Source: Thermus thermophilus (GTDB lineage Bacteria > Deinococcota > Deinococci > Deinococcales > Thermaceae). From it: 64,000 nt of DNA. The stretch lies in assembly GCF_019974155.1 (NCBI RefSeq), contig NZ_AP025158.1:186001-250000 (forward strand), given 5' to 3'. Positions 1 to 64,000 of this stretch are shown one piece after another. Positions within the stretch are counted from its first letter, which is position 1; each line of letters begins with the position of its first letter. The notes under the pieces were generated by a model, which worked only from the letters and a program-made list of their open reading frames with translations, was not told the DNA's origin and did not search any database. Position numbers and translations under genes: made by a program.

Positions 1-2
1 GG

Positions 3-395
3 GTGGACTTCGGCGGGGCGATCCTGCGCTTTGAGCCCGACCGGGGGCGGGGGGCCACCTACTTCGTGGGGGAGGAGGTGCGCTTCTTCCTCACCCTGGA
101 CCGCCCAGGCTGGGTGAGCTTGGTGGTGCAAGACCCAGACGGCTATACCTACGAGCTGGACCGCTTCCCCCTTTCCCGGGGCACCCACGTCCTGCCCCCC
201 GGGCCCTACCGCTACACCCTCATCCCGCCCCGGGGCCTTCACCGGGTGCGGGCGGTGTACACCCAAAGCCCCCCCTCAAGCCGGGTCCGCCTCGAGGGCC
301 GCTACGCCGACTGGGACGCGAGGCTCCGCCTCTACGTGGAGGCCTCGGGGGCGAGGGCCTACGACGTGGCCGAGACGTACTTTTACGTCCGCTAG
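3..395 (+). CDS. DUF4384-like protein, probably cut at its 5' end
   Basis: An open frame runs from the window edge to a stop at 393-395. The GTG at position 3 has only two bases before it, so the true start may lie outside. The 130 visible residues look like the DUF4384 fold: a 'YFVGEEVRFFLTLDRPGW' strand region, a 'DPDGYTYELDRFP' turn and a 'PPGPYRYTLIPPRG' loop. This beta-rich domain occurs in secreted or envelope-associated proteins of unknown role. The family call comes from remembered pattern only. The next gene, 66 bp away, has its own promoter, so no operon is implied. Confidence 0.55.
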   Translation: MDFGGAILRFEPDRGRGATYFVGEEVRFFLTLDRPGWVSLVVQDPDGYTYELDRFPLSRGTHVLPPGPYRYTLIPPRGLHRVRAVYTQSPPSSRVRLEGRYADWDARLRLYVEASGARAYDVAETYFYVR

Positions 396-399
396 GGGC

Positions 400-428
400 T
401 TGCCCGAACGCGGAGTTTAGGGTATCAT
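400..428 (+). promoter_or_regulatory. Promoter of the TRAP binding protein
   Basis: TTGCCC at 400-405, then 17 bp, then TATCAT at 423-428: a good sigma-A promoter. It overlaps the stop region of the preceding gene and leaves a leader of about 27 nt carrying the GGAGGTG ribosome site. Confidence 0.7.
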
Positions 429-461
429 CCCGGCGGACACCCTTAGGGGAGGTGAACAAAG

Positions 462-1541
462 ATGAATCGGCGTGACTTCTTAAAGCGGGCAGGCATCGGC
501 GTGGCGGCGAGCGCGGCCTTCGGTCCCGTCTTCGCCCAGGGGAGCCCCACCGTCCGCTGGCGCATGGCCAGCAGCTTCCCCAAGAGCCTGGACACCATCT
601 ACGGGGCGGCGGAGGTCCTGGCGGAAAGGGTCCGGGCGCTCACTGGGGGAAGGTTCCAGATCCGGGTCTACCAGGCGGGGGAGATCGTCCCCGGCCTTCA
701 GGTGATGGACGCGGTGCAGCAGGGCACGGTGGAGGCGGGGCACACGGCGAGCTACTACTACGTGGGCAAGGCCCAGGTCCTGGCCTTTGACGCCGCCGTG
801 CCCTTTGGGCTTACCGCCCGCCAGCAGAACGCCTGGATGTACCACGGGGGCGGGATTGAGCTTTTCCGCTCCATCTTCGCCGACTTCAACATCATCCAGT
901 TCCCCGGGGGCAACACCGGGGTCCAGATGGGGGGCTGGTTCCGCAAGGAGATCAGGGGGCTTTCCGACCTCAAGGGCCTCAAGATGCGCATCCCCGGGCC
1001 CGGCGGCCAGGTGATGAGCCGCCTGGGCGTGGTGCCCCAGGTGCTGGCGGGCGGGGACATCTACCCGGCCCTGGAGCGGGGCACCATTGACGCCACCGAG
1101 TGGGTGGGTCCCTACGACGACGAGAAGCTGGGGTTCTACAAGGTGGCCAAGTACTACTACTACCCGGGCTTCTGGGAGCCCGGACTCCAGCTCTCCTTCT
1201 ACGTGAACCTTCAGGAGTGGCGGAAGCTCCCCAAGGAGTACCAGCAGGCTTTTGAGGTGGCCGCCGCTGAGGCCAACCTGTGGATGCTGGCCAAGTACGA
1301 CCGGGTGAACCCGCCCGCCCTCCAGCGCCTCCTCCGGGCCGGGGTGGTCCTCAGGAAGTGGCCCAACGAGATCATGCAGGCGGCCCAGAAGGCGGCCTTT
1401 GAGTGGTTTGAGGAAGAGGCGGCCAAGGACGCCACCTACCGCAAGGTCTACACCGCCTGGAAGGCCTTCCGGGAGGAGCAGTACCGCTGGTTTGCTGTGG
1501 CCGAGCTGGGCTACGGCCAGTTCGCCTTCCCCAAAGTCTAA
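462..1541 (+). CDS. dctP: TRAP transporter solute-binding protein, Tat-exported (TakP/DctP family)
   Basis: A 359-residue periplasmic binding protein for a sodium-driven tripartite (TRAP) importer. Residues 1-25 form a twin-arginine signal (RRDFLKR at 3-9, then a hydrophobic stretch ending GPVFA), so it is exported folded, as expected if a metal co-ligand is loaded. The body has the DctP pattern, with 'GDIYPALERGTIDATEW' as the typical binding-site segment. I recall that the close T. thermophilus homologue was crystallised with calcium lactate, so a 2-hydroxycarboxylate ligand is likely but inferred. The start follows GGAGGTGAAC. The membrane partners dctM and dctQ are convergent, with a terminator between. 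Confidence 0.92.
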   Translation: MNRRDFLKRAGIGVAASAAFGPVFAQGSPTVRWRMASSFPKSLDTIYGAAEVLAERVRALTGGRFQIRVYQAGEIVPGLQVMDAVQQGTVEAGHTASYYYVGKAQVLAFDAAVPFGLTARQQNAWMYHGGGIELFRSIFADFNIIQFPGGNTGVQMGGWFRKEIRGLSDLKGLKMRIPGPGGQVMSRLGVVPQVLAGGDIYPALERGTIDATEWVGPYDDEKLGFYKVAKYYYYPGFWEPGLQLSFYVNLQEWRKLPKEYQQAFEVAAAEANLWMLAKYDRVNPPALQRLLRAGVVLRKWPNEIMQAAQKAAFEWFEEEAAKDATYRKVYTAWKAFREEQYRWFAVAELGYGQFAFPKV

Positions 1542-1557
1542 GCCGGGCGAAGGCCGA

Positions 1558-1587
1558 GGCCCCCAGGGCTTGCCCTGGGGGCCTTTT
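1558..1587 (+). terminator. Terminator after dctP, possibly bidirectional
   Basis: A perfect 11-12 bp GC stem (1558-1568 with 1573-1583) with a tiny loop, followed by TTTT. It lies between the convergent dctP and dctM and is symmetrical enough to stop both. Confidence 0.8.
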
Positions 1588-1607
1588 GAAGTGCTTCGCC
1601 GCGGCGC

Positions 1608-3107
1608 TTAGAAGCGGAAGTTCCGCACGAACTCCATGATCGGCTCCCGGAGGAGGTAGGTGAGGACGAGGACGAGGAGCTGGAGGCCGATGAAGGGAAG
1701 GCCGCCCAGGTAGATGTCCAGCGTCTTCACCTCCTTGGGGGCCACGTTGCGCAGGTAGAAGAGGGCGAAGCCGAAGGGCGGGGTGAGGAAGGAGGTCTGG
1801 AGGTTCACGCCCACGAGGAGGCCGAACCAGACCTTGTCAATGTTCAAGGCGTCCGCGCCAATGGCGAGGAGGGGAAGGACGATGAAGGCGATCTCAAAGA
1901 AGTCAATGAAGAACCCTAGGAGGAAAACGAGGACCATGACGAAGACGATAAACCCCACTTCGCCCCCGGGAAGTCCCGTGAGGAAGCCCTCCACCCAGAG
2001 GTCCCCGTCCACGCCCCGGAAGACCAGGCTGAAGAGGGTGGAGCCGATGAGGATGAAGATGACGAAGGCGGTGAGCTTGGCCGTGCCCTCCATGGCCTGG
2101 TAGAGGACGGGGAAGGAAAGCCGGCGGTTCAAGGTGGCGAGGAGGAGGGCCCCCACCACCCCCATGGCCCCGGCCTCCGTGGGGGTGGCGAGGCCGATGA
2201 GAACCGTGCCCAGGACCAGGAAGATGAGGACGAGGGGCGGGACCATGGAGCGGAGGGCCCGGCGGAGGAGGGGGTTTCGCCGGATGCGGGGGAGGAGGAG
2301 CAGGGTCCAGAGGGCGAGGCCCAAGAGGACCTCGAGGCCCTCGAGCCACCCGGGGAGGTGGAGGAACCCTCCGAGCTTCCACGACCCCACGGCCACGAGG
2401 AGGTAGGAGAGGAGGGCGAAGGCGGCCTCGGGCTCCTTCCCCGCCTCGGGCCGCGCTTCAGGGGGCAGGGCGGGGACCCACTGGGGGCGGAAGAGGGCGA
2501 GGTAGATCACGTAGAGGAAGTAGAGGCCCACGGTGAGGGCCGAGGGAACGAGGGCGGCCACGTACATGTCCCCCACGCTCACCCCGAGCTGGTCGGCCAG
2601 CACGATGAGAACCACGCTCGGGGGGATGATCTGGGCCAGGGTGGCCGAGCCCAGGATCACCCCGCTGGCGAAGCGGGGGTTGTAGCCGTACTTAAGCATC
2701 ACCGGCAGGGAGATGAGGCCCATGGCCATGACGCTCGCGGCCACAACCCCCGTGGTGGCGGCGAGGATGGCCCCCACGAAGACCACGCTCAGGGCAAGCC
2801 CGCCCCTGAGGGGCCCGAAGAGCTTCCCCATAGTGTCCAGGAGGTCCTCGGCCAGGCCGCTTTTCTCCAGGAGGATGCCCATGAAGGTGAAGAAGGGGAT
2901 GGCCAGGAGGAGCTGGTTGGACATGATGCCGAAGATGCGGTCCGGCATGGCCTTGAGGAGGGCTGGGGGGAAGAGGTCCAGGGCGATGCCCAGGAAGCCG
3001 AAGACGATCCCCACTGCCCCAAGGGAGAAGGCCACGGGGTAGCCGGAAAGCAGGAAGACCACCAGGGCGGCGAACATCAGGGGGGGCATGACGGCGTAGA
3101 GGTCCAC
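1608..3107 (-). CDS. dctM: TRAP transporter large permease subunit DctM
   Basis: A very hydrophobic protein of 499 residues with about 12-13 membrane segments. This large TRAP subunit forms the ion-coupled transport channel. Recognisable features are the early 'FFTFMGILLEKSGLAEDLLDTM' region (cited as FFTFMGILLEKSG) and the late 'LNIDKVWFGLLVGVNLQTSFLTPPFG' region (key NLQTSFLTPPFG), both characteristic of DctM. The GTG start lies one base after the stop of dctQ, so the two are translationally coupled. The length is usual for subunits of the mannitol/chloroaromatic or 2-hydroxyacid TRAP branch. It works with dctP and dctQ. Confidence 0.93.
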   Translation of the reverse strand: MDLYAVMPPLMFAALVVFLLSGYPVAFSLGAVGIVFGFLGIALDLFPPALLKAMPDRIFGIMSNQLLLAIPFFTFMGILLEKSGLAEDLLDTMGKLFGPLRGGLALSVVFVGAILAATTGVVAASVMAMGLISLPVMLKYGYNPRFASGVILGSATLAQIIPPSVVLIVLADQLGVSVGDMYVAALVPSALTVGLYFLYVIYLALFRPQWVPALPPEARPEAGKEPEAAFALLSYLLVAVGSWKLGGFLHLPGWLEGLEVLLGLALWTLLLLPRIRRNPLLRRALRSMVPPLVLIFLVLGTVLIGLATPTEAGAMGVVGALLLATLNRRLSFPVLYQAMEGTAKLTAFVIFILIGSTLFSLVFRGVDGDLWVEGFLTGLPGGEVGFIVFVMVLVFLLGFFIDFFEIAFIVLPLLAIGADALNIDKVWFGLLVGVNLQTSFLTPPFGFALFYLRNVAPKEVKTLDIYLGGLPFIGLQLLVLVLTYLLREPIMEFVRNFRF

Positions 3108-3108
3108 T

Positions 3109-3651
3109 TTAGACCACCTCCTCCTCTTCTCCGGGCGTCCAGTCGGGCAGGTGCCCCGTCAGAAAGGCCACCCGCTTGATGAGCTCGGAGAGGCCCTGGA
3201 GGGCGAGAAGCGCAAACCCCACGGGCAGGGCGATCTTGATGGGCCAGCGGGGCAACCCTCCCACGTCGGGGGACATCTCGCGGATGGCCACGGCGTTCCC
3301 CACCCAGTCCCAGGAGAGGTAGATGACCCCGAGGCTCATGGGGATGAGGAAGAGGAGGGTGCCCACCAGGTCAATCCAGGCCTGGGTCCTCTTGGAAAGG
3401 CGTCCGTAAACGAGGTCAATGCGCACGTGGGCGTTGTGCTTGAGGGCGTAGGCGCCGCCCAGGAGGAAGATGAGGCTGAAGAGGTACCACTGGGCCTCGA
3501 GGTAGGCGTTGGAGCTGTAGCGGAAGGCGTAGCGCATCAGGGCGTTTCCGGCCGAGAGGAGGGAGACCACGAGGACGAGCCAGACGATGATCCGACCTAC
3601 GCCTTCGCTTAGGGCGTCAATGGCTCTAGAGAGGGCGAGCAGGGCGCGCAT
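3109..3651 (-). CDS. dctQ: TRAP transporter small permease subunit DctQ
   Basis: A 180-residue protein with four predicted membrane helices, the standard layout of the small TRAP subunit that scaffolds DctM. The helix 2-3 region 'YLEAQWYLFSLIFLLGGAY' is typical: a polar, tryptophan-containing segment before the helix. It is the first gene of the dctQ-dctM unit and has its own strong promoter at 3682-3710. A GGGAGG ribosome site precedes the ATG. The C-terminus ends in an acidic 'GEEEEVV' tail. Confidence 0.9.
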   Translation of the reverse strand: MRALLALSRAIDALSEGVGRIIVWLVLVVSLLSAGNALMRYAFRYSSNAYLEAQWYLFSLIFLLGGAYALKHNAHVRIDLVYGRLSKRTQAWIDLVGTLLFLIPMSLGVIYLSWDWVGNAVAIREMSPDVGGLPRWPIKIALPVGFALLALQGLSELIKRVAFLTGHLPDWTPGEEEEVV

Positions 3652-3681
3652 AATCTTAACCTCCCGGTGTAGACCCGCCCC

Positions 3682-3710
3682 ATCCTACCCGGGGGGGCGG
3701 AACCTGTCAA
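3682..3710 (-). promoter_or_regulatory. Promoter of dctQM
   Basis: On the minus strand, TTGACA (3705-3710) and TAGGAT (3682-3687) are separated by exactly 17 bp, a near-consensus promoter firing into dctQ. The transcript would begin around 3675. Confidence 0.8.
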
Positions 3711-3753
3711 CGCGGCTTTCTTAAGGCATTTTCGGGCTATGCACCCCCCGGCC

Positions 3754-4962
3754 TCAACGGCTCCGCCGCACCCCCGCCACCCCGAAGGCCCCGAGCAGGA
3801 AGAAGAGGGCGGCGAGGAGGTAGAGCGCTTGGTAGCCGAAGCCGGGGGCCTGGGCGTTCAGAAGGTCCAGAGGCCGGCCAAAGGCCCCCGCCAGGACCTG
3901 GGGCACCACGATGGCGGTCTGCCACAGGCCCATGTCCGTGGCGTGGGCCTCGGGGTCCCTGAGGACGTCCGCCACCAAAGCCCAGTCCGCCGCCAGGTAG
4001 ACCCCGTAGAAGAGGCCGAAGACGAGGGCCAGGGCGAGGAGGAGGTCGTAGCGGGGGAAGAGGAGGAGGAAGGGCATGAGGAGGCCAAGCCCCGCCCCCG
4101 AGAGGTAGATGAGGGGCTTCCGGCCCAGGCGGTCCGAGGCCCGCCCCGCGGGGACGCTGGCGAGGGCGGCCCCCAAGGAGATGAGGAGGCCCAGGAGGGC
4201 CACCGCCTGGAAGGGCGCTTCCGTGAGGGTCCGCCCCAGGGCCTGGAAGCTTCGCACCACGTCGGCCAGGTAGTACTGCAGGTAGGTCTGGGCCAGATAG
4301 AAGCCCAGCATCACCAGGAAGCGGGTGAGGTAGACGAGGAGGAAGTCCCGGTCCCGCCACGGGGCGGCCATGGCCTTGAGGAAGGGCCTCGGGTTGGCCT
4401 TGGGGAGGCGGTCGGGGACGAGGGAGAGGCTTAAGGCCGCCCCTAGGAGGTTGAGGAGGGCGGCCAGGTAGGCCTGGGGGGCGAGGGGAAGGAGGAAGCC
4501 CACCGCGCCCGCCAGGACCTGCCCAAGGACCTGCAGCCCCCCCATGTACCCCGAGGCGGCCCCCCGCTCCCCCTTGGGCACCAGGTCGGGGATCAAGGCG
4601 CTATAGGGCCCCGTGGCCAGGTCGTCCGCCACCTGAAGGAGGAGGTAGGCGAAAAGGAGCGCCGTGTAGCTCGGCGCGTGGACCAGGAGGAGGAGGGCGA
4701 AGGCGGTGAGGAGGCTCCCCCAAAGGAGAAAGGGCCTCCTCCGGCCCAGGCGGTCCGAGAGGTAGCCCATCACGGGCGGCCCCAGGATGGCCATCACCGC
4801 CCCCAGGCCGAAGAGGAAGCCGAGCCTCGAGGCCTTCTCCTCCGGAGGGGAGACCTCCGCCACCTTGGCCGGGAGGAGGACGAGGAGGACCAGGAACCAC
4901 TTGAAGCTGGTGGCGAACCAGTAGGCGGAAAGGCGCAGGAACCACGAGGGCCCGTGGCGCAT
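3754..4962 (-). CDS. Major facilitator superfamily transporter
   Basis: A 402-residue protein with about twelve membrane segments in two similar halves. The MFS loop motif A appears at residues 66-80 (GYLSDRLGRRRPF) and again as 'GRASDRLGRKPL' near residue 270, the internal duplication expected of the family. The first half resembles sugar or drug exporters of the GPH/SLC45-like type ('WFATSFKWF'), but the substrate cannot be read from sequence. It starts 10 bp after the stop of the tandem stress protein, so the two probably share a transcript. Confidence 0.85.
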   Translation of the reverse strand: MRHGPSWFLRLSAYWFATSFKWFLVLLVLLPAKVAEVSPPEEKASRLGFLFGLGAVMAILGPPVMGYLSDRLGRRRPFLLWGSLLTAFALLLLVHAPSYTALLFAYLLLQVADDLATGPYSALIPDLVPKGERGAASGYMGGLQVLGQVLAGAVGFLLPLAPQAYLAALLNLLGAALSLSLVPDRLPKANPRPFLKAMAAPWRDRDFLLVYLTRFLVMLGFYLAQTYLQYYLADVVRSFQALGRTLTEAPFQAVALLGLLISLGAALASVPAGRASDRLGRKPLIYLSGAGLGLLMPFLLLFPRYDLLLALALVFGLFYGVYLAADWALVADVLRDPEAHATDMGLWQTAIVVPQVLAGAFGRPLDLLNAQAPGFGYQALYLLAALFFLLGAFGVAGVRRSR

Positions 4963-4972
4963 GGCCCCAAGC

Positions 4973-5812
4973 CTACCAGACCGTGGCCTCGGGGACCACG
5001 AGGAGGGGGAGGTCGGTCCGCTGTAAGGCCGCCTCCACCGTGCCGCCCAGGCGCCTGCGCCAGGTGCGCTTGGCCTTGGAGCCGAGGACGAGGAGGTCCA
5101 GCTTTTCCCGGCGGGCGAGCTCCACGAGGTCGGCCTCGTCCTCCCCCTTGGTGACGAGAAGCCGGTCCAGGGGGGTGTAGCGCGCCCTAAGGAAGGCTTC
5201 GGCCTTCTCCAGGACCTCGGCGAGGGAGAGGCCTTTGGGGTCCAGGTAGGTGGGGTAGCAGCACCCCCCCTCCCCGCTCACCAGGTGGAGGCCCAAAATC
5301 TCGGCGCCCAGGGCCTCCTTCCAGCTTAGGGCCAGGCGGAAGGCGGCGAGGCTGGCGTCGCTTTCGTCCAGCCCCACGCCGATCCGCCTCACCTCCGTGA
5401 GGGGCCTTTCCGGGGGGACGAGGAGGACGGGGGCCTCCCCCCGGTGGAGGAGGTAACGGGCAAGCCCTCCCCGGGCCAGGCGCTCCAGGGGGTCGTCCCC
5501 CGTCTGGCCCAGGACCACGAGCTTGGCCCGGGCGGCCTCCCCGCCCACGGCGAAGGCGGGAAGCCCCCTTAAGACCCGGGCCTTAAGCCCCGTGGCCCCC
5601 AGGGCCTCCCGCACCCGGGCCTCCACCCGGTCCAGGGCTTCCCGGAGGAGGGGGGCGAGGTCGGGGAAGCGGTGGGCTAGGCCCTGGAAGTAGGGGTCGG
5701 GGATCACGTGGACCAGGTGGGCCTCGAGGCCCAAGGCGGGGGCCAAGGACCGGGCCGTGGCCACCACGCTCTCGTGGGTCAGCCCGAAGTCCACGGCGGC
5801 GAGAAGCCTCAT
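4973..5812 (-). CDS. Tandem universal stress protein (two UspA domains)
   Basis: A 279-residue cytoplasmic protein with two UspA domains. Each begins with a hydrophobic strand. The second ends in an ATP-binding glycine pattern (LVLGSKAKRTWRRRLGG, form G-2x-G-9x-G), and the first has a related 'LVVLGQTGDD' region. Such tandem proteins bind ATP or AMP and respond to stress or energy state. Residues 190-200 hold an unusual 'GEGGCCYPTYL' insertion with adjacent cysteines. GGAGGTG precedes the ATG. It is followed by the MFS gene and is divergent from folP. Confidence 0.88.
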   Translation of the reverse strand: MRLLAAVDFGLTHESVVATARSLAPALGLEAHLVHVIPDPYFQGLAHRFPDLAPLLREALDRVEARVREALGATGLKARVLRGLPAFAVGGEAARAKLVVLGQTGDDPLERLARGGLARYLLHRGEAPVLLVPPERPLTEVRRIGVGLDESDASLAAFRLALSWKEALGAEILGLHLVSGEGGCCYPTYLDPKGLSLAEVLEKAEAFLRARYTPLDRLLVTKGEDEADLVELARREKLDLLVLGSKAKRTWRRRLGGTVEAALQRTDLPLLVVPEATVW

Positions 5813-5835
5813 GGGCGCACCTCCTTACGACCCAC

Positions 5836-5841
5836 TATAAT
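5836..5841 (+). promoter_or_regulatory. Leaderless -10 of folP
   Basis: TATAAT lies 7 nt before the GTG at 5849, with no recognisable -35 at 16-18 bp. Transcription should start at the start codon itself. The same A/T block read on the minus strand (TATAGT) could serve the divergent stress-protein gene. Confidence 0.7.
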
Positions 5842-5848
5842 CCCTCCT

Positions 5849-6694
5849 GTGCGGACGCTTTGGCTTCGGGACAGGGCTTTGGACCTGGACCGGGTGCGGC
5901 TCATGGGGGTGTTGAACCTCACCCCCGACTCCTTCTCCGACGGGGGCCGGTACCTGGACCCGGAGCGGGCCCTTGAGCGGGCCCGGGAGATGGTGGCCGA
6001 GGGGGCGGACATTCTGGATTTGGGGGCCGAGTCCACCCGCCCTGGGGCGGCGCCTGTGCCCGTGGAGGAGGAGAAGCGGAGGCTCCTTCCCGTCCTCGAG
6101 GCGGTCCTTTCCCTGGGGGTGCCGGTGAGCGTGGACACCCGCAAGCCCGAGGTGGCCGAGGAGGCCCTGAGGCTAGGGGCCCACCTTCTGAACGACGTCA
6201 CCGGGCTTCGGGACGAGCGCATGGTGGCCCTGGCCGCCCGCCACGGGGTGGCCGCCGTGGTCATGCACATGCCGGTGCCGGACCCGGCCACCATGATGGC
6301 CCACGCCCGCTACCAGGACGTGGTGGCCGAGGTCAAGGCCTTCCTCGAGGCCCAGGCGAAACGGGCCCTAAGCGCAGGGGTGCCCCAGGTGGTCCTGGAC
6401 CCGGGGTTCGGCTTCGGGAAGCTCCTGGAGCACAACCTCGCCCTCCTCCGCCGCCTGGACGAGATCGTGGCCCTGGGCCATCCGGTCTTGGTGGGGCTTT
6501 CCCGCAAGCGCACCATCGGGGAGCTTTCCGGGGTGGAGGACCCGGCTCAGAGGGTCCACGGCTCCATCGCCGCCCACCTCTTTGCCGTGGCGAAGGGGGC
6601 GAGGTTGCTTCGGGTCCACGACGTGCGGGCCCACCGGGAGGCCCTTGGGGTTTGGGAGGCGCTGTATGGGGGAGATCGCCCTTCTCGGGCTTGA
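5849..6694 (+). CDS. folP: Dihydropteroate synthase
   Basis: It joins 6-hydroxymethyl-dihydropterin diphosphate to p-aminobenzoate to make dihydropteroate, the sulfonamide target. From the GTG it has 281 residues. The diagnostic loop 'GVLNLTPDSFSDGG' is at residues 20-33, followed by 'DLGAESTRPGA', 'DVTGLRDERM', 'DPGFGFGK' and 'VGLSRKRTIG', the complete TIM-barrel signature set. An open frame continues upstream to 5708 but only antisense to the stress gene. The GTG sits 7 nt after TATAAT, which fixes the start as leaderless. Its last 29 bases overlap folB. Confidence 0.95.
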   Translation: MRTLWLRDRALDLDRVRLMGVLNLTPDSFSDGGRYLDPERALERAREMVAEGADILDLGAESTRPGAAPVPVEEEKRRLLPVLEAVLSLGVPVSVDTRKPEVAEEALRLGAHLLNDVTGLRDERMVALAARHGVAAVVMHMPVPDPATMMAHARYQDVVAEVKAFLEAQAKRALSAGVPQVVLDPGFGFGKLLEHNLALLRRLDEIVALGHPVLVGLSRKRTIGELSGVEDPAQRVHGSIAAHLFAVAKGARLLRVHDVRAHREALGVWEALYGGDRPSRA

Positions 6695-7022
6695 GTTCTA
6701 CGGGCGCCACGGGGTCATGCCCGAGGAGGGGCGGCTTGGGGCCCGGTTCGTGGTGGACCTCTGGCTTTCCGTGCCCTTTGAGGGCAAGGGGGACAGGCTG
6801 GAGGAGACCGTGGACTACGCCGCCGTCTACGCCCTGGTGGAGGAAGCGGTGCGCCACCGCCGCTTCTACCTCATTGAGGCCCTGGCGGACCATTTGGCGG
6901 AGGAGCTCCTAAAGGCCTTTCCCCGCCTCCAGGCGGTCCGGGTCCGGGTCCACAAGCCCCACGCCCCCATCCCCGGGGTTTTTCGGGACGTCTACGCCGA
7001 AACGCAAAAATCCCGTATCTAA
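6666..7022 (+). CDS. folB: Dihydroneopterin aldolase
   Basis: It cleaves 7,8-dihydroneopterin to 6-hydroxymethyl-dihydropterin and glycolaldehyde, the step that feeds folP. The protein has 118 residues, the usual length. Visible family features are 'LEFYGRHGVMPEE' near the N-terminus, the acidic 'DYAAVYALVEE' helix, 'YLIEALADHLAEELL' and the catalytic lysine in 'VRVHKPHAPIPG'. The ATG at 6666 lies inside the end of folP; the two are translationally coupled and make consecutive steps of folate synthesis. Confidence 0.94.
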   Translation: MGEIALLGLEFYGRHGVMPEEGRLGARFVVDLWLSVPFEGKGDRLEETVDYAAVYALVEEAVRHRRFYLIEALADHLAEELLKAFPRLQAVRVRVHKPHAPIPGVFRDVYAETQKSRI

Positions 7023-7042
7023 GGGCGTTTCTTCCCCTCATC

Positions 7043-7071
7043 TTGCGCTCATGGGCAGGCTGTGGTAGGAT
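7043..7071 (+). promoter_or_regulatory. Promoter before the NYN gene
   Basis: TTGCGC (7043-7048), 17 bp, TAGGAT (7066-7071). A transcript from here starts near 7078 and meets a terminator-like hairpin at 7114-7149 before reaching the gene at 7200. Confidence 0.65.
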
Positions 7072-7113
7072 GCCCCCGCCCTTAAGGGCTAAGCCAACGG
7101 TGCCTATCCCGCC

Positions 7114-7149
7114 CCCGCCGCTCAAAAGGGAGCGGTGGGCTATATTTTT
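7114..7149 (+). terminator. Terminator or attenuator upstream of the NYN gene
   Basis: A 10 bp stem with one G-T pair (7114-7123 with 7130-7139) and an AAAAGG loop, followed by CTATATTTTTC. It sits 51 bp before the NYN start, so it either ends a small RNA begun at about 7078 or attenuates the gene. Confidence 0.65.
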
Positions 7150-7199
7150 CCTCATCCTGGGGGAGTAGACTGAGGGGGCCCGGGAGGAGCGGGCGGGTT

Positions 7200-7745
7200 A
7201 TGGAAAGGGTGGCCATCTTTATAGACGGCTCCAACCTATACAAGGGGTTGGTTCAGCACCTGGGTTCAGACTACCGCCTCAACTTCGTGGAGTTCATCAC
7301 CCTGCTCACCGCGGGGCGGAAGCTTCTTCGGGCCTACTACTACAACGCCCCCCTTCCCCCGGAAGACCCCGCCGCCAAGGCCCACCAGAGCTTCCTCAAC
7401 TACCTGAAGCGGGTGCCTTACGTGACCGTCCGCCTGGGACGGCTGGAGCGGCGGGCGGACGGGTTCGTGGAGAAGGGGGTGGACATCCAGATCGCCGTGG
7501 ACATGCTCCGCCTCGCCTTCGTCAACGCCTACGACATCGCCGTGCTGGTCTCGGGGGACGGGGACTTCGCCGAGGTGGTGCGGGTGGTGCAGGACCTGGG
7601 CAAGCAGGTGGAGAACACCACCTTCCACGCCCTCTCCTCCCACCGGCTGGCCCAGCAGGCGGACCACTTCTACCCCCTGGACGACTTTCCCTGGGAGCGC
7701 CTTAGGGCCCAGGTGGGCCCGGCCTCCCCGGAGGAAGAGGCCTGA
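7200..7745 (+). CDS. NYN-domain (PIN-like) protein, LabA/DUF88 family
   Basis: A 181-residue protein of the NYN family, which shares the PIN nuclease fold and often acts on RNA. Three acidic clusters of the fold are present: 'FIDGSNLYKG' at residues 7-16, 'VEKGVDIQIAVDML' in the middle and 'LVSGDGDFAEVV' after it. Together they supply the aspartates that would bind a metal, so nuclease activity is plausible but not shown. The target is unknown. The ATG has a GGGAGGAG site about 10 nt upstream. It stands alone, closed by a terminator. Confidence 0.85.
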   Translation: MERVAIFIDGSNLYKGLVQHLGSDYRLNFVEFITLLTAGRKLLRAYYYNAPLPPEDPAAKAHQSFLNYLKRVPYVTVRLGRLERRADGFVEKGVDIQIAVDMLRLAFVNAYDIAVLVSGDGDFAEVVRVVQDLGKQVENTTFHALSSHRLAQQADHFYPLDDFPWERLRAQVGPASPEEEA

Positions 7746-7795
7746 GCGCCTCCGCCCCCCGGGGCGCCCAAGCCCGGGCGGGAGGAGGCGCTTTT
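7746..7795 (+). terminator. Terminator between the NYN gene and ndk
   Basis: The outer stem GCGCCTCC (7746-7753) pairs with GGAGGCGC (7784-7791), with a further GCCC/GGGC inside, followed by TTTT. It lies between convergent genes. Confidence 0.7.
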
Positions 7796-7829
7796 GGGGC
7801 CCCATGCGGGCCTGGGCTGGCAGGGGGCG

Positions 7830-8243
7830 TTAGAGGAGCTCCTCGGGACGGAAGAAGAGGGCGATCTCCCGCTCGGCGTCCTCGAGGGTGGCGGAGCCGT
7901 GGATCACGTTCTCGTCAATGGTGGTGGCGAAGTCGCCCCGGATGGTCCCGGGGAGGGCGTCCTTGGGGTGGGTGGCGCCCATCATCTTGCGCACCTCGGC
8001 CACCACCCCCGGCCCCTCTAGGACCATGGCCACCACGGGGCCCGAGGTGATGAAGCGCACGAGGCCGGGGAAAAAGGGCTTTTCCCGGTGCTCGGCGTAG
8101 TGCCGCTCCGCCAGCTCCTGGCCGATCTGCATGAGCTTTAGGGCCGCGATGCGGAACCCCTTGCGCTCAAACCGGGCGAGGATCTCCCCCACGAGGCCCC
8201 GGCGCACGCCGTCGGGCTTGATCATGACGAAGGTCCGCTCCAT
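7830..8243 (-). CDS. ndk: Nucleoside diphosphate kinase
   Basis: It transfers the gamma-phosphate of ATP to other (deoxy)nucleoside diphosphates through a phosphohistidine. The 137 residues are standard. The catalytic histidine is H115 in 'NVIHGSAT', and the opening '[20 protein letters not shown]' and the '[17 protein letters not shown]' stretch are classical. It is the last gene of a LysR-PP2C-ndk run on the minus strand, 35 bp after the phosphatase gene. Confidence 0.97.
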
Positions 8244-8278
8244 ACCGCGAAGAGTCTACCCGCCTCCTGCCTCCGGGT

Positions 8279-9214
8279 CTAGGGGGTCCGCAGGGAGTTG
8301 AGGAGGATGTAGGCCACCACCACCACCCAGAGGAGGAGGAGGAGGGCGTCCCGCCACCCCACCCGCTCCCCCTTGGGGGCGGGCTCCAGGACCTGGGTGG
8401 GGAGCTCCTCGGGCCCCTCCCCCACCTGGAGGCGGACGGGTTCCCCTTTGGCGGCCTCCAGGGGGAGGGCGTAGGGCCGGGGGCGCTCCGGCAGGGCCTC
8501 GGGGACCCGGACCACGGCCACGCTCACGTTGTCCGGGCCGCCCCACTCGTTGGCCAGGGCCACGAGGCGCTCCGCCGCCTCGGCGGGGGGAAAGTGGGCC
8601 AGGACCTCCTTGAGGGCCCTTTCCTCCAGGACCCCGGAAAGCCCGTCGGTGCAGAGGAGGAAGGTGTCCCCCGGGCGGAGCTTGAGCCCGAGGAGGTCCA
8701 CCCGGGCCTGGGGGAAGGAGCCCAGGGCGTTGGTGATGACGTTGCGCCAGCGGTGCGTCCTCGCCTCCTCGGGGGAGAGGAGGCCCTGCCGCACCCTTTC
8801 CGCCACCCAGGAGTGGTCCTCCGTGAGCTGGTGGAGGTTCCCCTCCCTGAGCAAATAGGCCCGGGAGTCCCCCACGTGGGCCACCAGGGCGTAGGGCAGG
8901 TCCAGGACGAGGACGGTGCAGGTGGTGCCCATCCCCCGGTTCTCCGGGCGCTGGGCCTCCCGGTGGATCCTCCCGTTGGCCTCCTCCAGGGCCTCCAGGA
9001 GGTCCTTGGGGGAAGGGGGTTCCTCCCGGGAAAGCCTCGCCAGGACGGTCTCCACGGCGAGCCTCGAGGCCACCTCCCCCGTCCGGTGCCCTCCCATGCC
9101 GTCGGCCACCACGTAGACCCCGCCCCAGGGGGTGGCCTCCCCGCCCACCGCGTCCTCGTTCTTGGGGCGCTTGAGGCCGGGGTGGGTCTTCAGGGCGGCC
9201 TCGAGGCGGTCCAT
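8279..9214 (-). CDS. PP2C-family Ser/Thr protein phosphatase with C-terminal membrane anchor
   Basis: A 311-residue metal-dependent phosphatase. The PP2C motifs are in order: 'RPKNEDAVGG' near residue 20, 'VVADGMGGHRTGEVAS' near 35-50, 'HVGDSRAYLLREG', 'LCTDGLSGVL' and 'GGPDNVSVAVV', which give the aspartates for two metal ions. After a proline-rich linker comes one hydrophobic segment ('ALLLLLWVVVVAYILL') at the extreme C-terminus, so the enzyme is likely tail-anchored with the catalytic domain in the cytoplasm. A partner Ser/Thr kinase is not in this window. It lies 9 bp after the LysR gene. Confidence 0.92.
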   Translation of the reverse strand: MDRLEAALKTHPGLKRPKNEDAVGGEATPWGGVYVVADGMGGHRTGEVASRLAVETVLARLSREEPPSPKDLLEALEEANGRIHREAQRPENRGMGTTCTVLVLDLPYALVAHVGDSRAYLLREGNLHQLTEDHSWVAERVRQGLLSPEEARTHRWRNVITNALGSFPQARVDLLGLKLRPGDTFLLCTDGLSGVLEERALKEVLAHFPPAEAAERLVALANEWGGPDNVSVAVVRVPEALPERPRPYALPLEAAKGEPVRLQVGEGPEELPTQVLEPAPKGERVGWRDALLLLLWVVVVAYILLNSLRTP

Positions 9215-9223
9215 GGGGGCATT

Positions 9224-10081
9224 CTACAGGGCGAGGGCGCGGAGGAGCCGGCGCACCTCCTCCAGCCTGGGCGGGGGCGGGCGCCGGGCGTAGATGAGGG
9301 CCACCTCGAGGGCGGCCTCCTCCTCCAGGGGCCTCAGGACCACCCCGGGGTGGGGGTAAACCCGGTAGGGGGCGAGGGTGAGGTGGACCCCGAGGCCTGC
9401 GGCCACCAAGCTCACCGCCTGGGAGAAGCGGGCCACCTCCCGGACCACCTTGGGGGCGAAGCCCGCCCGGCGGAAGACCTCCATGAAGGCCTCGTAAAGG
9501 GGGGGAAGGAAGTCTTTGGGAAGGAGGAGGAAGGGCTCTTCCTTCAGGGCCCGAAGGGGCACCCGCGCTCTAGGGGCCAGGGGGTGGGTCTCGGGCAGGG
9601 CCACCACGATGGGCACCCGGAGGAGGGGCTCCTTCGCCACCTCCGGGTCCTCCACCTTGAGCCCCGCGAGGCCGTAGTCCAGGCGCCCCTCCTTGAGGGC
9701 CCGGACCTGCTCGGGAGTGTGCATCTCCAGAACCTCCACCGCCTGGCCGAGCCCCCGGCGCAGGTGGTCCAGGAGGGGCATGAGGTCGGGGAGGAGGTTT
9801 TCCGGCACCCCGAAGCGGAGGGCCTCCTGCCCCGCCCGCCGGACCGCCTCCTTGAGGGCCTCCAGCTCCTTGAGGAGCCGCGCCCCTTCCCGGCGGAGCA
9901 GATCCCCCGCCGGGGTCAGGCGGAAAGGGCGCCTTTCCAGAAGGCGCACCCCGAGCTCCCGCTCCAGGGCCTGGATCCTCTGGGTGAGGGCGGGCTGGGA
10001 GAGGTAAAGGCGCTCTGCGGCCTTGTGGAAGCTCTTTTCCTCCGCCAGGACCAGGAAGGCCTTGAGGCGGCGCGGGTCCAT
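9224..10081 (-). CDS. LysR-family transcriptional regulator
   Basis: A 285-residue regulator with the LysR winged helix-turn-helix at the N-terminus ('[20 protein letters not shown]' then '[16 protein letters not shown]') and a two-lobe effector domain after it. It is divergent from aceE. The 106 bp between contains TGATAA-7-TTATCA, a LysR-type palindrome overlapping this start codon, so autoregulation is likely; control of aceEF is possible but unproven. The effector is unknown. It heads the unit with the phosphatase and ndk. Confidence 0.9.
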
Positions 10082-10099
10082 GATAAAAAGATCTTATCA
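10081..10099. promoter_or_regulatory. Candidate LysR operator
   Basis: The perfect inverted repeat TGATAA (10081-10086) / TTATCA (10094-10099) has the T-N11-A form of LysR-type binding boxes and touches the regulator's own start codon. Confidence 0.5.
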
Positions 10100-10187
10100 A
10101 AACCGCGGCGAAGGTCTTATTGGACGCGGGGACCCCCTCGAGGGCAAACTGGTCTTGGGAAGGTGTAGTGTAGCTTTGGAGGAGGCC

Positions 10188-12905
10188 ATGACGGAAAAGG
10201 AGCTGAAGGCGGCCTTCCAGGCCCTCTCGCCCGAGGAGAAGGCCCGCTTCCTAGAGGCCGAGAACCGGGAGTGGCTGGAGTCCTTGGAGTACGTCCTCAA
10301 GGTGGAGGGCCCCGAGCGGGTGGAGGAGCTCTTACGCCTTCTGGACGAGTACCTCTTCCGCCATGGGGTCTACCCCGCAAACCGCCTCTCCACCCCCTAC
10401 CTCAACACCCTCCCCAAGGAGAAGGAGCCCCCTTACCCCGGGGACCTGGAGCTGGAGCGCCGCATCGCCAACATCCTCCGCTGGAACGTGGCCATGATGG
10501 TCACTCGGGCCAACAAGAAGGCGGACGGGATCGGGGGGCACATCGCCACCTACGCCTCCATCGCCGAGCTTTACGAGGTGGGCTTCAACCACTTCTTCCG
10601 CGGGCCGGAGGCGGGGCTGGACCGGGACCTCGTCTTCTTCCAGGGCCACGCCTCCCCCGGGAACTACGCCCGGGCCTTTCTGGAAGGGCGGCTTAAGGAG
10701 GAGGACCTGGAGAACTTCCGCCGCGAGGTCCACCCTCCGGTGCCGGGGGGCCGGGGGCTTTCCAGCTACCCCCACCCTTGGCTCATGCCCGACTTTTGGG
10801 AGTTCCCCACGGTCTCCATGGGCCTAGGCCCCATCCAGGCCATCTACCAGGCGCGCTTCATGCGTTACCTCGAGGACCGGGGCCTCAAGCCCAAAAGCTC
10901 CGCCAAGGTCTGGGCCTTCCTGGGGGACGGGGAGCACGACGAGCCCGAGACGGTGGGGGCGCTTCACCTTGCCGCCCGGGAGGGGCTGGACAACCTCATC
11001 TTCGTGGTGAACTGCAACCTCCAGCGCCTGGACGGCCCCGTGCGGGGCAACTCCAAGGTCATCCAGGAGCTGGAAAGGCTCTATCGGGGCGCGGGCTGGC
11101 ACGTGATCAAGGTGGTCTGGGGCTCGGCCTGGGACAGGCTCCTCGCCAAGGATAAGGAGGGCCACCTCCTCCGCCGCTTTGAGGCCCTGGTGGACGGGGA
11201 GAGCCAGCGCTACGCCGCCTTCGGGGGCAAGGAGCTGAGGGAGCGCTTCTTCAACACCCCCGAGCTCAAGAAGCTCATTGAAGGCATGACGGATGAGGAG
11301 CTCACCGAGCTCACCCGCTCCCGGGGCGGCCACGACTTGGCGAAGATCTACGCCGCCTACAAGGCCGCGGTGGAGCACAAGGGAAGCCCCGTGGTCATCC
11401 TCGCCCGGACCATCAAGGGCTACGGGATGGGCCCCACGGTCATGGCCAAGAACGTGGCCCACCAGGTGAAGAAGCTCACCGAGGAGGACCTGAAGGAGGC
11501 GAGGCGCTTCCTCGGCATCCCCATCCCCGAGGAGAAGCTTTCCGAGCTCCCCTACTACCATCCGGGGCCGGACTCCCCCGAGGTCCGCTACCTGCTGGAA
11601 AGGCGGAAGGCCCTGGGCGGCTTCGTGCCCGAAAGGCGGGTGCGCTTCAAGGGGGGCCTCGAGGTCCCGGACGAGGAGTTCTTCCGGGAGTTCTACGAGG
11701 GCTCGGGGGGGCGGGAGATCTCCACCACCATGGCCTTCGTGCGGATCCTCGCCAAGCTCCTCCGCCACCCCAAGATCGGCAAATACATCGTCCCCATCGT
11801 CCCCGACGAGGCCCGCACCTTCGGCATGGAGGCCCTGATCGCCCAGGTGGGCGTCTACTCCCCAAAGGGGCAGCTCTACATCCCCGTGGACGCGGGCACC
11901 CTCACCGCCTACAAGGAGAGCCAAAAGGGGCAGATCCTGGAGGAGGGGATCACCGAGGCCGGGGCCATGGCCGAGTTCATCGCCGCGGGGACCGCCTACG
12001 CCCACTGGGGCATCCCCACCATCCCCTTCTTCATCACCTACTCCATGTTCGGCCTGCAGCGGATCGGGGACCTGGTCTGGGCCGCCGCCGACCAGCGCGC
12101 CCGGGGCTTCTTCCTCGGGGCCACGGCGGGGCGCACCACCCTGGCGGGGGAGGGCCTCCAACACCAGGACGGCCAAAGCCACGTCTACGCCCTGGCCGCC
12201 CCCAACCTCCTCGCCTACGATCCCGCCTTCGCCTACGAGTTCGCCGTGATCCTGGAGGACGGCCTCCGCCGCATGTACGGCCGGGGGGAGGACGTCTTCT
12301 ACTACATCACCATTGAGAACGAGAACTACGTCCACCCCCCCATGCCCGAGCCCCGGGAGAAGGTCAAGGAGGGGATCCTAAAAGGGCTTTACCTCTTCCG
12401 GGAAGGGGAGGGCAAAGGCCCCAGGGTGCAGCTTTTCGGCACCGGGCCCATCCTCAACGAGGCCCTGAAGGCCCAGGAGCTCTTGGTCCAGTACGGCGTG
12501 GTGGCGGACGTTTGGAGCGCCACCAGCTACAAGGCCCTCTACATGGACGCCGTTGAGGCGGAGCGGGAGGCCCGCCTTTTGGGCAAGGCCCGCAGGCCCT
12601 ACGTGGTGGAGGCCCTCGAGGGCCACGAGGGGCCCGTGGTGGCCGCCACCGACTACCTGAAGGCCCTGCCCAACCTCATCCGGGGGTACCTGGACCGGCC
12701 CTTCGCCGCCCTCGGCACGGACGGCTTCGGCCGCTCCGACACCCGGGAGGCCCTTAGGGACTTCTTTGAGGTGGACGCCCGGCACATCGCTTACACCGCC
12801 TTGGCCCTACTCCACGGGGAGGGCAAGGTGACGAAGAGGACCCTGAACCAGGCGAGGAAGGACCTGGGCCTTAAGCTGGAGGAGGTGCCGCCCCACCGGC
12901 GGTAG
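10188..12905 (+). CDS. aceE: Pyruvate dehydrogenase E1 component, homodimeric type
   Basis: It decarboxylates pyruvate with thiamine diphosphate and passes the acetyl group to the lipoyl arm of E2. The protein has 905 residues, the single-chain type, not the alpha/beta type. The thiamine-binding motif starts with GDG at about residue 246 ('[20 protein letters not shown]') and ends at '[12 protein letters not shown]'. '[18 protein letters not shown]' near residue 105 is the usual E1p active-site region. The start is the ATG at 10188 after GGAGGAGG; an in-frame extension to 10023 is antisense to the LysR gene. aceF follows after 9 bp. Confidence 0.96.
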
Positions 12906-12914
12906 GGGGAGAGC

Positions 12915-14153
12915 ATGGAGGTCAAGCTACCCGAACTCGGCGACAACGTCACGCAGGCCACCGTGGTGGGTGTCCTGGTGAAGGAGGGGGACCGGGTGGA
13001 GCCGGGCCAGCCCCTTCTGGAGCTGGAGACGGACAAGGCGGTGGTGGAGGTGCCCGCGGAGGCGGGCGGGGTGGTGAAGCGGGTCCTGGTCAAGGTGGGG
13101 GACGAGGTGCGCCCCGGGCAGCCCTTCCTGGAGCTCGCCGAGGCCGAGGGTGGGGCGGAAACGCCTCCCCTTAGGGCGGAGGAAGGGCCGGAAGCGCCCG
13201 CTCCCAAGGCCGAGGAGGTGCCCCAGGCGCCCCGTCCCGCCCCCCAGGAGGCGCCCTCCGAGCGCCGCCTCATCCCCGCCGCCCCTTCCATAAGGCGGCT
13301 CGCCCGGGAGCTCGGGGTGGACCTCGCCCGGCTCCAGGGCACGGGGCTTGCCGGGCGCATCACCGAGGAGGACGTGCGCCGGGCGGCGGGCCTTGGGGAG
13401 GCGGCCAAGGCGGCCCCCGCGCCCAGGCTTCCCGACTTCGGCAAGTGGGGCCCCGTGCGCCGGGAGCCCATGAGCGGGGTGCGCAAGGCCACGGTGCGCT
13501 CCATGAGCCAGGCCTGGGCCCAGGTGCCCATGGTCACCCACTTTGACGAGGCGGACATCACTGAGCTGGAGGCCTTGCGCAAGCAGTACGCCAAGAAGGC
13601 CGAGGAGAAGGGCTTCCGCCTCACCCTCACCGCCTTCCTCCTCAAGGCGTTGGCCCTCACCCTGAGGGCCTTCCCCAAGTTCAACGCCTCCTTGGACGTG
13701 GAGGCCCAGGAGGTCATCTACAAGGACTACATCCACATCGGGGTGGCGGTGGAGACGCCCCATGGCCTCCTGGTCCCCGTGATCCGGGACGTGGACAAGA
13801 AGGGGGTCTTGCGCCTGGCGGAGGAGCTTCAGGAGGTCTCCCAAAGGGCCCGGGAGCGGAAGCTCGCCCCCGAGGAGATGCAGGGGGCCACCTTCAGCCT
13901 CTCCAATTTGGGGGGAATCGGCGGCACCGGCTTCACCCCCATCGTCAACTGGCCGGAGGTGGCCATCCTGGGCGTCTCCCGCTCCCAGATGAAGCCCCTT
14001 TGGGACCCCGAGAAGGAGGCCTTCGTGCCCCGGCTCGTGATGCCCTTCAGCCTCACCTACGACCACCGCCTGATTGACGGGGCCGACGCCGCCCGTTTCT
14101 GCCGCCATCTGGCGGGGATTTTGGAGGACCCCCTGGGCCTCGCCCTAGCCTAG
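12915..14153 (+). CDS. aceF: Pyruvate dehydrogenase E2, dihydrolipoamide acetyltransferase
   Basis: It takes the acetyl group from E1 and transfers it to CoA. The 412 residues hold one lipoyl domain (1-75) with the lipoylated lysine K41 in '[11 protein letters not shown]', an Ala/Pro/Glu linker (76-118), a peripheral-subunit-binding domain (about 120-158, '[21 protein letters not shown]') and the catalytic domain ending in the DHRxxDG motif at 383-389. Many E2 proteins carry two or three lipoyl domains; this has one. E3 is not nearby. The last 9 bp overlap the convergent gene. Confidence 0.96.
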
Positions 14154-14708
14154 CCGGAGGAGGCGCTGGGGCGTGGCGATGAGGTCTACCCGCCTTTCCG
14201 GGGGCACGGGGAGGCGGGGGTAGACCATCACCGGGTGGGCCAGGGTGGCGAAGGGGGCTTCTACCCGGAGCCAGCCCTGGGGGAAGCCGTACCCTTTGCC
14301 CACCCAGCCCCCCTCCTCGTCCACGGCCACGGCTCCGATGAGGACGAGGTCCGGCGGGGCCTCCTCCAAGGCCACCCGGACCCCGAAGCGGTAGGCCTCC
14401 CGCACCCGCTTAAGCTTCCTCGGGTCCAGGTCCTTGAGGAGGAGGAACGCCCCCGGGCGGTCGGGGTGGGGGAGGAGGAGCTCCTTTCCCTGGCGTAAGG
14501 CCTCCTCCCTTAGGGGCTTTAAGACGGCGTCCATCCCCGCGAGAACCCGCCTTGCCCCCTGGAACTCGGGGGTCTTGAGGAGCCTCTCGGCCGCCCTCCT
14601 GGCCCCCAGGAAGTTGGGGTGGTGGCCGTGGGGGGGCGTGGGGTGGAGGGCGAGGCCAAAGCGGGCCAGGGCGTTCCAGACCTCTTCCTGGAGCTCGCCC
14701 AGGGTCAT
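14145..14708 (-). CDS. 5-formyltetrahydrofolate cyclo-ligase-like protein (MTHFSD type)
   Basis: A 187-residue protein whose second half matches the 5-formyl-THF cyclo-ligase fold: '[20 protein letters not shown]' then 'GYGFPQGW', '[13 protein letters not shown]' and '[12 protein letters not shown]'. The glycine loop reads G-K-G-Y-G-F instead of the usual G-x-G-G-G-Y-Y-D, as in the MTHFSD-like branch whose activity is less certain. A folate or one-carbon role is therefore an inference. Its ATG overlaps the stop of the small antitoxin gene upstream, so the two are co-expressed. Confidence 0.7.
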
Positions 14709-14851
14709 GTTTCCCGGATGACCGCCTGCGGCCTGCCCCGCCCCTCCACCACGATCACTTCCCCTTCCTCCACCCGCCTCAGCGCCTCGCCGAAGTGGAC
14801 GCGGGCCTCGGTGGCGCTGAAGACGCGCTTGCGATGCATCATTTCATGCAT
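14705..14851 (-). CDS. Phd/YefM-type antitoxin, orphan and short
   Basis: A 48-residue protein from the ATG at 14849-14851. It has the Phd/YefM opening pattern: 'FSATEARVHFGEALRRVEEGE', cited in parts as FSATEARVHFGEALRRV, then 'VIVVEGRGRPQAVI', the small dimer that binds its own promoter and neutralises a partner toxin. It is shorter than usual (75-90 residues) and lacks most of the toxin-binding tail. No PIN or RelE-like toxin is adjacent; the next gene is folate-ligase-like and overlaps it by four bases. It may be a stand-alone repressor or a relic. Confidence 0.6.
   Translation of the reverse strand: MHEMMHRKRVFSATEARVHFGEALRRVEEGEVIVVEGRGRPQAVIRET
14834..14851. repeat. Paired ATGCAT sites over the antitoxin start
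   Basis: ATGCAT occurs at 14834-14839 and 14846-14851, 12 bp apart, giving both a direct repeat and the inverted repeat TGCAT-6-ATGCA over the start codons of the antitoxin gene. Confidence 0.4.
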
Positions 14852-14883
14852 TAGCTTAGCCGCCCCGGTCCCTCCCCGCAAGG

Positions 14884-14889
14884 TAAACT
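14884..14889 (+). promoter_or_regulatory. Leaderless -10 of dnaE
   Basis: TAAACT lies 7 nt before the dnaE ATG at 14897. There is no ribosome site and no -35 in register. Confidence 0.65.
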
Positions 14890-14896
14890 GGGGACC

Positions 14897-17800
14897 ATGG
14901 GCCGTAAACTCCGCTTCGCCCACCTCCACCAGCACACCCAGTTCTCCCTCCTGGATGGGGCGGCGAAGCTTTCCGACCTCCTCAAGTGGGTCAAGGAGAC
15001 CACCCCCGAGGACCCCGCCTTGGCCATGACCGACCACGGCAACCTCTTCGGGGCGGTGGAGTTCTACAAGAAGGCCACCGAAATGGGCATCAAGCCCATC
15101 CTGGGCTACGAGGCCTACGTGGCGGCGGAAAGCCGCTTTGACCGCAAGCGGGGCAAGGGCTTGGACGGGGGTTACTTCCACCTCACCCTCCTCGCCAAGG
15201 ACTTCACGGGGTACCAGAACCTGGTGCGCCTGGCGAGCCGAGCCTATTTGGAGGGCTTTTACGAAAAGCCCCGGATTGACCGGGAGATCTTGCGCGAGCA
15301 CGCCGAGGGCCTCATCGCCCTCTCGGGGTGCTTGGGGGCGGAGATCCCCCAGTTCATCCTTCAGGACCGCCTGGACCTGGCCGAGGCCCGGCTCAACGAG
15401 TACCTCTCCATCTTCGGCGACCGCTTCTTCATAGAGATCCAGAACCACGGCCTTCCCGAGCAGAGGAAGGTGAACGAGGTCCTGAAGGAGTTCGCCCGCA
15501 AGTACGGCCTGGGGATGGTGGCCACCAACGACGGCCACTACGTACGCAAGGAGGACGCCCGGGCCCATGAGGTCCTCCTCGCCATCCAGTCCAAGAGCAC
15601 CCTGGACGACCCCGGGCGCTGGCGCTTCCCCTGCGACGAGTTCTACGTGAAGACCCCCGAGGAGATGCGGGCCATGCTCCCCGAGGAGGAGTGGGGGGAC
15701 GAGCCCTTTGACAACACCGTGGAGATCGCCCGCATGTGCAACGTGGACCTCCCCATCGGGGACAAGATGGTCTACCGCATTCCCCGCTTCCCCCTCCCCG
15801 AGGGGCGGACCGAGGCCCAGTACCTCATGGAGCTCACCTTCAAGGGGCTCCTTCGCCGCTACCCGGACCGGATCACCGAGGGCTTCTACCGGGAAGTCTT
15901 CCGCCTTTTGGGGAAGCTTCCCCCCCATGGGGACGGGGAGGCCTTGGCCGAGGCCCTGGCCCGGGTGGAGCGGGAGGCCTGGGAAGGGCTCATGAAGGCC
16001 CTTCCCCCCTTGGAGGGGGTGCGGGAGTGGACGGCGGAGGCCATCCTCCACCGGGCCCTTTACGAGCTTTCCGTGATAGAGCGCATGGGGTTTCCCGGCT
16101 ACTTCCTCATCGTACAGGACTACATCAACTGGGCCCGGAGAAACGGCGTCTCCGTGGGGCCCGGCCGGGGGAGCGCCGCCGGGAGCCTGGTGGCCTACGC
16201 CGTGGGGATCACCAACATTGACCCCTTGCGCTTCGGCCTCCTCTTTGAGCGCTTCCTGAACCCCGAGAGGGTTTCCATGCCCGACATTGACACCGACTTC
16301 TCCGACCGGGAGCGGGACCGGGTGATCCAGTACGTGCGGGAGCGCTACGGCGAGGACAAGGTGGCCCAGATCGGCACCCTGGGAAGCCTCGCCTCCAAGG
16401 CCGCCCTCAAGGACGTGGCCCGGGTCTACGGCATCCCCCACAAGAAGGCGGAGGAGCTCGCCAAGCTCATCCCCGTGCAGTTCGGCAAGCCCAAGCCCCT
16501 TGCCGAGGCCATCCAGGTGGTGCCGGAGCTTAGGGCGGAGATGGAGAAGGACCCCAAGGTGCGGGAGGTCCTCGAGGTGGCCATGCGCCTGGAGGGCCTG
16601 AACCGCCACGCCTCCGTCCACGCCGCCGGGGTGGTGATCGCCGCCGAGCCCCTCACGGACCTCGTCCCCCTCATGCGCGACCAGGAGGGGCGGCCCGTCA
16701 CCCAGTACGACATGGGGGCGGTGGAGGCCTTGGGCCTTTTGAAGATGGACTTCCTGGGCCTCCGCACCCTCACCTTCCTGGACGAGGTCAAGCGCATCGT
16801 CAAGGCGTCCCAGGGGGTGGAGCTGGACTACGATGCCCTCCCCCTGGACGACCCCAAGACCTTCGCCCTCCTCTCCCGGGGGGAGACCAAGGGGGTTTTT
16901 CAGCTGGAGTCCGGGGGGATGACGGCCACGCTCCGCGGCCTCAAGCCGCGGCGCTTTGAGGACCTGATCGCCATCCTCTCCCTCTACCGCCCCGGGCCCA
17001 TGGAGCACATCCCCACCTACATCCGCCGCCACCACGGGCTGGAACCGGTGAGCTACAGCGAGTTTCCCCACGCCGAGAAGTACCTAAGGCCCATCCTGGA
17101 CGAGACCTACGGTATCCCCGTCTACCAGGAGCAGATCATGCAGATCGCCTCGGCCGTGGCGGGGTACTCCCTGGGCGAGGCGGACCTGCTCAGGAGGGCC
17201 ATGGGGAAGAAGCGGGTGGAAGAAATGCAGAAGCACCGGGAGCGCTTCGTCCGGGGGGCCAAGGAAAGGGGCGTGCCCGAGGAGGAGGCGAACCGCCTCT
17301 TTGACATGCTGGAGGCCTTCGCCAACTATGGCTTCAACAAGTGCCTCCCCGCCCGGGCCCGGGTGGTGGACTGGCGCACCGGGAGGGTGGTGCGCGTGGG
17401 GGAGATCGTCCGGGGCGAGGTGGAGGGGGTCTGGGTGGTTTCCCTGGACGAGGCCCGCCTCCGCCTGGTGCCGCGGCCCGTGGTGGCGGCCTTTCCAAGC
17501 GGAAAGGCCCAGGTCTATGCCCTCCGCACCGCCACGGGTAGGGTCTTGGAGGCCACGGCCAACCACCCGGTCTACACCCCTCGAGGGTGGCGGCCCCTGG
17601 GGGCCTTGGCCCCGGGGGACTACGTGGCCCTGCCCCGCCACCTGCCCTACCGGCCTTCGGCCCACCTCGAGGCCCACGAGCTGGACCTTTTGGGCTTCGC
17701 CCTGGCCGAGGGGAACCTCCGCCACCCCTCTGGCTTCTACCTCTACACCTCCTCGGAGGAGGAGCTCGCCGCCATGGAGGAGGCTTTGCGGGCCTTCCCC

Positions 17801-19918
17801 AACACCCGCACCCGGGTGGTCTGGCGCCGGGGGGTGGCCCACGTTTACGTGGGCCGCATGGACCGGAGGCAAGAGGCGGGCGCGGTGGCCTTCCTAAGGC
17901 GGATGGGGCTTCTCGGGCTTGACGCGAGGACGAAGCGCCTTCCCGAGGCGGTCTTCGGCCTACCTCCCGAGGAGGTGGCCCGCTTTTTGGGGCGGCTTTG
18001 GACCGGGGACGGCGGGGTGGACCCGAAGGGGAGGCTCATCCACTACGCCACCGCCTCCAAGGAGCTCGCCTGGGGGGTACAGCACCTCCTCCTGCGCCTA
18101 GGGCTTCAGTCCCGCCTGGTGGAAAAGCGCTTTTCCGGGGGGTACAAGGGGTATGCGGTGTACCTCCTGGGGGGGCTGGAGGCGGCCCGCCGCTTCGCCG
18201 AAACCGTGGGCCCCTACCTTGTGGGCAAGGGGCGGCAGGACCTCGAGGCCCTCCTCGCCTCCTGGGGAGAGGCGGGCCGGAGTACCGGAGATGTCCTCCC
18301 CCTCGCCTTCCTGGAGGAGGTGAGGGAGGCGGTGGCCGAGGTGGCCCAAGGGCAGGCGGCGGCCCTTCTCCGGGAAGCGGGCTTGCGCCCCGGCAGGGGG
18401 CGGCGGGGGCTTTCCCGGACCACGATGGGGCGGCTTGCCGCCCTCACGGGGAGCCTAAGTGCCCGCACCTTGATTTCGCCACATGGGACGCCGGAGGTAG
18501 GGCTTTGCGAAGGCTCTTTTGGGGCCCCCGCTCTGGCGCAAGCCAAAGCGGGGTACTTAGCCCTTCTCCGCCTGGCCGAGGCCGAGGTGTATTGGGACCG
18601 GGTGGAGGCGGTGGAGCCCTTGGGGGAGGAGGAGGTCTTTGACCTCACCGTGGAGGGGACCCACACCTTCGTGGCCGAGGACGTCATCGTCCACAACTCC
18701 CACGCCGCCGCCTACAGCCTCCTCTCCTACCAGACGGCCTACGTGAAGGCCCACTACCCCGTGGAGTTCATGGCCGCCCTCCTCTCCGTGGAGCGGCACG
18801 ACTCCGACAAGGTGGCCGAGTACATCCGCGACGCCCGGGCCATGGGCATAGAGGTCCTTCCCCCGGACGTCAACCGCTCCGGGTTTGACTTCCTGGTCCA
18901 GGGCCGGCAGATCCTCTTCGGCCTCTCCGCGGTGAAGAACGTGGGCGAGGCGGCGGCGGAGGCCATCCTCCGGGAGCGGGAGCGGGGCGGCCCCTACCGG
19001 AGCCTCGGCGACTTCCTCAAGCGGCTTGATGAGAAGGTGCTCAACAAGCGGACCCTGGAGTCCCTCATCAAGGCGGGCGCCCTGGACGGCCTGGGGGAAA
19101 GGGCGCGGCTCCTCGCCTCCCTGGAAGGGCTCCTCAAGTGGGCGGCCGAGACCCGGGAGAAGGCCCGCTCGGGCATGATGGGCCTCTTCGGCGAGGTGGA
19201 GGAGCCGCCTTTGGCCGAGGCCGCCCCTCTGGACGAGATCACCCGGCTTCGCTACGAGAAGGAGGCCCTGGGAATTTACGTCTCCGGCCACCCCATCTTG
19301 CGGTACCCCGGGCTCCGGGAGACGGCCACCTGCACCCTGGAGGAGCTCCCCGACCTGGCCCGGGACCTGCCGCCCCGGTCCAGGGTCCTCCTCGCCGGGA
19401 TGGTGGAGGAGGTGGTGCGCAAGCCTACGAAAAGCGGCGGGATGATGGCCCGCTTCGTCCTCTCCGACGAGACGGGGGCGCTTGAGGCGGTGGCCTTCGG
19501 CCGGGCCTACGACCAGGTCTCCCCGAGGCTCAAGGAGGACACCCCCGTGCTCGTCCTCGCCGAGCTGGAGCGGGAGGAGGGGGGCGTGCGGGTGCTGGCC
19601 CAGGCCGTCTGGACCTACGAGGAGCTGGAGCAGGCCCCCCGGGCCCTCGAGGTGGAGGTGGAGGCCTCCCTCCTGGACGACCGGGGGGTGGCCCACCTGA
19701 AAAGCCTCTTGGACGAGCACGCGGGGACCCTCCCCCTGTACGTCCGGGTCCAGGGCGCCTTCGGCGAGGCCCTCCTCGCCTTGAGGGAGGTCCGGGTGGG
19801 GGAGGAGGCCTTGGCGGCCCTCGAGGCCGAGGGGTTCCGGGCCTACCTCCTGCCCGACCGGGAAGCCCTCCTCCAGGGCGGCCAGGCGGGGGAGGCCCAG
19901 GAGGCGGTGCCCTTCTAG
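14897..19918 (+). CDS. dnaE: DNA polymerase III alpha subunit containing an intein
   Basis: The replicative polymerase. The translated precursor has 1673 residues; removing the intein (816-1267) leaves 1221, the length of Thermus alpha. The N-terminal PHP domain begins 'FAHLHQHTQFSLLDG' and contains 'AMTDHGNLFG'. The three catalytic aspartates are D463 and D465 in 'MPDIDTDF' and D618 in 'LLKMDFLG'. 'GRGSAAGSLVAYAVGI' is the nucleotide-binding GS loop. The C-terminal part (residues about 1440-1600) carries the OB fold. The ATG follows a leaderless -10. The gene is functional only if the intein splices. Confidence 0.97.
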   Translation: MGRKLRFAHLHQHTQFSLLDGAAKLSDLLKWVKETTPEDPALAMTDHGNLFGAVEFYKKATEMGIKPILGYEAYVAAESRFDRKRGKGLDGGYFHLTLLAKDFTGYQNLVRLASRAYLEGFYEKPRIDREILREHAEGLIALSGCLGAEIPQFILQDRLDLAEARLNEYLSIFGDRFFIEIQNHGLPEQRKVNEVLKEFARKYGLGMVATNDGHYVRKEDARAHEVLLAIQSKSTLDDPGRWRFPCDEFYVKTPEEMRAMLPEEEWGDEPFDNTVEIARMCNVDLPIGDKMVYRIPRFPLPEGRTEAQYLMELTFKGLLRRYPDRITEGFYREVFRLLGKLPPHGDGEALAEALARVEREAWEGLMKALPPLEGVREWTAEAILHRALYELSVIERMGFPGYFLIVQDYINWARRNGVSVGPGRGSAAGSLVAYAVGITNIDPLRFGLLFERFLNPERVSMPDIDTDFSDRERDRVIQYVRERYGEDKVAQIGTLGSLASKAALKDVARVYGIPHKKAEELAKLIPVQFGKPKPLAEAIQVVPELRAEMEKDPKVREVLEVAMRLEGLNRHASVHAAGVVIAAEPLTDLVPLMRDQEGRPVTQYDMGAVEALGLLKMDFLGLRTLTFLDEVKRIVKASQGVELDYDALPLDDPKTFALLSRGETKGVFQLESGGMTATLRGLKPRRFEDLIAILSLYRPGPMEHIPTYIRRHHGLEPVSYSEFPHAEKYLRPILDETYGIPVYQEQIMQIASAVAGYSLGEADLLRRAMGKKRVEEMQKHRERFVRGAKERGVPEEEANRLFDMLEAFANYGFNKCLPARARVVDWRTGRVVRVGEIVRGEVEGVWVVSLDEARLRLVPRPVVAAFPSGKAQVYALRTATGRVLEATANHPVYTPRGWRPLGALAPGDYVALPRHLPYRPSAHLEAHELDLLGFALAEGNLRHPSGFYLYTSSEEELAAMEEALRAFPNTRTRVVWRRGVAHVYVGRMDRRQEAGAVAFLRRMGLLGLDARTKRLPEAVFGLPPEEVARFLGRLWTGDGGVDPKGRLIHYATASKELAWGVQHLLLRLGLQSRLVEKRFSGGYKGYAVYLLGGLEAARRFAETVGPYLVGKGRQDLEALLASWGEAGRSTGDVLPLAFLEEVREAVAEVAQGQAAALLREAGLRPGRGRRGLSRTTMGRLAALTGSLSARTLISPHGTPEVGLCEGSFGAPALAQAKAGYLALLRLAEAEVYWDRVEAVEPLGEEEVFDLTVEGTHTFVAEDVIVHNSHAAAYSLLSYQTAYVKAHYPVEFMAALLSVERHDSDKVAEYIRDARAMGIEVLPPDVNRSGFDFLVQGRQILFGLSAVKNVGEAAAEAILRERERGGPYRSLGDFLKRLDEKVLNKRTLESLIKAGALDGLGERARLLASLEGLLKWAAETREKARSGMMGLFGEVEEPPLAEAAPLDEITRLRYEKEALGIYVSGHPILRYPGLRETATCTLEELPDLARDLPPRSRVLLAGMVEEVVRKPTKSGGMMARFVLSDETGALEAVAFGRAYDQVSPRLKEDTPVLVLAELEREEGGVRVLAQAVWTYEELEQAPRALEVEVEASLLDDRGVAHLKSLLDEHAGTLPLYVRVQGAFGEALLALREVRVGEEALAALEAEGFRAYLLPDREALLQGGQAGEAQEAVPF
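17342..18697 (+). mobile_element. DnaE intein with LAGLIDADG-type homing endonuclease
   Basis: An in-frame 452-residue insertion in dnaE. It starts with C816 right after 'YGFNK' and ends 'VIVHN' (H1266, N1267), followed by S1268 of 'SHAAAYS'. These are the cysteine, histidine-asparagine and serine needed for protein splicing. Block B reads TANH with H890. The endonuclease half keeps both dodecapeptides: 'LLGFALAEGN' (931-940) and 'FLGRLWTGDGG' (1030-1040, D1038). The insertion point is four residues after the place where cyanobacterial DnaE is split by its intein. Confidence 0.95.
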
Positions 19919-19928
19919 GGGGTGGGCT

Positions 19929-20627
19929 GTGAGACGTGGCGCCATCGTCCTCGCCGGGGGCAAGGAGGCCTGGGCCGAGCGCTTTGGGGTGAGGAGCAAG
20001 GCCCTCGTGCCCTACCGCGGCCGGCCCATGGTGGAGTGGGTCCTGGAGGCCCTTTACGCCGCGGGGCTTTCCCCGATCTACGTGGGGGAGAACCCCGGAC
20101 TCGTCCCTGCGCCCGCCCTCACCCTTCCCGACCGAGGAGGCCTCCTGGAAAATCTGGAGCAGGCCCTGGAGCACGTGGAGGGGCGCGTGCTCGTGGCCAC
20201 CGGGGACATCCCCCACCTCACGGAGGAGGCGGTCCGCTTCGTTCTGGAGAAGGCTCCTGAAGCGGCCCTGGTCTACCCCATTGTGCCCAAGGAGGCGGTG
20301 GAGGCCCGCTTTCCCCGGACCAAGCGCACCTACGCCCGCCTCCGGGAGGGGACCTTCACCGGCGGCAACCTTCTCCTGCTGGACAAGTCCCTCTTCCAGA
20401 AGGCCCTTCCCCTGGCCCGGCGGGTGGTGGCCCTGCGCAAGAGGCCTTTGGCCCTGGCCCGCCTTGTGGGGTGGGACGTGTTGCTGAAGCTCCTCCTGGG
20501 GCGCCTCTCCCTCCTCGAGGTGGAGGCCCGGGCCCAAAGGATTCTGGGGGTGGAGGCCCGGGCCCTCGTCACCCCCTACCCCGAGGTGGGGGTGGACGTG
20601 GACCGGGAGGAGGACCTGGTAAGCTAG
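19929..20627 (+). CDS. MobA-like NTP transferase domain protein
   Basis: A 232-residue nucleotidyltransferase-fold protein starting with GTG, 10 bp after dnaE. Visible motifs are 'AIVLAGGKEAWAERFG' (nucleotide-binding loop), a lysine in 'RSKALVPYRGRPMVEW', 'VATGDIPHLTEEAV' for the metal-binding aspartate, and a late 'VDVDREEDL'. Such proteins activate sugars, molybdopterin or other metabolites by transfer from NTP. This one has a divergent 'GGKEAWAERFG' loop, and its substrate is not evident. It precedes a small membrane protein by 4 bp. Confidence 0.8.
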   Translation: MRRGAIVLAGGKEAWAERFGVRSKALVPYRGRPMVEWVLEALYAAGLSPIYVGENPGLVPAPALTLPDRGGLLENLEQALEHVEGRVLVATGDIPHLTEEAVRFVLEKAPEAALVYPIVPKEAVEARFPRTKRTYARLREGTFTGGNLLLLDKSLFQKALPLARRVVALRKRPLALARLVGWDVLLKLLLGRLSLLEVEARAQRILGVEARALVTPYPEVGVDVDREEDLVS

Positions 20628-20631
20628 ACCC

Positions 20632-21171
20632 ATGCGCACGGTGAGGGAGCTTCGCCTGGCCGGGCTTTTCGCCTACCTGGCCTCCCTGGTCATCGCCCTC
20701 CTCCTCTCCCTGGCCCTCCACCTCCTCCTCGGCGGCCAGGGGAAGCTGGGCTGGGAGGGGTTCAACGCCTACGGCCTCCTGGAGGGGCTCCTTTTCCTCC
20801 TGGCCTTCACCTGGTCCCTGGCCCTGGGCCAGAGGGCCACCCGCATCCCCTGCTCCACCCTGCTCACCGCCGGCCTCTTCGGCCCGCGGGCGGCCAAGCG
20901 CCTCGCCCGCCCCTTGGCCCGGGTGGAGGGGGTGGAGGCCTACGAGGGCCGGGGCCTCGCCCTCCTCTACCAGGAGGGCCGGCCCGTGGGCCTCCTCGGC
21001 CTCTCCGACCACATCCTCCCCCTCGAGGAGGTCCCCAGCGTGGAGGCGGAGACGGCGGTGACGGAGCTCGCCCCCCTCTTCTTCCAGCACCCCATCGTCC
21101 TCGTGGTCCAGGGGGAGGAGGTGCTGGGGGCGGTGCCCCGGGAGGCCTACTTCCGCTACCTCGGGGCCTAG
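20632..21171 (+). CDS. Small membrane protein with degenerate CBS-like tail
   Basis: Its 179 residues contain two hydrophobic helices near the N-terminus (about 10-35 and 50-67) and then a soluble region. The last 50 residues ('AETAVTELAPLFFQHPIVLV' then 'VQGEEVLGAVPREAYFRYL') resemble half of a CBS pair, the regulatory module that often binds adenine nucleotides. I do not recognise the family. It follows the NTP transferase closely and may share its transcript from dnaE. The next gene, ferredoxin, has its own promoter. Confidence 0.65.
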   Translation: MRTVRELRLAGLFAYLASLVIALLLSLALHLLLGGQGKLGWEGFNAYGLLEGLLFLLAFTWSLALGQRATRIPCSTLLTAGLFGPRAAKRLARPLARVEGVEAYEGRGLALLYQEGRPVGLLGLSDHILPLEEVPSVEAETAVTELAPLFFQHPIVLVVQGEEVLGAVPREAYFRYLGA

Positions 21172-21174
21172 GGC

Positions 21175-21201
21175 TTGACAGGGGCCGGGTTGCCCTAAAA
21201 T
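21175..21201 (+). promoter_or_regulatory. Promoter of the ferredoxin gene
   Basis: TTGACA at 21175-21180 and TAAAAT at 21196-21201 (15 bp; AAATAG two bases later gives 17). It is followed by GGAGGTGAGG as ribosome site before the ATG at 21232. Confidence 0.75.
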
Positions 21202-21231
21202 AGGGGGGAGCGGTTGCTCGGGAGGTGAGGA

Positions 21232-21471
21232 ATGCCGCACGTGATCTGTGAGCCCTGCATCGGCGTCAAGGACCAGTCCTGCGTGGAGGTCTGCCCTGTG
21301 GAGTGCATCTACGACGGGGGGGACCAGTTCTACATCCACCCGGAGGAGTGCATTGACTGCGGGGCCTGCGTCCCGGCCTGCCCGGTGAACGCCATCTACC
21401 CCGAGGAGGACGTCCCGGAGCAGTGGAAGTCCTACATTGAGAAGAACCGCAAGCTCGCGGGCCTAGAGTAA
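21232..21471 (+). CDS. Seven-iron ferredoxin ([3Fe-4S][4Fe-4S])
   Basis: A low-potential electron carrier of 79 residues that I recognise as the T. thermophilus ferredoxin of known structure. Cysteines stand at 6, 9, 17, 21, 25, 40, 43, 46 and 50. The 3Fe-4S cluster uses C9, C17 and C50 (the CX7C spacing of seven-iron ferredoxins); the 4Fe-4S cluster uses C21, C40, C43 and C46. The C-terminal helix 'VPEQWKSYIEKNRKLAGLE' is typical. It is probably transcribed alone from the strong promoter just upstream. Confidence 0.97.
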   Translation: MPHVICEPCIGVKDQSCVEVCPVECIYDGGDQFYIHPEECIDCGACVPACPVNAIYPEEDVPEQWKSYIEKNRKLAGLE

Positions 21472-21575
21472 ACGCTCCACCCGGGGCCTTCCTTCACCCG
21501 GATGGCCTCAAAGAAGCCCTCAAGGAACCTTTTGCTGGCCTCCCTAGGCCGGCGCAGGCCCGCAGGGGGTGGCAT
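21432..21575 (-). CDS. Possible 47-residue coupled small protein
   Basis: An ATG on the minus strand overlaps the stop of the GNAT gene (TGATG at 21573-21577) and opens a frame of 47 codons that ends inside the ferredoxin gene on the other strand. The peptide begins 'MPPPAGLRRPREASKRFLEG' and resembles nothing I know. The coupling geometry is right, but the frame is short and its last third is antisense to a conserved gene, so it may be chance. Confidence 0.25.
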   Translation of the reverse strand: MPPPAGLRRPREASKRFLEGFFEAIRVKEGPGWSVYSRPASLRFFSM

Positions 21576-22039
21576 CAGAGGGGCCGAACGTACCAGGCGA
21601 GGGTCGGCCCCCCGTCCTTTACGTAGCGGAAGCCCTGGGCCTGGAGGAAGGCCTTGGCCCTAGGGTTGTGGCCGTAGACCACGGCGTAGAGGCGGCGCAC
21701 CCCATCTAAGCCCGCCGCGAAGCGCTCCAGGGCCTGCCGGCCCAGTCCCCGGCCCTGGTGGTCCTCCCGGATGAGGAGGAGGCTTAGGGTGGCCTCCTCC
21801 GCCTCCGGGTAGCCGAGCTTGGCGTCCAGGTAGCCCACCGGCTCCTGGCCGAGGAAGAGGAGGAAGGCGCGGCGCCGGGGGTCCACCTCCAGGGTCTGGA
21901 GGTCCCGGACCACGTCCTCCAAGGTGGGAAGCTCCATCCCGATGAGGGCGAAGTAGCTCGGGCTCAGGTGGAAGATGCGGTGGAGGAGGGGGGCGTCCTT
22001 GGGGGTGACGGGCGCGAGGTCCAGGCTCAGGACGTGCAT
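21575..22039 (-). CDS. GNAT-family N-acetyltransferase
   Basis: A 154-residue acetyltransferase of the GNAT fold. The acetyl-CoA pyrophosphate loop is 'DHQGRGLGRQALERFA' (R/Q-x-x-G-x-G/A type), preceded by the beta-4 strand 'ATLSLLLI' and followed by 'LYAVVYGHNPRAKAFLQAQG', cited as NPRAKAFLQAQGF, the usual end of the domain. The substrate is unknown. An ATG three codons upstream (22048) lies inside the -10 hexamer TAGCAT; the start at 22039 is exactly 7 nt after it, so I prefer that one. Confidence 0.85.
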   Translation of the reverse strand: MHVLSLDLAPVTPKDAPLLHRIFHLSPSYFALIGMELPTLEDVVRDLQTLEVDPRRRAFLLFLGQEPVGYLDAKLGYPEAEEATLSLLLIREDHQGRGLGRQALERFAAGLDGVRRLYAVVYGHNPRAKAFLQAQGFRYVKDGGPTLAWYVRPL

Positions 22040-22046
22040 CGCTTCC

Positions 22047-22052
22047 ATGCTA
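22047..22052 (-). promoter_or_regulatory. Leaderless -10 of the GNAT gene
   Basis: TAGCAT on the minus strand, 7 nt before the ATG at 22037-22039. The ATG within the hexamer is an accidental in-frame start. Confidence 0.6.
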
Positions 22053-22077
22053 CCCCGCGTCCCCTGAGAGGCATGTG

Positions 22078-22107
22078 AAAAAGGCCCTGGACCGGGTCCA
22101 GGGCCTT
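22078..22107 (-). terminator. Terminator of the cold-shock gene
   Basis: A perfect 12 bp stem (22081-22092 with 22096-22107). On the minus strand it is followed by a TTTTT run (22078-22082). It lies 15 bp past the stop of the cold-shock gene. Confidence 0.85.
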
Positions 22108-22121
22108 GGCCGTCCTATGGC

Positions 22122-22343
22122 TTAGCGCCGCGCGGGCTCCACCACCGTGACGTTGACCGCCTGGGGGCCCTTGCCGTTCCGGCCCGGCTCCACGTCAAAG
22201 GTGACGATGTCCCCCTCGTTGAGGGTGCGGAACCCCTTGGCGTTGATGGCGGTGTAGTGGACGAAGACGTCCGTGTCGCCCTCCCGCTCAATGAAGCCGT
22301 AGCCTTTTTCCGCGTTGAACCACTTGACCCGACCCTTCTGCAT
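22122..22343 (-). CDS. Cold-shock domain protein (CspA family)
   Basis: A 73-residue single OB-fold RNA chaperone. RNP1 is 'KGYGFIE' and RNP2 'DVFVHY', with the opening '[14 protein letters not shown]' of all Csp proteins. It binds single-stranded nucleic acid and melts mRNA structure. The ATG follows GGAGCAGT. A TATAGT hexamer at 22441-22446 implies a leader of about 90 nt, as is common for csp genes, which control themselves through mRNA structure. A strong terminator follows, so it is probably monocistronic. Confidence 0.96.
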
Positions 22344-22440
22344 ACTGCTCCTTCTTTCCCCGGGCCCGAGGGCCCGCATCCGGGGCTTAAGGGTTGGCTT
22401 TAGACCCTTGGGGTCACCCTGAAGCGACCCGGAATACCCC

Positions 22441-22446
22441 ACTATA
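22441..22446 (-). promoter_or_regulatory. Probable -10 of the cold-shock gene
   Basis: TATAGT on the minus strand, just past the dnaJ stop, about 100 nt before the csp ATG. The -35 region is weak. Confidence 0.5.
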
Positions 22447-22458
22447 CCACGGGAGGCC

Positions 22459-23511
22459 CTACTTGCGGAAGAACCCCTTGAGCCTCTCCCAGAAGCCCTC
22501 GGGGGCCACATCCTCTCCCACCTCCTCGGCGTAGGCGCGGAGGAGCTTCTGCGCCTTGGGAGAGAGCTTCTTGGGCACGGCGAGCTCCACCACCACCCGG
22601 AGGGCGCCCCGGCCCCGGCCCCCGGGCAGGGGCAGGCCCCCGCCCTCCAGGGCGAACACCTCCCCGTGGCCGGTCCCGGGGGGGATGTCCAGGGGGATGG
22701 GGCCCTCGAGGCCCGGCACCTCCACCCGCGCCCCCAAGGCCGCCTGGGCGAGCCCCAGGCGGAGGCGGTAGACGAGGTCGGGGCCCTGGCGCTCCAGGTG
22801 GGGGTGGGGGCGGACCCGGAGGCGGAGGTAGAGGTCCCCGGGTCCTCCGGGGCCCAGGTTGCCGTAGCCGGGCACGCGGAGGAGGTGGCCCTCGTCCATC
22901 CCCGGGGGCACCTGCACCCGGACCCGCTCTTCCCGGGGCACCCGGCCCCGGCCGCGGCAGGCGGGGCAGGTTTCGGCGAGGAGGTAGCCTTGCCCCTTGC
23001 AGTGGGGGCAGGCGGTCCGGGTGACCACGGTGCCGAAGAAGCTCTGGCGGTAGCTCTCCACCACCCCCTGGCCGCGGCAGGTGGGGCAGGGGGTTCGCCT
23101 TCCTCCCTCGCCGCCGCAGGCCTCGCAGGGCACGAGCCGGGTATAGCGCACCTCCTTCTCGGCGCCGCGGAGGAGGTCCTGGAGCTCCACCTCCACCTCC
23201 GCCTCCAGGTCCTCCCCCCGCGGAGGCTTCCTGTGGCCGCGGACGCCGAAGACCTCCTGGAAGAAGAGGTCAAAGAGGTCCTCCGGCCGGTACTCGGGGG
23301 CCTCGAGGTGGCCCCGGTCGTAGGCCGCCCGCTTCTTCGGGTCCGAGAGGACGGCGTAGGCCTCGTTGATCTCCTTGAAGCGCTCCTCCGCTTCCTTGTC
23401 CCCCGGGTTCCGGTCGGGGTGGTACTTGAGGGCCAGGCGGCGGTAGGCCTTCTTGATCTCCTCCTGGCTGGCCTCCCGGCTCACCCCCAGGATGGCGTAG
23501 TAGTCCTTCAT
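22459..23511 (-). CDS. dnaJ: DnaJ/Hsp40 co-chaperone with zinc finger
   Basis: It stimulates DnaK ATPase and delivers substrates. Its 350 residues comprise a J domain (1-70) with HPD at 31-33, a short linker, four CxxCxGxG zinc repeats (C129/C132, C142/C145, C168/C171, C182/C185) and two C-terminal substrate-binding domains. From recall, the DnaJ in the Thermus dnaK operon lacks the zinc finger, so this is the second, canonical DnaJ. It sits alone, away from dnaK, next to the cold-shock gene. Confidence 0.95.
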
Positions 23512-23522
23512 CTACCTAGCAC

Positions 23523-23552
23523 TTTACAAGCCCGGGGAGGCTTTGCTAAAGT
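23523..23552 (+). promoter_or_regulatory. Promoter of the aminotransferase leader
   Basis: TTTACA (23523-23528), 18 bp, TAAAGT (23547-23552). The transcript starts near 23559 and has a structured leader of about 100 nt. Confidence 0.65.
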
Positions 23553-23586
23553 GGCGCGCAATGAGGCCCTCGCGAGCTCGCCGGTA

Positions 23587-23646
23587 GGGGGTCCCTTCCT
23601 TCGGGAAGGGGCCCCCGGGGCGTGCCTCCGGGGGCCCGGCCTTTTT
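23587..23646 (+). promoter_or_regulatory. Attenuator-like leader: two mutually exclusive hairpins
   Basis: Hairpin A (23587-23599 with 23604-23616) is 13 bp closed by a C(TTCG)G tetraloop. Hairpin B (23609-23618 with 23628-23637) is followed by GGCCTTTTTG and has terminator form. They share 23609-23616, so only one can form. The gene starts 14 nt after the T run. Confidence 0.6.
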
Positions 23647-23659
23647 GAGGGAGGCTTGG

Positions 23660-24721
23660 ATGCTGCTTCTAACCCCTGGACCCACCCCCATTCCCGAGCG
23701 TGTGCAGAAGGCCCTTCTCCGTCCCATGCGCGGCCACCTGGACCCCGAGGTCCTCCAGGTGAACCGGGCCATCCAGGAGAGGCTCGCCGCCCTGTTTGAC
23801 CCCGGGGAGGGCGCCTTGGTCGCCGCCCTCGCGGGTTCAGGGAGCCTGGGCATGGAGGCGGGCCTCGCCAACCTGGACCGGGGGCCGGTCCTGGTCCTGG
23901 TGAACGGGGCCTTCTCCCAACGGGTGGCGGAGATGGCGGCCCTTCACGGCCTGGACCCCGAGGTCCTGGACTTCCCCCCGGGGGAGCCCGTGGACCCCGA
24001 GGCCGTGGCCCGGGCCTTGAAGAAGCGGCGCTACCGCATGGTGGCCCTGGTGCACGGGGAGACCTCCACCGGGGTGCTGAACCCGGCGGAGGCAGTGGGG
24101 GCCCTGGCCAAGGAGGCTGGGGCCCTCTTCTTCCTGGACGCCGTGACCACCTTGGGGATGCTCCCCTTCTCCATGCGGGCCATGGGGGTGGACTACGCCT
24201 TCACCGGGAGCCAGAAGTGCCTTTCCGCCCCGCCCGGCCTCGCCCCCATCGCCGCAAGCCTCGAGGCCAGGAAGGCCTTCACGGGGAAACGGGGGTGGTA
24301 CCTGGACCTCGCCCGGGTGGCGGAGCACTGGGAGCGGGGCGGGTACCACCACACCACCCCCGTCCTCCTCCACTACGCCCTCCTGGAGGCCTTGGACCTG
24401 GTCCTGGAGGAGGGGGTGGTGGCCCGGGAGCGGCGCGCCCGTGAGGTCTACGCCTGGGTCCTGGAGGAGCTCCAGGCCCGGGGCTTCCGGCCCTACCCCA
24501 AGGCCAGCCCCCTGCCCACGGTGCTCGTCGTCCGCCCCCCCGAGGGGGTGGACGCGGACCGCCTGGTCCGGGCCCTCTACGCCGAGGGGGTGGCGGTGGC
24601 CGGCGGGATCGGCCCCACCCGGGGCCAGGTCCTCCGCCTCGGCCTCATGGGGGAGGGGGCCCGGCGGGAGGCGTACCGGGCTTTCCTGAAGGTCTTGGAC
24701 CGGGCTTTGGCCCTAGCGTAG
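23660..24721 (+). CDS. Class V aminotransferase (alanine/serine-glyoxylate or serine-pyruvate type)
   Basis: A PLP enzyme of 353 residues. The start '[19 protein letters not shown]' is the family hallmark, and K186 in '[12 protein letters not shown]' is the lysine that binds PLP. '[12 protein letters not shown]' and '[11 protein letters not shown]' complete the cofactor pocket. It exchanges amino groups between alanine or serine and glyoxylate or pyruvate; which pair is used cannot be read. The ATG at 23660 follows GGGAGG; an ATG five codons upstream overlaps the terminator T run. Expression is probably set by the attenuator-like leader. It overlaps uppP by 9 bp at the end. Confidence 0.88.
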
Positions 24722-25489
24722 GAAGAAGAAGGCGTAGACCGCCGCCAGGGCCATGCGGTAGAGGGCGAAGGGGCGGAAGCCGTGGCGGGCCACGAAGGCC
24801 AGCATCCAGCGCACGGTGACCAGGGCGGTGGCCAGGGCGGCGAGGAAGCCGAGGAGGAGGAGGGACCAGCCGCCTTCGGGCACCTCTGGGGCGCTTTTCC
24901 AGAGGTCGTAGCCCACAGCGGCGAACATGGTGGGAAGGGCCAGGAGGAAGCTGAACTCGGCGGCGGCTTGCCGGTTGAGGCCCAGGAGGAGGCCCCCCAG
25001 GATCGTGGCCCCGCTCCGGCTCGTCCCGGGGAAGAGGGCGGCGAGGCCCTGGAAGACCCCGATCCAGGCCACCCGGGCGAGGGGAAGGGCCTTCACGTCC
25101 GGGTATTGGGCCCGTTCCGCTAGCCGGTCGGCGAAGAGGAGGGCTGCCCCAACGAAGAAGAGAAAGAAGGCCACCACGGCGTCGTTCCCCAGGATGACCC
25201 CTTTGATCAGGGGGTAGAAGAGGAAGCCGATGACCCCCGTGGGGACGAAGGCCACCGCGATGCGGAGCCAAAGGGCCCGGTCGGCCGCAAGGCGCCTTCC
25301 GTAGAGGAGGAGGACCGCCAGGATGGCCCCGAGCTGGATGGCCACGAGGAAGGTCTTGAGGAAGGGGTCCTCCTCCACGGGCAGGCCCAGGAGGTGGAAG
25401 AGAAGGGTGAGGTGGCCGGTGGAGGAGACGGGCAAGAACTCCGTGAGCCCCTCAACCACCCCGAGCAGAAGGGCTTCCCAAGCGCTCAC
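24713..25489 (-). CDS. uppP: Undecaprenyl-diphosphatase
   Basis: An integral membrane enzyme that recycles the lipid carrier of cell-wall synthesis and confers bacitracin resistance. It has 258 residues and about eight helices. Signature segments are '[18 protein letters not shown]' near the N-terminus and '[12 protein letters not shown]' in the middle, holding the catalytic glutamates, serine and arginine. An ATG at 25498 lies within a TAGCAT hexamer; the GTG at 25489 is exactly 7 nt after it and is the better, leaderless start. Confidence 0.95.
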
Positions 25490-25496
25490 GCGGCCC

Positions 25497-25506
25497 ATGC
25501 TACCAT
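25497..25506. promoter_or_regulatory. Overlapping divergent leaderless promoters of uppP and ispD
   Basis: The minus-strand TAGCAT (25497-25502) serves uppP (7 nt to its GTG). The plus-strand TACCAT (25501-25506) serves ispD (6 nt to its GTG). They share two bases, and neither has a visible -35. Confidence 0.55.
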
Positions 25507-25512
25507 GGGGGC

Positions 25513-26154
25513 GTGGAGGTTTCCGTCCTCATCCCCGCCGCGGGGAATGGCCTCCGCCTGGGCCGAGGCCCCAAGGCCTTCCTCCAGGTGGGGGGGCGGA
25601 CGCTTCTGGAGTGGACCCTCGCCGCCTTCCGGGACGCGGCGGAGGTCCTGGTGGCCCTGCCCCCCGGGGCGGAGCCCCCGAAGGGGCTTGGGGCCGTCTT
25701 TTTAGAGGGGGGGGCCACCCGGCAGGCCTCGGTGGCCCGGCTTCTGGAGGCGGCGAGCCTGCCCCTCGTCCTGGTGCACGACGTGGCCCGTCCCTTCGTC
25801 AGCCGGGGCCTGGTGGAGCGGGTCCTCGAGGCCGCCCAAAGGAGCGGCGCCGCCGTCCCCGTCCTCCCCGTGCCCGACACCCTCATGGCCCCGGAGGGGG
25901 AGGCCTACGGCCGGGTGGTGCCCCGGGAGACCTTCCGCCTGGTGCAGACCCCCCAGGGGTTCTTCACCGCCCTCCTCCGGGAGGCCCACGCCTACGCCCG
26001 GAGGAAGGGCCTCGAGGCCAGCGACGACGCCCAGCTGGTTCAGGCCCTGGGCTACCCCGTGGCCCTGGTGGAAGGGGAGGCCACGGCCTTTAAGATCACC
26101 CACCCTCCGGACCTCGTCTTGGCGGAGGCCCTGGCCCGGGTATGGAGCGCCTAG
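25513..26154 (+). CDS. ispD: 2-C-methyl-D-erythritol 4-phosphate cytidylyltransferase
   Basis: The third step of the MEP isoprenoid pathway: CTP + MEP to CDP-ME. It has 213 residues. Key motifs are '[19 protein letters not shown]' (CTP loop with the lysine), '[11 protein letters not shown]' and '[11 protein letters not shown]', then '[12 protein letters not shown]'. It starts with GTG 6 nt after a TACCAT -10, without a ribosome site. It overlaps ispE by 13 bp, so two consecutive pathway steps are coupled. Confidence 0.95.
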
Positions 26155-26969
26155 CCCCCGCGAAGGTCAACCTCGGGCTTTCCGTCCGCTTCCGGCGGGA
26201 GGACGGGTACCACGAGCTCCACACCCTCTTCGCCCCCTTCTCCCTGGCGGACCGGCTGGTGGTGGAGCCCGTTTCGGCGGGCCTCCACTTCCAGGGGCCT
26301 TACGGGCGCGAGAACCTGGCCTACCGGGCGGCCTCCCTCTACCTCGAGGCGGCGGGCCAACCCGGGGGCGTGCGCATCCTTTTGGAGAAGCGGATCCCCG
26401 AGGGAGCCGGGCTTGGGGGCGGGAGTTCCGACGCGGCCCAGGTCCTTCTTGCCCTCAAGGCCCTTTACCCGGCGGAGGTGGACCTCTTCGCCCTGGCCCG
26501 GACCCTCGGGGCGGACGTCCCCTTCTTCCTCCTCGGGCGGGGGGCGGAGGCCCGGGGGGTGGGGGAGAGGCTTAGGCCCCTCGCCCTGCCCCCGGTCCCC
26601 GCGGTGGTCTTCTTTCCCGGGCTCAAGGTGCCCACGCCCCTGGTCTACCGGGCCGTGCGGCCGGAGGACTTCGGCCCGGACCTCCCCGTGGGGGCCATCC
26701 TCGAGGCCTTGGCCCGGGGGGAGGAGCCCCCGTACTGGAACAGCCTGGAAGGCCCCGCCTTCCGCCTCTTCCCCGAGCTCAAGGAAGTGCGGGGCCGGAT
26801 GCGGGCGTTGGGGCTTAGAGGGGTGCTCATGTCGGGCTCGGGGAGCGCCTTCTTCGGGCTTGCGGAAGGCCCGGACCACGCGAGGCGGGCGGCGGAGGCG
26901 CTTGGGGCCTGGGGGCGCGCCTGGGCCGGCACGCTGGGAGGTGGGGATGCTGGGTCTGGACCTGCTTAA
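26142..26969 (+). CDS. ispE: 4-diphosphocytidyl-2-C-methyl-D-erythritol kinase
   Basis: It phosphorylates CDP-ME in the MEP pathway, directly after IspD. It has 275 residues and the GHMP kinase fold: '[12 protein letters not shown]' at the N-terminus, the ATP loop 'IPEGAGLGGGSSDAA', and the late 'GVLMSGSGSAFFGLA' motif. The ATG lies within the end of ispD and the gene ends 23 bp inside the next gene, so the three form one tightly overlapped operon. Confidence 0.95.
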   Translation: MERLAPAKVNLGLSVRFRREDGYHELHTLFAPFSLADRLVVEPVSAGLHFQGPYGRENLAYRAASLYLEAAGQPGGVRILLEKRIPEGAGLGGGSSDAAQVLLALKALYPAEVDLFALARTLGADVPFFLLGRGAEARGVGERLRPLALPPVPAVVFFPGLKVPTPLVYRAVRPEDFGPDLPVGAILEALARGEEPPYWNSLEGPAFRLFPELKEVRGRMRALGLRGVLMSGSGSAFFGLAEGPDHARRAAEALGAWGRAWAGTLGGGDAGSGPA

Positions 26970-27513
26970 GGAAGTCCCGGGGCTCCTCGAGGAGATCAAG
27001 GCCCTGCCCCTTCGCCTGGACGAGGAGCGGTTCCGGTTTTGGCTCCAGCAGGACTACCCTTTCGTGGAGGCGCTCTACCGCTACCAGGTGGGCCTGCTTC
27101 TGGAGGCCCCCCAGGCCCACCGGGCCCCTTTGGTCCAGGCCCTCATGGCCACGGTGGAGGAGCTGGACTGGCTCCTCCTCCAGGGGGCCAGCCCTTCCGC
27201 CCCGGTCCACCCGGTGCGGGCGGGCTACATCGCCCTGCTGGAGGAGATGGGCCGGCTTCCCTACGCCTACCGGGTGGTCTTCTTCTACTTCCTAAACGGA
27301 CTTTTCCTCGAGGCCTGGGCCCACCACGTCCCGGAGGAGGGGCCTTGGGCGGAGCTTTCCCAGCACTGGTTCGCCCCCGAGTTCCAGGCCGTCCTCTACG
27401 ACCTCGAGGTCCTGGCCCGAGGCCTTTGGGAGGGCTTGGACCCCGAGGTGGTGCGGACCTACCTCCGCCGCATCCTGGAGGCGGAAAAGGCCACCTGGAG
27501 CCTTCTCCTCTGA
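26947..27513 (+). CDS. TenA/THI-4 superfamily protein, cysteine-less
   Basis: A 188-residue all-helical protein. 'FRFWLQQDYPFVEALYRYQ' is the usual TenA entry segment (Y/W-x-x-Q-D-Y). 'HPVRAGYIALLEEMG' and 'VVFFYFLNGLFLEAW' follow as in thiaminase II-type proteins that salvage thiamin pyrimidine. There is no cysteine at all, so the catalytic cysteine of TenA-C enzymes is absent; TenA-E-type proteins also lack it. The role is therefore open. The ATG is inside ispE, with GGAGGTGGGG before it. Confidence 0.6.
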   Translation: MLGLDLLKEVPGLLEEIKALPLRLDEERFRFWLQQDYPFVEALYRYQVGLLLEAPQAHRAPLVQALMATVEELDWLLLQGASPSAPVHPVRAGYIALLEEMGRLPYAYRVVFFYFLNGLFLEAWAHHVPEEGPWAELSQHWFAPEFQAVLYDLEVLARGLWEGLDPEVVRTYLRRILEAEKATWSLLL

Positions 27514-27615
27514 TACCGCCCCATCCTGGCTTGCGCCGGCATGGGGGCCCCGGCAAAGGGTCCCTAGGGGGCTTCCCTGGGCCAGTGGGGCGGAGGAAAC
27601 CGGAAGAAAGGGTAT
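27513..27615 (-). ncRNA. Cobalamin-riboswitch-like motif, antisense/orphan
   Basis: Read on the minus strand this stretch shows, in the order of a cobalamin riboswitch, CCGCCCCACTGG (27582-27593), AGGGAAGCC (near 27570-27578) and CGCAAGCCAGGAT (27523-27535). The ends ATACC/GGTAT can pair. The 5' half (AGGGAA and GGTG boxes) is not recognisable, and no gene follows on this strand; the tenA-like gene lies opposite. A degenerate or chance match remains possible. Confidence 0.3.
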
Positions 27616-27651
27616 GCCTGTCCCCGTCGCCTTCGCCCGGGAGGCCCCCCG

Positions 27652-27683
27652 AAAAAGGCAGCCCCCCCGGCCGGGCCGGGAGG
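27652..27683 (-). terminator. Terminator of carD
   Basis: On the minus strand a CCTCCCGGCC / GGCCGGGGGG stem (27663-27683), then CTGCCTTTTT. It lies 15 bp after the carD stop. Confidence 0.7.
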
Positions 27684-27697
27684 CGGCAAGCGGGCGC

Positions 27698-28192
27698 TTA
27701 GTTCAGCTCCTCGCCCCAGGCCTCCTCAAAGAGGCGCTTCGCCTCCTGGACGGTGATCTCTAGGCTTTGGGCCACCTCCTCGGCCAGGAGGTGGATGGCC
27801 CGCCTCAGGGCCTGCCGGTCCAGGTCGGGAAGGCCCCGCTCCACCTCCCAGGCCCGGAGCTGGCCCGCCATCTGGGCGATGCGGTAGGGGTTCCCGTCCG
27901 CCAGGATCTCGCTGGTCTTGCGGTGCCGGGCGGCCCACTGCTTGGGGAGGGGCATCCGCCCGTTCTTGAGCAGGTCCAGGATCACGGGGACCTCTTCCGG
28001 GGCCAGGGCCTTCCTTAGGCCCACGCTGTGGGGCGCTTCCACCGGCACGTAGGCCTTGGAGCGGGAACCGGGGAAGTCCACCTGGTAGTAGGCCCGGCTC
28101 ACCCCGCTTACGCTCCGCTGGGCGATGCCCGCCACCACGCCGACCCCGTAGGGGGGCAAGACCACCTTGTCCCCAGGCCTGAACTCTTTCAC
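27698..28192 (-). CDS. carD: CarD-family RNA polymerase-binding regulator
   Basis: A global factor that binds the RNA polymerase beta lobe and stabilises the open promoter complex. From the GTG at 28192 it has 164 residues, the known Thermus length. The N-terminal polymerase-interaction domain opens 'KEFRPGDKVVLPPYGVGVV' and the helical DNA-binding domain contains the upstream-fork tryptophan region ('LPKQWAARHRKTSEIL'). The start overlaps the tetR stop by four bases (GTGA), so the two are coupled. A terminator follows. Confidence 0.95.
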   Translation of the reverse strand: MKEFRPGDKVVLPPYGVGVVAGIAQRSVSGVSRAYYQVDFPGSRSKAYVPVEAPHSVGLRKALAPEEVPVILDLLKNGRMPLPKQWAARHRKTSEILADGNPYRIAQMAGQLRAWEVERGLPDLDRQALRRAIHLLAEEVAQSLEITVQEAKRLFEEAWGEELN

Positions 28193-28758
28193 GGCTCTAC
28201 TCCTTTCCGGAGCACCTCCATAAGATGCTCCAAATAGGCTTCCACCTCCAAGGAGGGGGTGCACCCCATCGCCGCGATGACCGCGGCCGTGGCCCTGGGG
28301 GAGAGGCCCGTGCGCACGGCCCCTTCCGACTGGCCCGACCGCAAAAGCTCCTCCAGGAGGCGGAGGTAGTGCTCGTGGAGGCCCTTGAGCCAGGGGGTGG
28401 GGTCGTCCATGGCCTCCCGGGCCACGGCGGCCCAGAGGCCCCGCCACTCCTGCACCCAGGCCAGGCGGCGCCTCAGTACCTCCTCGAGGCGCACAAAAAA
28501 AGGCGCCTTGCGGCGCACCACCTCCTCCACCTCGCGGTAGAAGGCCCAGGTGCGCTCCTCCACCAGGGCCTTGAGCAGGTCCCTCTTGTCGCGGAAGTAG
28601 AGGTAGATGGTGCCCTTGCCTACCTCCGCCCTCCGGGCCACCTCCTCCATCTTGAGCCCGGAGAGGCCCCGCTCCCGGAGCACGGCCAGGGTGGCCTCGA
28701 GGATGGCCCGCTTCTTGTCCTTGACGCCGGCCCCTGGAGGGGTTATCATCGCGGCCAC
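28189..28758 (-). CDS. TetR-family transcriptional regulator
   Basis: A 189-residue repressor. The N-terminal helix-turn-helix is clear: 'ILEATLAVLRERGLSGLKME' then 'EVARRAEVGKGTIYLYFRDK', followed by a helical ligand domain I cannot assign. An upstream frame reaches 28794, but a TAGACT hexamer at 28766-28771 lies 7 nt before the GTG at 28758, so a leaderless start there is preferred. It is co-transcribed with carD through a four-base overlap. Confidence 0.88.
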   Translation of the reverse strand: MAAMITPPGAGVKDKKRAILEATLAVLRERGLSGLKMEEVARRAEVGKGTIYLYFRDKRDLLKALVEERTWAFYREVEEVVRRKAPFFVRLEEVLRRRLAWVQEWRGLWAAVAREAMDDPTPWLKGLHEHYLRLLEELLRSGQSEGAVRTGLSPRATAAVIAAMGCTPSLEVEAYLEHLMEVLRKGVEP

Positions 28759-28765
28759 GACCCCC

Positions 28766-28771
28766 AGTCTA
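28766..28771 (-). promoter_or_regulatory. Leaderless -10 of tetR-carD
   Basis: TAGACT on the minus strand, 7 nt before the GTG at 28756-28758. No -35 is seen. Confidence 0.55.
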
Positions 28772-28835
28772 CCACACCGTCCTTCCCCTTTCATGAGGGG
28801 TGCGCTACCCTAGGAGGTACAGGGGAGGTGAAAGC

Positions 28836-29549
28836 GTGCGTCAGGGCTACTTCGCCTTGCTCACCGCGGACCCCTTGCGGGGCGCCCTCAACCGGGTGGA
28901 GGCCCGGCTTATTGAGGAGGCCCGTGGGGAGGCCCTTTTCCTCATCCCGTACGCCCTGCGGGACCTGGCCGAGGCCTGGCGCCTCGTCTACCGCGACCTG
29001 GGCCTCAGGCGGGGCCGGGTGGTCTACCTCCGGCGCCGGGAGGAGGCCTTTGACCCCGAGGTGGCCCGGCGGGTGGCGGAAAGCCCCCTGGTGATCCTCG
29101 CCGCCGAGAGCCTGCCGGAGTTCCTGGACCTCATCCGCAACAGCCTCCTCCTGCAGGCCCTCGCCGAGGTCTACCGCCAGGGGGGTGGGGTGGTGGCCGT
29201 GGGAGAGGCCACCGGCCTCCTGGGCGAGGCGGCCTTTTACGCCTTGGAAGGCGAGGTCCGGGCGGGGTTCGGCCTCGCCCTCCTCAGGGGGCTCGCCCTC
29301 CTTCCCCGGGTGGAGGAGCGGGGGCGGTTTCTGGCCCTTTCCCGCCTGGTGGCGGACAACCCCGACCTCGTGGGGCTCGGCCTTTTGGAAAACACCGCCC
29401 TCCGCCTCCTTCGGGGCCTCGGGGAGGTGTGGGCGGGCGGGGTCACCTTGGTGGACGCCGGCGGGGCCGAGTACACGGGCCGGGGCGTCCGCGGCCTGAG
29501 GGTGGACGTCCTCTCCACGGGCGAGCGCTTCTCCCTTCCCAGCCTATAA
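28836..29549 (+). CDS. Cyanophycinase/peptidase S51-like protein, nucleophile missing
   Basis: A 237-residue protein with the S51 layout: an N-terminal Rossmann-like half ('ALFLIPYALRDLAEAW'), a central elbow 'VVAVGEATGLLGEAAFY' and 'GLGLLENTALRL', which matches the 'G-I-D-E-x-T-A' segment of the family. The elbow normally carries the catalytic serine as G-x-S-A-G; here it is G-E-A-T-G, without serine. It is therefore probably not a peptidase. GGGGAGGTG precedes the GTG at 28836. Confidence 0.65.
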   Translation: MRQGYFALLTADPLRGALNRVEARLIEEARGEALFLIPYALRDLAEAWRLVYRDLGLRRGRVVYLRRREEAFDPEVARRVAESPLVILAAESLPEFLDLIRNSLLLQALAEVYRQGGGVVAVGEATGLLGEAAFYALEGEVRAGFGLALLRGLALLPRVEERGRFLALSRLVADNPDLVGLGLLENTALRLLRGLGEVWAGGVTLVDAGGAEYTGRGVRGLRVDVLSTGERFSLPSL

Positions 29550-29550
29550 T
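29545..29550 (+). promoter_or_regulatory. Leaderless -10 of the DUF2227 gene
   Basis: TATAAT, 6 nt before the ATG at 29557. It overlaps the stop codon of the preceding gene. Confidence 0.65.
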
Positions 29551-29556
29551 CGGGGC

Positions 29557-30039
29557 ATGCCCTCGGGGCGCGCCCACGAGGCCTTGAACCTGGCGGCGCT
29601 GGGCGGCCTGGCTCTGGCCCACCTGGCGGCGGGGGGCTCTCCGGAGGACCCCCGGGCCTGGGCCTTCGGCCTCGCCTACCTGGCGGGCACTTACCTCCTT
29701 TCCCCCGATTTGGACCTGGCGGAGCGGGGGGTGAGGGCGAGCCGCCGCTGGGGGGTCCTCGCCGCCTTCTGGCGCCCTTACGGCTGGCTCTTTAGGCACC
29801 GGGGCCTCTCCCATACCTGGCTGCTTGGGCCCCTCACCCGGCTCGCCTACCTGGGGGCTTGGGTGGGGTTACTTCTCCTGGTCCTGCGCTGGACTCTGGG
29901 CCTACAGGTCTCCCTAGACCTTCCCCCGGAGCTATGGGGCTTCGGCCTGCTCGGCTACTACGCCTCCCAGTGGCTCCACCTCCTCGCGGACGGGATCCGG
30001 CCCGACCACGGCCTGAAGCGCCTGCGCCGTCCTCGGTGA
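29557..30039 (+). CDS. DUF2227-type metal-binding membrane protein
   Basis: A 160-residue protein related to the YdjM-like metal-dependent hydrolase group. Conserved polar spots are an early histidine ('SGRAHEALN'), 'LLSPDLDLAERG', 'FRHRGLSHTWL' and 'QWLHLLADGIRPDHG', a set of His and Asp residues able to hold a metal. Between them are two or three hydrophobic helices. The function is unknown. It has its own leaderless promoter. I see no ribosome site, in agreement with that. Confidence 0.75.
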   Translation: MPSGRAHEALNLAALGGLALAHLAAGGSPEDPRAWAFGLAYLAGTYLLSPDLDLAERGVRASRRWGVLAAFWRPYGWLFRHRGLSHTWLLGPLTRLAYLGAWVGLLLLVLRWTLGLQVSLDLPPELWGFGLLGYYASQWLHLLADGIRPDHGLKRLRRPR

Positions 30040-30070
30040 GGCCGCTCACCCTCCGCAAACCCTCCTCTGC

Positions 30071-30076
30071 CATACT
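30071..30076 (+). promoter_or_regulatory. Leaderless -10 of the TlpA-like gene
   Basis: CATACT, 6 nt before the ATG at 30083. Confidence 0.45.
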
Positions 30077-30082
30077 GAAGCC

Positions 30083-30568
30083 ATGACCAAATTCTGGACC
30101 CTTCTCGTGGCGGGCGCGTTGAGCCTGGCCTTGGCGGTGAAGCCGGGCGAGCCCCTTCCCGGCTTCCTCCTTTGGGACCCCCAGGGCCGGCCCGTGGCCC
30201 CGGCGACGATGCCAAAGCCCGCGGTCCTCGTCTTTTGGGCCAGCTGGTGCCCGGTGTGCAAGGCGGAGTTCCCCGGCCTGCACCGGGTGGCGGAGGAGAC
30301 GGGGGTCCCGTTTTACGTCATCAGCCGGGAGCCCCGGGACACCAGGGAGGTGGTTCTGGAGTACATGAAGGCCTACCCCCGCTTCATCCCCCTTCTGGCC
30401 TCGGACCGGGACCGGCCCCACGAGGTGGCGGCCCGGTTCAAGGTTCTGGGCCAGCCCTGGACCTTTGTGGTGGACCGGGAGGGGAAGGTGGTGGCCCTCT
30501 TCGCCGGACGGGCGGGCCGGGAGGCCTTGCTAGACGCCCTCCTCCTCGCCGGGGCCGACCTCCCATAG
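30083..30568 (+). CDS. TlpA-like thioredoxin-fold protein, exported
   Basis: A 161-residue redox protein. An N-terminal hydrophobic segment ('FWTLLVAGALSLALA') exports or anchors it. The active site is 'FWASWCPVCKAEFP' (WCPVC), followed by 'QPWTFVVDREGKVV', the cis-proline region of TlpA/ResA proteins. It probably reduces disulfides outside the membrane, for example in cytochrome maturation; the partner is unknown. Its last 39 bases overlap tsaE on the other strand. Confidence 0.88.
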   Translation: MTKFWTLLVAGALSLALAVKPGEPLPGFLLWDPQGRPVAPATMPKPAVLVFWASWCPVCKAEFPGLHRVAEETGVPFYVISREPRDTREVVLEYMKAYPRFIPLLASDRDRPHEVAARFKVLGQPWTFVVDREGKVVALFAGRAGREALLDALLLAGADLP

Positions 30569-30967
30569 CTCGGCCCGGCGGGCCTCCCCTTCCGGCGAAA
30601 GCCTAAGGAGGTGGCTCGCCCCGAGGAGGCGGGGCTCCCCCCACTCCACCAGGCCGAGCCGTGCCCCCTCCAGGGCGGCCTCCAGCTGGCCGAGGAGGAG
30701 GGAGGGGTCCTTCAGGCGGTAGAGGTCGGCGTGGACCACGGGCCCCTCGGGGGTGGGGTAGGTGTGGATGAGGGTGTAGGTGGGGCTCGTGACCCGGCCG
30801 GGGAAGCCCAGGGCCCGGACGAGGAAGCCCACGAAGGTGGTCTTGCCCGCGCCCAAGGGGCCCTCGAGGGCCACAAGGGCGCCCCAGGGGAGGAGGCCCA
30901 GGACCTCCTCCGCCAGGGCCTGGGTGTCCTCGAGGCGCGAAAGCCTGCGCGAAAGAAGGAGCCGCAT
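30530..30967 (-). CDS. tsaE: tRNA threonylcarbamoyladenosine synthesis ATPase
   Basis: An ATPase that works with TsaB and TsaD to make t6A37 in tRNAs reading ANN codons. It has 145 residues. The Walker A loop is 'LEGPLGAGKTTFVGF', followed by 'TSPTYTLIHTY' and 'HADLYRLKDP', the standard TsaE sequence, with a late 'VEWGE'. The ATG at 30967 is chosen because upstream codons run into the tRNA-Leu gene. It lies just past the tRNA terminator on the same strand, so read-through could supply it. Confidence 0.92.
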   Translation of the reverse strand: MRLLLSRRLSRLEDTQALAEEVLGLLPWGALVALEGPLGAGKTTFVGFLVRALGFPGRVTSPTYTLIHTYPTPEGPVVHADLYRLKDPSLLLGQLEAALEGARLGLVEWGEPRLLGASHLLRLSPEGEARRAELWEVGPGEEEGV

Positions 30968-30978
30968 AAGCGAAACAA

Positions 30979-30992
30979 GGCCCTTTCGGGCC
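30979..30992 (-). terminator. Terminator after tRNA-Leu
   Basis: GGCCC-GAAA-GGGCC on the minus strand, then TTGTTT, immediately after the tRNA 3' end. Confidence 0.6.
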
Positions 30993-30998
30993 TCGGTT

Positions 30999-31085
30999 TG
31001 GTGCCGGGGGCGGGACTTGAACCCGCACGCCCTTGCGGGCACCACCCCCTCAAGATGGCGTGTCTACCAGTTCCACCACCCCGGC
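30999..31085 (-). tRNA. tRNA-Leu (GAG), CCA encoded
   Basis: An 87 nt class II tRNA. The acceptor GCCGGGG pairs with the 3' CCCCGGC, followed by ACCA. The anticodon stem CCATC/GGTGG encloses the loop TTGAGGG with anticodon GAG, which reads the CTC and CTT codons that dominate these genes. The variable arm GTGCCCGCAAGGGCGT is a long type II arm. The T loop reads GGTTCAAGTCC. Confidence 0.95.
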
Positions 31086-31110
31086 GTGGGCGCGCCTCAG
31101 CGCAAGCACC

Positions 31111-31138
31111 AGTTTAGCAAAAGGCGCTGCCTTGTCAA
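31111..31138 (-). promoter_or_regulatory. Promoter of tRNA-Leu
   Basis: TTGACA (31133-31138) and TAAACT (31111-31116) on the minus strand with 16 bp between, about 20 bp upstream of the tRNA. Confidence 0.8.
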
Positions 31139-31145
31139 GCGCGGG

Positions 31146-31218
31146 GGCTTGCCTAGTAAATCGCCTTGTACCCCGGAGGGGGCGGGACACCCTCGTCCCG
31201 ACCTTTGCAAGGCAAGCC
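31146..31218 (+). other. Structured intergenic element of unknown role
   Basis: Nested inverted repeats: GGCTT (31146-31150) with AAGCC (31214-31218), GCCTTG (31163-31168) with CAAGGC (31208-31213), and CGGGAC (31183-31188) with GTCCCG (31195-31200). They form one branched fold between the tRNA promoter and the str promoter. No open frame is present. Confidence 0.4.
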
Positions 31219-31227
31219 CGGAAGGTA

Positions 31228-31256
31228 TTGCCAAGAAAGGGTTTTGCCTGTACACT
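31228..31256 (+). promoter_or_regulatory. Promoter of the str operon
   Basis: TTGCCA (31228-31233), 17 bp, TACACT (31251-31256). The leader is about 120 nt and carries a perfect 10 bp hairpin at 31273-31297, a possible autoregulatory site. Confidence 0.75.
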
Positions 31257-31381
31257 AGGGCAGTTGAGGGCTCTCAGGGCCAGCCCCTGGCCCTGAGGGT
31301 GGACCCCGTGTGGGGCATAACGGAGGGCATTCCCCTCCGGGGGGATCTTGAGAACAAGGGGGCAAGTCCAAAAAGAAGGGA

Positions 31382-31795
31382 GTGGTGGCACTGCCGACGA
31401 TCAATCAGCTCGTCCGAAAGGGCCGCGAGAAGGTCCGCAGAAAGAGCAAGGTTCCGGCGCTGAAGGGGGCGCCCTTCCGCCGGGGGGTGTGCACCGTGGT
31501 GCGCACCGTCACCCCCAAGAAGCCCAACTCGGCGCTCCGTAAGGTGGCCAAGGTGCGCCTCACCTCCGGCTACGAGGTCACGGCCTACATCCCCGGCGAG
31601 GGGCACAACCTTCAGGAGCACTCGGTGGTCCTCATCCGGGGCGGCCGTGTGAAGGACCTGCCGGGCGTGCGCTACCACATCGTGCGCGGGGTCTACGACG
31701 CCGCCGGGGTCAAGGACCGAAAGAAGAGCCGCTCCAAGTACGGGACCAAGAGGCCCAAGGAGGCGGCCAAAACCGCGGCCAAGGCCAAGAAGTAG
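31382..31795 (+). CDS. rpsL: Ribosomal protein S12
   Basis: A decoding-centre protein of the small subunit; 137 residues starting with GTG after AAGAAGGGA. '[17 protein letters not shown]' holds the lysine linked to streptomycin resistance in its wild-type form, and '[12 protein letters not shown]' the second such site. The C-terminus is two residues longer than the HB8 protein as I recall it. It heads the str operon behind a structured leader. Confidence 0.97.
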
Positions 31796-31802
31796 GTGAG
31801 CT

Positions 31803-32273
31803 ATGGCACGGAGAAGGAGAGCAGAAGTCCGTCAGCTCCAGCCCGACCTCGTCTACGGGGACGTGCTGGTCACCGCCTTCATCAACAAGATCATGCGGGA
31901 CGGGAAGAAGAACCTGGCCGCCCGCATCTTCTACGACGCCTGCAAGATCATCCAGGAGAAGACCGGCCAGGAGCCCCTCAAGGTCTTCAAGCAGGCGGTG
32001 GAGAACGTCAAGCCCCGGATGGAGGTCCGTTCCCGCCGCGTGGGCGGGGCCAACTACCAGGTCCCCATGGAGGTCTCCCCGAGGCGCCAGCAGTCCCTGG
32101 CCTTGAGGTGGCTCGTTCAGGCGGCCAACCAGCGCCCTGAGCGGCGCGCGGCGGTGCGCATCGCCCACGAGCTGATGGACGCCGCCGAGGGTAAGGGCGG
32201 GGCGGTGAAGAAGAAGGAGGACGTGGAGCGGATGGCCGAGGCGAACCGGGCCTACGCCCACTACCGGTGGTGA
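31803..32273 (+). CDS. rpsG: Ribosomal protein S7
   Basis: A head-domain protein of the small subunit that binds the 3' major domain of 16S rRNA; 156 residues, standard length. The opening '[18 protein letters not shown]' and the '[16 protein letters not shown]' helix are typical. It follows S12 by 7 bp. In other bacteria S7 represses this operon by binding its mRNA; I see no clear mimic site here beyond the leader hairpin. Confidence 0.97.
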
Positions 32274-32275
32274 GT

Positions 32276-34351
<2,076 letters not shown>

Positions 34352-34360
34352 CGCGGCTTC

Positions 34361-34387
34361 GGGGTGGGCCTTTTTAGGGCCCACCCC
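34361..34387 (+). terminator. Internal hairpin between fusA and tuf
   Basis: A perfect 10 bp stem GGGGTGGGCC / GGCCCACCCC with loop TTTTTAG. There is no T run after it, so it is more likely an mRNA processing or partial termination site than a full terminator. Confidence 0.45.
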
Positions 34388-34408
34388 TTCCTTGCGAGGA
34401 GGACGGAG

Positions 34409-35629
<1,221 letters not shown>

Positions 35630-35637
35630 GGTGAAGT

Positions 35638-35955
35638 ATGCCCAAGATCCGCATCAAGCTCCGGGGTTTTGATCACAAGACCCTGGACGCCTCGGCCCAG
35701 AAGATCGTGGAGGCGGCCCGGCGTTCCGGGGCCCAGGTTTCCGGGCCCATCCCCCTACCCACCCGGGTGCGCCGCTTCACCGTGATCCGGGGGCCCTTCA
35801 AGCACAAGGACTCCCGGGAGCACTTTGAGCTGCGCACCCACAACCGGCTTGTGGACATCATCAACCCCAACCGGAAGACCATTGAGCAGCTCATGACCCT
35901 GGACCTGCCCACCGGGGTGGAGATTGAGATCAAGACCGTAGGAGGTGGCCGGTGA
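35638..35955 (+). CDS. rpsJ: Ribosomal protein S10
   Basis: 105 residues; a small-subunit head protein that also joins NusB in antitermination. '[18 protein letters not shown]' and '[18 protein letters not shown]' are standard. It lies only 8 bp after tuf, so the str and S10 operons are fused here, and it overlaps rplC by four bases. Confidence 0.97.
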
Positions 35956-36572
35956 AGGGCATCTTGGGCGTCAAGGTGGGCATGACCCGCATCTTCCGCG
36001 ACGACCGCGCCGTCCCCGTCACGGTCATCCTTGCGGGGCCGTGCCCCGTGGTGCAGCGCCGCACCCCGGAGAAGGACGGCTACACCGCGGTGCAGCTGGG
36101 CTTCCTTCCCCAAAACCCCAAGCGGGTGAACCGCCCCCTTAAGGGGCACTTCGCCAAGGCCGGGGTGGAGCCCGTGCGCATCCTGCGGGAGATCCGGGAC
36201 TTTAACCCCGAAGGGGACACGGTCACGGTGGAGATCTTCAAGCCCGGGGAGCGCGTGGACGTGACGGGCACCTCCAAGGGCCGGGGCTTCGCCGGCGTGA
36301 TGAAGCGCTGGAACTTCGCGGGCGGCCCCGACTCCCACGGCGCCCACAAGATCCACCGCCACCCCGGCTCCATTGGGAACCGCAAGACCCCCGGTCGCGT
36401 CTACAAGGGCAAGAAGATGGCGGGCCACTACGGGGCCGAGCGCGTGACGGTCATGAACCTCGAGGTGGTGGACGTCATCCCCGAGGAGAACCTGCTTTTG
36501 GTCAAGGGGGCCGTCCCCGGTCCCAACGGCGGCTTGGTCATCGTCCGCGAGACCAAGAAGGCGGCCAAGTGA
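35952..36572 (+). CDS. rplC: Ribosomal protein L3
   Basis: 206 residues, starting with GTG within the stop of rpsJ. '[14 protein letters not shown]' and '[14 protein letters not shown]' then '[19 protein letters not shown]' are the signature. Its central loop reaches the peptidyl-transferase centre. The end overlaps rplD by four bases. Confidence 0.97.
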
Positions 36573-37201
36573 AGGAGGTAGCGGTGTACCAGATTCCCGT
36601 CCTTTCCCCTAACGGCAGGCGCGAGCTTGCCGCCGACCTGCCCGCGGAGATCAACCCCCACCTCCTCTGGGAGGTGGTCCGGTGGCAGCTGGCCAAGCGC
36701 CGCCGGGGCACCGCCAGCACCAAGACCCGGGGCGAGGTGGCCTACTCTGGCCGGAAGATCTGGCCGCAGAAGCACACCGGCCGCGCCCGCCACGGCGACA
36801 TCGGCGCCCCCATCTTCGTGGGCGGCGGCGTGGCCTTCGGCCCCAAGCCCCGGGACTACAGCTACACCCTGCCCAAGAAGGTCCGGAAGAAGGGGCTCGC
36901 CATGGCCGTGGCCGACCGGGCCCGGGAAGGCAAGCTCCTCCTCGTGGAGGCGTTTGCCGGGGTCAACGGCAAGACCAAGGAGTTCCTGGCCTGGGCCAAG
37001 GAGGCGGGCCTGGACGGCTCCGAGAGCGTCCTCCTGGTGACCGGCAACGAGCTGGTCCGCCGGGCGGCCCGCAACCTGCCCTGGGTGGTGACCCTGGCCC
37101 CGGAGGGGCTCAACGTCTACGACATCGTCCGTACGGAGCGGCTGGTCATGGACCTGGACGCTTGGGAGGTCTTCCAGAACCGCATAGGGGGTGAGGCGTG
37201 A
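36569..37201 (+). CDS. rplD: Ribosomal protein L4
   Basis: 210 residues, starting with GTG in a four-base overlap with L3. The extended loop '[18 protein letters not shown]' lines the exit tunnel (the macrolide resistance region). In enteric bacteria L4 represses the S10 operon; no equivalent leader is seen here, since rpsJ is joined to tuf. Confidence 0.97.
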
Positions 37202-37488
37202 AGACCGCCTACGACGTGATCCTGGCCCCGGTGCTTTCGGAGAAGGCTTACGCGGGCTTCGCCGAGGGCAAGTACGCCTTCTGGGTGCACCCCAAGGCCA
37301 CCAAGACCGAGATCAAGAACGCCGTAGAGACGGCCTTCAAGGTCAAGGTGGTCAAGGTGAACACCCTCCACGTGCGGGGCAAGAAGAAGCGGCTTGGGCG
37401 CTACCTGGGCAAGCGCCCCGACAGGAAGAAGGCCATCGTTCAGGTGGCCCCCGGGCAGAAGATTGAGGCCCTGGAGGGCCTCATCTAG
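37198..37488 (+). CDS. rplW: Ribosomal protein L23
   Basis: 96 residues with a GTG start overlapping L4. It sits at the tunnel exit and docks trigger factor and SRP. '[20 protein letters not shown]' and '[20 protein letters not shown]' match the family. A 51 bp gap follows before rplB. Confidence 0.96.
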
Positions 37489-37539
37489 ACCTCGCCGGGA
37501 AAGGGAGCCCGGCCCTGATCCGGCAAGGAGGAAGAGGAA

Positions 37540-38370
37540 ATGGCCGTTAAGAAGTTCAAACCTTACACCCCGAGCCGCCGTTTCATGACGGTGGCCGACT
37601 TCTCCGAGATCACCAAGACGGAGCCCGAGAAGTCCTTGGTCAAGCCCCTGAAGAAGACGGGGGGGCGGAACAACCAGGGGAGGATCACGGTCCGCTTCCG
37701 CGGCGGCGGCCACAAGCGCTTGTACCGCATCATTGACTTCAAGCGCTGGGACAAGGTGGGCATCCCCGCCAAGGTGGCGGCCATTGAGTACGACCCCAAC
37801 CGCTCGGCCCGCATCGCCCTGCTCCACTACGTGGACGGGGAGAAGCGGTACATCATCGCCCCGGACGGCCTGCAGGTGGGGCAGCAGGTGGTGGCGGGCC
37901 CCGATGCCCCCATCAGCGTGGGCAACGCCCTCCCCTTGCGCTTCATCCCCGTGGGCACCGTGGTCCACGCCGTGGAGCTTGAGCCCAAGAAGGGGGCCAA
38001 GCTGGCCCGCGCCGCCGGGACCAGCGCCCAGATCCAGGGCAGGGAAGGGGATTACGTGATCCTGCGCCTGCCTTCCGGGGAGCTTAGGAAGGTGCACGGG
38101 GAGTGCTACGCCACGGTGGGCGCCGTGGGCAACGCCGACCACAAGAACATCGTCCTGGGCAAGGCGGGCCGCAGCCGCTGGCTCGGCCGCAGGCCCCACG
38201 TCCGCGGCGCCGCCATGAACCCGGTGGACCACCCCCACGGCGGCGGCGAGGGCCGGGCGCCCCGGGGACGGCCCCCGGCCTCGCCTTGGGGCTGGCAGAC
38301 CAAGGGGCTCAAGACCAGGAAGCGGCGTAAGCCTTCCAGCCGCTTCATCATTGCCCGTCGCAAGAAGTGA
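37540..38370 (+). CDS. rplB: Ribosomal protein L2
   Basis: 276 residues; needed for subunit joining and peptidyl transfer. '[19 protein letters not shown]' at the N-terminus and '[17 protein letters not shown]' near the C-terminus hold the highly conserved histidine close to the active site. GGAGGAAGAGG precedes the ATG. Confidence 0.97.
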
Positions 38371-38375
38371 GGTGA

Positions 38376-38660
<285 letters not shown>

Positions 38661-38662
38661 CC

Positions 38663-39004
38663 ATGGAAGCGAAAGCGATCGCCCGATACGTGCGCATCTC
38701 CCCGCGGAAGGTCCGCCTGGTGGTGGACCTGATCCGGGGAAAGAGCCTCGAGGAGGCCCGCAACATCCTGCGCTACACCAACAAGCGGGGGGCTTACTTC
38801 GTGGCCAAGGTGCTGGAGTCCGCCGCCGCCAACGCGGTCAACAACCACGACATGCTGGAGGACCGGCTTTACGTGAAGGCGGCCTATGTGGACGAGGGCC
38901 CCGCCCTGAAGCGGGTGCTTCCCAGGGCCCGGGGCCGGGCGGACATCATCAAGAAGAAGACCAGCCACATCACCGTGATCCTGGGGGAGAAGCATGGGAA
39001 ATAA
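38663..39004 (+). CDS. rplV: Ribosomal protein L22
   Basis: 113 residues; its long beta hairpin ('[20 protein letters not shown]') lines the exit tunnel at the macrolide site. '[20 protein letters not shown]' opens the globular part. It overlaps rpsC by 11 bp. Confidence 0.97.
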
Positions 39005-39713
39005 GATCCACCCCATCGGTTTCCGGCTCGGCATCACCCGGGACTGGGAGTCCCGCTGGTACGCCGGCAAGAAGCAGTACCGCCACCTGCTCCTCGAGGA
39101 CCAGAGGATCCGGGGCCTTTTGGAGAAGGAGCTTTACTCGGCGGGCCTCGCCCGGGTGGACATTGAGCGGGCCGCCGACAACGTGGCCGTGACCGTCCAC
39201 GTGGCCAAGCCCGGGGTGGTCATCGGCCGGGGTGGCGAGCGGATCCGGGTGCTCCGGGAGGAGCTGGCCAAGCTCACCGGCAAGAACGTGGCCCTGAACG
39301 TCCAGGAGGTGCAGAACCCCAACCTTTCCGCCCCCCTCGTGGCCCAGCGGGTGGCGGAGCAGATTGAGCGCCGCTTCGCCGTGCGCCGGGCCATCAAGCA
39401 GGCGGTCCAGCGGGTCATGGAGTCCGGGGCCAAGGGGGCCAAGGTGATCGTTTCCGGCCGCATTGGCGGGGCCGAGCAGGCGCGCACCGAGTGGGCCGCC
39501 CAGGGACGGGTGCCCCTCCACACCCTGCGTGCTAACATAGACTACGGCTTTGCCTTGGCCCGGACCACCTACGGCGTCCTCGGGGTCAAGGCCTACATCT
39601 TCCTAGGCGAGGTGATCGGCGGCCAGAAGTCCAAGGCCCGGCCCGAGCTGCCGAAGGCCGAGGAGAGGCCCCGCCGCCGTCGCCCTGCCGTGCGCGTGAA
39701 GAAGGAGGAGTGA
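38994..39713 (+). CDS. rpsC: Ribosomal protein S3
   Basis: 239 residues with a KH domain ('[17 protein letters not shown]') and the C-terminal domain that guards the mRNA entry channel. The tail ends in a basic '[15 protein letters not shown]'. The ATG is within rplV. Confidence 0.97.
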
Positions 39714-39716
39714 GCC

Positions 39717-40142
39717 ATGCTGATGCCCAGGCGCATGAAGTACCGCAAGCAGCAGCGGGGGCGGCTTAAGGGCGCCACCAAGGGCGGGGACTACGTGGCC
39801 TTCGGCGACTTCGGCCTCGTGGCCCTCGAGCCCGCCTGGATCACGGCTCAGCAGATTGAAGCCGCCCGTGTGGCCATGGTGCGCCACTTCCGCCGCGGCG
39901 GGAAGATCTTCATCCGCATCTTCCCCGACAAGCCCTACACGAAGAAGCCCCTGGAGGTGCGGATGGGTAAGGGGAAGGGCAACGTGGAGGGGTACGTGGC
40001 CGTGGTGAAGCCCGGCCGGGTCATGTTTGAGGTCGCCGGGGTCACGGAGGAGCAGGCCCTGGAGGCCCTGCGCATCGCGGGCCACAAGCTCCCCATCAAG
40101 ACCAAGATCGTGAGGAGGGACGCCTACGATGAAGCTCAGTGA
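39717..40142 (+). CDS. rplP: Ribosomal protein L16
   Basis: 141 residues; positions the A-site tRNA in the large subunit. '[20 protein letters not shown]' and '[20 protein letters not shown]' are the family landmarks. It overlaps rpmC by 14 bp. Confidence 0.97.
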
Positions 40143-40347
40143 GGTGAGGAAGCAGCTGGAGGAGGCCCGGAAGCTCTCCCCTGTGGAGCTGGAGAAGCTC
40201 GTGCGGGAGAAGAAGCGGGAGCTCATGGAGCTCCGCTTCCAGGCCTCCATCGGCCAGCTTTCCCAAAACCACAAGATCCGGGACCTCAAGCGCCAGATCG
40301 CCAGGCTCCTTACGGTCTTGAACGAGAAGAGGAGGCAGAATGCCTAA
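40129..40347 (+). CDS. rpmC: Ribosomal protein L29
   Basis: 72 residues, two long helices near the tunnel exit. '[20 protein letters not shown]' is the conserved core. It overlaps both L16 and S17. Confidence 0.95.
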
Positions 40348-40657
40348 GAAGGTCCTGACCGGGGTGGTGGTGAGCGACAAGATGCAGAAGACCGTTACGG
40401 TCTTGGTGGAGCGCCAGTTCCCCCACCCCCTCTACGGCAAGGTGATCAAGCGCTCCAAGAAGTACCTGGCCCACGACCCCGAGGAGAAGTACAAGCTGGG
40501 GGACGTGGTGGAGATCATTGAGTCCCGGCCCATCTCCAGGCGCAAGCGCTTCCGGGTGCTCCGCCTGGTGGAGTCGGGCCGGATGGACCTGGTGGAAAAG
40601 TACCTCATCCGCCGCCAGAACTACCAGAGCCTTTCCAAGCGGGGAGGTAAGGCATGA
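40340..40657 (+). CDS. rpsQ: Ribosomal protein S17
   Basis: 105 residues, longer than the enterobacterial protein by a C-terminal helix, as in Thermus. '[18 protein letters not shown]' opens the OB fold and '[20 protein letters not shown]' closes it. It overlaps rplN by four bases. Confidence 0.96.
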
Positions 40658-41022
40658 TCCAGCCGCAGACCTACCTTGAGGTGGCCGACAACACCGGGGC
40701 CCGGAAGATCATGTGCATCCGGGTGCTCAAGGGCTCCAACGCCAAGTACGCCACCGTGGGGGACGTGATCGTGGCCAGCGTCAAGGAGGCCATCCCCCGG
40801 GGGGCGGTCAAGGAAGGGGACGTGGTCAAGGCCGTGGTGGTGCGCACCAAAAAGGAGATCAAGCGCCCCGACGGCTCCGCCATCCGCTTTGACGACAACG
40901 CCGCCGTGATCATCAACAACCAGCTGGAGCCCCGCGGCACCCGCGTCTTCGGCCCCGTGGCCCGGGAGCTTCGCGAGAAGGGCTTCATGAAGATCGTCTC
41001 CCTGGCGCCGGAGGTGCTCTAA
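40654..41022 (+). CDS. rplN: Ribosomal protein L14
   Basis: 122 residues; forms intersubunit bridges and is where RsfS binds. '[20 protein letters not shown]' and '[20 protein letters not shown]' are standard. Its last base is shared with the rplX start. Confidence 0.97.
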
Positions 41023-41354
41023 TGCGGGTGAAGATGCACGTGAAGAAGGGGGACACGGTTCTCGTGGCCTCCGGCAAGTACAAGGGCCGGGTGGGCAAGG
41101 TGAAGGAGGTCTTGCCCAAGAAGTACGCCGTCATCGTGGAGGGGGTCAACATCGTGAAGAAGGCGGTGCGGGTGAGCCCCCAGTACCCCCAGGGCGGCTT
41201 CATTGAGAAGGAGGCCCCCCTGCACGCCTCCAAGGTCCGCCCCATCTGCCCCGCCTGCGGCAAGCCCACCCGGGTGCGGAAGAAGTTCCTGGAGAACGGC
41301 AAGAAGATCCGGGTCTGCGCCAAGTGCGGCGGGGCCCTGGACAGGGAGGAGTGA
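41022..41354 (+). CDS. rplX: Ribosomal protein L24
   Basis: 110 residues with a KOW motif ('[20 protein letters not shown]') and, at the end, a zinc-ribbon pair CPAC (about 77-80) and CAKC (about 99-102). It starts large-subunit assembly. Confidence 0.97.
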
Positions 41355-41357
41355 GGT

Positions 41358-41906
41358 ATGCCCTTGGACGTGGCCCTTAAGCGCAAGTACTACGAGGAGG
41401 TCCGCCCCGAGCTCATCCGCCGCTTTGGCTACCAGAACGTCTGGGAGGTGCCCAGGCTGGAAAAGGTGGTCATCAACCAGGGGCTGGGCGAGGCCAAGGA
41501 GGATGCCCGCATCCTGGAGAAGGCGGCCCAGGAGCTCGCCCTCATCACGGGGCAGAAGCCCGCGGTCACCCGGGCCAAGAAGTCCATCTCCAACTTCAAG
41601 CTCCGCAAGGGGATGCCCATCGGTCTCCGGGTCACCCTGCGGCGCGACCGGATGTGGATCTTCCTGGAGAAGCTCCTCAACGTGGCCCTCCCCCGCATCC
41701 GCGACTTCCGGGGGCTCAACCCCAACAGCTTTGACGGCCGGGGCAACTACAACCTGGGCCTGAGGGAGCAGCTCATCTTCCCGGAGATCACCTACGACAT
41801 GGTGGACGCCCTGCGGGGCATGGACATCGCGGTGGTGACCACCGCCGAGACCGACGAGGAGGCCCGGGCCCTTTTGGAGCTTTTGGGCTTCCCCTTCCGC
41901 AAGTGA
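41358..41906 (+). CDS. rplE: Ribosomal protein L5
   Basis: 182 residues; binds 5S rRNA and contacts the P-site tRNA. '[19 protein letters not shown]' and '[20 protein letters not shown]' are typical. It lies 3 bp after rplX. Confidence 0.97.
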
Positions 41907-41913
41907 GGTTGCG

Positions 41914-42099
41914 ATGGCGAGAAAGGCGCTGATTGAGAAGGCCAAGCGGACCCCTAAGTTCAAGGTGCGGGCTTACACCCGCTGCGTGCGGTGCGGCCGC
42001 GCCCGGAGCGTGTACCGCTTCTTCGGGCTCTGCCGGATCTGCCTGCGGGAGCTTGCCCACAAGGGGCAGCTTCCCGGGGTGCGGAAGGCCAGCTGGTAG
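41914..42099 (+). CDS. rpsN: Ribosomal protein S14, zinc-binding type
   Basis: 61 residues, the short zinc form. The zinc ligands are the two CxxC pairs in '[17 protein letters not shown]' and 'CRIC', as in thermophiles and many Gram-positives. The start is the ATG after GAGGTTGCG. Confidence 0.97.
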
Positions 42100-42168
42100 G
42101 CCGTGGTCCGGTCGGGGGGGTTCTCCCGAGACCGCATGGGCCAGGAGTAGCGAAAAAGGAGAGCGGAA
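42100..42168 (+). promoter_or_regulatory. Hairpin-bearing gap before rpsH
   Basis: One of the longest gaps in the cluster (69 bp). CGGTCGGGG and CCCGAGACCG can pair around GGTTCT, with a 2-nt bulge. It may be a processing or S8-control site; no S8 binding-site match was established. Confidence 0.3.
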
Positions 42169-42585
42169 ATGCTGACGGATCCCATCGCCGACATGCTGAC
42201 CCGGATCAGGAACGCCACCCGGGTCTACAAGGAGAGCACGGACGTGCCCGCCTCCCGCTTCAAGGAGGAGATCCTGAAGATCCTCGCGCGGGAGGGGTTC
42301 ATCAAAGGGTACGAGCGGGTGGACGTGGACGGCAAGCCCTACCTGCGGGTCTACCTGAAGTACGGTCCCCGGCGCCAGGGGCCCGACCCCAGGCCGGAGC
42401 AGGTGATCCACCACATCCGGCGGATCAGCAAGCCGGGGCGGCGGGTGTACGTGGGGGTCAAGGAGATCCCCCGGGTGCGCCGGGGCCTGGGGATCGCCAT
42501 CCTCTCCACCTCCAAGGGGGTTCTCACCGACCGTGAGGCCCGGAAGCTGGGCGTGGGCGGCGAGCTCATCTGCGAGGTGTGGTGA
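42169..42585 (+). CDS. rpsH: Ribosomal protein S8
   Basis: 138 residues; organises the central domain of 16S rRNA. '[20 protein letters not shown]' and '[20 protein letters not shown]' are the standard ends. AAAAAGGAGAG precedes the ATG. In E. coli it represses the spc operon. Confidence 0.97.
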
Positions 42586-43127
42586 TGTCTAGGATCGGAA
42601 GGCTACCCATTCCCCTACCCAAGGGCGTGAGCGTGGAGGTGGCCCCCGGACGGGTCAAGGTCAAGGGCCCCAAGGGGGAGCTGGAGGTGCCGGTAAGCCC
42701 CGAGATGCGGGTGGTGGTGGAGGAGGGCGTGGTCCGGGTGGAGCGGCCCTCCGACGAGCGCCGCCACAAGAGCCTCCACGGCCTGACCCGGACCCTGATC
42801 GCCAACGCGGTCAAGGGGGTTTCCGAGGGGTACAGCAAGGAGCTCCTCATCAAGGGCATCGGCTACCGGGCCCGGCTCGTGGGGCGGGCCCTCGAGCTCA
42901 CCGTGGGCTTCAGCCACCCCGTGGTGGTGGAGCCCCCGGAGGGCATCACCTTTGAGGTGCCCGAGCCTACCCGGGTCCGGGTCTCGGGGATTGACAAGCA
43001 GAAGGTGGGGCAGGTGGCCGCCAACATCCGGGCCATCAAGAAGCCCAGCGCCTACCACGAGAAGGGGATCTACTACGCGGGCGAGCCGGTCCGCCTCAAG
43101 CCGGGTAAGGCCGGGGCCAAGAAGTAG
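42585..43127 (+). CDS. rplF: Ribosomal protein L6
   Basis: 180 residues from the ATG that overlaps the S8 stop (TGATG). Two similar domains; '[18 protein letters not shown]' begins the first and '[15 protein letters not shown]' is in the second. It lies near the GTPase centre. Confidence 0.97.
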
Positions 43128-43138
43128 CGGGGGGAGAG

Positions 43139-43477
43139 ATGGCACGTTTGACCGCTTACGAGCGCCGTAAGTTCCGCGTGCGCAACCGCATTAAGCGCAC
43201 CGGGAGGCTCCGCCTCTCCGTCTTCCGGAGCCTGAAGCACATCTACGCCCAGATCATTGACGACGAGAAGGGGGTTACCCTGGTGTCCGCCTCCAGCCTG
43301 GCCCTGAAGCTCAAGGGCAACAAGACGGAGGTGGCCCGCCAGGTGGGCCGGGCCTTGGCGGAGAAGGCCCTGGCGCTTGGGATCAAGCAGGTGGCCTTTG
43401 ACCGGGGGCCCTACAAGTACCACGGCCGGGTGAAGGCCCTGGCGGAAGGGGCCCGGGAAGGTGGCCTCGAGTTCTAA
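43139..43477 (+). CDS. rplR: Ribosomal protein L18
   Basis: 112 residues; binds 5S rRNA with L5. '[20 protein letters not shown]' and '[20 protein letters not shown]' match. GGGGAGAG precedes the ATG. Confidence 0.97.
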
Positions 43478-43489
43478 GGGAGGAGACCC

Positions 43490-43978
43490 ATGCCGGAGAC
43501 CGACTTTGAAGAGAAGATGATCCTGGTCCGGCGCACCGCCCGGATGCAGGCGGGCGGGCGCCGCTTCCGCTTCGGCGCTTTGGTGGTGGTGGGCGACCGT
43601 CAGGGCCGGGTGGGCCTGGGCTTCGGCAAGGCCCCCGAGGTGCCCCTGGCGGTGCAGAAGGCGGGGTACTACGCCCGCCGCAACATGGTGGAGGTGCCCC
43701 TCCAGAACGGCACCATCCCCCACGAGATTGAGGTGGAGTTCGGGGCCTCCAAGATCGTGCTGAAGCCGGCGGCCCCGGGCACGGGGGTGATCGCGGGCGC
43801 GGTGCCCCGGGCCATCCTGGAGCTCGCCGGGGTGACCGACATCCTCACCAAGGAGCTCGGGAGCCGCAATCCCATCAACATCGCCTACGCCACCATGGAG
43901 GCCCTGCGGCAGCTCAGGACCAAGGCCGACGTGGAGCGGCTCAGGAAGGGGGAGGCCCATGCCCAGGCTCAAGGTTAA
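43490..43978 (+). CDS. rpsE: Ribosomal protein S5
   Basis: 162 residues; accuracy of decoding and mRNA unwinding. '[20 protein letters not shown]' is the double-stranded RNA-binding fold and '[20 protein letters not shown]' the conserved second half. It overlaps rpmD by 20 bp. Confidence 0.97.
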
Positions 43979-44141
43979 GCTGGTGAAGAGCCCCATCGGC
44001 TACCCCAAGGACCAGAAGGCGGCCCTCAAGGCCCTGGGGCTTAGGCGGCTCCAGCAGGAGCGGGTCCTCGAGGACACCCCCGCCGTCCGGGGGAACGTGG
44101 AGAAGGTGGTGCACCTCGTGCGCGTGGAGGTGGTGGAATGA
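43959..44141 (+). CDS. rpmD: Ribosomal protein L30
   Basis: 60 residues. '[20 protein letters not shown]' and the C-terminal '[18 protein letters not shown]' are standard. It overlaps S5 by 20 bp and L15 by four. Confidence 0.96.
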
Positions 44142-44590
44142 AGCTTTCCGATCTCAGGCCCAACCCGGGGGCCAACAAGCGGCGCAAGCGGGTGGGCCGG
44201 GGCCCGGGCTCCGGCCACGGCAAGACGGCGACCCGCGGGCACAAGGGGCAGAAGTCCCGTTCCGGTGGGGTCAAGGACCCGCGCCGCTTTGAGGGCGGCC
44301 GGTCCACGACCCTGATGCGCCTGCCCAAGCGGGGCATGCAAGGGCAGGTGCCCGGGGAGATCAAGCGCCCTCGGTACCAGGGGGTGAACCTTAGGGACCT
44401 CGCCCGCTTTGAGGGCGAGGTCACCCCGGAGCTTCTGGTCCGTGCGGGCATCCTGAAGAAGGGGTACCGCCTCAAGATCCTGGGGGAGGGCGAGGCCAAG
44501 CCCCTCAAGGTGGTGGCCCACGCCTTCTCCAAAAGCGCCCTGGAGAAGCTGAAGGCCGCGGGCGGGGAGCCGGTCCTCCTGGAGGCCTGA
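44138..44590 (+). CDS. rplO: Ribosomal protein L15
   Basis: 150 residues. The glycine- and basic-rich N-terminal arm ('[20 protein letters not shown]') threads through 23S rRNA. It is followed by secY after one base, as in most bacteria. Confidence 0.97.
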
Positions 44591-44591
44591 G

Positions 44592-45908
44592 ATGCTCAAG
44601 GCCTTCTGGAGCGCCCTGCAGATCCCCGAGCTCCGCCAGCGGGTGCTCTTCACCCTCCTCGTCCTCGCCGCCTACCGCCTCGGGGCCTTCATCCCCACCC
44701 CGGGGGTGGACCTGGACAAGATCCAGGAGTTCCTGCGCACGGCCCAAGGCGGGGTCTTCGGCATCATCAACCTCTTCTCCGGGGGCAACTTTGAGCGTTT
44801 CTCCATCTTCGCCCTGGGCATCATGCCCTACATCACCGCGGCCATCATCATGCAGATCCTGGTCACGGTGGTGCCGGCCCTGGAGAAGCTCTCCAAGGAG
44901 GGGGAGGAGGGGCGGCGCATCCTCAACCAGTACACCCGCATCGGGGGCATCGCCCTGGGCGCCTTCCAGGGGTTCTTCCTGGCCACGGCCTTTTTGGGGG
45001 CCGAAGGGGGCCGCTTCCTCCTCCCGGGCTGGTCCCCCGGCCCCTTCTTCTGGTTCGTGGTGGTGGTGACCCAGGTGGCGGGCATCGCCCTCCTCCTGTG
45101 GATGGCGGAGCGCATCACCGAGTACGGCATCGGCAACGGCACGAGCCTCATCATCTTCGCCGGGATCGTGGTGGAATGGCTTCCCCAGATCCTACGCACC
45201 ATCGGCCTCATCCGCACCGGGGAGGTCAACCTGGTGGCCTTCCTCTTCTTCCTGGCCTTCATCGTCCTGGCCTTCGCCGGCATGGCCGCCGTCCAGCAGG
45301 CCGAGCGCAGGATCCCCGTCCAGTACGCCCGCAAAGTGGTGGGGCGCAGGGTCTACGGGGGCCAGGCCACCTACATCCCCATCAAGCTCAACGCCGCCGG
45401 GGTGATCCCCATCATCTTCGCCGCGGCCATCCTGCAGATCCCCATCTTCCTGGCCGCCCCCTTCCAGGACAACCCCGTGCTGCAGAGCATCGCCAACTTT
45501 TTCAACCCCACCCGGCCTTCGGGACTCTTCCTAGAGGTCCTCCTCGTCATCTTCTTCACCTACGTCTACACCGCCGTCCAGTTTGACCCCAAGCGCATCG
45601 CCGAGTCCCTGCGGGAGTACGGGGGGTTCATCCCGGGGATCCGCCCGGGCGAGCCCACGGTGAAGTTCCTGGAGCACATCGTTTCCCGTCTCACCCTCTG
45701 GGGGGCCCTCTTCCTCGGGCTCGTGACCCTCCTTCCCCAGATCATCCAGAACCTCACCGGCATCCAAAGCATCGCCTTCTCGGGCATCGGCCTCCTCATC
45801 GTGGTGGGCGTGGCCTTGGACACCCTGAGGCAGGTGGAGAGCCAGCTTATGCTCAGGAGCTACGAGGGCTTCCTCTCCCGCGGGCGCCTGCGGGGGCGGA
45901 ACCGGTAG
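44592..45908 (+). CDS. secY: Protein translocase channel subunit SecY
   Basis: The 438-residue pore of the Sec translocon with ten membrane helices, the length of the crystallised Thermus protein. 'GVFGIINLFSGGNFERFSIF' is the plug region and 'MPYITAAIIMQ' helix 2. The cytoplasmic loops with 'RRIPVQYARKVVGRRVYGG' and 'GGFIPGIRPGEPT' dock SecA and ribosomes. Confidence 0.97.
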   Translation: MLKAFWSALQIPELRQRVLFTLLVLAAYRLGAFIPTPGVDLDKIQEFLRTAQGGVFGIINLFSGGNFERFSIFALGIMPYITAAIIMQILVTVVPALEKLSKEGEEGRRILNQYTRIGGIALGAFQGFFLATAFLGAEGGRFLLPGWSPGPFFWFVVVVTQVAGIALLLWMAERITEYGIGNGTSLIIFAGIVVEWLPQILRTIGLIRTGEVNLVAFLFFLAFIVLAFAGMAAVQQAERRIPVQYARKVVGRRVYGGQATYIPIKLNAAGVIPIIFAAAILQIPIFLAAPFQDNPVLQSIANFFNPTRPSGLFLEVLLVIFFTYVYTAVQFDPKRIAESLREYGGFIPGIRPGEPTVKFLEHIVSRLTLWGALFLGLVTLLPQIIQNLTGIQSIAFSGIGLLIVVGVALDTLRQVESQLMLRSYEGFLSRGRLRGRNR

Positions 45909-45916
45909 GGTAGGAG

Positions 45917-46477
45917 GTGAACGTGGGACAGGCGGTGATCTTCCTGGGGCCTCCGGGGGCGGGTAAGGGCACCCAGGCCTCGAGGCTTGCCGAGGAGCTT
46001 GGCTTCAAGAAGCTCTCCACGGGGGACATCCTCCGGGACCACGTGGCCCGGGGGACCCCTTTGGGCGAGCGGGTGAGGCCCATCATGGAGCGGGGGGACC
46101 TGGTCCCCGACGACCTCATCCTGGAGCTTATCCGGGAGGAGTTGGCCGAGCGGGTGATCTTTGACGGCTTTCCCCGCACCCTGGCCCAGGCCGAGGCCTT
46201 GGACCGCCTCCTCGCGGAGACGGGCACAAGGCTTCTCGGGGTGGTCCTGGTGGAGGTTCCTGAGGAGGAGCTCGTCCGGCGCATCCTCAGGCGGGCCGAG
46301 CTCGAGGGCCGCTCCGACGACAACGAGGAGACCGTGAGGCGCCGCCTCGAGGTCTACCGGGAGAAAACCGAGCCCCTGGTGGGCTACTATGCGGCCAGGG
46401 GGGTGCTGAAGCGGGTGGACGGGCTCGGCACCCCGGACGAGGTGTACGAGCGGATCCGGGCGGCGTTAGGGATCTGA
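45917..46477 (+). CDS. adk: Adenylate kinase
   Basis: Balances ATP, ADP and AMP. 186 residues; the P-loop is 'GPPGAGKGTQ', the AMP-site segment 'STGDILRDHV', and 'FDGFPRTLAQAEAL' follows. The lid between 'RRILRRAELEGR' and 'VRRRLEVY' is the short form without zinc. The GTG at 45917 matches the annotated Thermus start as I recall it; a GTG at 45923 is better spaced from AGGAGG. Confidence 0.96.
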   Translation: MNVGQAVIFLGPPGAGKGTQASRLAEELGFKKLSTGDILRDHVARGTPLGERVRPIMERGDLVPDDLILELIREELAERVIFDGFPRTLAQAEALDRLLAETGTRLLGVVLVEVPEEELVRRILRRAELEGRSDDNEETVRRRLEVYREKTEPLVGYYAARGVLKRVDGLGTPDEVYERIRAALGI

Positions 46478-47244
46478 TGGCCATCAAGCTGAAAAGCCCC
46501 TGGGAGATTGAGCGCATGCGGGAGGCGGGGGCCCTCCTCACCGAGGTGGTGGAGGAGGTGGCCCGCCACGTGGAGCCCGGCGTCTCCACCTGGGAGCTGG
46601 ACCAGATCGCCTACGAGGCGATCCGCAAGCGTAAGGCCAAGCCCGCCTTCCTCGGCCTCTACGGCTTCCCCGCCACCCTTTGCACCTCGGTGAACGAGGT
46701 GGTGGTCCACGGCATCCCCTCCAAGGAGCCCCTGAAGGAAGGGGATATCCTCTCCGTGGACGTGGGCCTCATCTACCAGGGGTTCGCCGCCGACATGGCC
46801 CGCACCTTTCCCGTGGGCCGGGTCTCGCCGGAGGCGGAGAGGCTCATCCGGGACACGGAGGCCGCCTTCTGGGAGGGGATGAAGTACCTGCGCCCGGGCT
46901 TCCGCCTCGGCGACGTGGGCCACGCCATCCAGACCTTCTTGGAGAGCCGGGGCTACGGAGTGGTCCGGGAGTTCGTGGGGCACGGGGTGGGCCGGGAGAT
47001 CCACGAGGACCCCCAGGTGCCGAACTTCGGCAAGCCCGGGACCGGGCCCAAGATCCGCCCCGGGATGACCCTGGCCCTCGAGCCCATGGTCACCTTGAGG
47101 CCAGCCCCTGTGGTAATATTGGAAGATGGCTGGACGGCGAGCGCCGGCCGAGGCAACCTCGCCGCCCATTACGAGAACACCGTCCTGGTGACGGAAGAAG
47201 GTCCCGAGCTTCTCACCGGGGTCGCCCTGGCGCGGGCCGAGTAG
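46477..47244 (+). CDS. map: Methionine aminopeptidase, type I
   Basis: It removes the initiator methionine. 255 residues. Metal ligands are in '[19 protein letters not shown]' (two Asp), '[12 protein letters not shown]' (His), 'ALEPMVTL' and '[10 protein letters not shown]' (two Glu). The ATG overlaps the adk stop. Confidence 0.97.
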
Positions 47245-47252
47245 GGAGGGGT

Positions 47253-47471
47253 ATGGCGAAGGAGAAGGACACCATTCGGACGGAGGGCGTGGTCACCGAG
47301 GCGTTGCCCAACGCCACCTTTCGCGTGAAGCTGGACTCGGGGCCGGAGATTTTGGCCTACATCTCGGGCAAGATGCGGATGCACTACATCCGCATCCTCC
47401 CCGGGGACCGGGTGGTGGTGGAGATCACCCCCTACGACCCCACGCGGGGCCGGATCGTTTACCGCAAGTAG
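47253..47471 (+). CDS. infA: Translation initiation factor IF-1
   Basis: 72 residues, a single OB fold that blocks the A site during initiation. '[20 protein letters not shown]' and '[19 protein letters not shown]' are near-invariant. GGGAGGGGT precedes the ATG. Confidence 0.97.
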
Positions 47472-47480
47472 GAGGCAGGC

Positions 47481-47594
47481 ATGAAGGTGCGCGCGTCGGT
47501 CAAGAGGATCTGCGACAAGTGCAAGGTGATCCGCCGGCACGGGCGGGTCTACGTCATCTGCGAGAACCCCAAGCATAAGCAGCGGCAGGGTTAG
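47481..47594 (+). CDS. rpmJ: Ribosomal protein L36
   Basis: 37 residues, too short for most gene finders. Zinc ligands C11, C14, C27 and H32 are all present ('CDKCKV' and 'CENPKH'). GGAGGCAGGC precedes the ATG. It lies between infA and rpsM as usual. Confidence 0.97.
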
Positions 47595-47605
47595 GGAGGA
47601 GGACT

Positions 47606-47986
47606 GTGGCGAGGATCGCAGGGGTAGAGATTCCCAGGAACAAGCGGGTGGACGTCGCCCTCACCTACATCTACGGCATCGGCAAGGCCCGGGCCAAGGA
47701 GGCCCTGGAGAAGACGGGGATCAACCCCGCCACCCGGGTGAAGGACCTCACGGAGGCGGAGGTGGTCCGCCTCCGGGAGTACGTGGAGAACACCTGGAAG
47801 CTGGAGGGGGAGCTCAGGGCCGAGGTGGCGGCCAACATCAAGCGCCTCATGGACATCGGCTGCTACCGGGGCCTCCGGCATCGGCGGGGGCTGCCGGTTC
47901 GGGGCCAGCGGACCCGCACCAACGCCCGCACCCGCAAGGGGCCCCGCAAGACGGTGCCGGGCAAGAAGAAGGCCCCGAGGAAGTGA
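47606..47986 (+). CDS. rpsM: Ribosomal protein S13
   Basis: 126 residues starting with GTG after GGAGGACT. '[20 protein letters not shown]' and '[19 protein letters not shown]' are standard. Its C-terminal tail contacts the A- and P-site tRNAs. Confidence 0.97.
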
Positions 47987-48022
47987 GCCTAAGGGCCAGA
48001 GGATACTCCGGAGAGGGAGAGT

Positions 48023-48412
48023 ATGGCCAAGAAGCCGAGCAAGAAAAAGGTCAAGCGGCAGGTGGCGAGCGGTCGCGCCTACATCCACGCCTCCTACAAC
48101 AACACCATCGTCACCATCACCGACCCGGACGGCAACCCCATCACCTGGTCTTCGGGCGGCGTCATCGGCTACAAGGGAAGCCGTAAGGGCACCCCTTACG
48201 CCGCCCAGCTCGCGGCCCTGGACGCCGCCAAGAAGGCCATGGCCTACGGCATGCAGAGCGTGGACGTGATCGTGCGGGGCACCGGGGCGGGCCGGGAGCA
48301 GGCCATAAGGGCCCTCCAGGCCTCCGGCCTCCAGGTGAAGTCCATCGTGGACGACACCCCCGTCCCCCACAACGGCTGCAGGCCCAAGAAGAAGTTCCGT
48401 AAGGCTTCCTAG
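48023..48412 (+). CDS. rpsK: Ribosomal protein S11
   Basis: 129 residues; platform protein near the E site. '[20 protein letters not shown]' and '[17 protein letters not shown]' are near-invariant. GGAGAGGGAG precedes the ATG. Confidence 0.97.
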
Positions 48413-48424
48413 AAGGAGTGAGCG

Positions 48425-49054
48425 ATGGGTCGTTACATTGGTCCAGTTTGCCGTCTTTGCCGCCGGGAAGGCGTGAAGCTCTACCTCAAGGGGGAGCGGT
48501 GCTACAGCCCCAAGTGCGCCATGGAGCGCCGCCCCTACCCCCCTGGGCAGCACGGGCAGAAGCGGGCGCGCCGCCCCTCCGACTACGCGGTGCGGCTTAG
48601 GGAGAAGCAGAAGCTTCGCCGGATCTACGGCATCTCTGAGCGCCAGTTCCGCAACCTGTTTGAGGAGGCGAGCAAGAAGAAGGGCGTCACCGGCTCCGTC
48701 TTCCTTGGGCTTTTGGAGTCCCGCCTGGACAACGTGGTCTACCGGCTGGGCTTCGCCGTAAGCCGCCGCCAAGCCCGCCAGCTGGTGCGCCACGGGCACA
48801 TCACCGTGAACGGGCGCCGGGTGGACCTCCCCTCCTACCGGGTCCGGCCCGGGGACGAGATCGCCGTGGCCGAGAAGAGCCGCAACCTCGAGCTCATCCG
48901 CCAGAACCTCGAGGCCATGAAGGGCCGGAAGGTGGGCCCTTGGCTCTCCCTGGACGTGGAGGGCATGAAGGGCAAGTTCCTCCGCCTGCCTGACCGGGAG
49001 GACCTGGCCCTGCCCGTGAACGAGCAGCTGGTGATTGAGTTTTACTCCAGGTAA
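48425..49054 (+). CDS. rpsD: Ribosomal protein S4
   Basis: 209 residues; a primary 16S rRNA binder. The N-terminus carries the four-cysteine zinc site ('CRLCRREG' and 'CYSPKCAM') found in Thermus but lost in E. coli. The S4 RNA-binding domain contains '[19 protein letters not shown]'. Confidence 0.97.
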
Positions 49055-49072
49055 GCCCCTGGAAGGAGGCGT

Positions 49073-50017
49073 ATGTTGGATTCCAAGCTCAAGGCCCCGG
49101 TCTTCACGGTGCGCACCCAGGGGCGGGAGTACGGGGAGTTCGTCCTGGAGCCCCTGGAGCGGGGTTTCGGCGTCACCCTGGGAAACCCCCTGCGGCGCAT
49201 CCTCCTTTCCTCCATCCCCGGGACCGCGGTCACCAGCGTCTACATTGAGGACGTCCTCCACGAGTTCTCCACCATCCCCGGGGTCAAGGAGGACGTGGTG
49301 GAGATCATCCTCAACCTCAAGGAGCTGGTGGTCCGGTTCCTGAACCCCAGCCTCCAGACCGTGACCCTCCTCCTCAAGGCCGAGGGCCCCAAGGAGGTGA
49401 AGGCGCGGGACTTCCTTCCCGTGGCCGACGTGGAGATCATGAACCCCGACCTCCACATCGCCACCCTGGAGGAGGGGGGGCGGCTCAACATGGAGGTCCG
49501 GGTGGACCGGGGGGTGGGGTACGTCCCGGCGGAGAAGCACGGCATCAAGGACCGGATCAACGCCATCCCGGTGGACGCCGTCTTCTCCCCGGTGCGCCGC
49601 GTGGCCTTCCAGGTGGAGGACACCCGCCTGGGACAGCGCACCGACCTGGATAAGCTCACCCTCAGGATCTGGACCGACGGCTCCGTCACCCCCCTCGAGG
49701 CCCTGAACCAGGCGGTGGAGATCCTCCGGGAGCACCTCGCCTACTTCTCCAACCCCCAGGCGGCCGCCGTGGCGGCCCCCGAGGAGGCCAAGGAGCCCGA
49801 GGCGCTGCCAAAGCAGGAGGAGCTGGACCTGCCCTTGGAGGAGCTCGGCCTCTCCACCCGGGTGCTCCACAGCCTCAAGGAGGAGGGCATTGAGTCCATT
49901 CGGGCCCTTCTTGCCCTCAACCTCAAGGACCTGAAGAACATCCCCGGGATTGGGGAGCGGAGCCTGGAGGAGATCAAGGAAGCCCTGGAGAAGAAGGGCT
50001 TCACCCTGAAGGAGTGA
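49073..50017 (+). CDS. rpoA: RNA polymerase alpha subunit
   Basis: 314 residues. The N-terminal dimerisation domain (1-230) includes '[20 protein letters not shown]', and the C-terminal domain (about 245-314) contains '[20 protein letters not shown]', the helix-hairpin-helix that binds UP elements and activators. Confidence 0.97.
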
Positions 50018-50021
50018 GACC

Positions 50022-50378
50022 ATGCGCCACCTGAAGTCCGGACGTAAGCTGAACCGCCACTCTTCCCACCGCTTGGCCCTTTACCGCAACCAGGCGAAAA
50101 GCCTCCTCACCCACGGCCGCATCACCACCACCGTGCCCAAGGCCAAGGAGCTCAGGGGGTTTGTGGACCACCTCATCCACCTGGCCAAGCGGGGCGACCT
50201 CCACGCCCGCAGGCTGGTCCTTAGGGACCTCCAGGACGTGAAGCTGGTGCGGAAGCTCTTTGACGAGATCGCCCCCCGCTACCGGGACCGCCAGGGGGGG
50301 TACACCCGGGTCCTCAAGCTGGCGGAGCGCCGGCGGGGGGACGGGGCGCCTCTTGCCCTGGTGGAGCTCGTGGAGTAG
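50022..50378 (+). CDS. rplQ: Ribosomal protein L17
   Basis: 118 residues, last gene of the alpha operon. '[20 protein letters not shown]' and '[20 protein letters not shown]' are standard. It is followed by a terminator. Confidence 0.97.
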
Positions 50379-50392
50379 CCCCGCCGGGACCG

Positions 50393-50422
50393 GCCCCCCG
50401 GAGCCTCGGCCCGGGGGGCTTT
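50393..50422 (+). terminator. Terminator of the ribosomal protein supercluster
   Basis: A perfect 9 bp stem (50393-50401 with 50411-50419), loop AGCCTCGGC, then TTT. Confidence 0.7.
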
Positions 50423-50500
50423 GCGCCACCTTGGGCTCGCGCGGCGTAGGGGCTTTTCCCCGAGGGTCCGCACGTCGGTGCGCAGACGAGGTGCGGGCGC

Positions 50501-50985
50501 TTAGCCTCCGGGGCCCTGCTTGCGCTCGCCCAGGAGGCGCAGGATCTGGTCCTCGAGCTCCCCGATGTAGGCGGCGAGGGTGTTCCCGTGCTTCTCCAGG
50601 GTTTCCACCACTTCCTGCTTCAGGGCCCTAAGCTCCTCGCGCTCCGCCTCCCTTAGGGCCTGGAACTCCCCTTCCAGGTAGCGGCGGAGTTCGGTGAAGC
50701 GGCTTTGCTCCGCGTCCTCCGCGAGCTTTTTGTAGTGGAGGAGTTCCCGGGCATACCGCCGCACCTCCAGGAGGGCGGCGGTCTCGAGGCCGAGGGTGAA
50801 GAGGAGGTAGAGGAGGGTCGCCACCCCTAAGGCCACGAGGAGGACCAGGCCCAAGGGGGCCTCCACCCGGGTGATAAGAACCCCAGGGAGAGGGGGGCCG
50901 TCCGGGTGACCTCCGGCCAGTTGAGCCAGGCGAAGAGGCCGCCCAGGACCAGGACGAGAAGGGCGAAAGAGGTGCGCGCTCCCAT
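50501..50985 (-). pseudogene. LapA-domain membrane protein with coiled coil, frameshifted
   Basis: From the ATG at 50985 (GGAGGC before it) the first frame reads a helix 'TSFALLVLVLGGLFAWLNWP', then 'TAPLSLGF'. The expected continuation 'RVEAPLGLVLLVALGVATLL' and a long coiled coil lie in another frame, from about 50880 to 50501. Together they make a normal LapA (DUF1049) protein. One base is missing within GGGGTTCTT (50874-50884), so the gene is broken, slips, or the base is a sequencing error. The second frame alone could begin upstream at 51028, but that has no ribosome site. Confidence 0.65.
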
Positions 50986-51014
50986 AGAGCCTCCAATAAC
51001 GCCTGGGCCGATTA

Positions 51015-51020
51015 TACACT
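51015..51020 (+). promoter_or_regulatory. Leaderless -10 of the EamA gene
   Basis: TACACT, 6 nt before the ATG at 51027. TATACA two bases earlier is an alternative. Confidence 0.6.
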
Positions 51021-51026
51021 TGTCCC

Positions 51027-51860
51027 ATGGGCTACCTTTACGTCCTGCTGGCGGCGTTTCTTTGGGGCCTCATCGGGCCTTTAAGCCGTATGGCCTTCCA
51101 GGAGGGGCTTACCCCTTTGACGGTGGCCTTCTACCGGGCGCTTTTGAGCTGGATCCTCTTTCTGGCCCACGCGGCCCGGACGGGAGGCCTTCGGGTGGCG
51201 CCCCGGGACCTGCCCGTCTTTCCCCTCTTCGGCCTTCTGGGGGTGGCCCTCTTCTACGGGGCCTACCAGCTCGCCGTCCTCTACGGGGGGGCGGCCTTGG
51301 CCTCGGTTCTCCTCTACACTGCTCCCGCCTGGGTGGCCCTCCTCTCCTGGGCCTTCCTCCGGGAGCCCCCCACGGCCAGGTCCTGGGGGGCGGTGGCCTT
51401 GACCCTCCTCGGGGTGGGGCTTTTGGGCCTGGGCGGGGGGAGCGAGGTGCGCTTCGGGGTGCGGGCCTTCCTCTTCGGCTTGGCCTCCGGATTCTTCTAC
51501 GCCCTTCACTACCTTCTCGGCAAGCTTTACCTCGGCCACTACACCACCCCCACCTTCTTCGCCTACGCCCTGCCCGTGGCCGCCTTGGCCCTTGCGCCCT
51601 GGGCGGAGTTCGGCCCCTTGACCCCCCGGGCGCTTGGCGCCCTCCTGGCCCTCAGCTTCTTTTCCACCTACGGGGCCTACCTCGCCTTTTACGCCGGCCT
51701 CAGGCGGCTTCCCGCCACCGTGGCCAGCGTGGTGGCCACCTTGGAGCCCGTGGTGGCCGTGGTCCTCGCCTACCTGCTCTTCGGCGAGGTCCTTTCGCCC
51801 TTGGGCTATTTCGGGGCTTTGCTCGTGATCCTGGCGGTGCTTCTTGCGGTGCGGCGCTAG
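51027..51860 (+). CDS. EamA/DMT-family permease
   Basis: A 277-residue drug/metabolite transporter with ten hydrophobic helices in two EamA repeats. 'LYVLLAAFLWGLIGPLSRMA' opens the first and 'FLFGLASGFFYALHYLLGKL' the second; the last helix ends 'LEPVVAVVLAYLLFGEVLSP', the family hallmark. It probably exports amino acids or related metabolites; the substrate is unknown. It overlaps the HNH gene by four bases. Confidence 0.9.
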   Translation: MGYLYVLLAAFLWGLIGPLSRMAFQEGLTPLTVAFYRALLSWILFLAHAARTGGLRVAPRDLPVFPLFGLLGVALFYGAYQLAVLYGGAALASVLLYTAPAWVALLSWAFLREPPTARSWGAVALTLLGVGLLGLGGGSEVRFGVRAFLFGLASGFFYALHYLLGKLYLGHYTTPTFFAYALPVAALALAPWAEFGPLTPRALGALLALSFFSTYGAYLAFYAGLRRLPATVASVVATLEPVVAVVLAYLLFGEVLSPLGYFGALLVILAVLLAVRR

Positions 51861-52369
51861 CCAAGGAGGCCCTCCACGAAGGGCCGCCAGTCCGGGGGGA
51901 CCTCCTTGAGGTCCAAGAGGAAGAGGGGGACCTTTGGGGGCTTCGGGGGGCGGAGGAGGCGCATCCCCGCCTCCTCGGGGGTGCGGTCCCCCTTCCTGAG
52001 GTTGCAGCTGCGGCAGGCGGCCACCAGGTTGTCCCAGGTGCTCTTGCCCCCGCGGCTTTTGGGGAGGACGTGGTCCACGGTGAGCTCCCCGCCCTTTTGG
52101 CCGCAGTACTGGCAGGTGTAGCGGTCGCGCCGGAGGACGTTTCTGCGGTTCAAGGGAACGCGCCCCGGCCTGCGGCGGACCATGCGCTTGAGGCGGACCA
52201 CGCTGGGGACGGGGATCCGGGTGGAGGGGGTGTGGAGGTAGAGGCCGCTTTCCGAGACCATCTCCGCCCCGCCCCCGAGGACGAGGAGCACGGCCCGCTT
52301 GATGCTGGCCAGGCCCAGGACCTCGTAGGCGGCGTTGAGGACCAGGACCCGTGGGGCGTCCAGGTTCAC
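51857..52369 (-). CDS. HNH endonuclease-domain protein
   Basis: 170 residues from a GTG that lies 6 nt after a TAAGCT -10. The HNH core is in the second half: 'CQYCGQKGGELTVDHVLPKS' with the CxxC pair and the H of 'DHVLP', then 'WDNLVAACRSCNLRKGD' with the N and second CxxC. The N-terminal 'VLVLNAAYEVLGLASIKRAV' is shared by the 5-methylcytosine McrA-like HNH proteins common in bacteria. It is stand-alone, not part of a visible defence system. Confidence 0.88.
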   Translation of the reverse strand: MNLDAPRVLVLNAAYEVLGLASIKRAVLLVLGGGAEMVSESGLYLHTPSTRIPVPSVVRLKRMVRRRPGRVPLNRRNVLRRDRYTCQYCGQKGGELTVDHVLPKSRGGKSTWDNLVAACRSCNLRKGDRTPEEAGMRLLRPPKPPKVPLFLLDLKEVPPDWRPFVEGLLG

Positions 52370-52375
52370 GGCCTC

Positions 52376-52401
52376 AGCTTAGCACAGGGGTGTGCTATGC
52401 T
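52376..52401. promoter_or_regulatory. Divergent promoter region of HNH and TPR genes, with palindrome
   Basis: TAAGCT on the minus strand (52376-52381) is 6 nt before the HNH GTG. TATGCT on the plus strand (52396-52401) serves the TPR gene. Between them AGCACA-GGGG-TGTGCT (52381-52396) is a perfect inverted repeat that could be an operator for both. Confidence 0.5.
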
Positions 52402-52422
52402 AGCGGCAAAGAGGGGGCTTCT

Positions 52423-53784
52423 ATGGGACCTTTTCTGACGCGTATGCTCGCCCTCGGGCTCCTTTCTGGGGCGGCCTTGGCCCAGGGCGTTCAAGCCTGG
52501 CTGGAGAGGGGGGAGCGCCTCCTGGCGGAGGGGGCCTACGCGGAGGCCGTGGCCGCCTTTGAGGAGGTGCTGCGCCAGGACTACGGCCAGTTCCGGGCCC
52601 ACCTGGGCCTCGGCGTGGCCTTGGTGCGGCTTGGCCGGCTGGAAGAGGCCCGGTTCGCCTTTGACCAGATGACCCGGGTCTTCCCGGACCGGTACGAGGG
52701 GCACTTCAACCTGGGCCAGGTCTACCTCCGCCTGGGGGAGGCGGGAAAGGCGGCCGAGGCCTTCGCCAAAGCGGCCGCCATCGCTCCCCAGGAGGAGGCC
52801 TACCTCGCCTGGTCCGGGGTCCTCCTCCAGGAGGGGAAGGCCAAGGAGGCGGCGGCCATTCTGGAGCAGGGCCTTTCCCCGGAGCGGAGCCCCGCCTACC
52901 GCCTCGCCCTGGCCCAGGCCCTCTACGCCGCTGGGGAGCGGGAGGCGGCGGTGCCCCACCTGTACGCCGTGCTCAACCGGGAGCCCGGCCGGGCGGAGGC
53001 CTGGGACCTCCTCGTCCGGGTGCTGGCGGAGGTGGGGCTTACGGACCGGGCGCGCCGGGAGGTGGAGCGGGGCCTCGAGGCGCTCCAGGATCCCAAGGGG
53101 AAGGCCCTCCTCCTCCTGCGCAAGGGGACCCTGGTGGAAGCCCCCGAGCCCGTTTGGCGGGAGGCCTTGGCCCTGGACCCGGACCTTTGGCAGGCCGCCT
53201 ACCTCCTGGGCCGGCGCCGGCTTGAGGCGGGGGACCTGAAGGAGGGGCTCCGCTGGCTCCGGGAGGCCTACGCAAAGGGCCAGGATCCCGAGGTGGCCTT
53301 GGCCTTGGCGGCCGCCTACCTCAAGGCCAAGGATTACGCCAACGCTTACCGTTACGCCAAAGAGGCTGGGCCTGCCGGGGCCTTCCTCCAGGCCCAGGCG
53401 GCCCAAGGCCTGGGACGGCGGCAGGAGGCCCTAAAGCTCCTCGAGGGGCTCGCCTCCCCCCAGGCCCTGGCCTTGCGGGGAAGCCTCCTCTTGGAGGAGG
53501 GCCAGGCCGAGGAGGCGGTGGCGGCCCTCCAGGCCGCCTACGAGGCCACCCGCGACCCCCAGGTGGGGGTAAACCTGGGGGCGGCCCTCGTCCTTGCCAA
53601 GCGCTTCGGCCAGGCGGAGCTCGTGCTGCGCGAGGTCCTGGTCAAGGACGCCTCCTCTGCCGCCGCCTGGTACAACCTGGGCCTGGTCCTCAGGGGCTTG
53701 GGCCGCCAAGCGGAGGCCGACCGGGCCCTGAGGCAGGCGGCCGCCTTGGGCTCGAGGGAGGCCCGGGCCCTTCTCGGGAGGTAG
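52423..53784 (+). CDS. Exported tetratricopeptide-repeat protein
   Basis: 453 residues: a signal peptide ('MLALGLLSGAALAQG') and then about ten TPR units ('AYAEAVAAFEEVLRQDYGQF', 'RAHLGLGVALVRLGRLEEAR' and so on), a scaffold for protein contacts in the envelope. GAGGGGG precedes the ATG at 52423. It leads a run with the SPOR protein and rex; the SPOR gene begins one base after its stop. Confidence 0.85.
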   Translation: MGPFLTRMLALGLLSGAALAQGVQAWLERGERLLAEGAYAEAVAAFEEVLRQDYGQFRAHLGLGVALVRLGRLEEARFAFDQMTRVFPDRYEGHFNLGQVYLRLGEAGKAAEAFAKAAAIAPQEEAYLAWSGVLLQEGKAKEAAAILEQGLSPERSPAYRLALAQALYAAGEREAAVPHLYAVLNREPGRAEAWDLLVRVLAEVGLTDRARREVERGLEALQDPKGKALLLLRKGTLVEAPEPVWREALALDPDLWQAAYLLGRRRLEAGDLKEGLRWLREAYAKGQDPEVALALAAAYLKAKDYANAYRYAKEAGPAGAFLQAQAAQGLGRRQEALKLLEGLASPQALALRGSLLLEEGQAEEAVAALQAAYEATRDPQVGVNLGAALVLAKRFGQAELVLREVLVKDASSAAAWYNLGLVLRGLGRQAEADRALRQAAALGSREARALLGR

Positions 53785-53785
53785 G

Positions 53786-54562
53786 ATGCGCTGGCTGAGG
53801 GAGAACTGGTTGGACTTTCTCATCTTCGTCCTCATCGCCGTGGTGGCGTTGGGCGTGGTCCTTTACCTCGTGGGCCTAAACCCCTTCGCTGCGCGCCCCG
53901 CCCCGCCCCCGCCCCCGGCTCCGCAGGCGCCTGCGGCCCCGGCGCCCGGCCTTGCCGGCGAGGCCCCCGCGGAGGCGCCCGTGGTCACCGTCCTGCCCTT
54001 GCCCGAGGCCCCGCCCGCCCCTTCCCCGGGGGAGGCCTTGGGGCGCGCGCCCGCTTCGGCGCCTTCGCCTTCGGAGCCCGCCCGGCCTAGCGCCGGCGCG
54101 GCCTCCCCGCCCGCAAGCCCTGGGGGGGTCTACCGGGTGGCGGTGGGGGCCTTCGCCAACCCTGAGAACGCCGCCAGGTTGCGCCAGACGCTGGCGGACC
54201 GGGGCTACCCCGCACGGCTGGAGCCCGCCGGAAGCCTCACGCGGGTGGTGCTGGGCCCCTACGCCACCGAGGCGGAGGCCAGGAGGGTGGCCGAGGCCCT
54301 CCGGGACTACGCCCCCCAGGTCTACCGGGGGGAGGGCCCGGCGCCCCTCTCTCCCGAGCGGGTCTACCTCCAGGTGGGGGCCTTCCAGAAGCGGGAAAAC
54401 GCCCTCGCCTTGGCGGAGAAGCTCCGTGGGCTGGGGTTCAGCGTGGTCCTGAGCGAGGACGGCCTGCACCGGGTGCGGGTGGGCCCCGTGCCCGTGGGCC
54501 AGGTGGACGAGGTGAAGGCCCGGCTCAAGGCGCTGGGCCTCGAGGCCTTGGAGGTGCGATGA
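53786..54562 (+). CDS. Membrane-anchored protein with two SPOR domains
   Basis: 258 residues. One membrane helix (about 11-30), a long Pro/Ala-rich linker (37-115), then two SPOR domains ('YRVAVGAFANPENAARLRQT' and 'VYLQVGAFQKRENALALAEK'). SPOR domains bind denuded glycan strands at the division septum, so a cell-division or cell-wall role is likely. It overlaps rex by four bases. Confidence 0.9.
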   Translation: MRWLRENWLDFLIFVLIAVVALGVVLYLVGLNPFAARPAPPPPPAPQAPAAPAPGLAGEAPAEAPVVTVLPLPEAPPAPSPGEALGRAPASAPSPSEPARPSAGAASPPASPGGVYRVAVGAFANPENAARLRQTLADRGYPARLEPAGSLTRVVLGPYATEAEARRVAEALRDYAPQVYRGEGPAPLSPERVYLQVGAFQKRENALALAEKLRGLGFSVVLSEDGLHRVRVGPVPVGQVDEVKARLKALGLEALEVR

Positions 54563-55194
54563 AGGTCCCCGAAGCGGCCATCAGCCGTTTGATCACCTAC
54601 CTCCGCATCCTGGAGGAGCTGGAGGCCCAGGGGGTTCATCGGACGAGCTCCGAGCAGCTTGGGGAGCTCGCCCAGGTCACGGCCTTCCAGGTGCGGAAGG
54701 ACCTCTCCTACTTCGGCTCCTACGGCACCCGGGGGGTGGGGTACACCGTCCCCGTCCTCAAGCGGGAGCTCCGCCACATCCTGGGGCTCAACCGCAAGTG
54801 GGGCCTGTGCATCGTGGGCATGGGCCGGCTCGGGAGCGCCCTCGCCGACTACCCGGGGTTCGGGGAGAGCTTTGAGCTCAGGGGCTTCTTTGACGTGGAC
54901 CCGGAGAAGGTGGGCCGCCCGGTGCGGGGCGGGGTGATTGAGCCCGTGGACCTCCTGCCCCAACGGGTGCCGGGGCGCATTGAGATCGCCCTCCTCACCG
55001 TGCCCCGGGAGGCGGCCCAGAAGGCGGCGGACCTGTTGGTGGCGGCGGGGATTAAGGGGATCCTAAACTTCGCCCCGGTGGTCCTCGAGGTGCCCAAGGA
55101 GGTGGCGGTGGAGAACGTGGACTTCTTGGCGGGGCTCACGCGGCTTTCTTTTGCTATACTCAATCCCAAGTGGCGGGAAGAGATGATGGGGTGA
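54559..55194 (+). CDS. rex: Redox-sensing transcriptional repressor Rex
   Basis: 211 residues. An N-terminal winged helix ('VTAFQVRKDLSYFGSYGTRG') binds DNA, and a Rossmann domain ('LCIVGMGRLGSALADYPGF') senses the NADH/NAD+ ratio and releases DNA when NADH is high. The C-terminal helix 'VDFLAGLTRLSFAILNP' is swapped between subunits. It is co-transcribed with the SPOR gene, which is unusual for a redox regulator. Confidence 0.97.
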   Translation: MKVPEAAISRLITYLRILEELEAQGVHRTSSEQLGELAQVTAFQVRKDLSYFGSYGTRGVGYTVPVLKRELRHILGLNRKWGLCIVGMGRLGSALADYPGFGESFELRGFFDVDPEKVGRPVRGGVIEPVDLLPQRVPGRIEIALLTVPREAAQKAADLLVAAGIKGILNFAPVVLEVPKEVAVENVDFLAGLTRLSFAILNPKWREEMMG

Positions 55195-55206
55195 GCGAGG
55201 TGGTTT

Positions 55207-55650
55207 ATGCGGCGTATATGGGTCAGGTTCCTTGGCGGTCTGGTCCTTGTGGCCTTGGGGGGATGTGGCAACTTCTTCGCTGGCGGCGTTATCCTAGGTG
55301 GGCCGACGGTCTTGGCCTCGCGGGAGAACTTCTCGTTTCAGGCGGAGACGGACCAAAACAACAATACGGTTTACACCTACAGCTACCAGATCGTCCTCTA
55401 CGCCCTTCCGGGCTCCGGGGCGGGCACGGTGATCCTCCTGGACGCCTCGGAGAACCAACTGGAGGCCCCCTTCCTCATCCCCGAGGCTTGTCCGCCCAGC
55501 AACCCCAACCCTTGCGGGCCTTACACCCGGGAGGTGGTGAAGAAGTCCTCCGCGCCCTTGACCCCGGTGCAGGCGGTGAAGTACCGGACCATTTCGGCCA
55601 ACGGGCAGTCCAAAGTGGTCCCCCTGAACGCCCCGATAGAGCTCTACTAG
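55207..55650 (+). CDS. Putative lipoprotein
   Basis: 147 residues. A signal peptide ends in the lipobox 'LVALGGC' with C20, so it should be lipid-anchored. The rest is beta-rich and carries two later cysteines ('EACPPSNPNPCGPY'). I do not recognise the family. GCGAGGTGG precedes the ATG. It follows rex by 12 bp. Its natural terminator now lies 2 kb away, behind two insertion sequences. Confidence 0.75.
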   Translation: MRRIWVRFLGGLVLVALGGCGNFFAGGVILGGPTVLASRENFSFQAETDQNNNTVYTYSYQIVLYALPGSGAGTVILLDASENQLEAPFLIPEACPPSNPNPCGPYTREVVKKSSAPLTPVQAVKYRTISANGQSKVVPLNAPIELY

Positions 55651-55653
55651 GGC

Positions 55654-55656
55654 TAA
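55654..55656 (+). repeat. Target duplication TAA, left of the IS5-type element
   Basis: TAA here matches TAA at 56562-56564, right of the element. Confidence 0.75.
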
Positions 55657-56561
55657 GAGGCTGTCGTAAAACCCTTCCACGGCCAGCTACGCGGCCCTAG
55701 CCAGCCGCTTCACCAACAAGCGTAGCATGCCCAGATACACCCAGGCCTCGCTCACCCCAGGGTTGGCTTCATAGTCCTTGGCGAGCCGCCGATTCCGCCC
55801 CAGCCAGGCGAAGGTCCGCTCCACCACCCACCGCTTGGGCAAGGGCTTGAACCCCATCTCCCGCGGAAGCTCCGGCGCCTCTTCCCCCTCTCGCACCCAT
55901 ACCCCACGCACCCCCGCGTAGGGACGGGCCACCACCTCAAGCTCCAGCCCCAGGGAAGAAGCGAGCCCCTTGAGGCCCCGGTACCCCCAGTCCACAAACA
56001 GCTTCCGCACCCTTGGCCAAAGGGAGAGGTCCATCCCCAGGAGCAAGGCCTCCCCACCCCGCTTGTCGTGCTCGTTGGCCGGGTGGACGAAGGCCTTCAG
56101 CAAGCGGCCCCCCGTGTCCGTCAGGATCTGGCGCTTTCTCCCCTTGACCTTTTTGGCCCCGTCGTTCCCTCGGGGCCCCCTTTTTCCGTGGTCTTCACGG
56201 ACTGGCTATCCATCACCAGAGCGCTGGGCGAAGCTTGCCTCCCTTCTCGCTCCCGGTCCTGGCGGGCCAGGGCCTGGACGGCCTTCTCCCAAATGCCTTC
56301 CTTCTGCCACTTGCGGAAGTAGTGGTAGACGGTGGACCAGTGGGGCAGATCATGGGGCATGGCCCGCCACTTGATGCCGTTCTCCAGGACGTAAAGGATG
56401 GCGTTAACGATTTCTCTCCTCGGCACCTTGGCGGGGCGGCCGCCGGGCTTGGGGGCTGGGATGAGGGGCTCCAGGAGGGCCCACTCCGCATCGCTGAGGT
56501 CGCTGGGGTAAGATCGTCTAGAGCTCACCCCTCAAGGATACCACCCTTTTACGACAGCCTC
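55657..56561. mobile_element. IS5-family insertion sequence (IS427-like), 905 bp
   Basis: Bounded by perfect 15 bp inverted ends, GAGGCTGTCGTAAAA (55657-55671) and its complement (56547-56561), flanked by TAA duplications. One transposase in two overlapping frames fills it. It is inserted in the terminal TA(A) of the neighbouring IS630-type element. Confidence 0.93.
55687..56528 (-). CDS. IS5-family transposase, orfA-orfB joined by -1 frameshift
   Basis: orfA (56528-56121, 135 residues, GTG start) holds the N-terminal domain ('SDAEWALLEPLIP') and the first catalytic Asp, D107 in 'VMDSQSVKT'. orfB carries the second Asp in 'FVDWGYRG' and the Glu in 'VERTFAWLGRNRRL', so the DDE triad is complete only in the fusion. 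At CC-AAAAA-GG (56150-56154) a -1 slip after codon 126 joins them into 280 residues. The element looks intact. Confidence 0.9.
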
Positions 56562-57621
56562 TAAGTGCCAACCCCTTATCATCTCAACATGGCAGCCCCA
56601 CTTCGGATCCAGCTGACCCCTGAGGAGGACCGGCTCCTCCTGGAGCTCTCCCTGGACCCAAGGACCCACAAGAAGACCCGCCTGTGGGCCATGATGGTCC
56701 GCCTGGCCGCCCAGGGCTGGACCGCCCCAAGGATCGCCCAGCACTTCCACAAGGACCGCACCACCGTCTACCTCGTCCTCAGGCGCTTCCTGAGGGAGGG
56801 CCTCCAAGGCCTCGTCTACCGCAAACCCCCGGGAACCCCCAGGAAGTTCACCCCGGAGATGGCCGCCTTCGTGGAGGAGAAACTGGCGGAAGATCGGGTC
56901 TGGACCGCCCCGCAACTTGCGGAGGCCATAGCCGAGCGCTTCGGGGTCCGCCTGGCCCCCAAGGTGGTGGCCCGGCACCTCAGGGCCATGGGGTATGTGT
57001 GGAGACGGACGCGGTACGTGCCCAGGGGTAAACCGGAGGCGGAGGAGGTGGAAGCCTTTGTGAAGGAGGAAGAGGAGGCAAAAAGGGGGCTCAGGAGGGG
57101 GTGATGGAGGTGGGGTACTTGGACGAGAGCGGGTTCGCCCTGACCCTGCCTCCCACGTACGCCTGGTGCCGGAGGGGGGAGGCGAAGGGGGTGCCGCGGG
57201 CGTGGGGCAAGGAGGGGCGGGTGAACGTGGTGGGGCACCTGGTGCGGGGCCGGGAGGGGGAGCGGCTTTTCTTTGCCCTTTTGGAGGGGCCGGTGCGGTG
57301 GGAGGTGGTGCGGGGGTATCTGGACCGGGTGGCCGAGGGGTTGACCAAGCCCCTGAAGGTTTTCCTGGACAACGCGCCTTTCCACCGGTCCCGTGGGGTG
57401 GAGGGGAGGAGGGGGGTGTGGCGAGGGCGGGGGCTGGAGGTGGCCTACCTGCCGCGGTACAGCCCCCATTTGAACCCCATGGAGAACATCTGGCGGCGGG
57501 TGAAGGGGTTTTTGATGCCGAGGCGGCACTACGGGAGCCTTGAAGAGCTGAAGGACGCGGTAGTGCAGGCCCTAAAGGCCCTGGGGGGTGTGGAGTTGAA
57601 AATCTCGGGGGAGGGCACTTA
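56562..57621. mobile_element. IS630-family insertion sequence, about 1.06 kb
   Basis: Flanked by TA at 56562-56563 and 57620-57621, the target of this family. The ends are AGTGCC-N2-CCCC on the left and GGGG-N2-GGCACT on the right (inverted). The transposase fills it, and its stop codon TAG uses the right TA. Confidence 0.85.
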
Positions 57622-57622
57622 G
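56589..57622 (+). CDS. IS630-family transposase, orfA-orfB joined by -1 frameshift
   Basis: orfA (56589-57104) has the helix-turn-helix pair ('WTAPRIAQHFHKDRTTVYLV'). orfB has the catalytic residues: D in 'GYLDESGFA', D in 'VFLDNAPFHR' and E in 'SPHLNPMENIW'. At GC-AAAAA-GG (57080-57084) a -1 slip after codon 165 joins them into 344 residues, the normal length. All catalytic residues are present, so it may be active; the left end is now interrupted at its border by the IS5-type element. Confidence 0.9.
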
Positions 57623-57642
57623 CCCGAGGTAGAGTGGGCTTT

Positions 57643-57667
57643 GGCCCCGGGTTTTTCCGGGGCCTTT
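57643..57667 (+). terminator. Terminator, probably of the rex-lipoprotein transcript
   Basis: A perfect 8 bp stem GGCCCCGG (57643-57650) / CCGGGGCC (57657-57664) around GTTTTT, then TTT. Without the IS insertions it would lie a few bases after the lipoprotein gene. Confidence 0.7.
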
Positions 57668-57670
57668 GCT

Positions 57671-57676
57671 TATACT
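57671..57676 (+). promoter_or_regulatory. Leaderless -10 of the polyprenyl synthase
   Basis: TATACT, 7 nt before the GTG at 57684 and directly after a terminator. Confidence 0.7.
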
Positions 57677-57683
57677 GGGGGGT

Positions 57684-58622
57684 GTGACCGACCTCGAGGC
57701 CCCCCTCCGCCGCTTTGAAGAGGCCCTTTCCGAGCTCGTCCAGTCCGATGTCCTCTTCATCCGCCTCATCCACCAGGACCTGGTGACGGCGGGGGGTAAG
57801 CGCATCCGGCCTAGGCTCGTCTTCCTGGCCTCGAGGGCCTTAGGAGGGGCGCCCTTTGAGCTGGAGCTCGCCCTGGCGGTGGAGCTCCTCCACTCCGCCA
57901 CCCTCCTCCACGACGACCTCATTGACGACGCCGAAACCCGCAGGGGCAAAGAGGCGGCCTTCCGCAAGTACGGGAACGCTGTCTCCGTGCTCTCCGGGGA
58001 CTTCCTCCTCTCCCGGCTCCTCCACGTGATCGCCAAGACGGGGCGGATGGAGCTGGTGGAGCGGTTCGCCGAGGTGGCCAAGACCCTCGCCGAAGGCGAG
58101 GTCCTCCAGTTCCAGGTGGCGGCCCTCGAGGACTACTCCCTGGAGAACTACGAGCGGATCATCACCGCCAAGACGGCGGTCCTCATGGCCCTCGCCACGG
58201 AGGGCCCCGCCCTCCTCCTCGGGGCGGAGAGCGGGGTGCGGGAGGCCCTTTACCGTTACGGCCTCCTCTACGGCCAAGCCTTCCAGATGCGGGACGACTA
58301 CCTGGACCTCATGGGAAGCCCGGAGGTCTTGGGCAAGCCCGTGGGCGGGGACTTGCGGGAGGGCAAGGCCACCCTCATCCCCCTCCTCCTCATGGAGCGC
58401 TACCCCGAGGTGCGGGAGGTGCTCAGGCGCCGGGCCCGGGAGGCCGGGGACCTGGAACGGGTGCGGGCCCTGGCCCGGGAGAGCGGGGTGGCCGAGGAGG
58501 CGGTGCGCCGCATCCGGGAGCGGGCCGAGGCCGCGGCCCAGGCCCTGGAGGCCCTGCCTCCGAGCCCCTTCCGGGAGGCCTTGCGCGAGCTCGCCCTAAA
58601 GGAGGCGGAGCGGGTCCGCTAG
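57684..58622 (+). CDS. Trans-polyprenyl diphosphate synthase
   Basis: 312 residues from the GTG. It condenses isopentenyl diphosphate with allylic diphosphates to long chains for menaquinone or carotenoids. The first Asp-rich motif is 'LHDDLIDDAETRRGK' and the second 'QMRDDYLDLMG'; 'TAGGKRIRPRLVFLAS' and 'GDLREGKATLIPL' are also present. The residue pattern before the first motif ('VELLHSATL') has small residues, in line with a long product. The 5' isoprenoid genes ispD and ispE are in this same window. Confidence 0.92.
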   Translation: MTDLEAPLRRFEEALSELVQSDVLFIRLIHQDLVTAGGKRIRPRLVFLASRALGGAPFELELALAVELLHSATLLHDDLIDDAETRRGKEAAFRKYGNAVSVLSGDFLLSRLLHVIAKTGRMELVERFAEVAKTLAEGEVLQFQVAALEDYSLENYERIITAKTAVLMALATEGPALLLGAESGVREALYRYGLLYGQAFQMRDDYLDLMGSPEVLGKPVGGDLREGKATLIPLLLMERYPEVREVLRRRAREAGDLERVRALARESGVAEEAVRRIRERAEAAAQALEALPPSPFREALRELALKEAERVR

Positions 58623-58624
58623 GG

Positions 58625-58630
58625 TATGCT
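58625..58630 (+). promoter_or_regulatory. Leaderless -10 of rdgB
   Basis: TATGCT, 7 nt before the ATG at 58638; the ATG inside the hexamer is not the start. Confidence 0.6.
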
Positions 58631-58637
58631 TAGGGGG

Positions 58638-59249
58638 ATGAAGGTGGTCCTGGCCACCTCCAACCCCGGGAAGGTGCGGGAGCTCAAGGAGGGCCTTGCC
58701 CCCTTGGGCTGGACCCTCCTCACCCTGGCGGACTTCCCCTTGCGCATGCCCAAGGAGGAGGGGGCCACCTTCCTGGAAAACGCCCTCCTCAAGGCGGCGT
58801 ACGTGGCCAAGGCCACGGGGCTTCCCGCCCTCGCCGACGACTCCGGCCTCGAGGTCTACGCCCTCGGGGGCGAGCCCGGGGTCTACTCCGCCCGCTACGG
58901 GGGGAGGGCCACGGACCGGGAGCGGAACGTCTACCTCCTGGAGAGGATGCGCCACCTCAAAGGGGAAGAGCGCAAGGCCCGCTTCGTGGCCGTCCTGGTC
59001 CTGGCCTACCCCGACGGGCACGCCGAGGCCTACGAGGGGAGCGTGGAGGGGCTGATCCTCGAGGCCCCCCGGGGGGAGGGGGGCTTCGGTTACGATCCCC
59101 TCTTCTACGTCCCCGAGGCGGGGAAGACCTTCGCCGAGATGGGCCTAGAGGAGAAGGCCCGCTACACCCACCGGGGAAAGGCCCTTAGAGCTCTCCTGGA
59201 GGCCTACAAGGAGGGGCCTCCTCCCCGGGAGATTTCCCAGCTGGAATGA
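58638..59249 (+). CDS. rdgB: dITP/XTP pyrophosphatase (RdgB/HAM1)
   Basis: 203 residues. It hydrolyses non-canonical purine triphosphates to keep them out of nucleic acids. 'VVLATSNPGKVRELKEGL' (SNxxK), 'ALADDSGLEVYALGG' and 'GGFGYDPLFYVPEAGKTFAE' are the family motifs. The ATG at 58638 is 7 nt after TATGCT and begins the recognised sequence MKVVLATSNPGK; a start four codons earlier falls inside the promoter. It overlaps the next gene by four bases. Confidence 0.95.
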   Translation: MKVVLATSNPGKVRELKEGLAPLGWTLLTLADFPLRMPKEEGATFLENALLKAAYVAKATGLPALADDSGLEVYALGGEPGVYSARYGGRATDRERNVYLLERMRHLKGEERKARFVAVLVLAYPDGHAEAYEGSVEGLILEAPRGEGGFGYDPLFYVPEAGKTFAEMGLEEKARYTHRGKALRALLEAYKEGPPPREISQLE

Positions 59250-60277
59250 ACGTCCTCTCCCCCCACATCGCCCTCTACCGCCTCTTTGACGTGGCCGACG
59301 AGATTGACCTAGGCCGCCTGTCCACACCCCGCCTTCGCCTTTCCCGGGCGAGGCTTGGGGCGGTGCGCTTTGAAAACCCACCGGGGGAGATGGAGCTTGG
59401 GGTGCGGAGCGTGGAGGGGCTTTCCGGCCTCCTCACCGCCAGGCTCTACGAGTTCGGGGTGGTCTCCCTCTCCTTCCGCATCCACCTGGGGGAGCGGGTG
59501 CCCTGGGAGGCCTTTTTGGAGAAGGGGCTCAGGATCCCCGAGCTTCCCTTCTGGGAGGGGTTCTTCCTGGCGGAGCTCGCCGCCCTCGAGCCCCACCTCC
59601 GAGGGGCCCTTCTCCGCCCCGAGGAGAAGCGCCTCTCCGAGGAGTTCGTGGTCTACCACGCCCTGGGGCTGGAAGGGGAAAAAGCCTTCCGCCCCTCGGT
59701 GGACCTCACCCCCCTATGGATGGGGGCCGAGGAGGAGTTCGCCCCCGAGGTGCGGCGGGAGATGGAGCGCTACCGCTACAGCTATTCCACGGAGGACCTG
59801 GCCCTCTTGGGCTTTGACCGCGTCCTCATCCTGGACTCCGAGGGGATCTGGGACGTGGCCGACCTGGTGGAGTTCGTCCACGCCCAGCTTCTGGAGCTTT
59901 CCTACTACGACCGGGTGCTCACCGAGGAGCTGGAGTTGGTTCCCCAGGTCCTAAGGCACCGGGGGCTTTGGGGGTACGGGAGGCTGCAGCGCCTCCGCCG
60001 CCGCCTCATGGCCCGGCACGCGGAGATCGCCGACGTGAAGGCCCGGATGGAGGGGGCTTTGCGCATCACCGAGGACCTTTTCTACGCCAAGATCTACCGG
60101 GCGGCCTTGGAGCTCTACGGGGCCCACGAGCTGGAAAGGAGCGTGGAGGAGAAGCTCAGGGTCCTCGAGGCCACCTACGAGATGGTGACCGAGGAGGTGG
60201 CCCACCTCCGCACCCAGGCGGTGGAGGTGGCCATCCTGGCCCTCATCGCCTTTGAGGTGGTGCGGGCCTTCCACTAA
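59246..60277 (+). CDS. RMD1/DUF155-like membrane protein
   Basis: 343 residues. An N-terminal alpha/beta part and a helical second half with 'ILDSEGIWDVADLVEFVHAQ' then 'LLELSYYDRVLTEELEL', like the RMD1/RMND1 family, and a single C-terminal helix ('AVEVAILALIAFEVVRAF'). In mitochondria the family supports translation; the bacterial role is unknown. The start overlaps rdgB by four bases (ATGA). Confidence 0.6.
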   Translation: MNVLSPHIALYRLFDVADEIDLGRLSTPRLRLSRARLGAVRFENPPGEMELGVRSVEGLSGLLTARLYEFGVVSLSFRIHLGERVPWEAFLEKGLRIPELPFWEGFFLAELAALEPHLRGALLRPEEKRLSEEFVVYHALGLEGEKAFRPSVDLTPLWMGAEEEFAPEVRREMERYRYSYSTEDLALLGFDRVLILDSEGIWDVADLVEFVHAQLLELSYYDRVLTEELELVPQVLRHRGLWGYGRLQRLRRRLMARHAEIADVKARMEGALRITEDLFYAKIYRAALELYGAHELERSVEEKLRVLEATYEMVTEEVAHLRTQAVEVAILALIAFEVVRAFH

Positions 60278-60283
60278 GGGGAC

Positions 60284-60311
60284 TTGTGTCCCGGTCTGGA
60301 GGTGGTATACT
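60284..60311 (+). promoter_or_regulatory. Promoter of malEFG
   Basis: TTGTGT (60284-60289), 16 bp, TATACT (60306-60311). The transcript begins near 60318 and has a leader of about 70 nt. Confidence 0.75.
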
Positions 60312-60330
60312 TTGCCCCGAAGGGCGCGGG

Positions 60331-60350
60331 AAAAACCTTCAAAAACCTTC
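60331..60350 (+). repeat. Tandem 10 bp repeat in the malE leader
   Basis: AAAAACCTTC occurs twice in direct succession (60331-60340 and 60341-60350), just downstream of the promoter. It may be a regulator site. Confidence 0.5.
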
Positions 60351-60386
60351 CTTGAGGAAGCGCTACCACGCGCCCGGAGGTGGAGT

Positions 60387-61583
60387 ATGAGGAAGCTCGT
60401 TCCGGCATTGGCCCTAGGCCTTTCCCTGGCCCTCGCCCAGGGGAAGATCACCGTCTGGACCCACTTCGGCGGCCCCGAGCTGGAGTGGCTCAAGGAGCAG
60501 GCCCGGACCTTTGAAAGGACCTCCGGCACCAAGGTGGAGGTGGTGGAGGTCCCCTTCGGGGAGATCAAGCAGAAGTTCATCCTGGGCGCCCCCCAGGGCC
60601 AGGCGGCGGACCTCGTGGTCACCGTGCCCCACGACTGGGTGGGGGAGATGGCCCAGGCCGGGGTCCTCGAGCCCGTGGGCAAGTACGTAACCCAAACCTA
60701 CCTCGCGGACCTTCAGGGCGTGGCGGTGGAGGCCTTCACCTTCGGGGGGCGGCTTTTTGGCCTGCCCGCCTTCGCCGAGAGCGTGGCCCTCATCTACAAC
60801 AAGAAGTACGTGAAGGAACCCCCCAGGACCTGGGAGGAGTTTTTGGCCTTGGCGCAAAGGCTCACCACGGGTTCCACCTTCGGCTTCCTCTACAACATCG
60901 GCGACCCCTACTTTAACTTCGGCTTCTTCAAGGCCTTCGGCGCCGAGAACGTCTTCGCCAAGGACGCCAAGGGCAACCTGGACCCCAGCAAGCTCCTCAT
61001 CGGGGGCGAGGCGGGGGAGAAGGCCCTCCAGTTCATCAAGGACCTCCGCTTCAAGTACAACCTGGTCCCCGAGGGGGTGGACTACGGGGTGGCGGACGGG
61101 GCCTTCAAGGACGGGGCGCTGGCCATGATCCTCAACGGCCCCTGGGCCCTGGGGGACTACAAGAAGGCCAAGGTGGATTTCGGCATCGCCCCCTTCCCCA
61201 CGCCGCCCGGGGCCAGGGGGGCCTGGGGGCCCTTCCTGGGGGTCCAGGGCGTGGTGGTGAACGCCTACTCCAGGAACAAGACCCAGGCGGTGAACTTCGC
61301 CAAGACCCTGGTGACGGGGCGGAACCTCGTGGCCTTCAACCAGGCGGGCGGGCGCATCCCCGTCTCCAAGAGCGCGGTGAAGCAGCTGGAGAAGGACCCG
61401 GTGGTGGCGGGCTTTTCCAAGGTCTTCCCCTTGGGCGCCCCCATGCCCAACATCCCCGAGATGGGCAAGGTCTGGGGCCCCTGGGGGAACGCCATCAGCC
61501 TCGCCATCCAAAAGCCCGACTCCAACGTGAAGAAGATCGTGGAAGACATGGTGGCCGAGATCAAGAAGGCCATCGGCAAGTAA
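60387..61583 (+). CDS. malE: Maltose/trehalose-type ABC transporter binding protein
   Basis: 398 residues: a signal peptide ('KLVPALALGLSLALA') and the two-lobe family-1 binding fold ('ITVWTHFGGPELEWLKEQAR', 'VVTVPHDWVGEMAQAG'). It captures alpha-glucosides such as maltose or trehalose for MalFG, and is recognised as the T. thermophilus MalE. GGAGGTGGAG precedes the ATG at 60387; an in-frame extension upstream overlaps the promoter. A hairpin separates it from malF, which favours excess binding protein. Confidence 0.93.
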   Translation: MRKLVPALALGLSLALAQGKITVWTHFGGPELEWLKEQARTFERTSGTKVEVVEVPFGEIKQKFILGAPQGQAADLVVTVPHDWVGEMAQAGVLEPVGKYVTQTYLADLQGVAVEAFTFGGRLFGLPAFAESVALIYNKKYVKEPPRTWEEFLALAQRLTTGSTFGFLYNIGDPYFNFGFFKAFGAENVFAKDAKGNLDPSKLLIGGEAGEKALQFIKDLRFKYNLVPEGVDYGVADGAFKDGALAMILNGPWALGDYKKAKVDFGIAPFPTPPGARGAWGPFLGVQGVVVNAYSRNKTQAVNFAKTLVTGRNLVAFNQAGGRIPVSKSAVKQLEKDPVVAGFSKVFPLGAPMPNIPEMGKVWGPWGNAISLAIQKPDSNVKKIVEDMVAEIKKAIGK

Positions 61584-61593
61584 GGCCTATGCC

Positions 61594-61629
61594 CGCCCCC
61601 CACGGGACCTCCTTCCCCCGTGGGGGGCG
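61594..61629 (+). terminator. Intra-operon hairpin after malE
   Basis: A perfect 13 bp GC stem (61594-61606 with 61617-61629) and then ATCTTTAG. It probably stops part of the transcripts and protects the malE mRNA 3' end. Confidence 0.7.
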
Positions 61630-61641
61630 TATCTTTAGACC

Positions 61642-62970
61642 ATGAAGCACCCTCCCGGACTCAAAGGCTTCCTCCTGGCCATGGGGCTCCTCCTGGGGCT
61701 TCTCCTCTTCTCCACGGGGGTGGGCCTCCTGGCCTACTTCCTCCTGGAGGCCCGCTTCGCCCCACCGGGCTGGACCATCCTGGTGGTGGCCCTCCTGGTC
61801 CTGGTCCCGGGGGCGGTGGGGGTGGGAAGGCTCTTCCCCTGGCTTTCCGACTGGTACTACTTCCTCCCCGCCCTGGCCTTCCTCCTGGTCTTCACCCTCT
61901 ACCCCGTGGGCCTCACCGTGTACCTGGTCTTCACCGACTACTCCGGAGCCAAGAACGGCTTCCCCGACCGCTCCACGGAGACGAAGGTGGTGGCCCAGGA
62001 GGGGGCGAGGCTCGTCCTCGAGGCCCCCGCGGCGGAGGCCCTGCGCTGCGACCCCTGCCAGGGGGTGCCCGTGGAGGTCTACGCCCAAGGGCACCGGATG
62101 CGGGCCAGGGTCCTCGAGGCCAAGGGGGAGGCCCTCCTCCTTGACCGCACCCCCCCCTTCCGCGCGGAGTTCGTGGCCAAGGTGAACGCCTTCCGCTTCG
62201 TGGGCCTCAAGAACTTCGCCTTCATCCTCTCCCAGGCGAGCCAGGCCCTCTTCCCCGTCTTCCTCTGGAACGTGACCTTCGCCACGGCCACCGTGCTCCT
62301 CAACGCCCTCGTGGGCCTTCTCCTGGGCCTCATCCTCAACAACAAGGGCCTTAAGCTTCGGAACTTCTACCGCACGGCCCTCATCGTCTCCTGGGCCCTG
62401 CCCGGCGTGATCACCGTCCAGGTCTGGGTGGCCCTCCTCAACTACAACTTCGGGGCCATCAACCGCCTTCTCGGGGTCTTGGGCCTCTACCCCATTCCCT
62501 GGCTCAACGACCCCGACTGGGCCAAGGTGGCCATCCTCCTCGTCAACCTCTGGCTCGGCTTCCCCTACATGATGACGGCCACCCTGGGGGCCCTTTCCAC
62601 CATCCCCGACGAGCTCTACGAGGCGGCCAAGGTGGACGGGGCCACCCCTTGGCAGGCCCTCCTCCGCATCACCCTCCCCCTCCTGGAGAAGCCCATGTTG
62701 CCCATCCTGCTCTCCTCCTTCGCCTTCAACTTCAACAACTTCTACATCATCTACCTCCTCACCGGGGGTGGCCCGGCGCAGGAGGGGAGGCTCGCCACCG
62801 CCCAGGCCACGGACATCCTCATCTCCTGGGCCTACAAGACGGCCTTTAGCGCCGAGGGGCAGTCGGCCTACGGCCTGGGGGCGGCCATTAGCCTCCTCAT
62901 CTTCGCCATCACCGTGGCCATCAGCCTGGTGAACTTCCGGGTGACCGGGGCGCTGAGGGAGGTGAAGTAG
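61642..62970 (+). CDS. malF: ABC sugar transporter permease MalF
   Basis: 442 residues with about eight helices; the N-terminal extension and a large periplasmic loop (about residues 95-185) are as in MalF. The EAA loop that docks the ATPase is 'YEAAKVDGATPWQALLRITL' near residue 315. It is followed directly by malG. The ATPase MalK is not in the window. Confidence 0.93.
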   Translation: MKHPPGLKGFLLAMGLLLGLLLFSTGVGLLAYFLLEARFAPPGWTILVVALLVLVPGAVGVGRLFPWLSDWYYFLPALAFLLVFTLYPVGLTVYLVFTDYSGAKNGFPDRSTETKVVAQEGARLVLEAPAAEALRCDPCQGVPVEVYAQGHRMRARVLEAKGEALLLDRTPPFRAEFVAKVNAFRFVGLKNFAFILSQASQALFPVFLWNVTFATATVLLNALVGLLLGLILNNKGLKLRNFYRTALIVSWALPGVITVQVWVALLNYNFGAINRLLGVLGLYPIPWLNDPDWAKVAILLVNLWLGFPYMMTATLGALSTIPDELYEAAKVDGATPWQALLRITLPLLEKPMLPILLSSFAFNFNNFYIIYLLTGGGPAQEGRLATAQATDILISWAYKTAFSAEGQSAYGLGAAISLLIFAITVAISLVNFRVTGALREVK

Positions 62971-64000
62971 GTGCGCAAGCTCGTGGCCTTTCTCCTCACG
63001 GGCCTCGCCCTCTACGGGGTCTACTGGTTCGCGGCGAACCGCCTTTTTGACGAAGGGTCCTACCGCAAGCAGGTGGCCTTCGGGAGCGTCTTCGTGCCCT
63101 ATGGTTGGGCCTACGCCCTGGGCTTCCTCGGGGCCTTGGTCCTCCTCGTCCTCCTCTATAGCCTTCTCTACACCGCCCTCGTAAACCGCCTCCGGGGAAG
63201 GCGGAAAAGCCCCTGGCCCCTTTTCCTCCAGGGGGTGACCCACCTCTTCCTCTGGGTCCTGATCCTCCTCGTCTACTACCCGGTGGTCCAGGTGGTGGCG
63301 GCGAGCTTTGACCCCACCAACAACCTCTTCAGCTTCAAGAGGCCGGAAACGGGCTTCCTCCTCCTGGACGCCAAGGTCATCCCCTACCTGCCCAACCCCT
63401 CCTTGGAAAACTACGCCAAGCTGGTGGAAGGGGTGGTCCTCTACCCTTACCAGGTGGTCCTCGCCCTCCTCGCGGGCCTAGCCCTCCTGGGGGTGGGGGT
63501 CGTGGGCCTTCTCCGCAGGCTTCTTGCCCCCGAGGCGTGGATGGACCTCTGGCAGGGGAGGCTCCTTTTCCTCATGGCCCTTTCCGTCTTCGCCCTCGCC
63601 CTCTCCCTCTCGCCCAGGCAGTTCACCGGGCAGGGCACGGAGACCAAGTTCCTCCTCTGGGTGCGGAACACCTTCCTCATCTCCGGCCTCACAGGGCTTC
63701 TCGCCGTCCTCCTCACCGCCACGGCGGGGTACGCCTTCGCCCGCTTCCGCCACCTGCCCGGCCGCTACCCCATGCTCCTCTTCTTCATCTTCGTGCAGAT
63801 GTTCCCGGGGTTCTTGGCCCTGGTGGCCATCTACTACCTCCTCTCCCGGCTGGACCTCCTGAACACCTTCACCGGGCTCGTCCTGGCCTACTCCGGGGGG
63901 ATCATCAGCTTCGGCACCTGGGTCTACAAGGGCTATCTGGAGAGCATCAGCCCGAGCCTCGAGGAGGCGGCCATGGTGGACGGGGCCACGAGGTGGCAGG
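62971..64000 (+). CDS. malG: ABC sugar transporter permease MalG, cut by the window end
   Basis: The frame opens with GTG directly after the malF stop and stays open to the end (343 codons). It has several helices, a long insertion, and near the end 'WVRNTFLISGLTGLLAVLLT' then 'EEAAMVDGATRWQ', the EAA loop. The N-terminal part with extra helices ('LVAFLLTGLALYGVYWF') is longer than in E. coli MalG. The stop lies outside. Confidence 0.9.
   Translation, partial: MRKLVAFLLTGLALYGVYWFAANRLFDEGSYRKQVAFGSVFVPYGWAYALGFLGALVLLVLLYSLLYTALVNRLRGRRKSPWPLFLQGVTHLFLWVLILLVYYPVVQVVAASFDPTNNLFSFKRPETGFLLLDAKVIPYLPNPSLENYAKLVEGVVLYPYQVVLALLAGLALLGVGVVGLLRRLLAPEAWMDLWQGRLLFLMALSVFALALSLSPRQFTGQGTETKFLLWVRNTFLISGLTGLLAVLLTATAGYAFARFRHLPGRYPMLLFFIFVQMFPGFLALVAIYYLLSRLDLLNTFTGLVLAYSGGIISFGTWVYKGYLESISPSLEEAAMVDGATRWQ

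Follow-up and report, generated by a model that had tools for sequence, protein, structure and literature searches.

A family-wide leader with a leaderless mini-ORF and competing hairpins before a class V aminotransferase gene of Thermus thermophilus: a probable alanine-sensing transcription attenuator

In the classical trp, his and leu attenuators, a leader ORF containing the control codon precedes competing 2:3 antiterminator and 3:4 terminator hairpins. In the T-box leaders of Firmicute alaS genes, the charging state of the tRNA controls the terminator. For alanine, a single precedent of leader-peptide control, and no account of the Thermaceae leader described here, was found in the open-licence papers searched. 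This precedent is AlaL of Streptomyces lividans TK24, an alanine leader peptide (MNVIGRNIFATARATSSPVAAA*) located before an alaS gene and presented as a type not previously described, with 22 codons and in one genome (PMC8079986). The Thermaceae leader shares with the trp, his and leu attenuators the control-codon ORF and the competing 2:3 and 3:4 hairpins. It differs from them in that the usual 1:2 protector gives way to a 1:4 stem, in which the mini-ORF pairs with the U-run side, and in having usually one or two control codons and a leaderless start. As in a T-box, tRNA charging would control the terminator, but no Rfam T-box match was obtained and a mini-ORF is present. AlaL and the Thermaceae leader both place an alanine leader peptide ahead of an alanyl-tRNA synthetase gene, and the Ala-Arg-Ala-Thr of AlaL resembles the ARA(T/I) of the non-Thermus leaders. 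In contrast to AlaL as described (22 codons, one genome), the Thermaceae mini-ORF has 8–11 codons, is found family-wide and supplies the 5' strand of the terminator itself, and its main target is an aminotransferase gene. The new features are the mini-ORF doubling as a terminator strand, the aminotransferase target and the spread over the family and beyond.

The leader was analysed in a window of 64,000 nucleotides of T. thermophilus (contig NZ_AP025158.1, positions 186,001 to 250,000), where it is located between dnaJ (minus strand, 22459-23511) and the class V aminotransferase gene (plus strand, 23660-24721). The product of the latter matches Pfam Aminotran_5 and is near-identical across 353 residues to PDB 2yri/2yrr, which is named just 'Aminotransferase, class V'; no NCBIfam model was reached at that model's cut-off. 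All leader elements are on the plus strand. The promoter (23523-23552) contains a -35 TTTACA, an 18-nt spacer and a -10 TAAAGT, matches the consensus at 9 of 12 positions and is the sole promoter-like site in 22000-26500 (0.1 expected), in keeping with the good promoter noted in the first-pass annotation. The -10 to ATG spacing is exactly 8 nt in all 27 Thermus leaders. The divergent leaderless promoters overlap in 23511-23552, the minus-strand -10 of dnaJ (TAAAGT, 9 nt from the dnaJ start) lying over the plus-strand -35 of the leader (TTTACA). By eye, this layout seems retained in relatives.

A leaderless mini-ORF, ATG AGG CCC TCG CGA GCT CGC CGG TAG (MRPSRARR*), extends from 23561 to 23587 and opens 8 nt past the -10. 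The proposed regulatory Ala codon GCT is at 23576-23578. Codons 2-4 provide the 5' strand (region 1, 23565-23572) of P1, a covarying terminator stem that encloses the leader and whose 3' strand (region 4) is at 23629-23636 in the unmasked fold. The last base of the stop codon is the first base of P3 (regions 2:3, 23587-23616), the proposed antiterminator, identified by sequence, fold and covariation. P3 is a 13-bp hairpin with a UUCG loop, GGGGGTCCCTTCC-TTCG-GGAAGGGGCCCCC. P4 (regions 3:4, 23609-23637), the alternative terminator, is predicted to form when a ribosome on the stop codon masks region 2. The U-run (TTTTT, 23642-23646) and the ribosome-binding site of the aminotransferase gene (GGGAGG, 23649-23654) follow. 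P3, the overlapping P4 with its U-run and the adjoining ribosome site had been described in the first-pass annotation and were all recovered; the mini-ORF, the long-range stem P1 and the leader copies before alaS had been missed. Taken alone, P4 with TTTTT is not significant (4 such sites in 22000-26500, 3.1 expected), and folding of the 86-nt leader gives a z of only -1.57. It is conservation, and not lone fold statistics, that lifts the leader above chance.

The leader was sought in other Thermus genomes, as had been proposed, and in the rest of the family. The DNA search of 50 family genomes returned one strong site per Thermus genome (27) and otherwise short weak matches among those listed; the aminotransferase gene was present in all 27. 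Among the same listed matches, non-Thermus leaders were invisible to the DNA search, except weakly in G028 (E 0.016). The 23 non-Thermus family genomes contained 21 aminotransferase orthologues, G040 and G044 giving just a paralogue. All 21 are preceded by the leader with a different sequence; one of them has ATGCGATTCTCCGCTCGAGCTACCCTCTAA, a hairpin and AGCGGAGAATCTTTTT, in that order. The leader was present at every orthologous locus found in the family (48/48, i.e. 27 Thermus and 21 others, counts that depend on the leader selection rules). The covariance model R1 was built from 19 non-Thermus leaders only and applied to 111 genomes from the phylum. It found all 27 Thermus leaders and gave the window a score of 46.9 bits (per-genome E 2.3e-10). 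In the unfitted MAFFT alignment A2 (19 rows), two-sided changes were found in 12 of 32 pairs, versus 7.4 after shuffling (3 of 500). In A4 (56 distinct rows), which was fitted to the model and is biased towards its structure, both partners vary in 28 of 32 pairs, including 12 of 12 in P3, versus a shuffled mean of 17.0 (0 of 500). When the A4 partners were slid by 1-3 columns, the paired share dropped from 90.9% to at most 60.2%.

In each of the 48 leaders the mini-ORF has an in-frame ATG, CGA GCT is invariant and the stop codon (TAG 28, TAA 17, TGA 3) follows CGA at a distance of exactly four codons and adjoins P3, although the length of the mini-ORF varies. The codon preceding CGA encodes Ala in 20/20 leaders from genera other than Thermus and that of L061, by four synonyms (GCT 14, GCA 4, GCC 1, GCG 1). 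The commonest Thermus peptide is MRLLRAIR* (20/27); MRPSRARR* is found in the window and one close relative. Every codon change seen in Thermus relative to MRLLRAIR alters the amino acid, so that the constraint on these codons from RNA pairing is no weaker than that from the peptide. The changes preserve pairing to the strand just 5' of the U-run: relatives pair GGCTCCTGCG or GGCCCTCGCG with CGCGGGGGCC, and the window retains 8 pairs. Inserts are located within the mini-ORF of L062, L064, L068, L078, L125, L126 and L128, several of them bounded by CTCGAG and some supplying a new ATGAAACCC start; those of L080 and L081 are downstream.

R1 also found the leader before alaS, the alanyl-tRNA synthetase gene, in 14 of the 23 non-Thermus family genomes (E 2e-16 to 0.010), as a second copy in 13 and as the sole copy in G044; no R1 match before alaS was obtained in the remaining nine. 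The next gene is alaS for 14/14 of these copies, and TIGR00344 was confirmed on two of them (913 and 890 bits). Because a model built without Thermus finds the leader beside alaS, alanine is the signal indicated, and not serine, glycine or glyoxylate, which had been guessed from the gene. By extension, the aminotransferase would make or use alanine. In 10 of the 14 alaS copies, a mini-ORF with at least one Ala codon ends immediately upstream of P3. The peptides are MRHPARATR, MRRPARATR, MRFSRATR, MRLSVRATR, MKPLNPARATR, MKPLYSARAAL, MRASASAAS, MKPLSFARATR, MKPSSFAQATR and one ending PFPFARATH that has several possible starts. In MRASASAAS* and MKPSSFAQATR*, CGA is lost and Ala is retained. The other four copies (L129, L132, L133, L134) contain no Ala mini-ORF with start and stop. 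In Thermus, no such leader or attenuator was found within 170 nt upstream of alaS (27/27), and alaS is itself leaderless. A second, partial alaS-family match is present in the genome of the window (G000:C1:1880127-1880939, 128.7 bits, below the cut-off).

On the attenuator anatomy, conservation, covariation, alaS association and masked folds observed here, the leader is read, with a probability of about 0.7, as a ribosome-mediated transcription attenuator sensing alanyl-tRNA supply. The transcript would begin at or about 1 nt before the AUG, and a ribosome would load on this leaderless 5' end and translate the 8-codon peptide. When Ala-tRNA is short, the ribosome would stall with GCU in the A site and cover region 1. 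Region 2 would then pair with region 3 as the UUCG hairpin, which probably wins by being made first, and region 4 would be deprived of strong partners, so that RNA polymerase would read into the aminotransferase gene. When Ala-tRNA is plentiful, the ribosome at the stop codon would cover region 2 and the 3:4 terminator would form. With no ribosome, 1:4 (P1) would form. Both 3:4 and 1:4 are expected to end transcription.

Masked folds were calculated with a ribosome footprint from -13 to +13 of the P site, at 37 °C and for naked RNA. For the window, P1 is predicted to be closed without a ribosome (-60.8 kcal/mol). With GCU in the A site, P3 is intact and both long terminator stems are gone, while a weaker interrupted hairpin persists before the U-run. 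With the ribosome at the stop codon, P3 is lost and the 23609-23637 terminator is formed. Over the 48 leaders, P1, P2 and P3 were all present in the unmasked folds of trimmed leaders (48/48), and P1 and P3 in 47/48 full-length ones, L080 being disturbed by its downstream insert. The mean probability of upstream pairing for the 3' strand of P1 was 0.96 without a ribosome, 0.82 at the stop and 0.51 in the GCU stall, an order that holds in 43/48 leaders. At the stop, P4 forms in 27/27 Thermus leaders and 19/21 others, and P3 is kept in 0/27 and 4/21, respectively. The overlap of the two hairpins, on whose conservation the first-pass annotation had staked its reading, is kept in relatives: with a ribosome simulated at the stop, P3 is lost and its 3' arm pairs instead with the strand preceding the U-run in all 27 Thermus leaders. 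Under the stall mask, P3 is kept in 22/27 Thermus leaders and 19/21 others (41/48), the predicted minimum favouring other pairs in L006, L014, L021, L023, L027, L061 and L069. At least six pairs between the P3 3'/linker region and the strand before the U-run persist under this mask in 17/27 Thermus leaders and 10/21 others. These predictions mostly agree with attenuation, although some leaders lack a clean stalled state. Folds, covariation and the position of the stop codon all point to mutually exclusive hairpins placed for a decision by the ribosome. The antiterminator role that had been given to P3 is favoured by the comparative anatomy and by most masked folds, with the exceptions among the stalled ones. 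The earlier attenuator reading holds as conserved anatomy; the switch is likely to be the ribosome-read mini-ORF, with P1 as a further terminator and with the sensing of alanyl-tRNA by a ribosome as the most probable trigger.

The leader extends beyond the family. Among more distant members of the order, four of six aminotransferase orthologues have it, with the mini-ORFs MLLTARA* (L173, L174), KLTARAR* from a GTG (L177) and MRLFVRATP* (L135/L172); L175 and L176 are without it. One of ten alaS loci at this level has it (MKHTARA*, L199) and nine do not; no leader was seen at the other f3 alaS loci L203-L205, i.e. 1/4 counting L199. In another phylum, a conserved mini-ORF MxYTVGARA(I/M)CVELEN* with GCGCGAGCTAT precedes a second AlaRS gene in Streptomyces hyaluromycini and two relatives (3/3 close orthologues). 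In these loci (L346-L348) the letters of GCGCGAGCTAT are identical to the Thermaceae core. In the 11.5-Mb S. hyaluromycini genome, GCNCGAGCTAYC occurs three times and the reversed control pattern 26 times. The predicted shape of this Streptomyces leader differs from that of the Thermaceae. At actinobacterial alaS loci, the motif and an Ala mini-ORF were found together in 0/29 loci of the phylum and 0/27 further Streptomyces loci: L326, L332, L333 and L342 have Ala-rich short ORFs without the motif, L334 and L372 have the motif without the ORF, and L356 has an ORF with ARA 487 nt away. The Thermaceae leader and those of Streptomyces (AlaL and the second AlaRS) may be either homologous or convergent.

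The codon pair CGA-GCU calls for comment. In six genes, GCU makes up 10 of 282 Ala codons and CGA 2 of 209 Arg codons, so both are rare, and their invariance exceeds the needs of an Ala sensor alone; some alaS copies use other Ala codons. It is conceivable, if unlikely, that the rare pair is itself a dedicated alanine sensor, beyond hungry-codon stalling, kept before alanine genes in two phyla. Such a sensor might act through codon-pair or Ala-Arg-Ala nascent-chain arrest, or might be an RNA core with a double reading, as codons and as a folded structure, a suggestion of the same tentative standing. The same invariance despite rare codons would be expected if an alanine-binding riboswitch or an AlaRS-binding RNA used the CGAGCU internal loop as sensor and the mini-ORF were incidental. 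The terminator stem around the core resembles a riboswitch, and identical nucleotides recur before the second alaS in Streptomyces. This explanation is nevertheless improbable. Start and stop remain in frame despite length changes, and L127 and L131 lose CGAGCU while their Ala codons stay. With the repeat insert, the frame from the promoter-proximal start is open to the usual stop in L062 (from a GTG), L078 and L126, though not in L064 and L068, where the insert breaks it and a new ATG serves. The closed form is also predicted to be very stable already without a ligand. As the first-pass annotation had found no known T-box or riboswitch core, so no Rfam match was obtained in the window at the gathering threshold; at E up to 5, four leader matches were far below threshold and none was a T-box.

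Two readings in which alanine is not sensed by the ribosome are weaker still. In the first, the leader would be a plain 5' UTR terminator or a translational device masking the Shine-Dalgarno (SD) sequence, with no regulation by the mini-ORF. This is very unlikely given the conserved alternative pairings and the conserved mini-ORF whose stop abuts the hairpin. The U-runs speak both ways: outside Thermus, 19/21 leaders have at least 4 T, whereas several Thermus leaders are poor, with at least 4 T in 11/27, 3 T in 12 and fewer in 4 (16/27 below four) by a strict measure that undercounts runs lying inside the stem. Some folds also show local pairing near the SD, and terminator-side pairs survive the stall mask in many leaders. 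In the second, a leader-peptide attenuator would respond to arginine, or to the slow decoding of the rare CGA, instead of alanine. CGA is invariant in the 48 aminotransferase leaders and Thermus mini-ORFs hold two to four Arg codons for one Ala codon, but the 14 further copies before alaS and the two alaS leaders that keep Ala without CGA make this the least probable of the explanations considered.

The alanyl-tRNA attenuator would place alanine leader-peptide control in a small switch that a model thermophile shares with its whole family, and would tie the supply of alanine to an aminotransferase whose structure is solved (2yri) but which is otherwise uncharacterised. It would also exemplify a leader whose coding sequence doubles as a terminator strand. 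An attenuator of eight codons with a leaderless start in a thermophile would be a convenient test case.

Some minor matches were recorded during the searches. The weak R1 matches L136, L137 and L138-L140, the last being three of eight weak Thermus matches, were judged spurious, as they are coding-like or a plain palindrome with no alanine gene. R1 also gave two antisense matches, in G034 and G037. In the uncultured Deinococcales family f5, 27 of 35 alaS loci were read. L208, L209, L211 and L215, flagged by the script filter, were judged unconvincing. L229 (MTVLLPTQAA*) and L221 (...PERAI*) were picked by eye; L229 and L221/L233 (MMCSINTQPERAI*) are candidate Ala leaders 5' of alaS, followed by terminator-like hairpins. 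Upstream of alaS in L184-L186 and L188, the 3' part of the leader (TTTGCC...TTTT.TTATGCTG) is retained without a recognisable Ala mini-ORF, as if the leader had decayed or been rebuilt.
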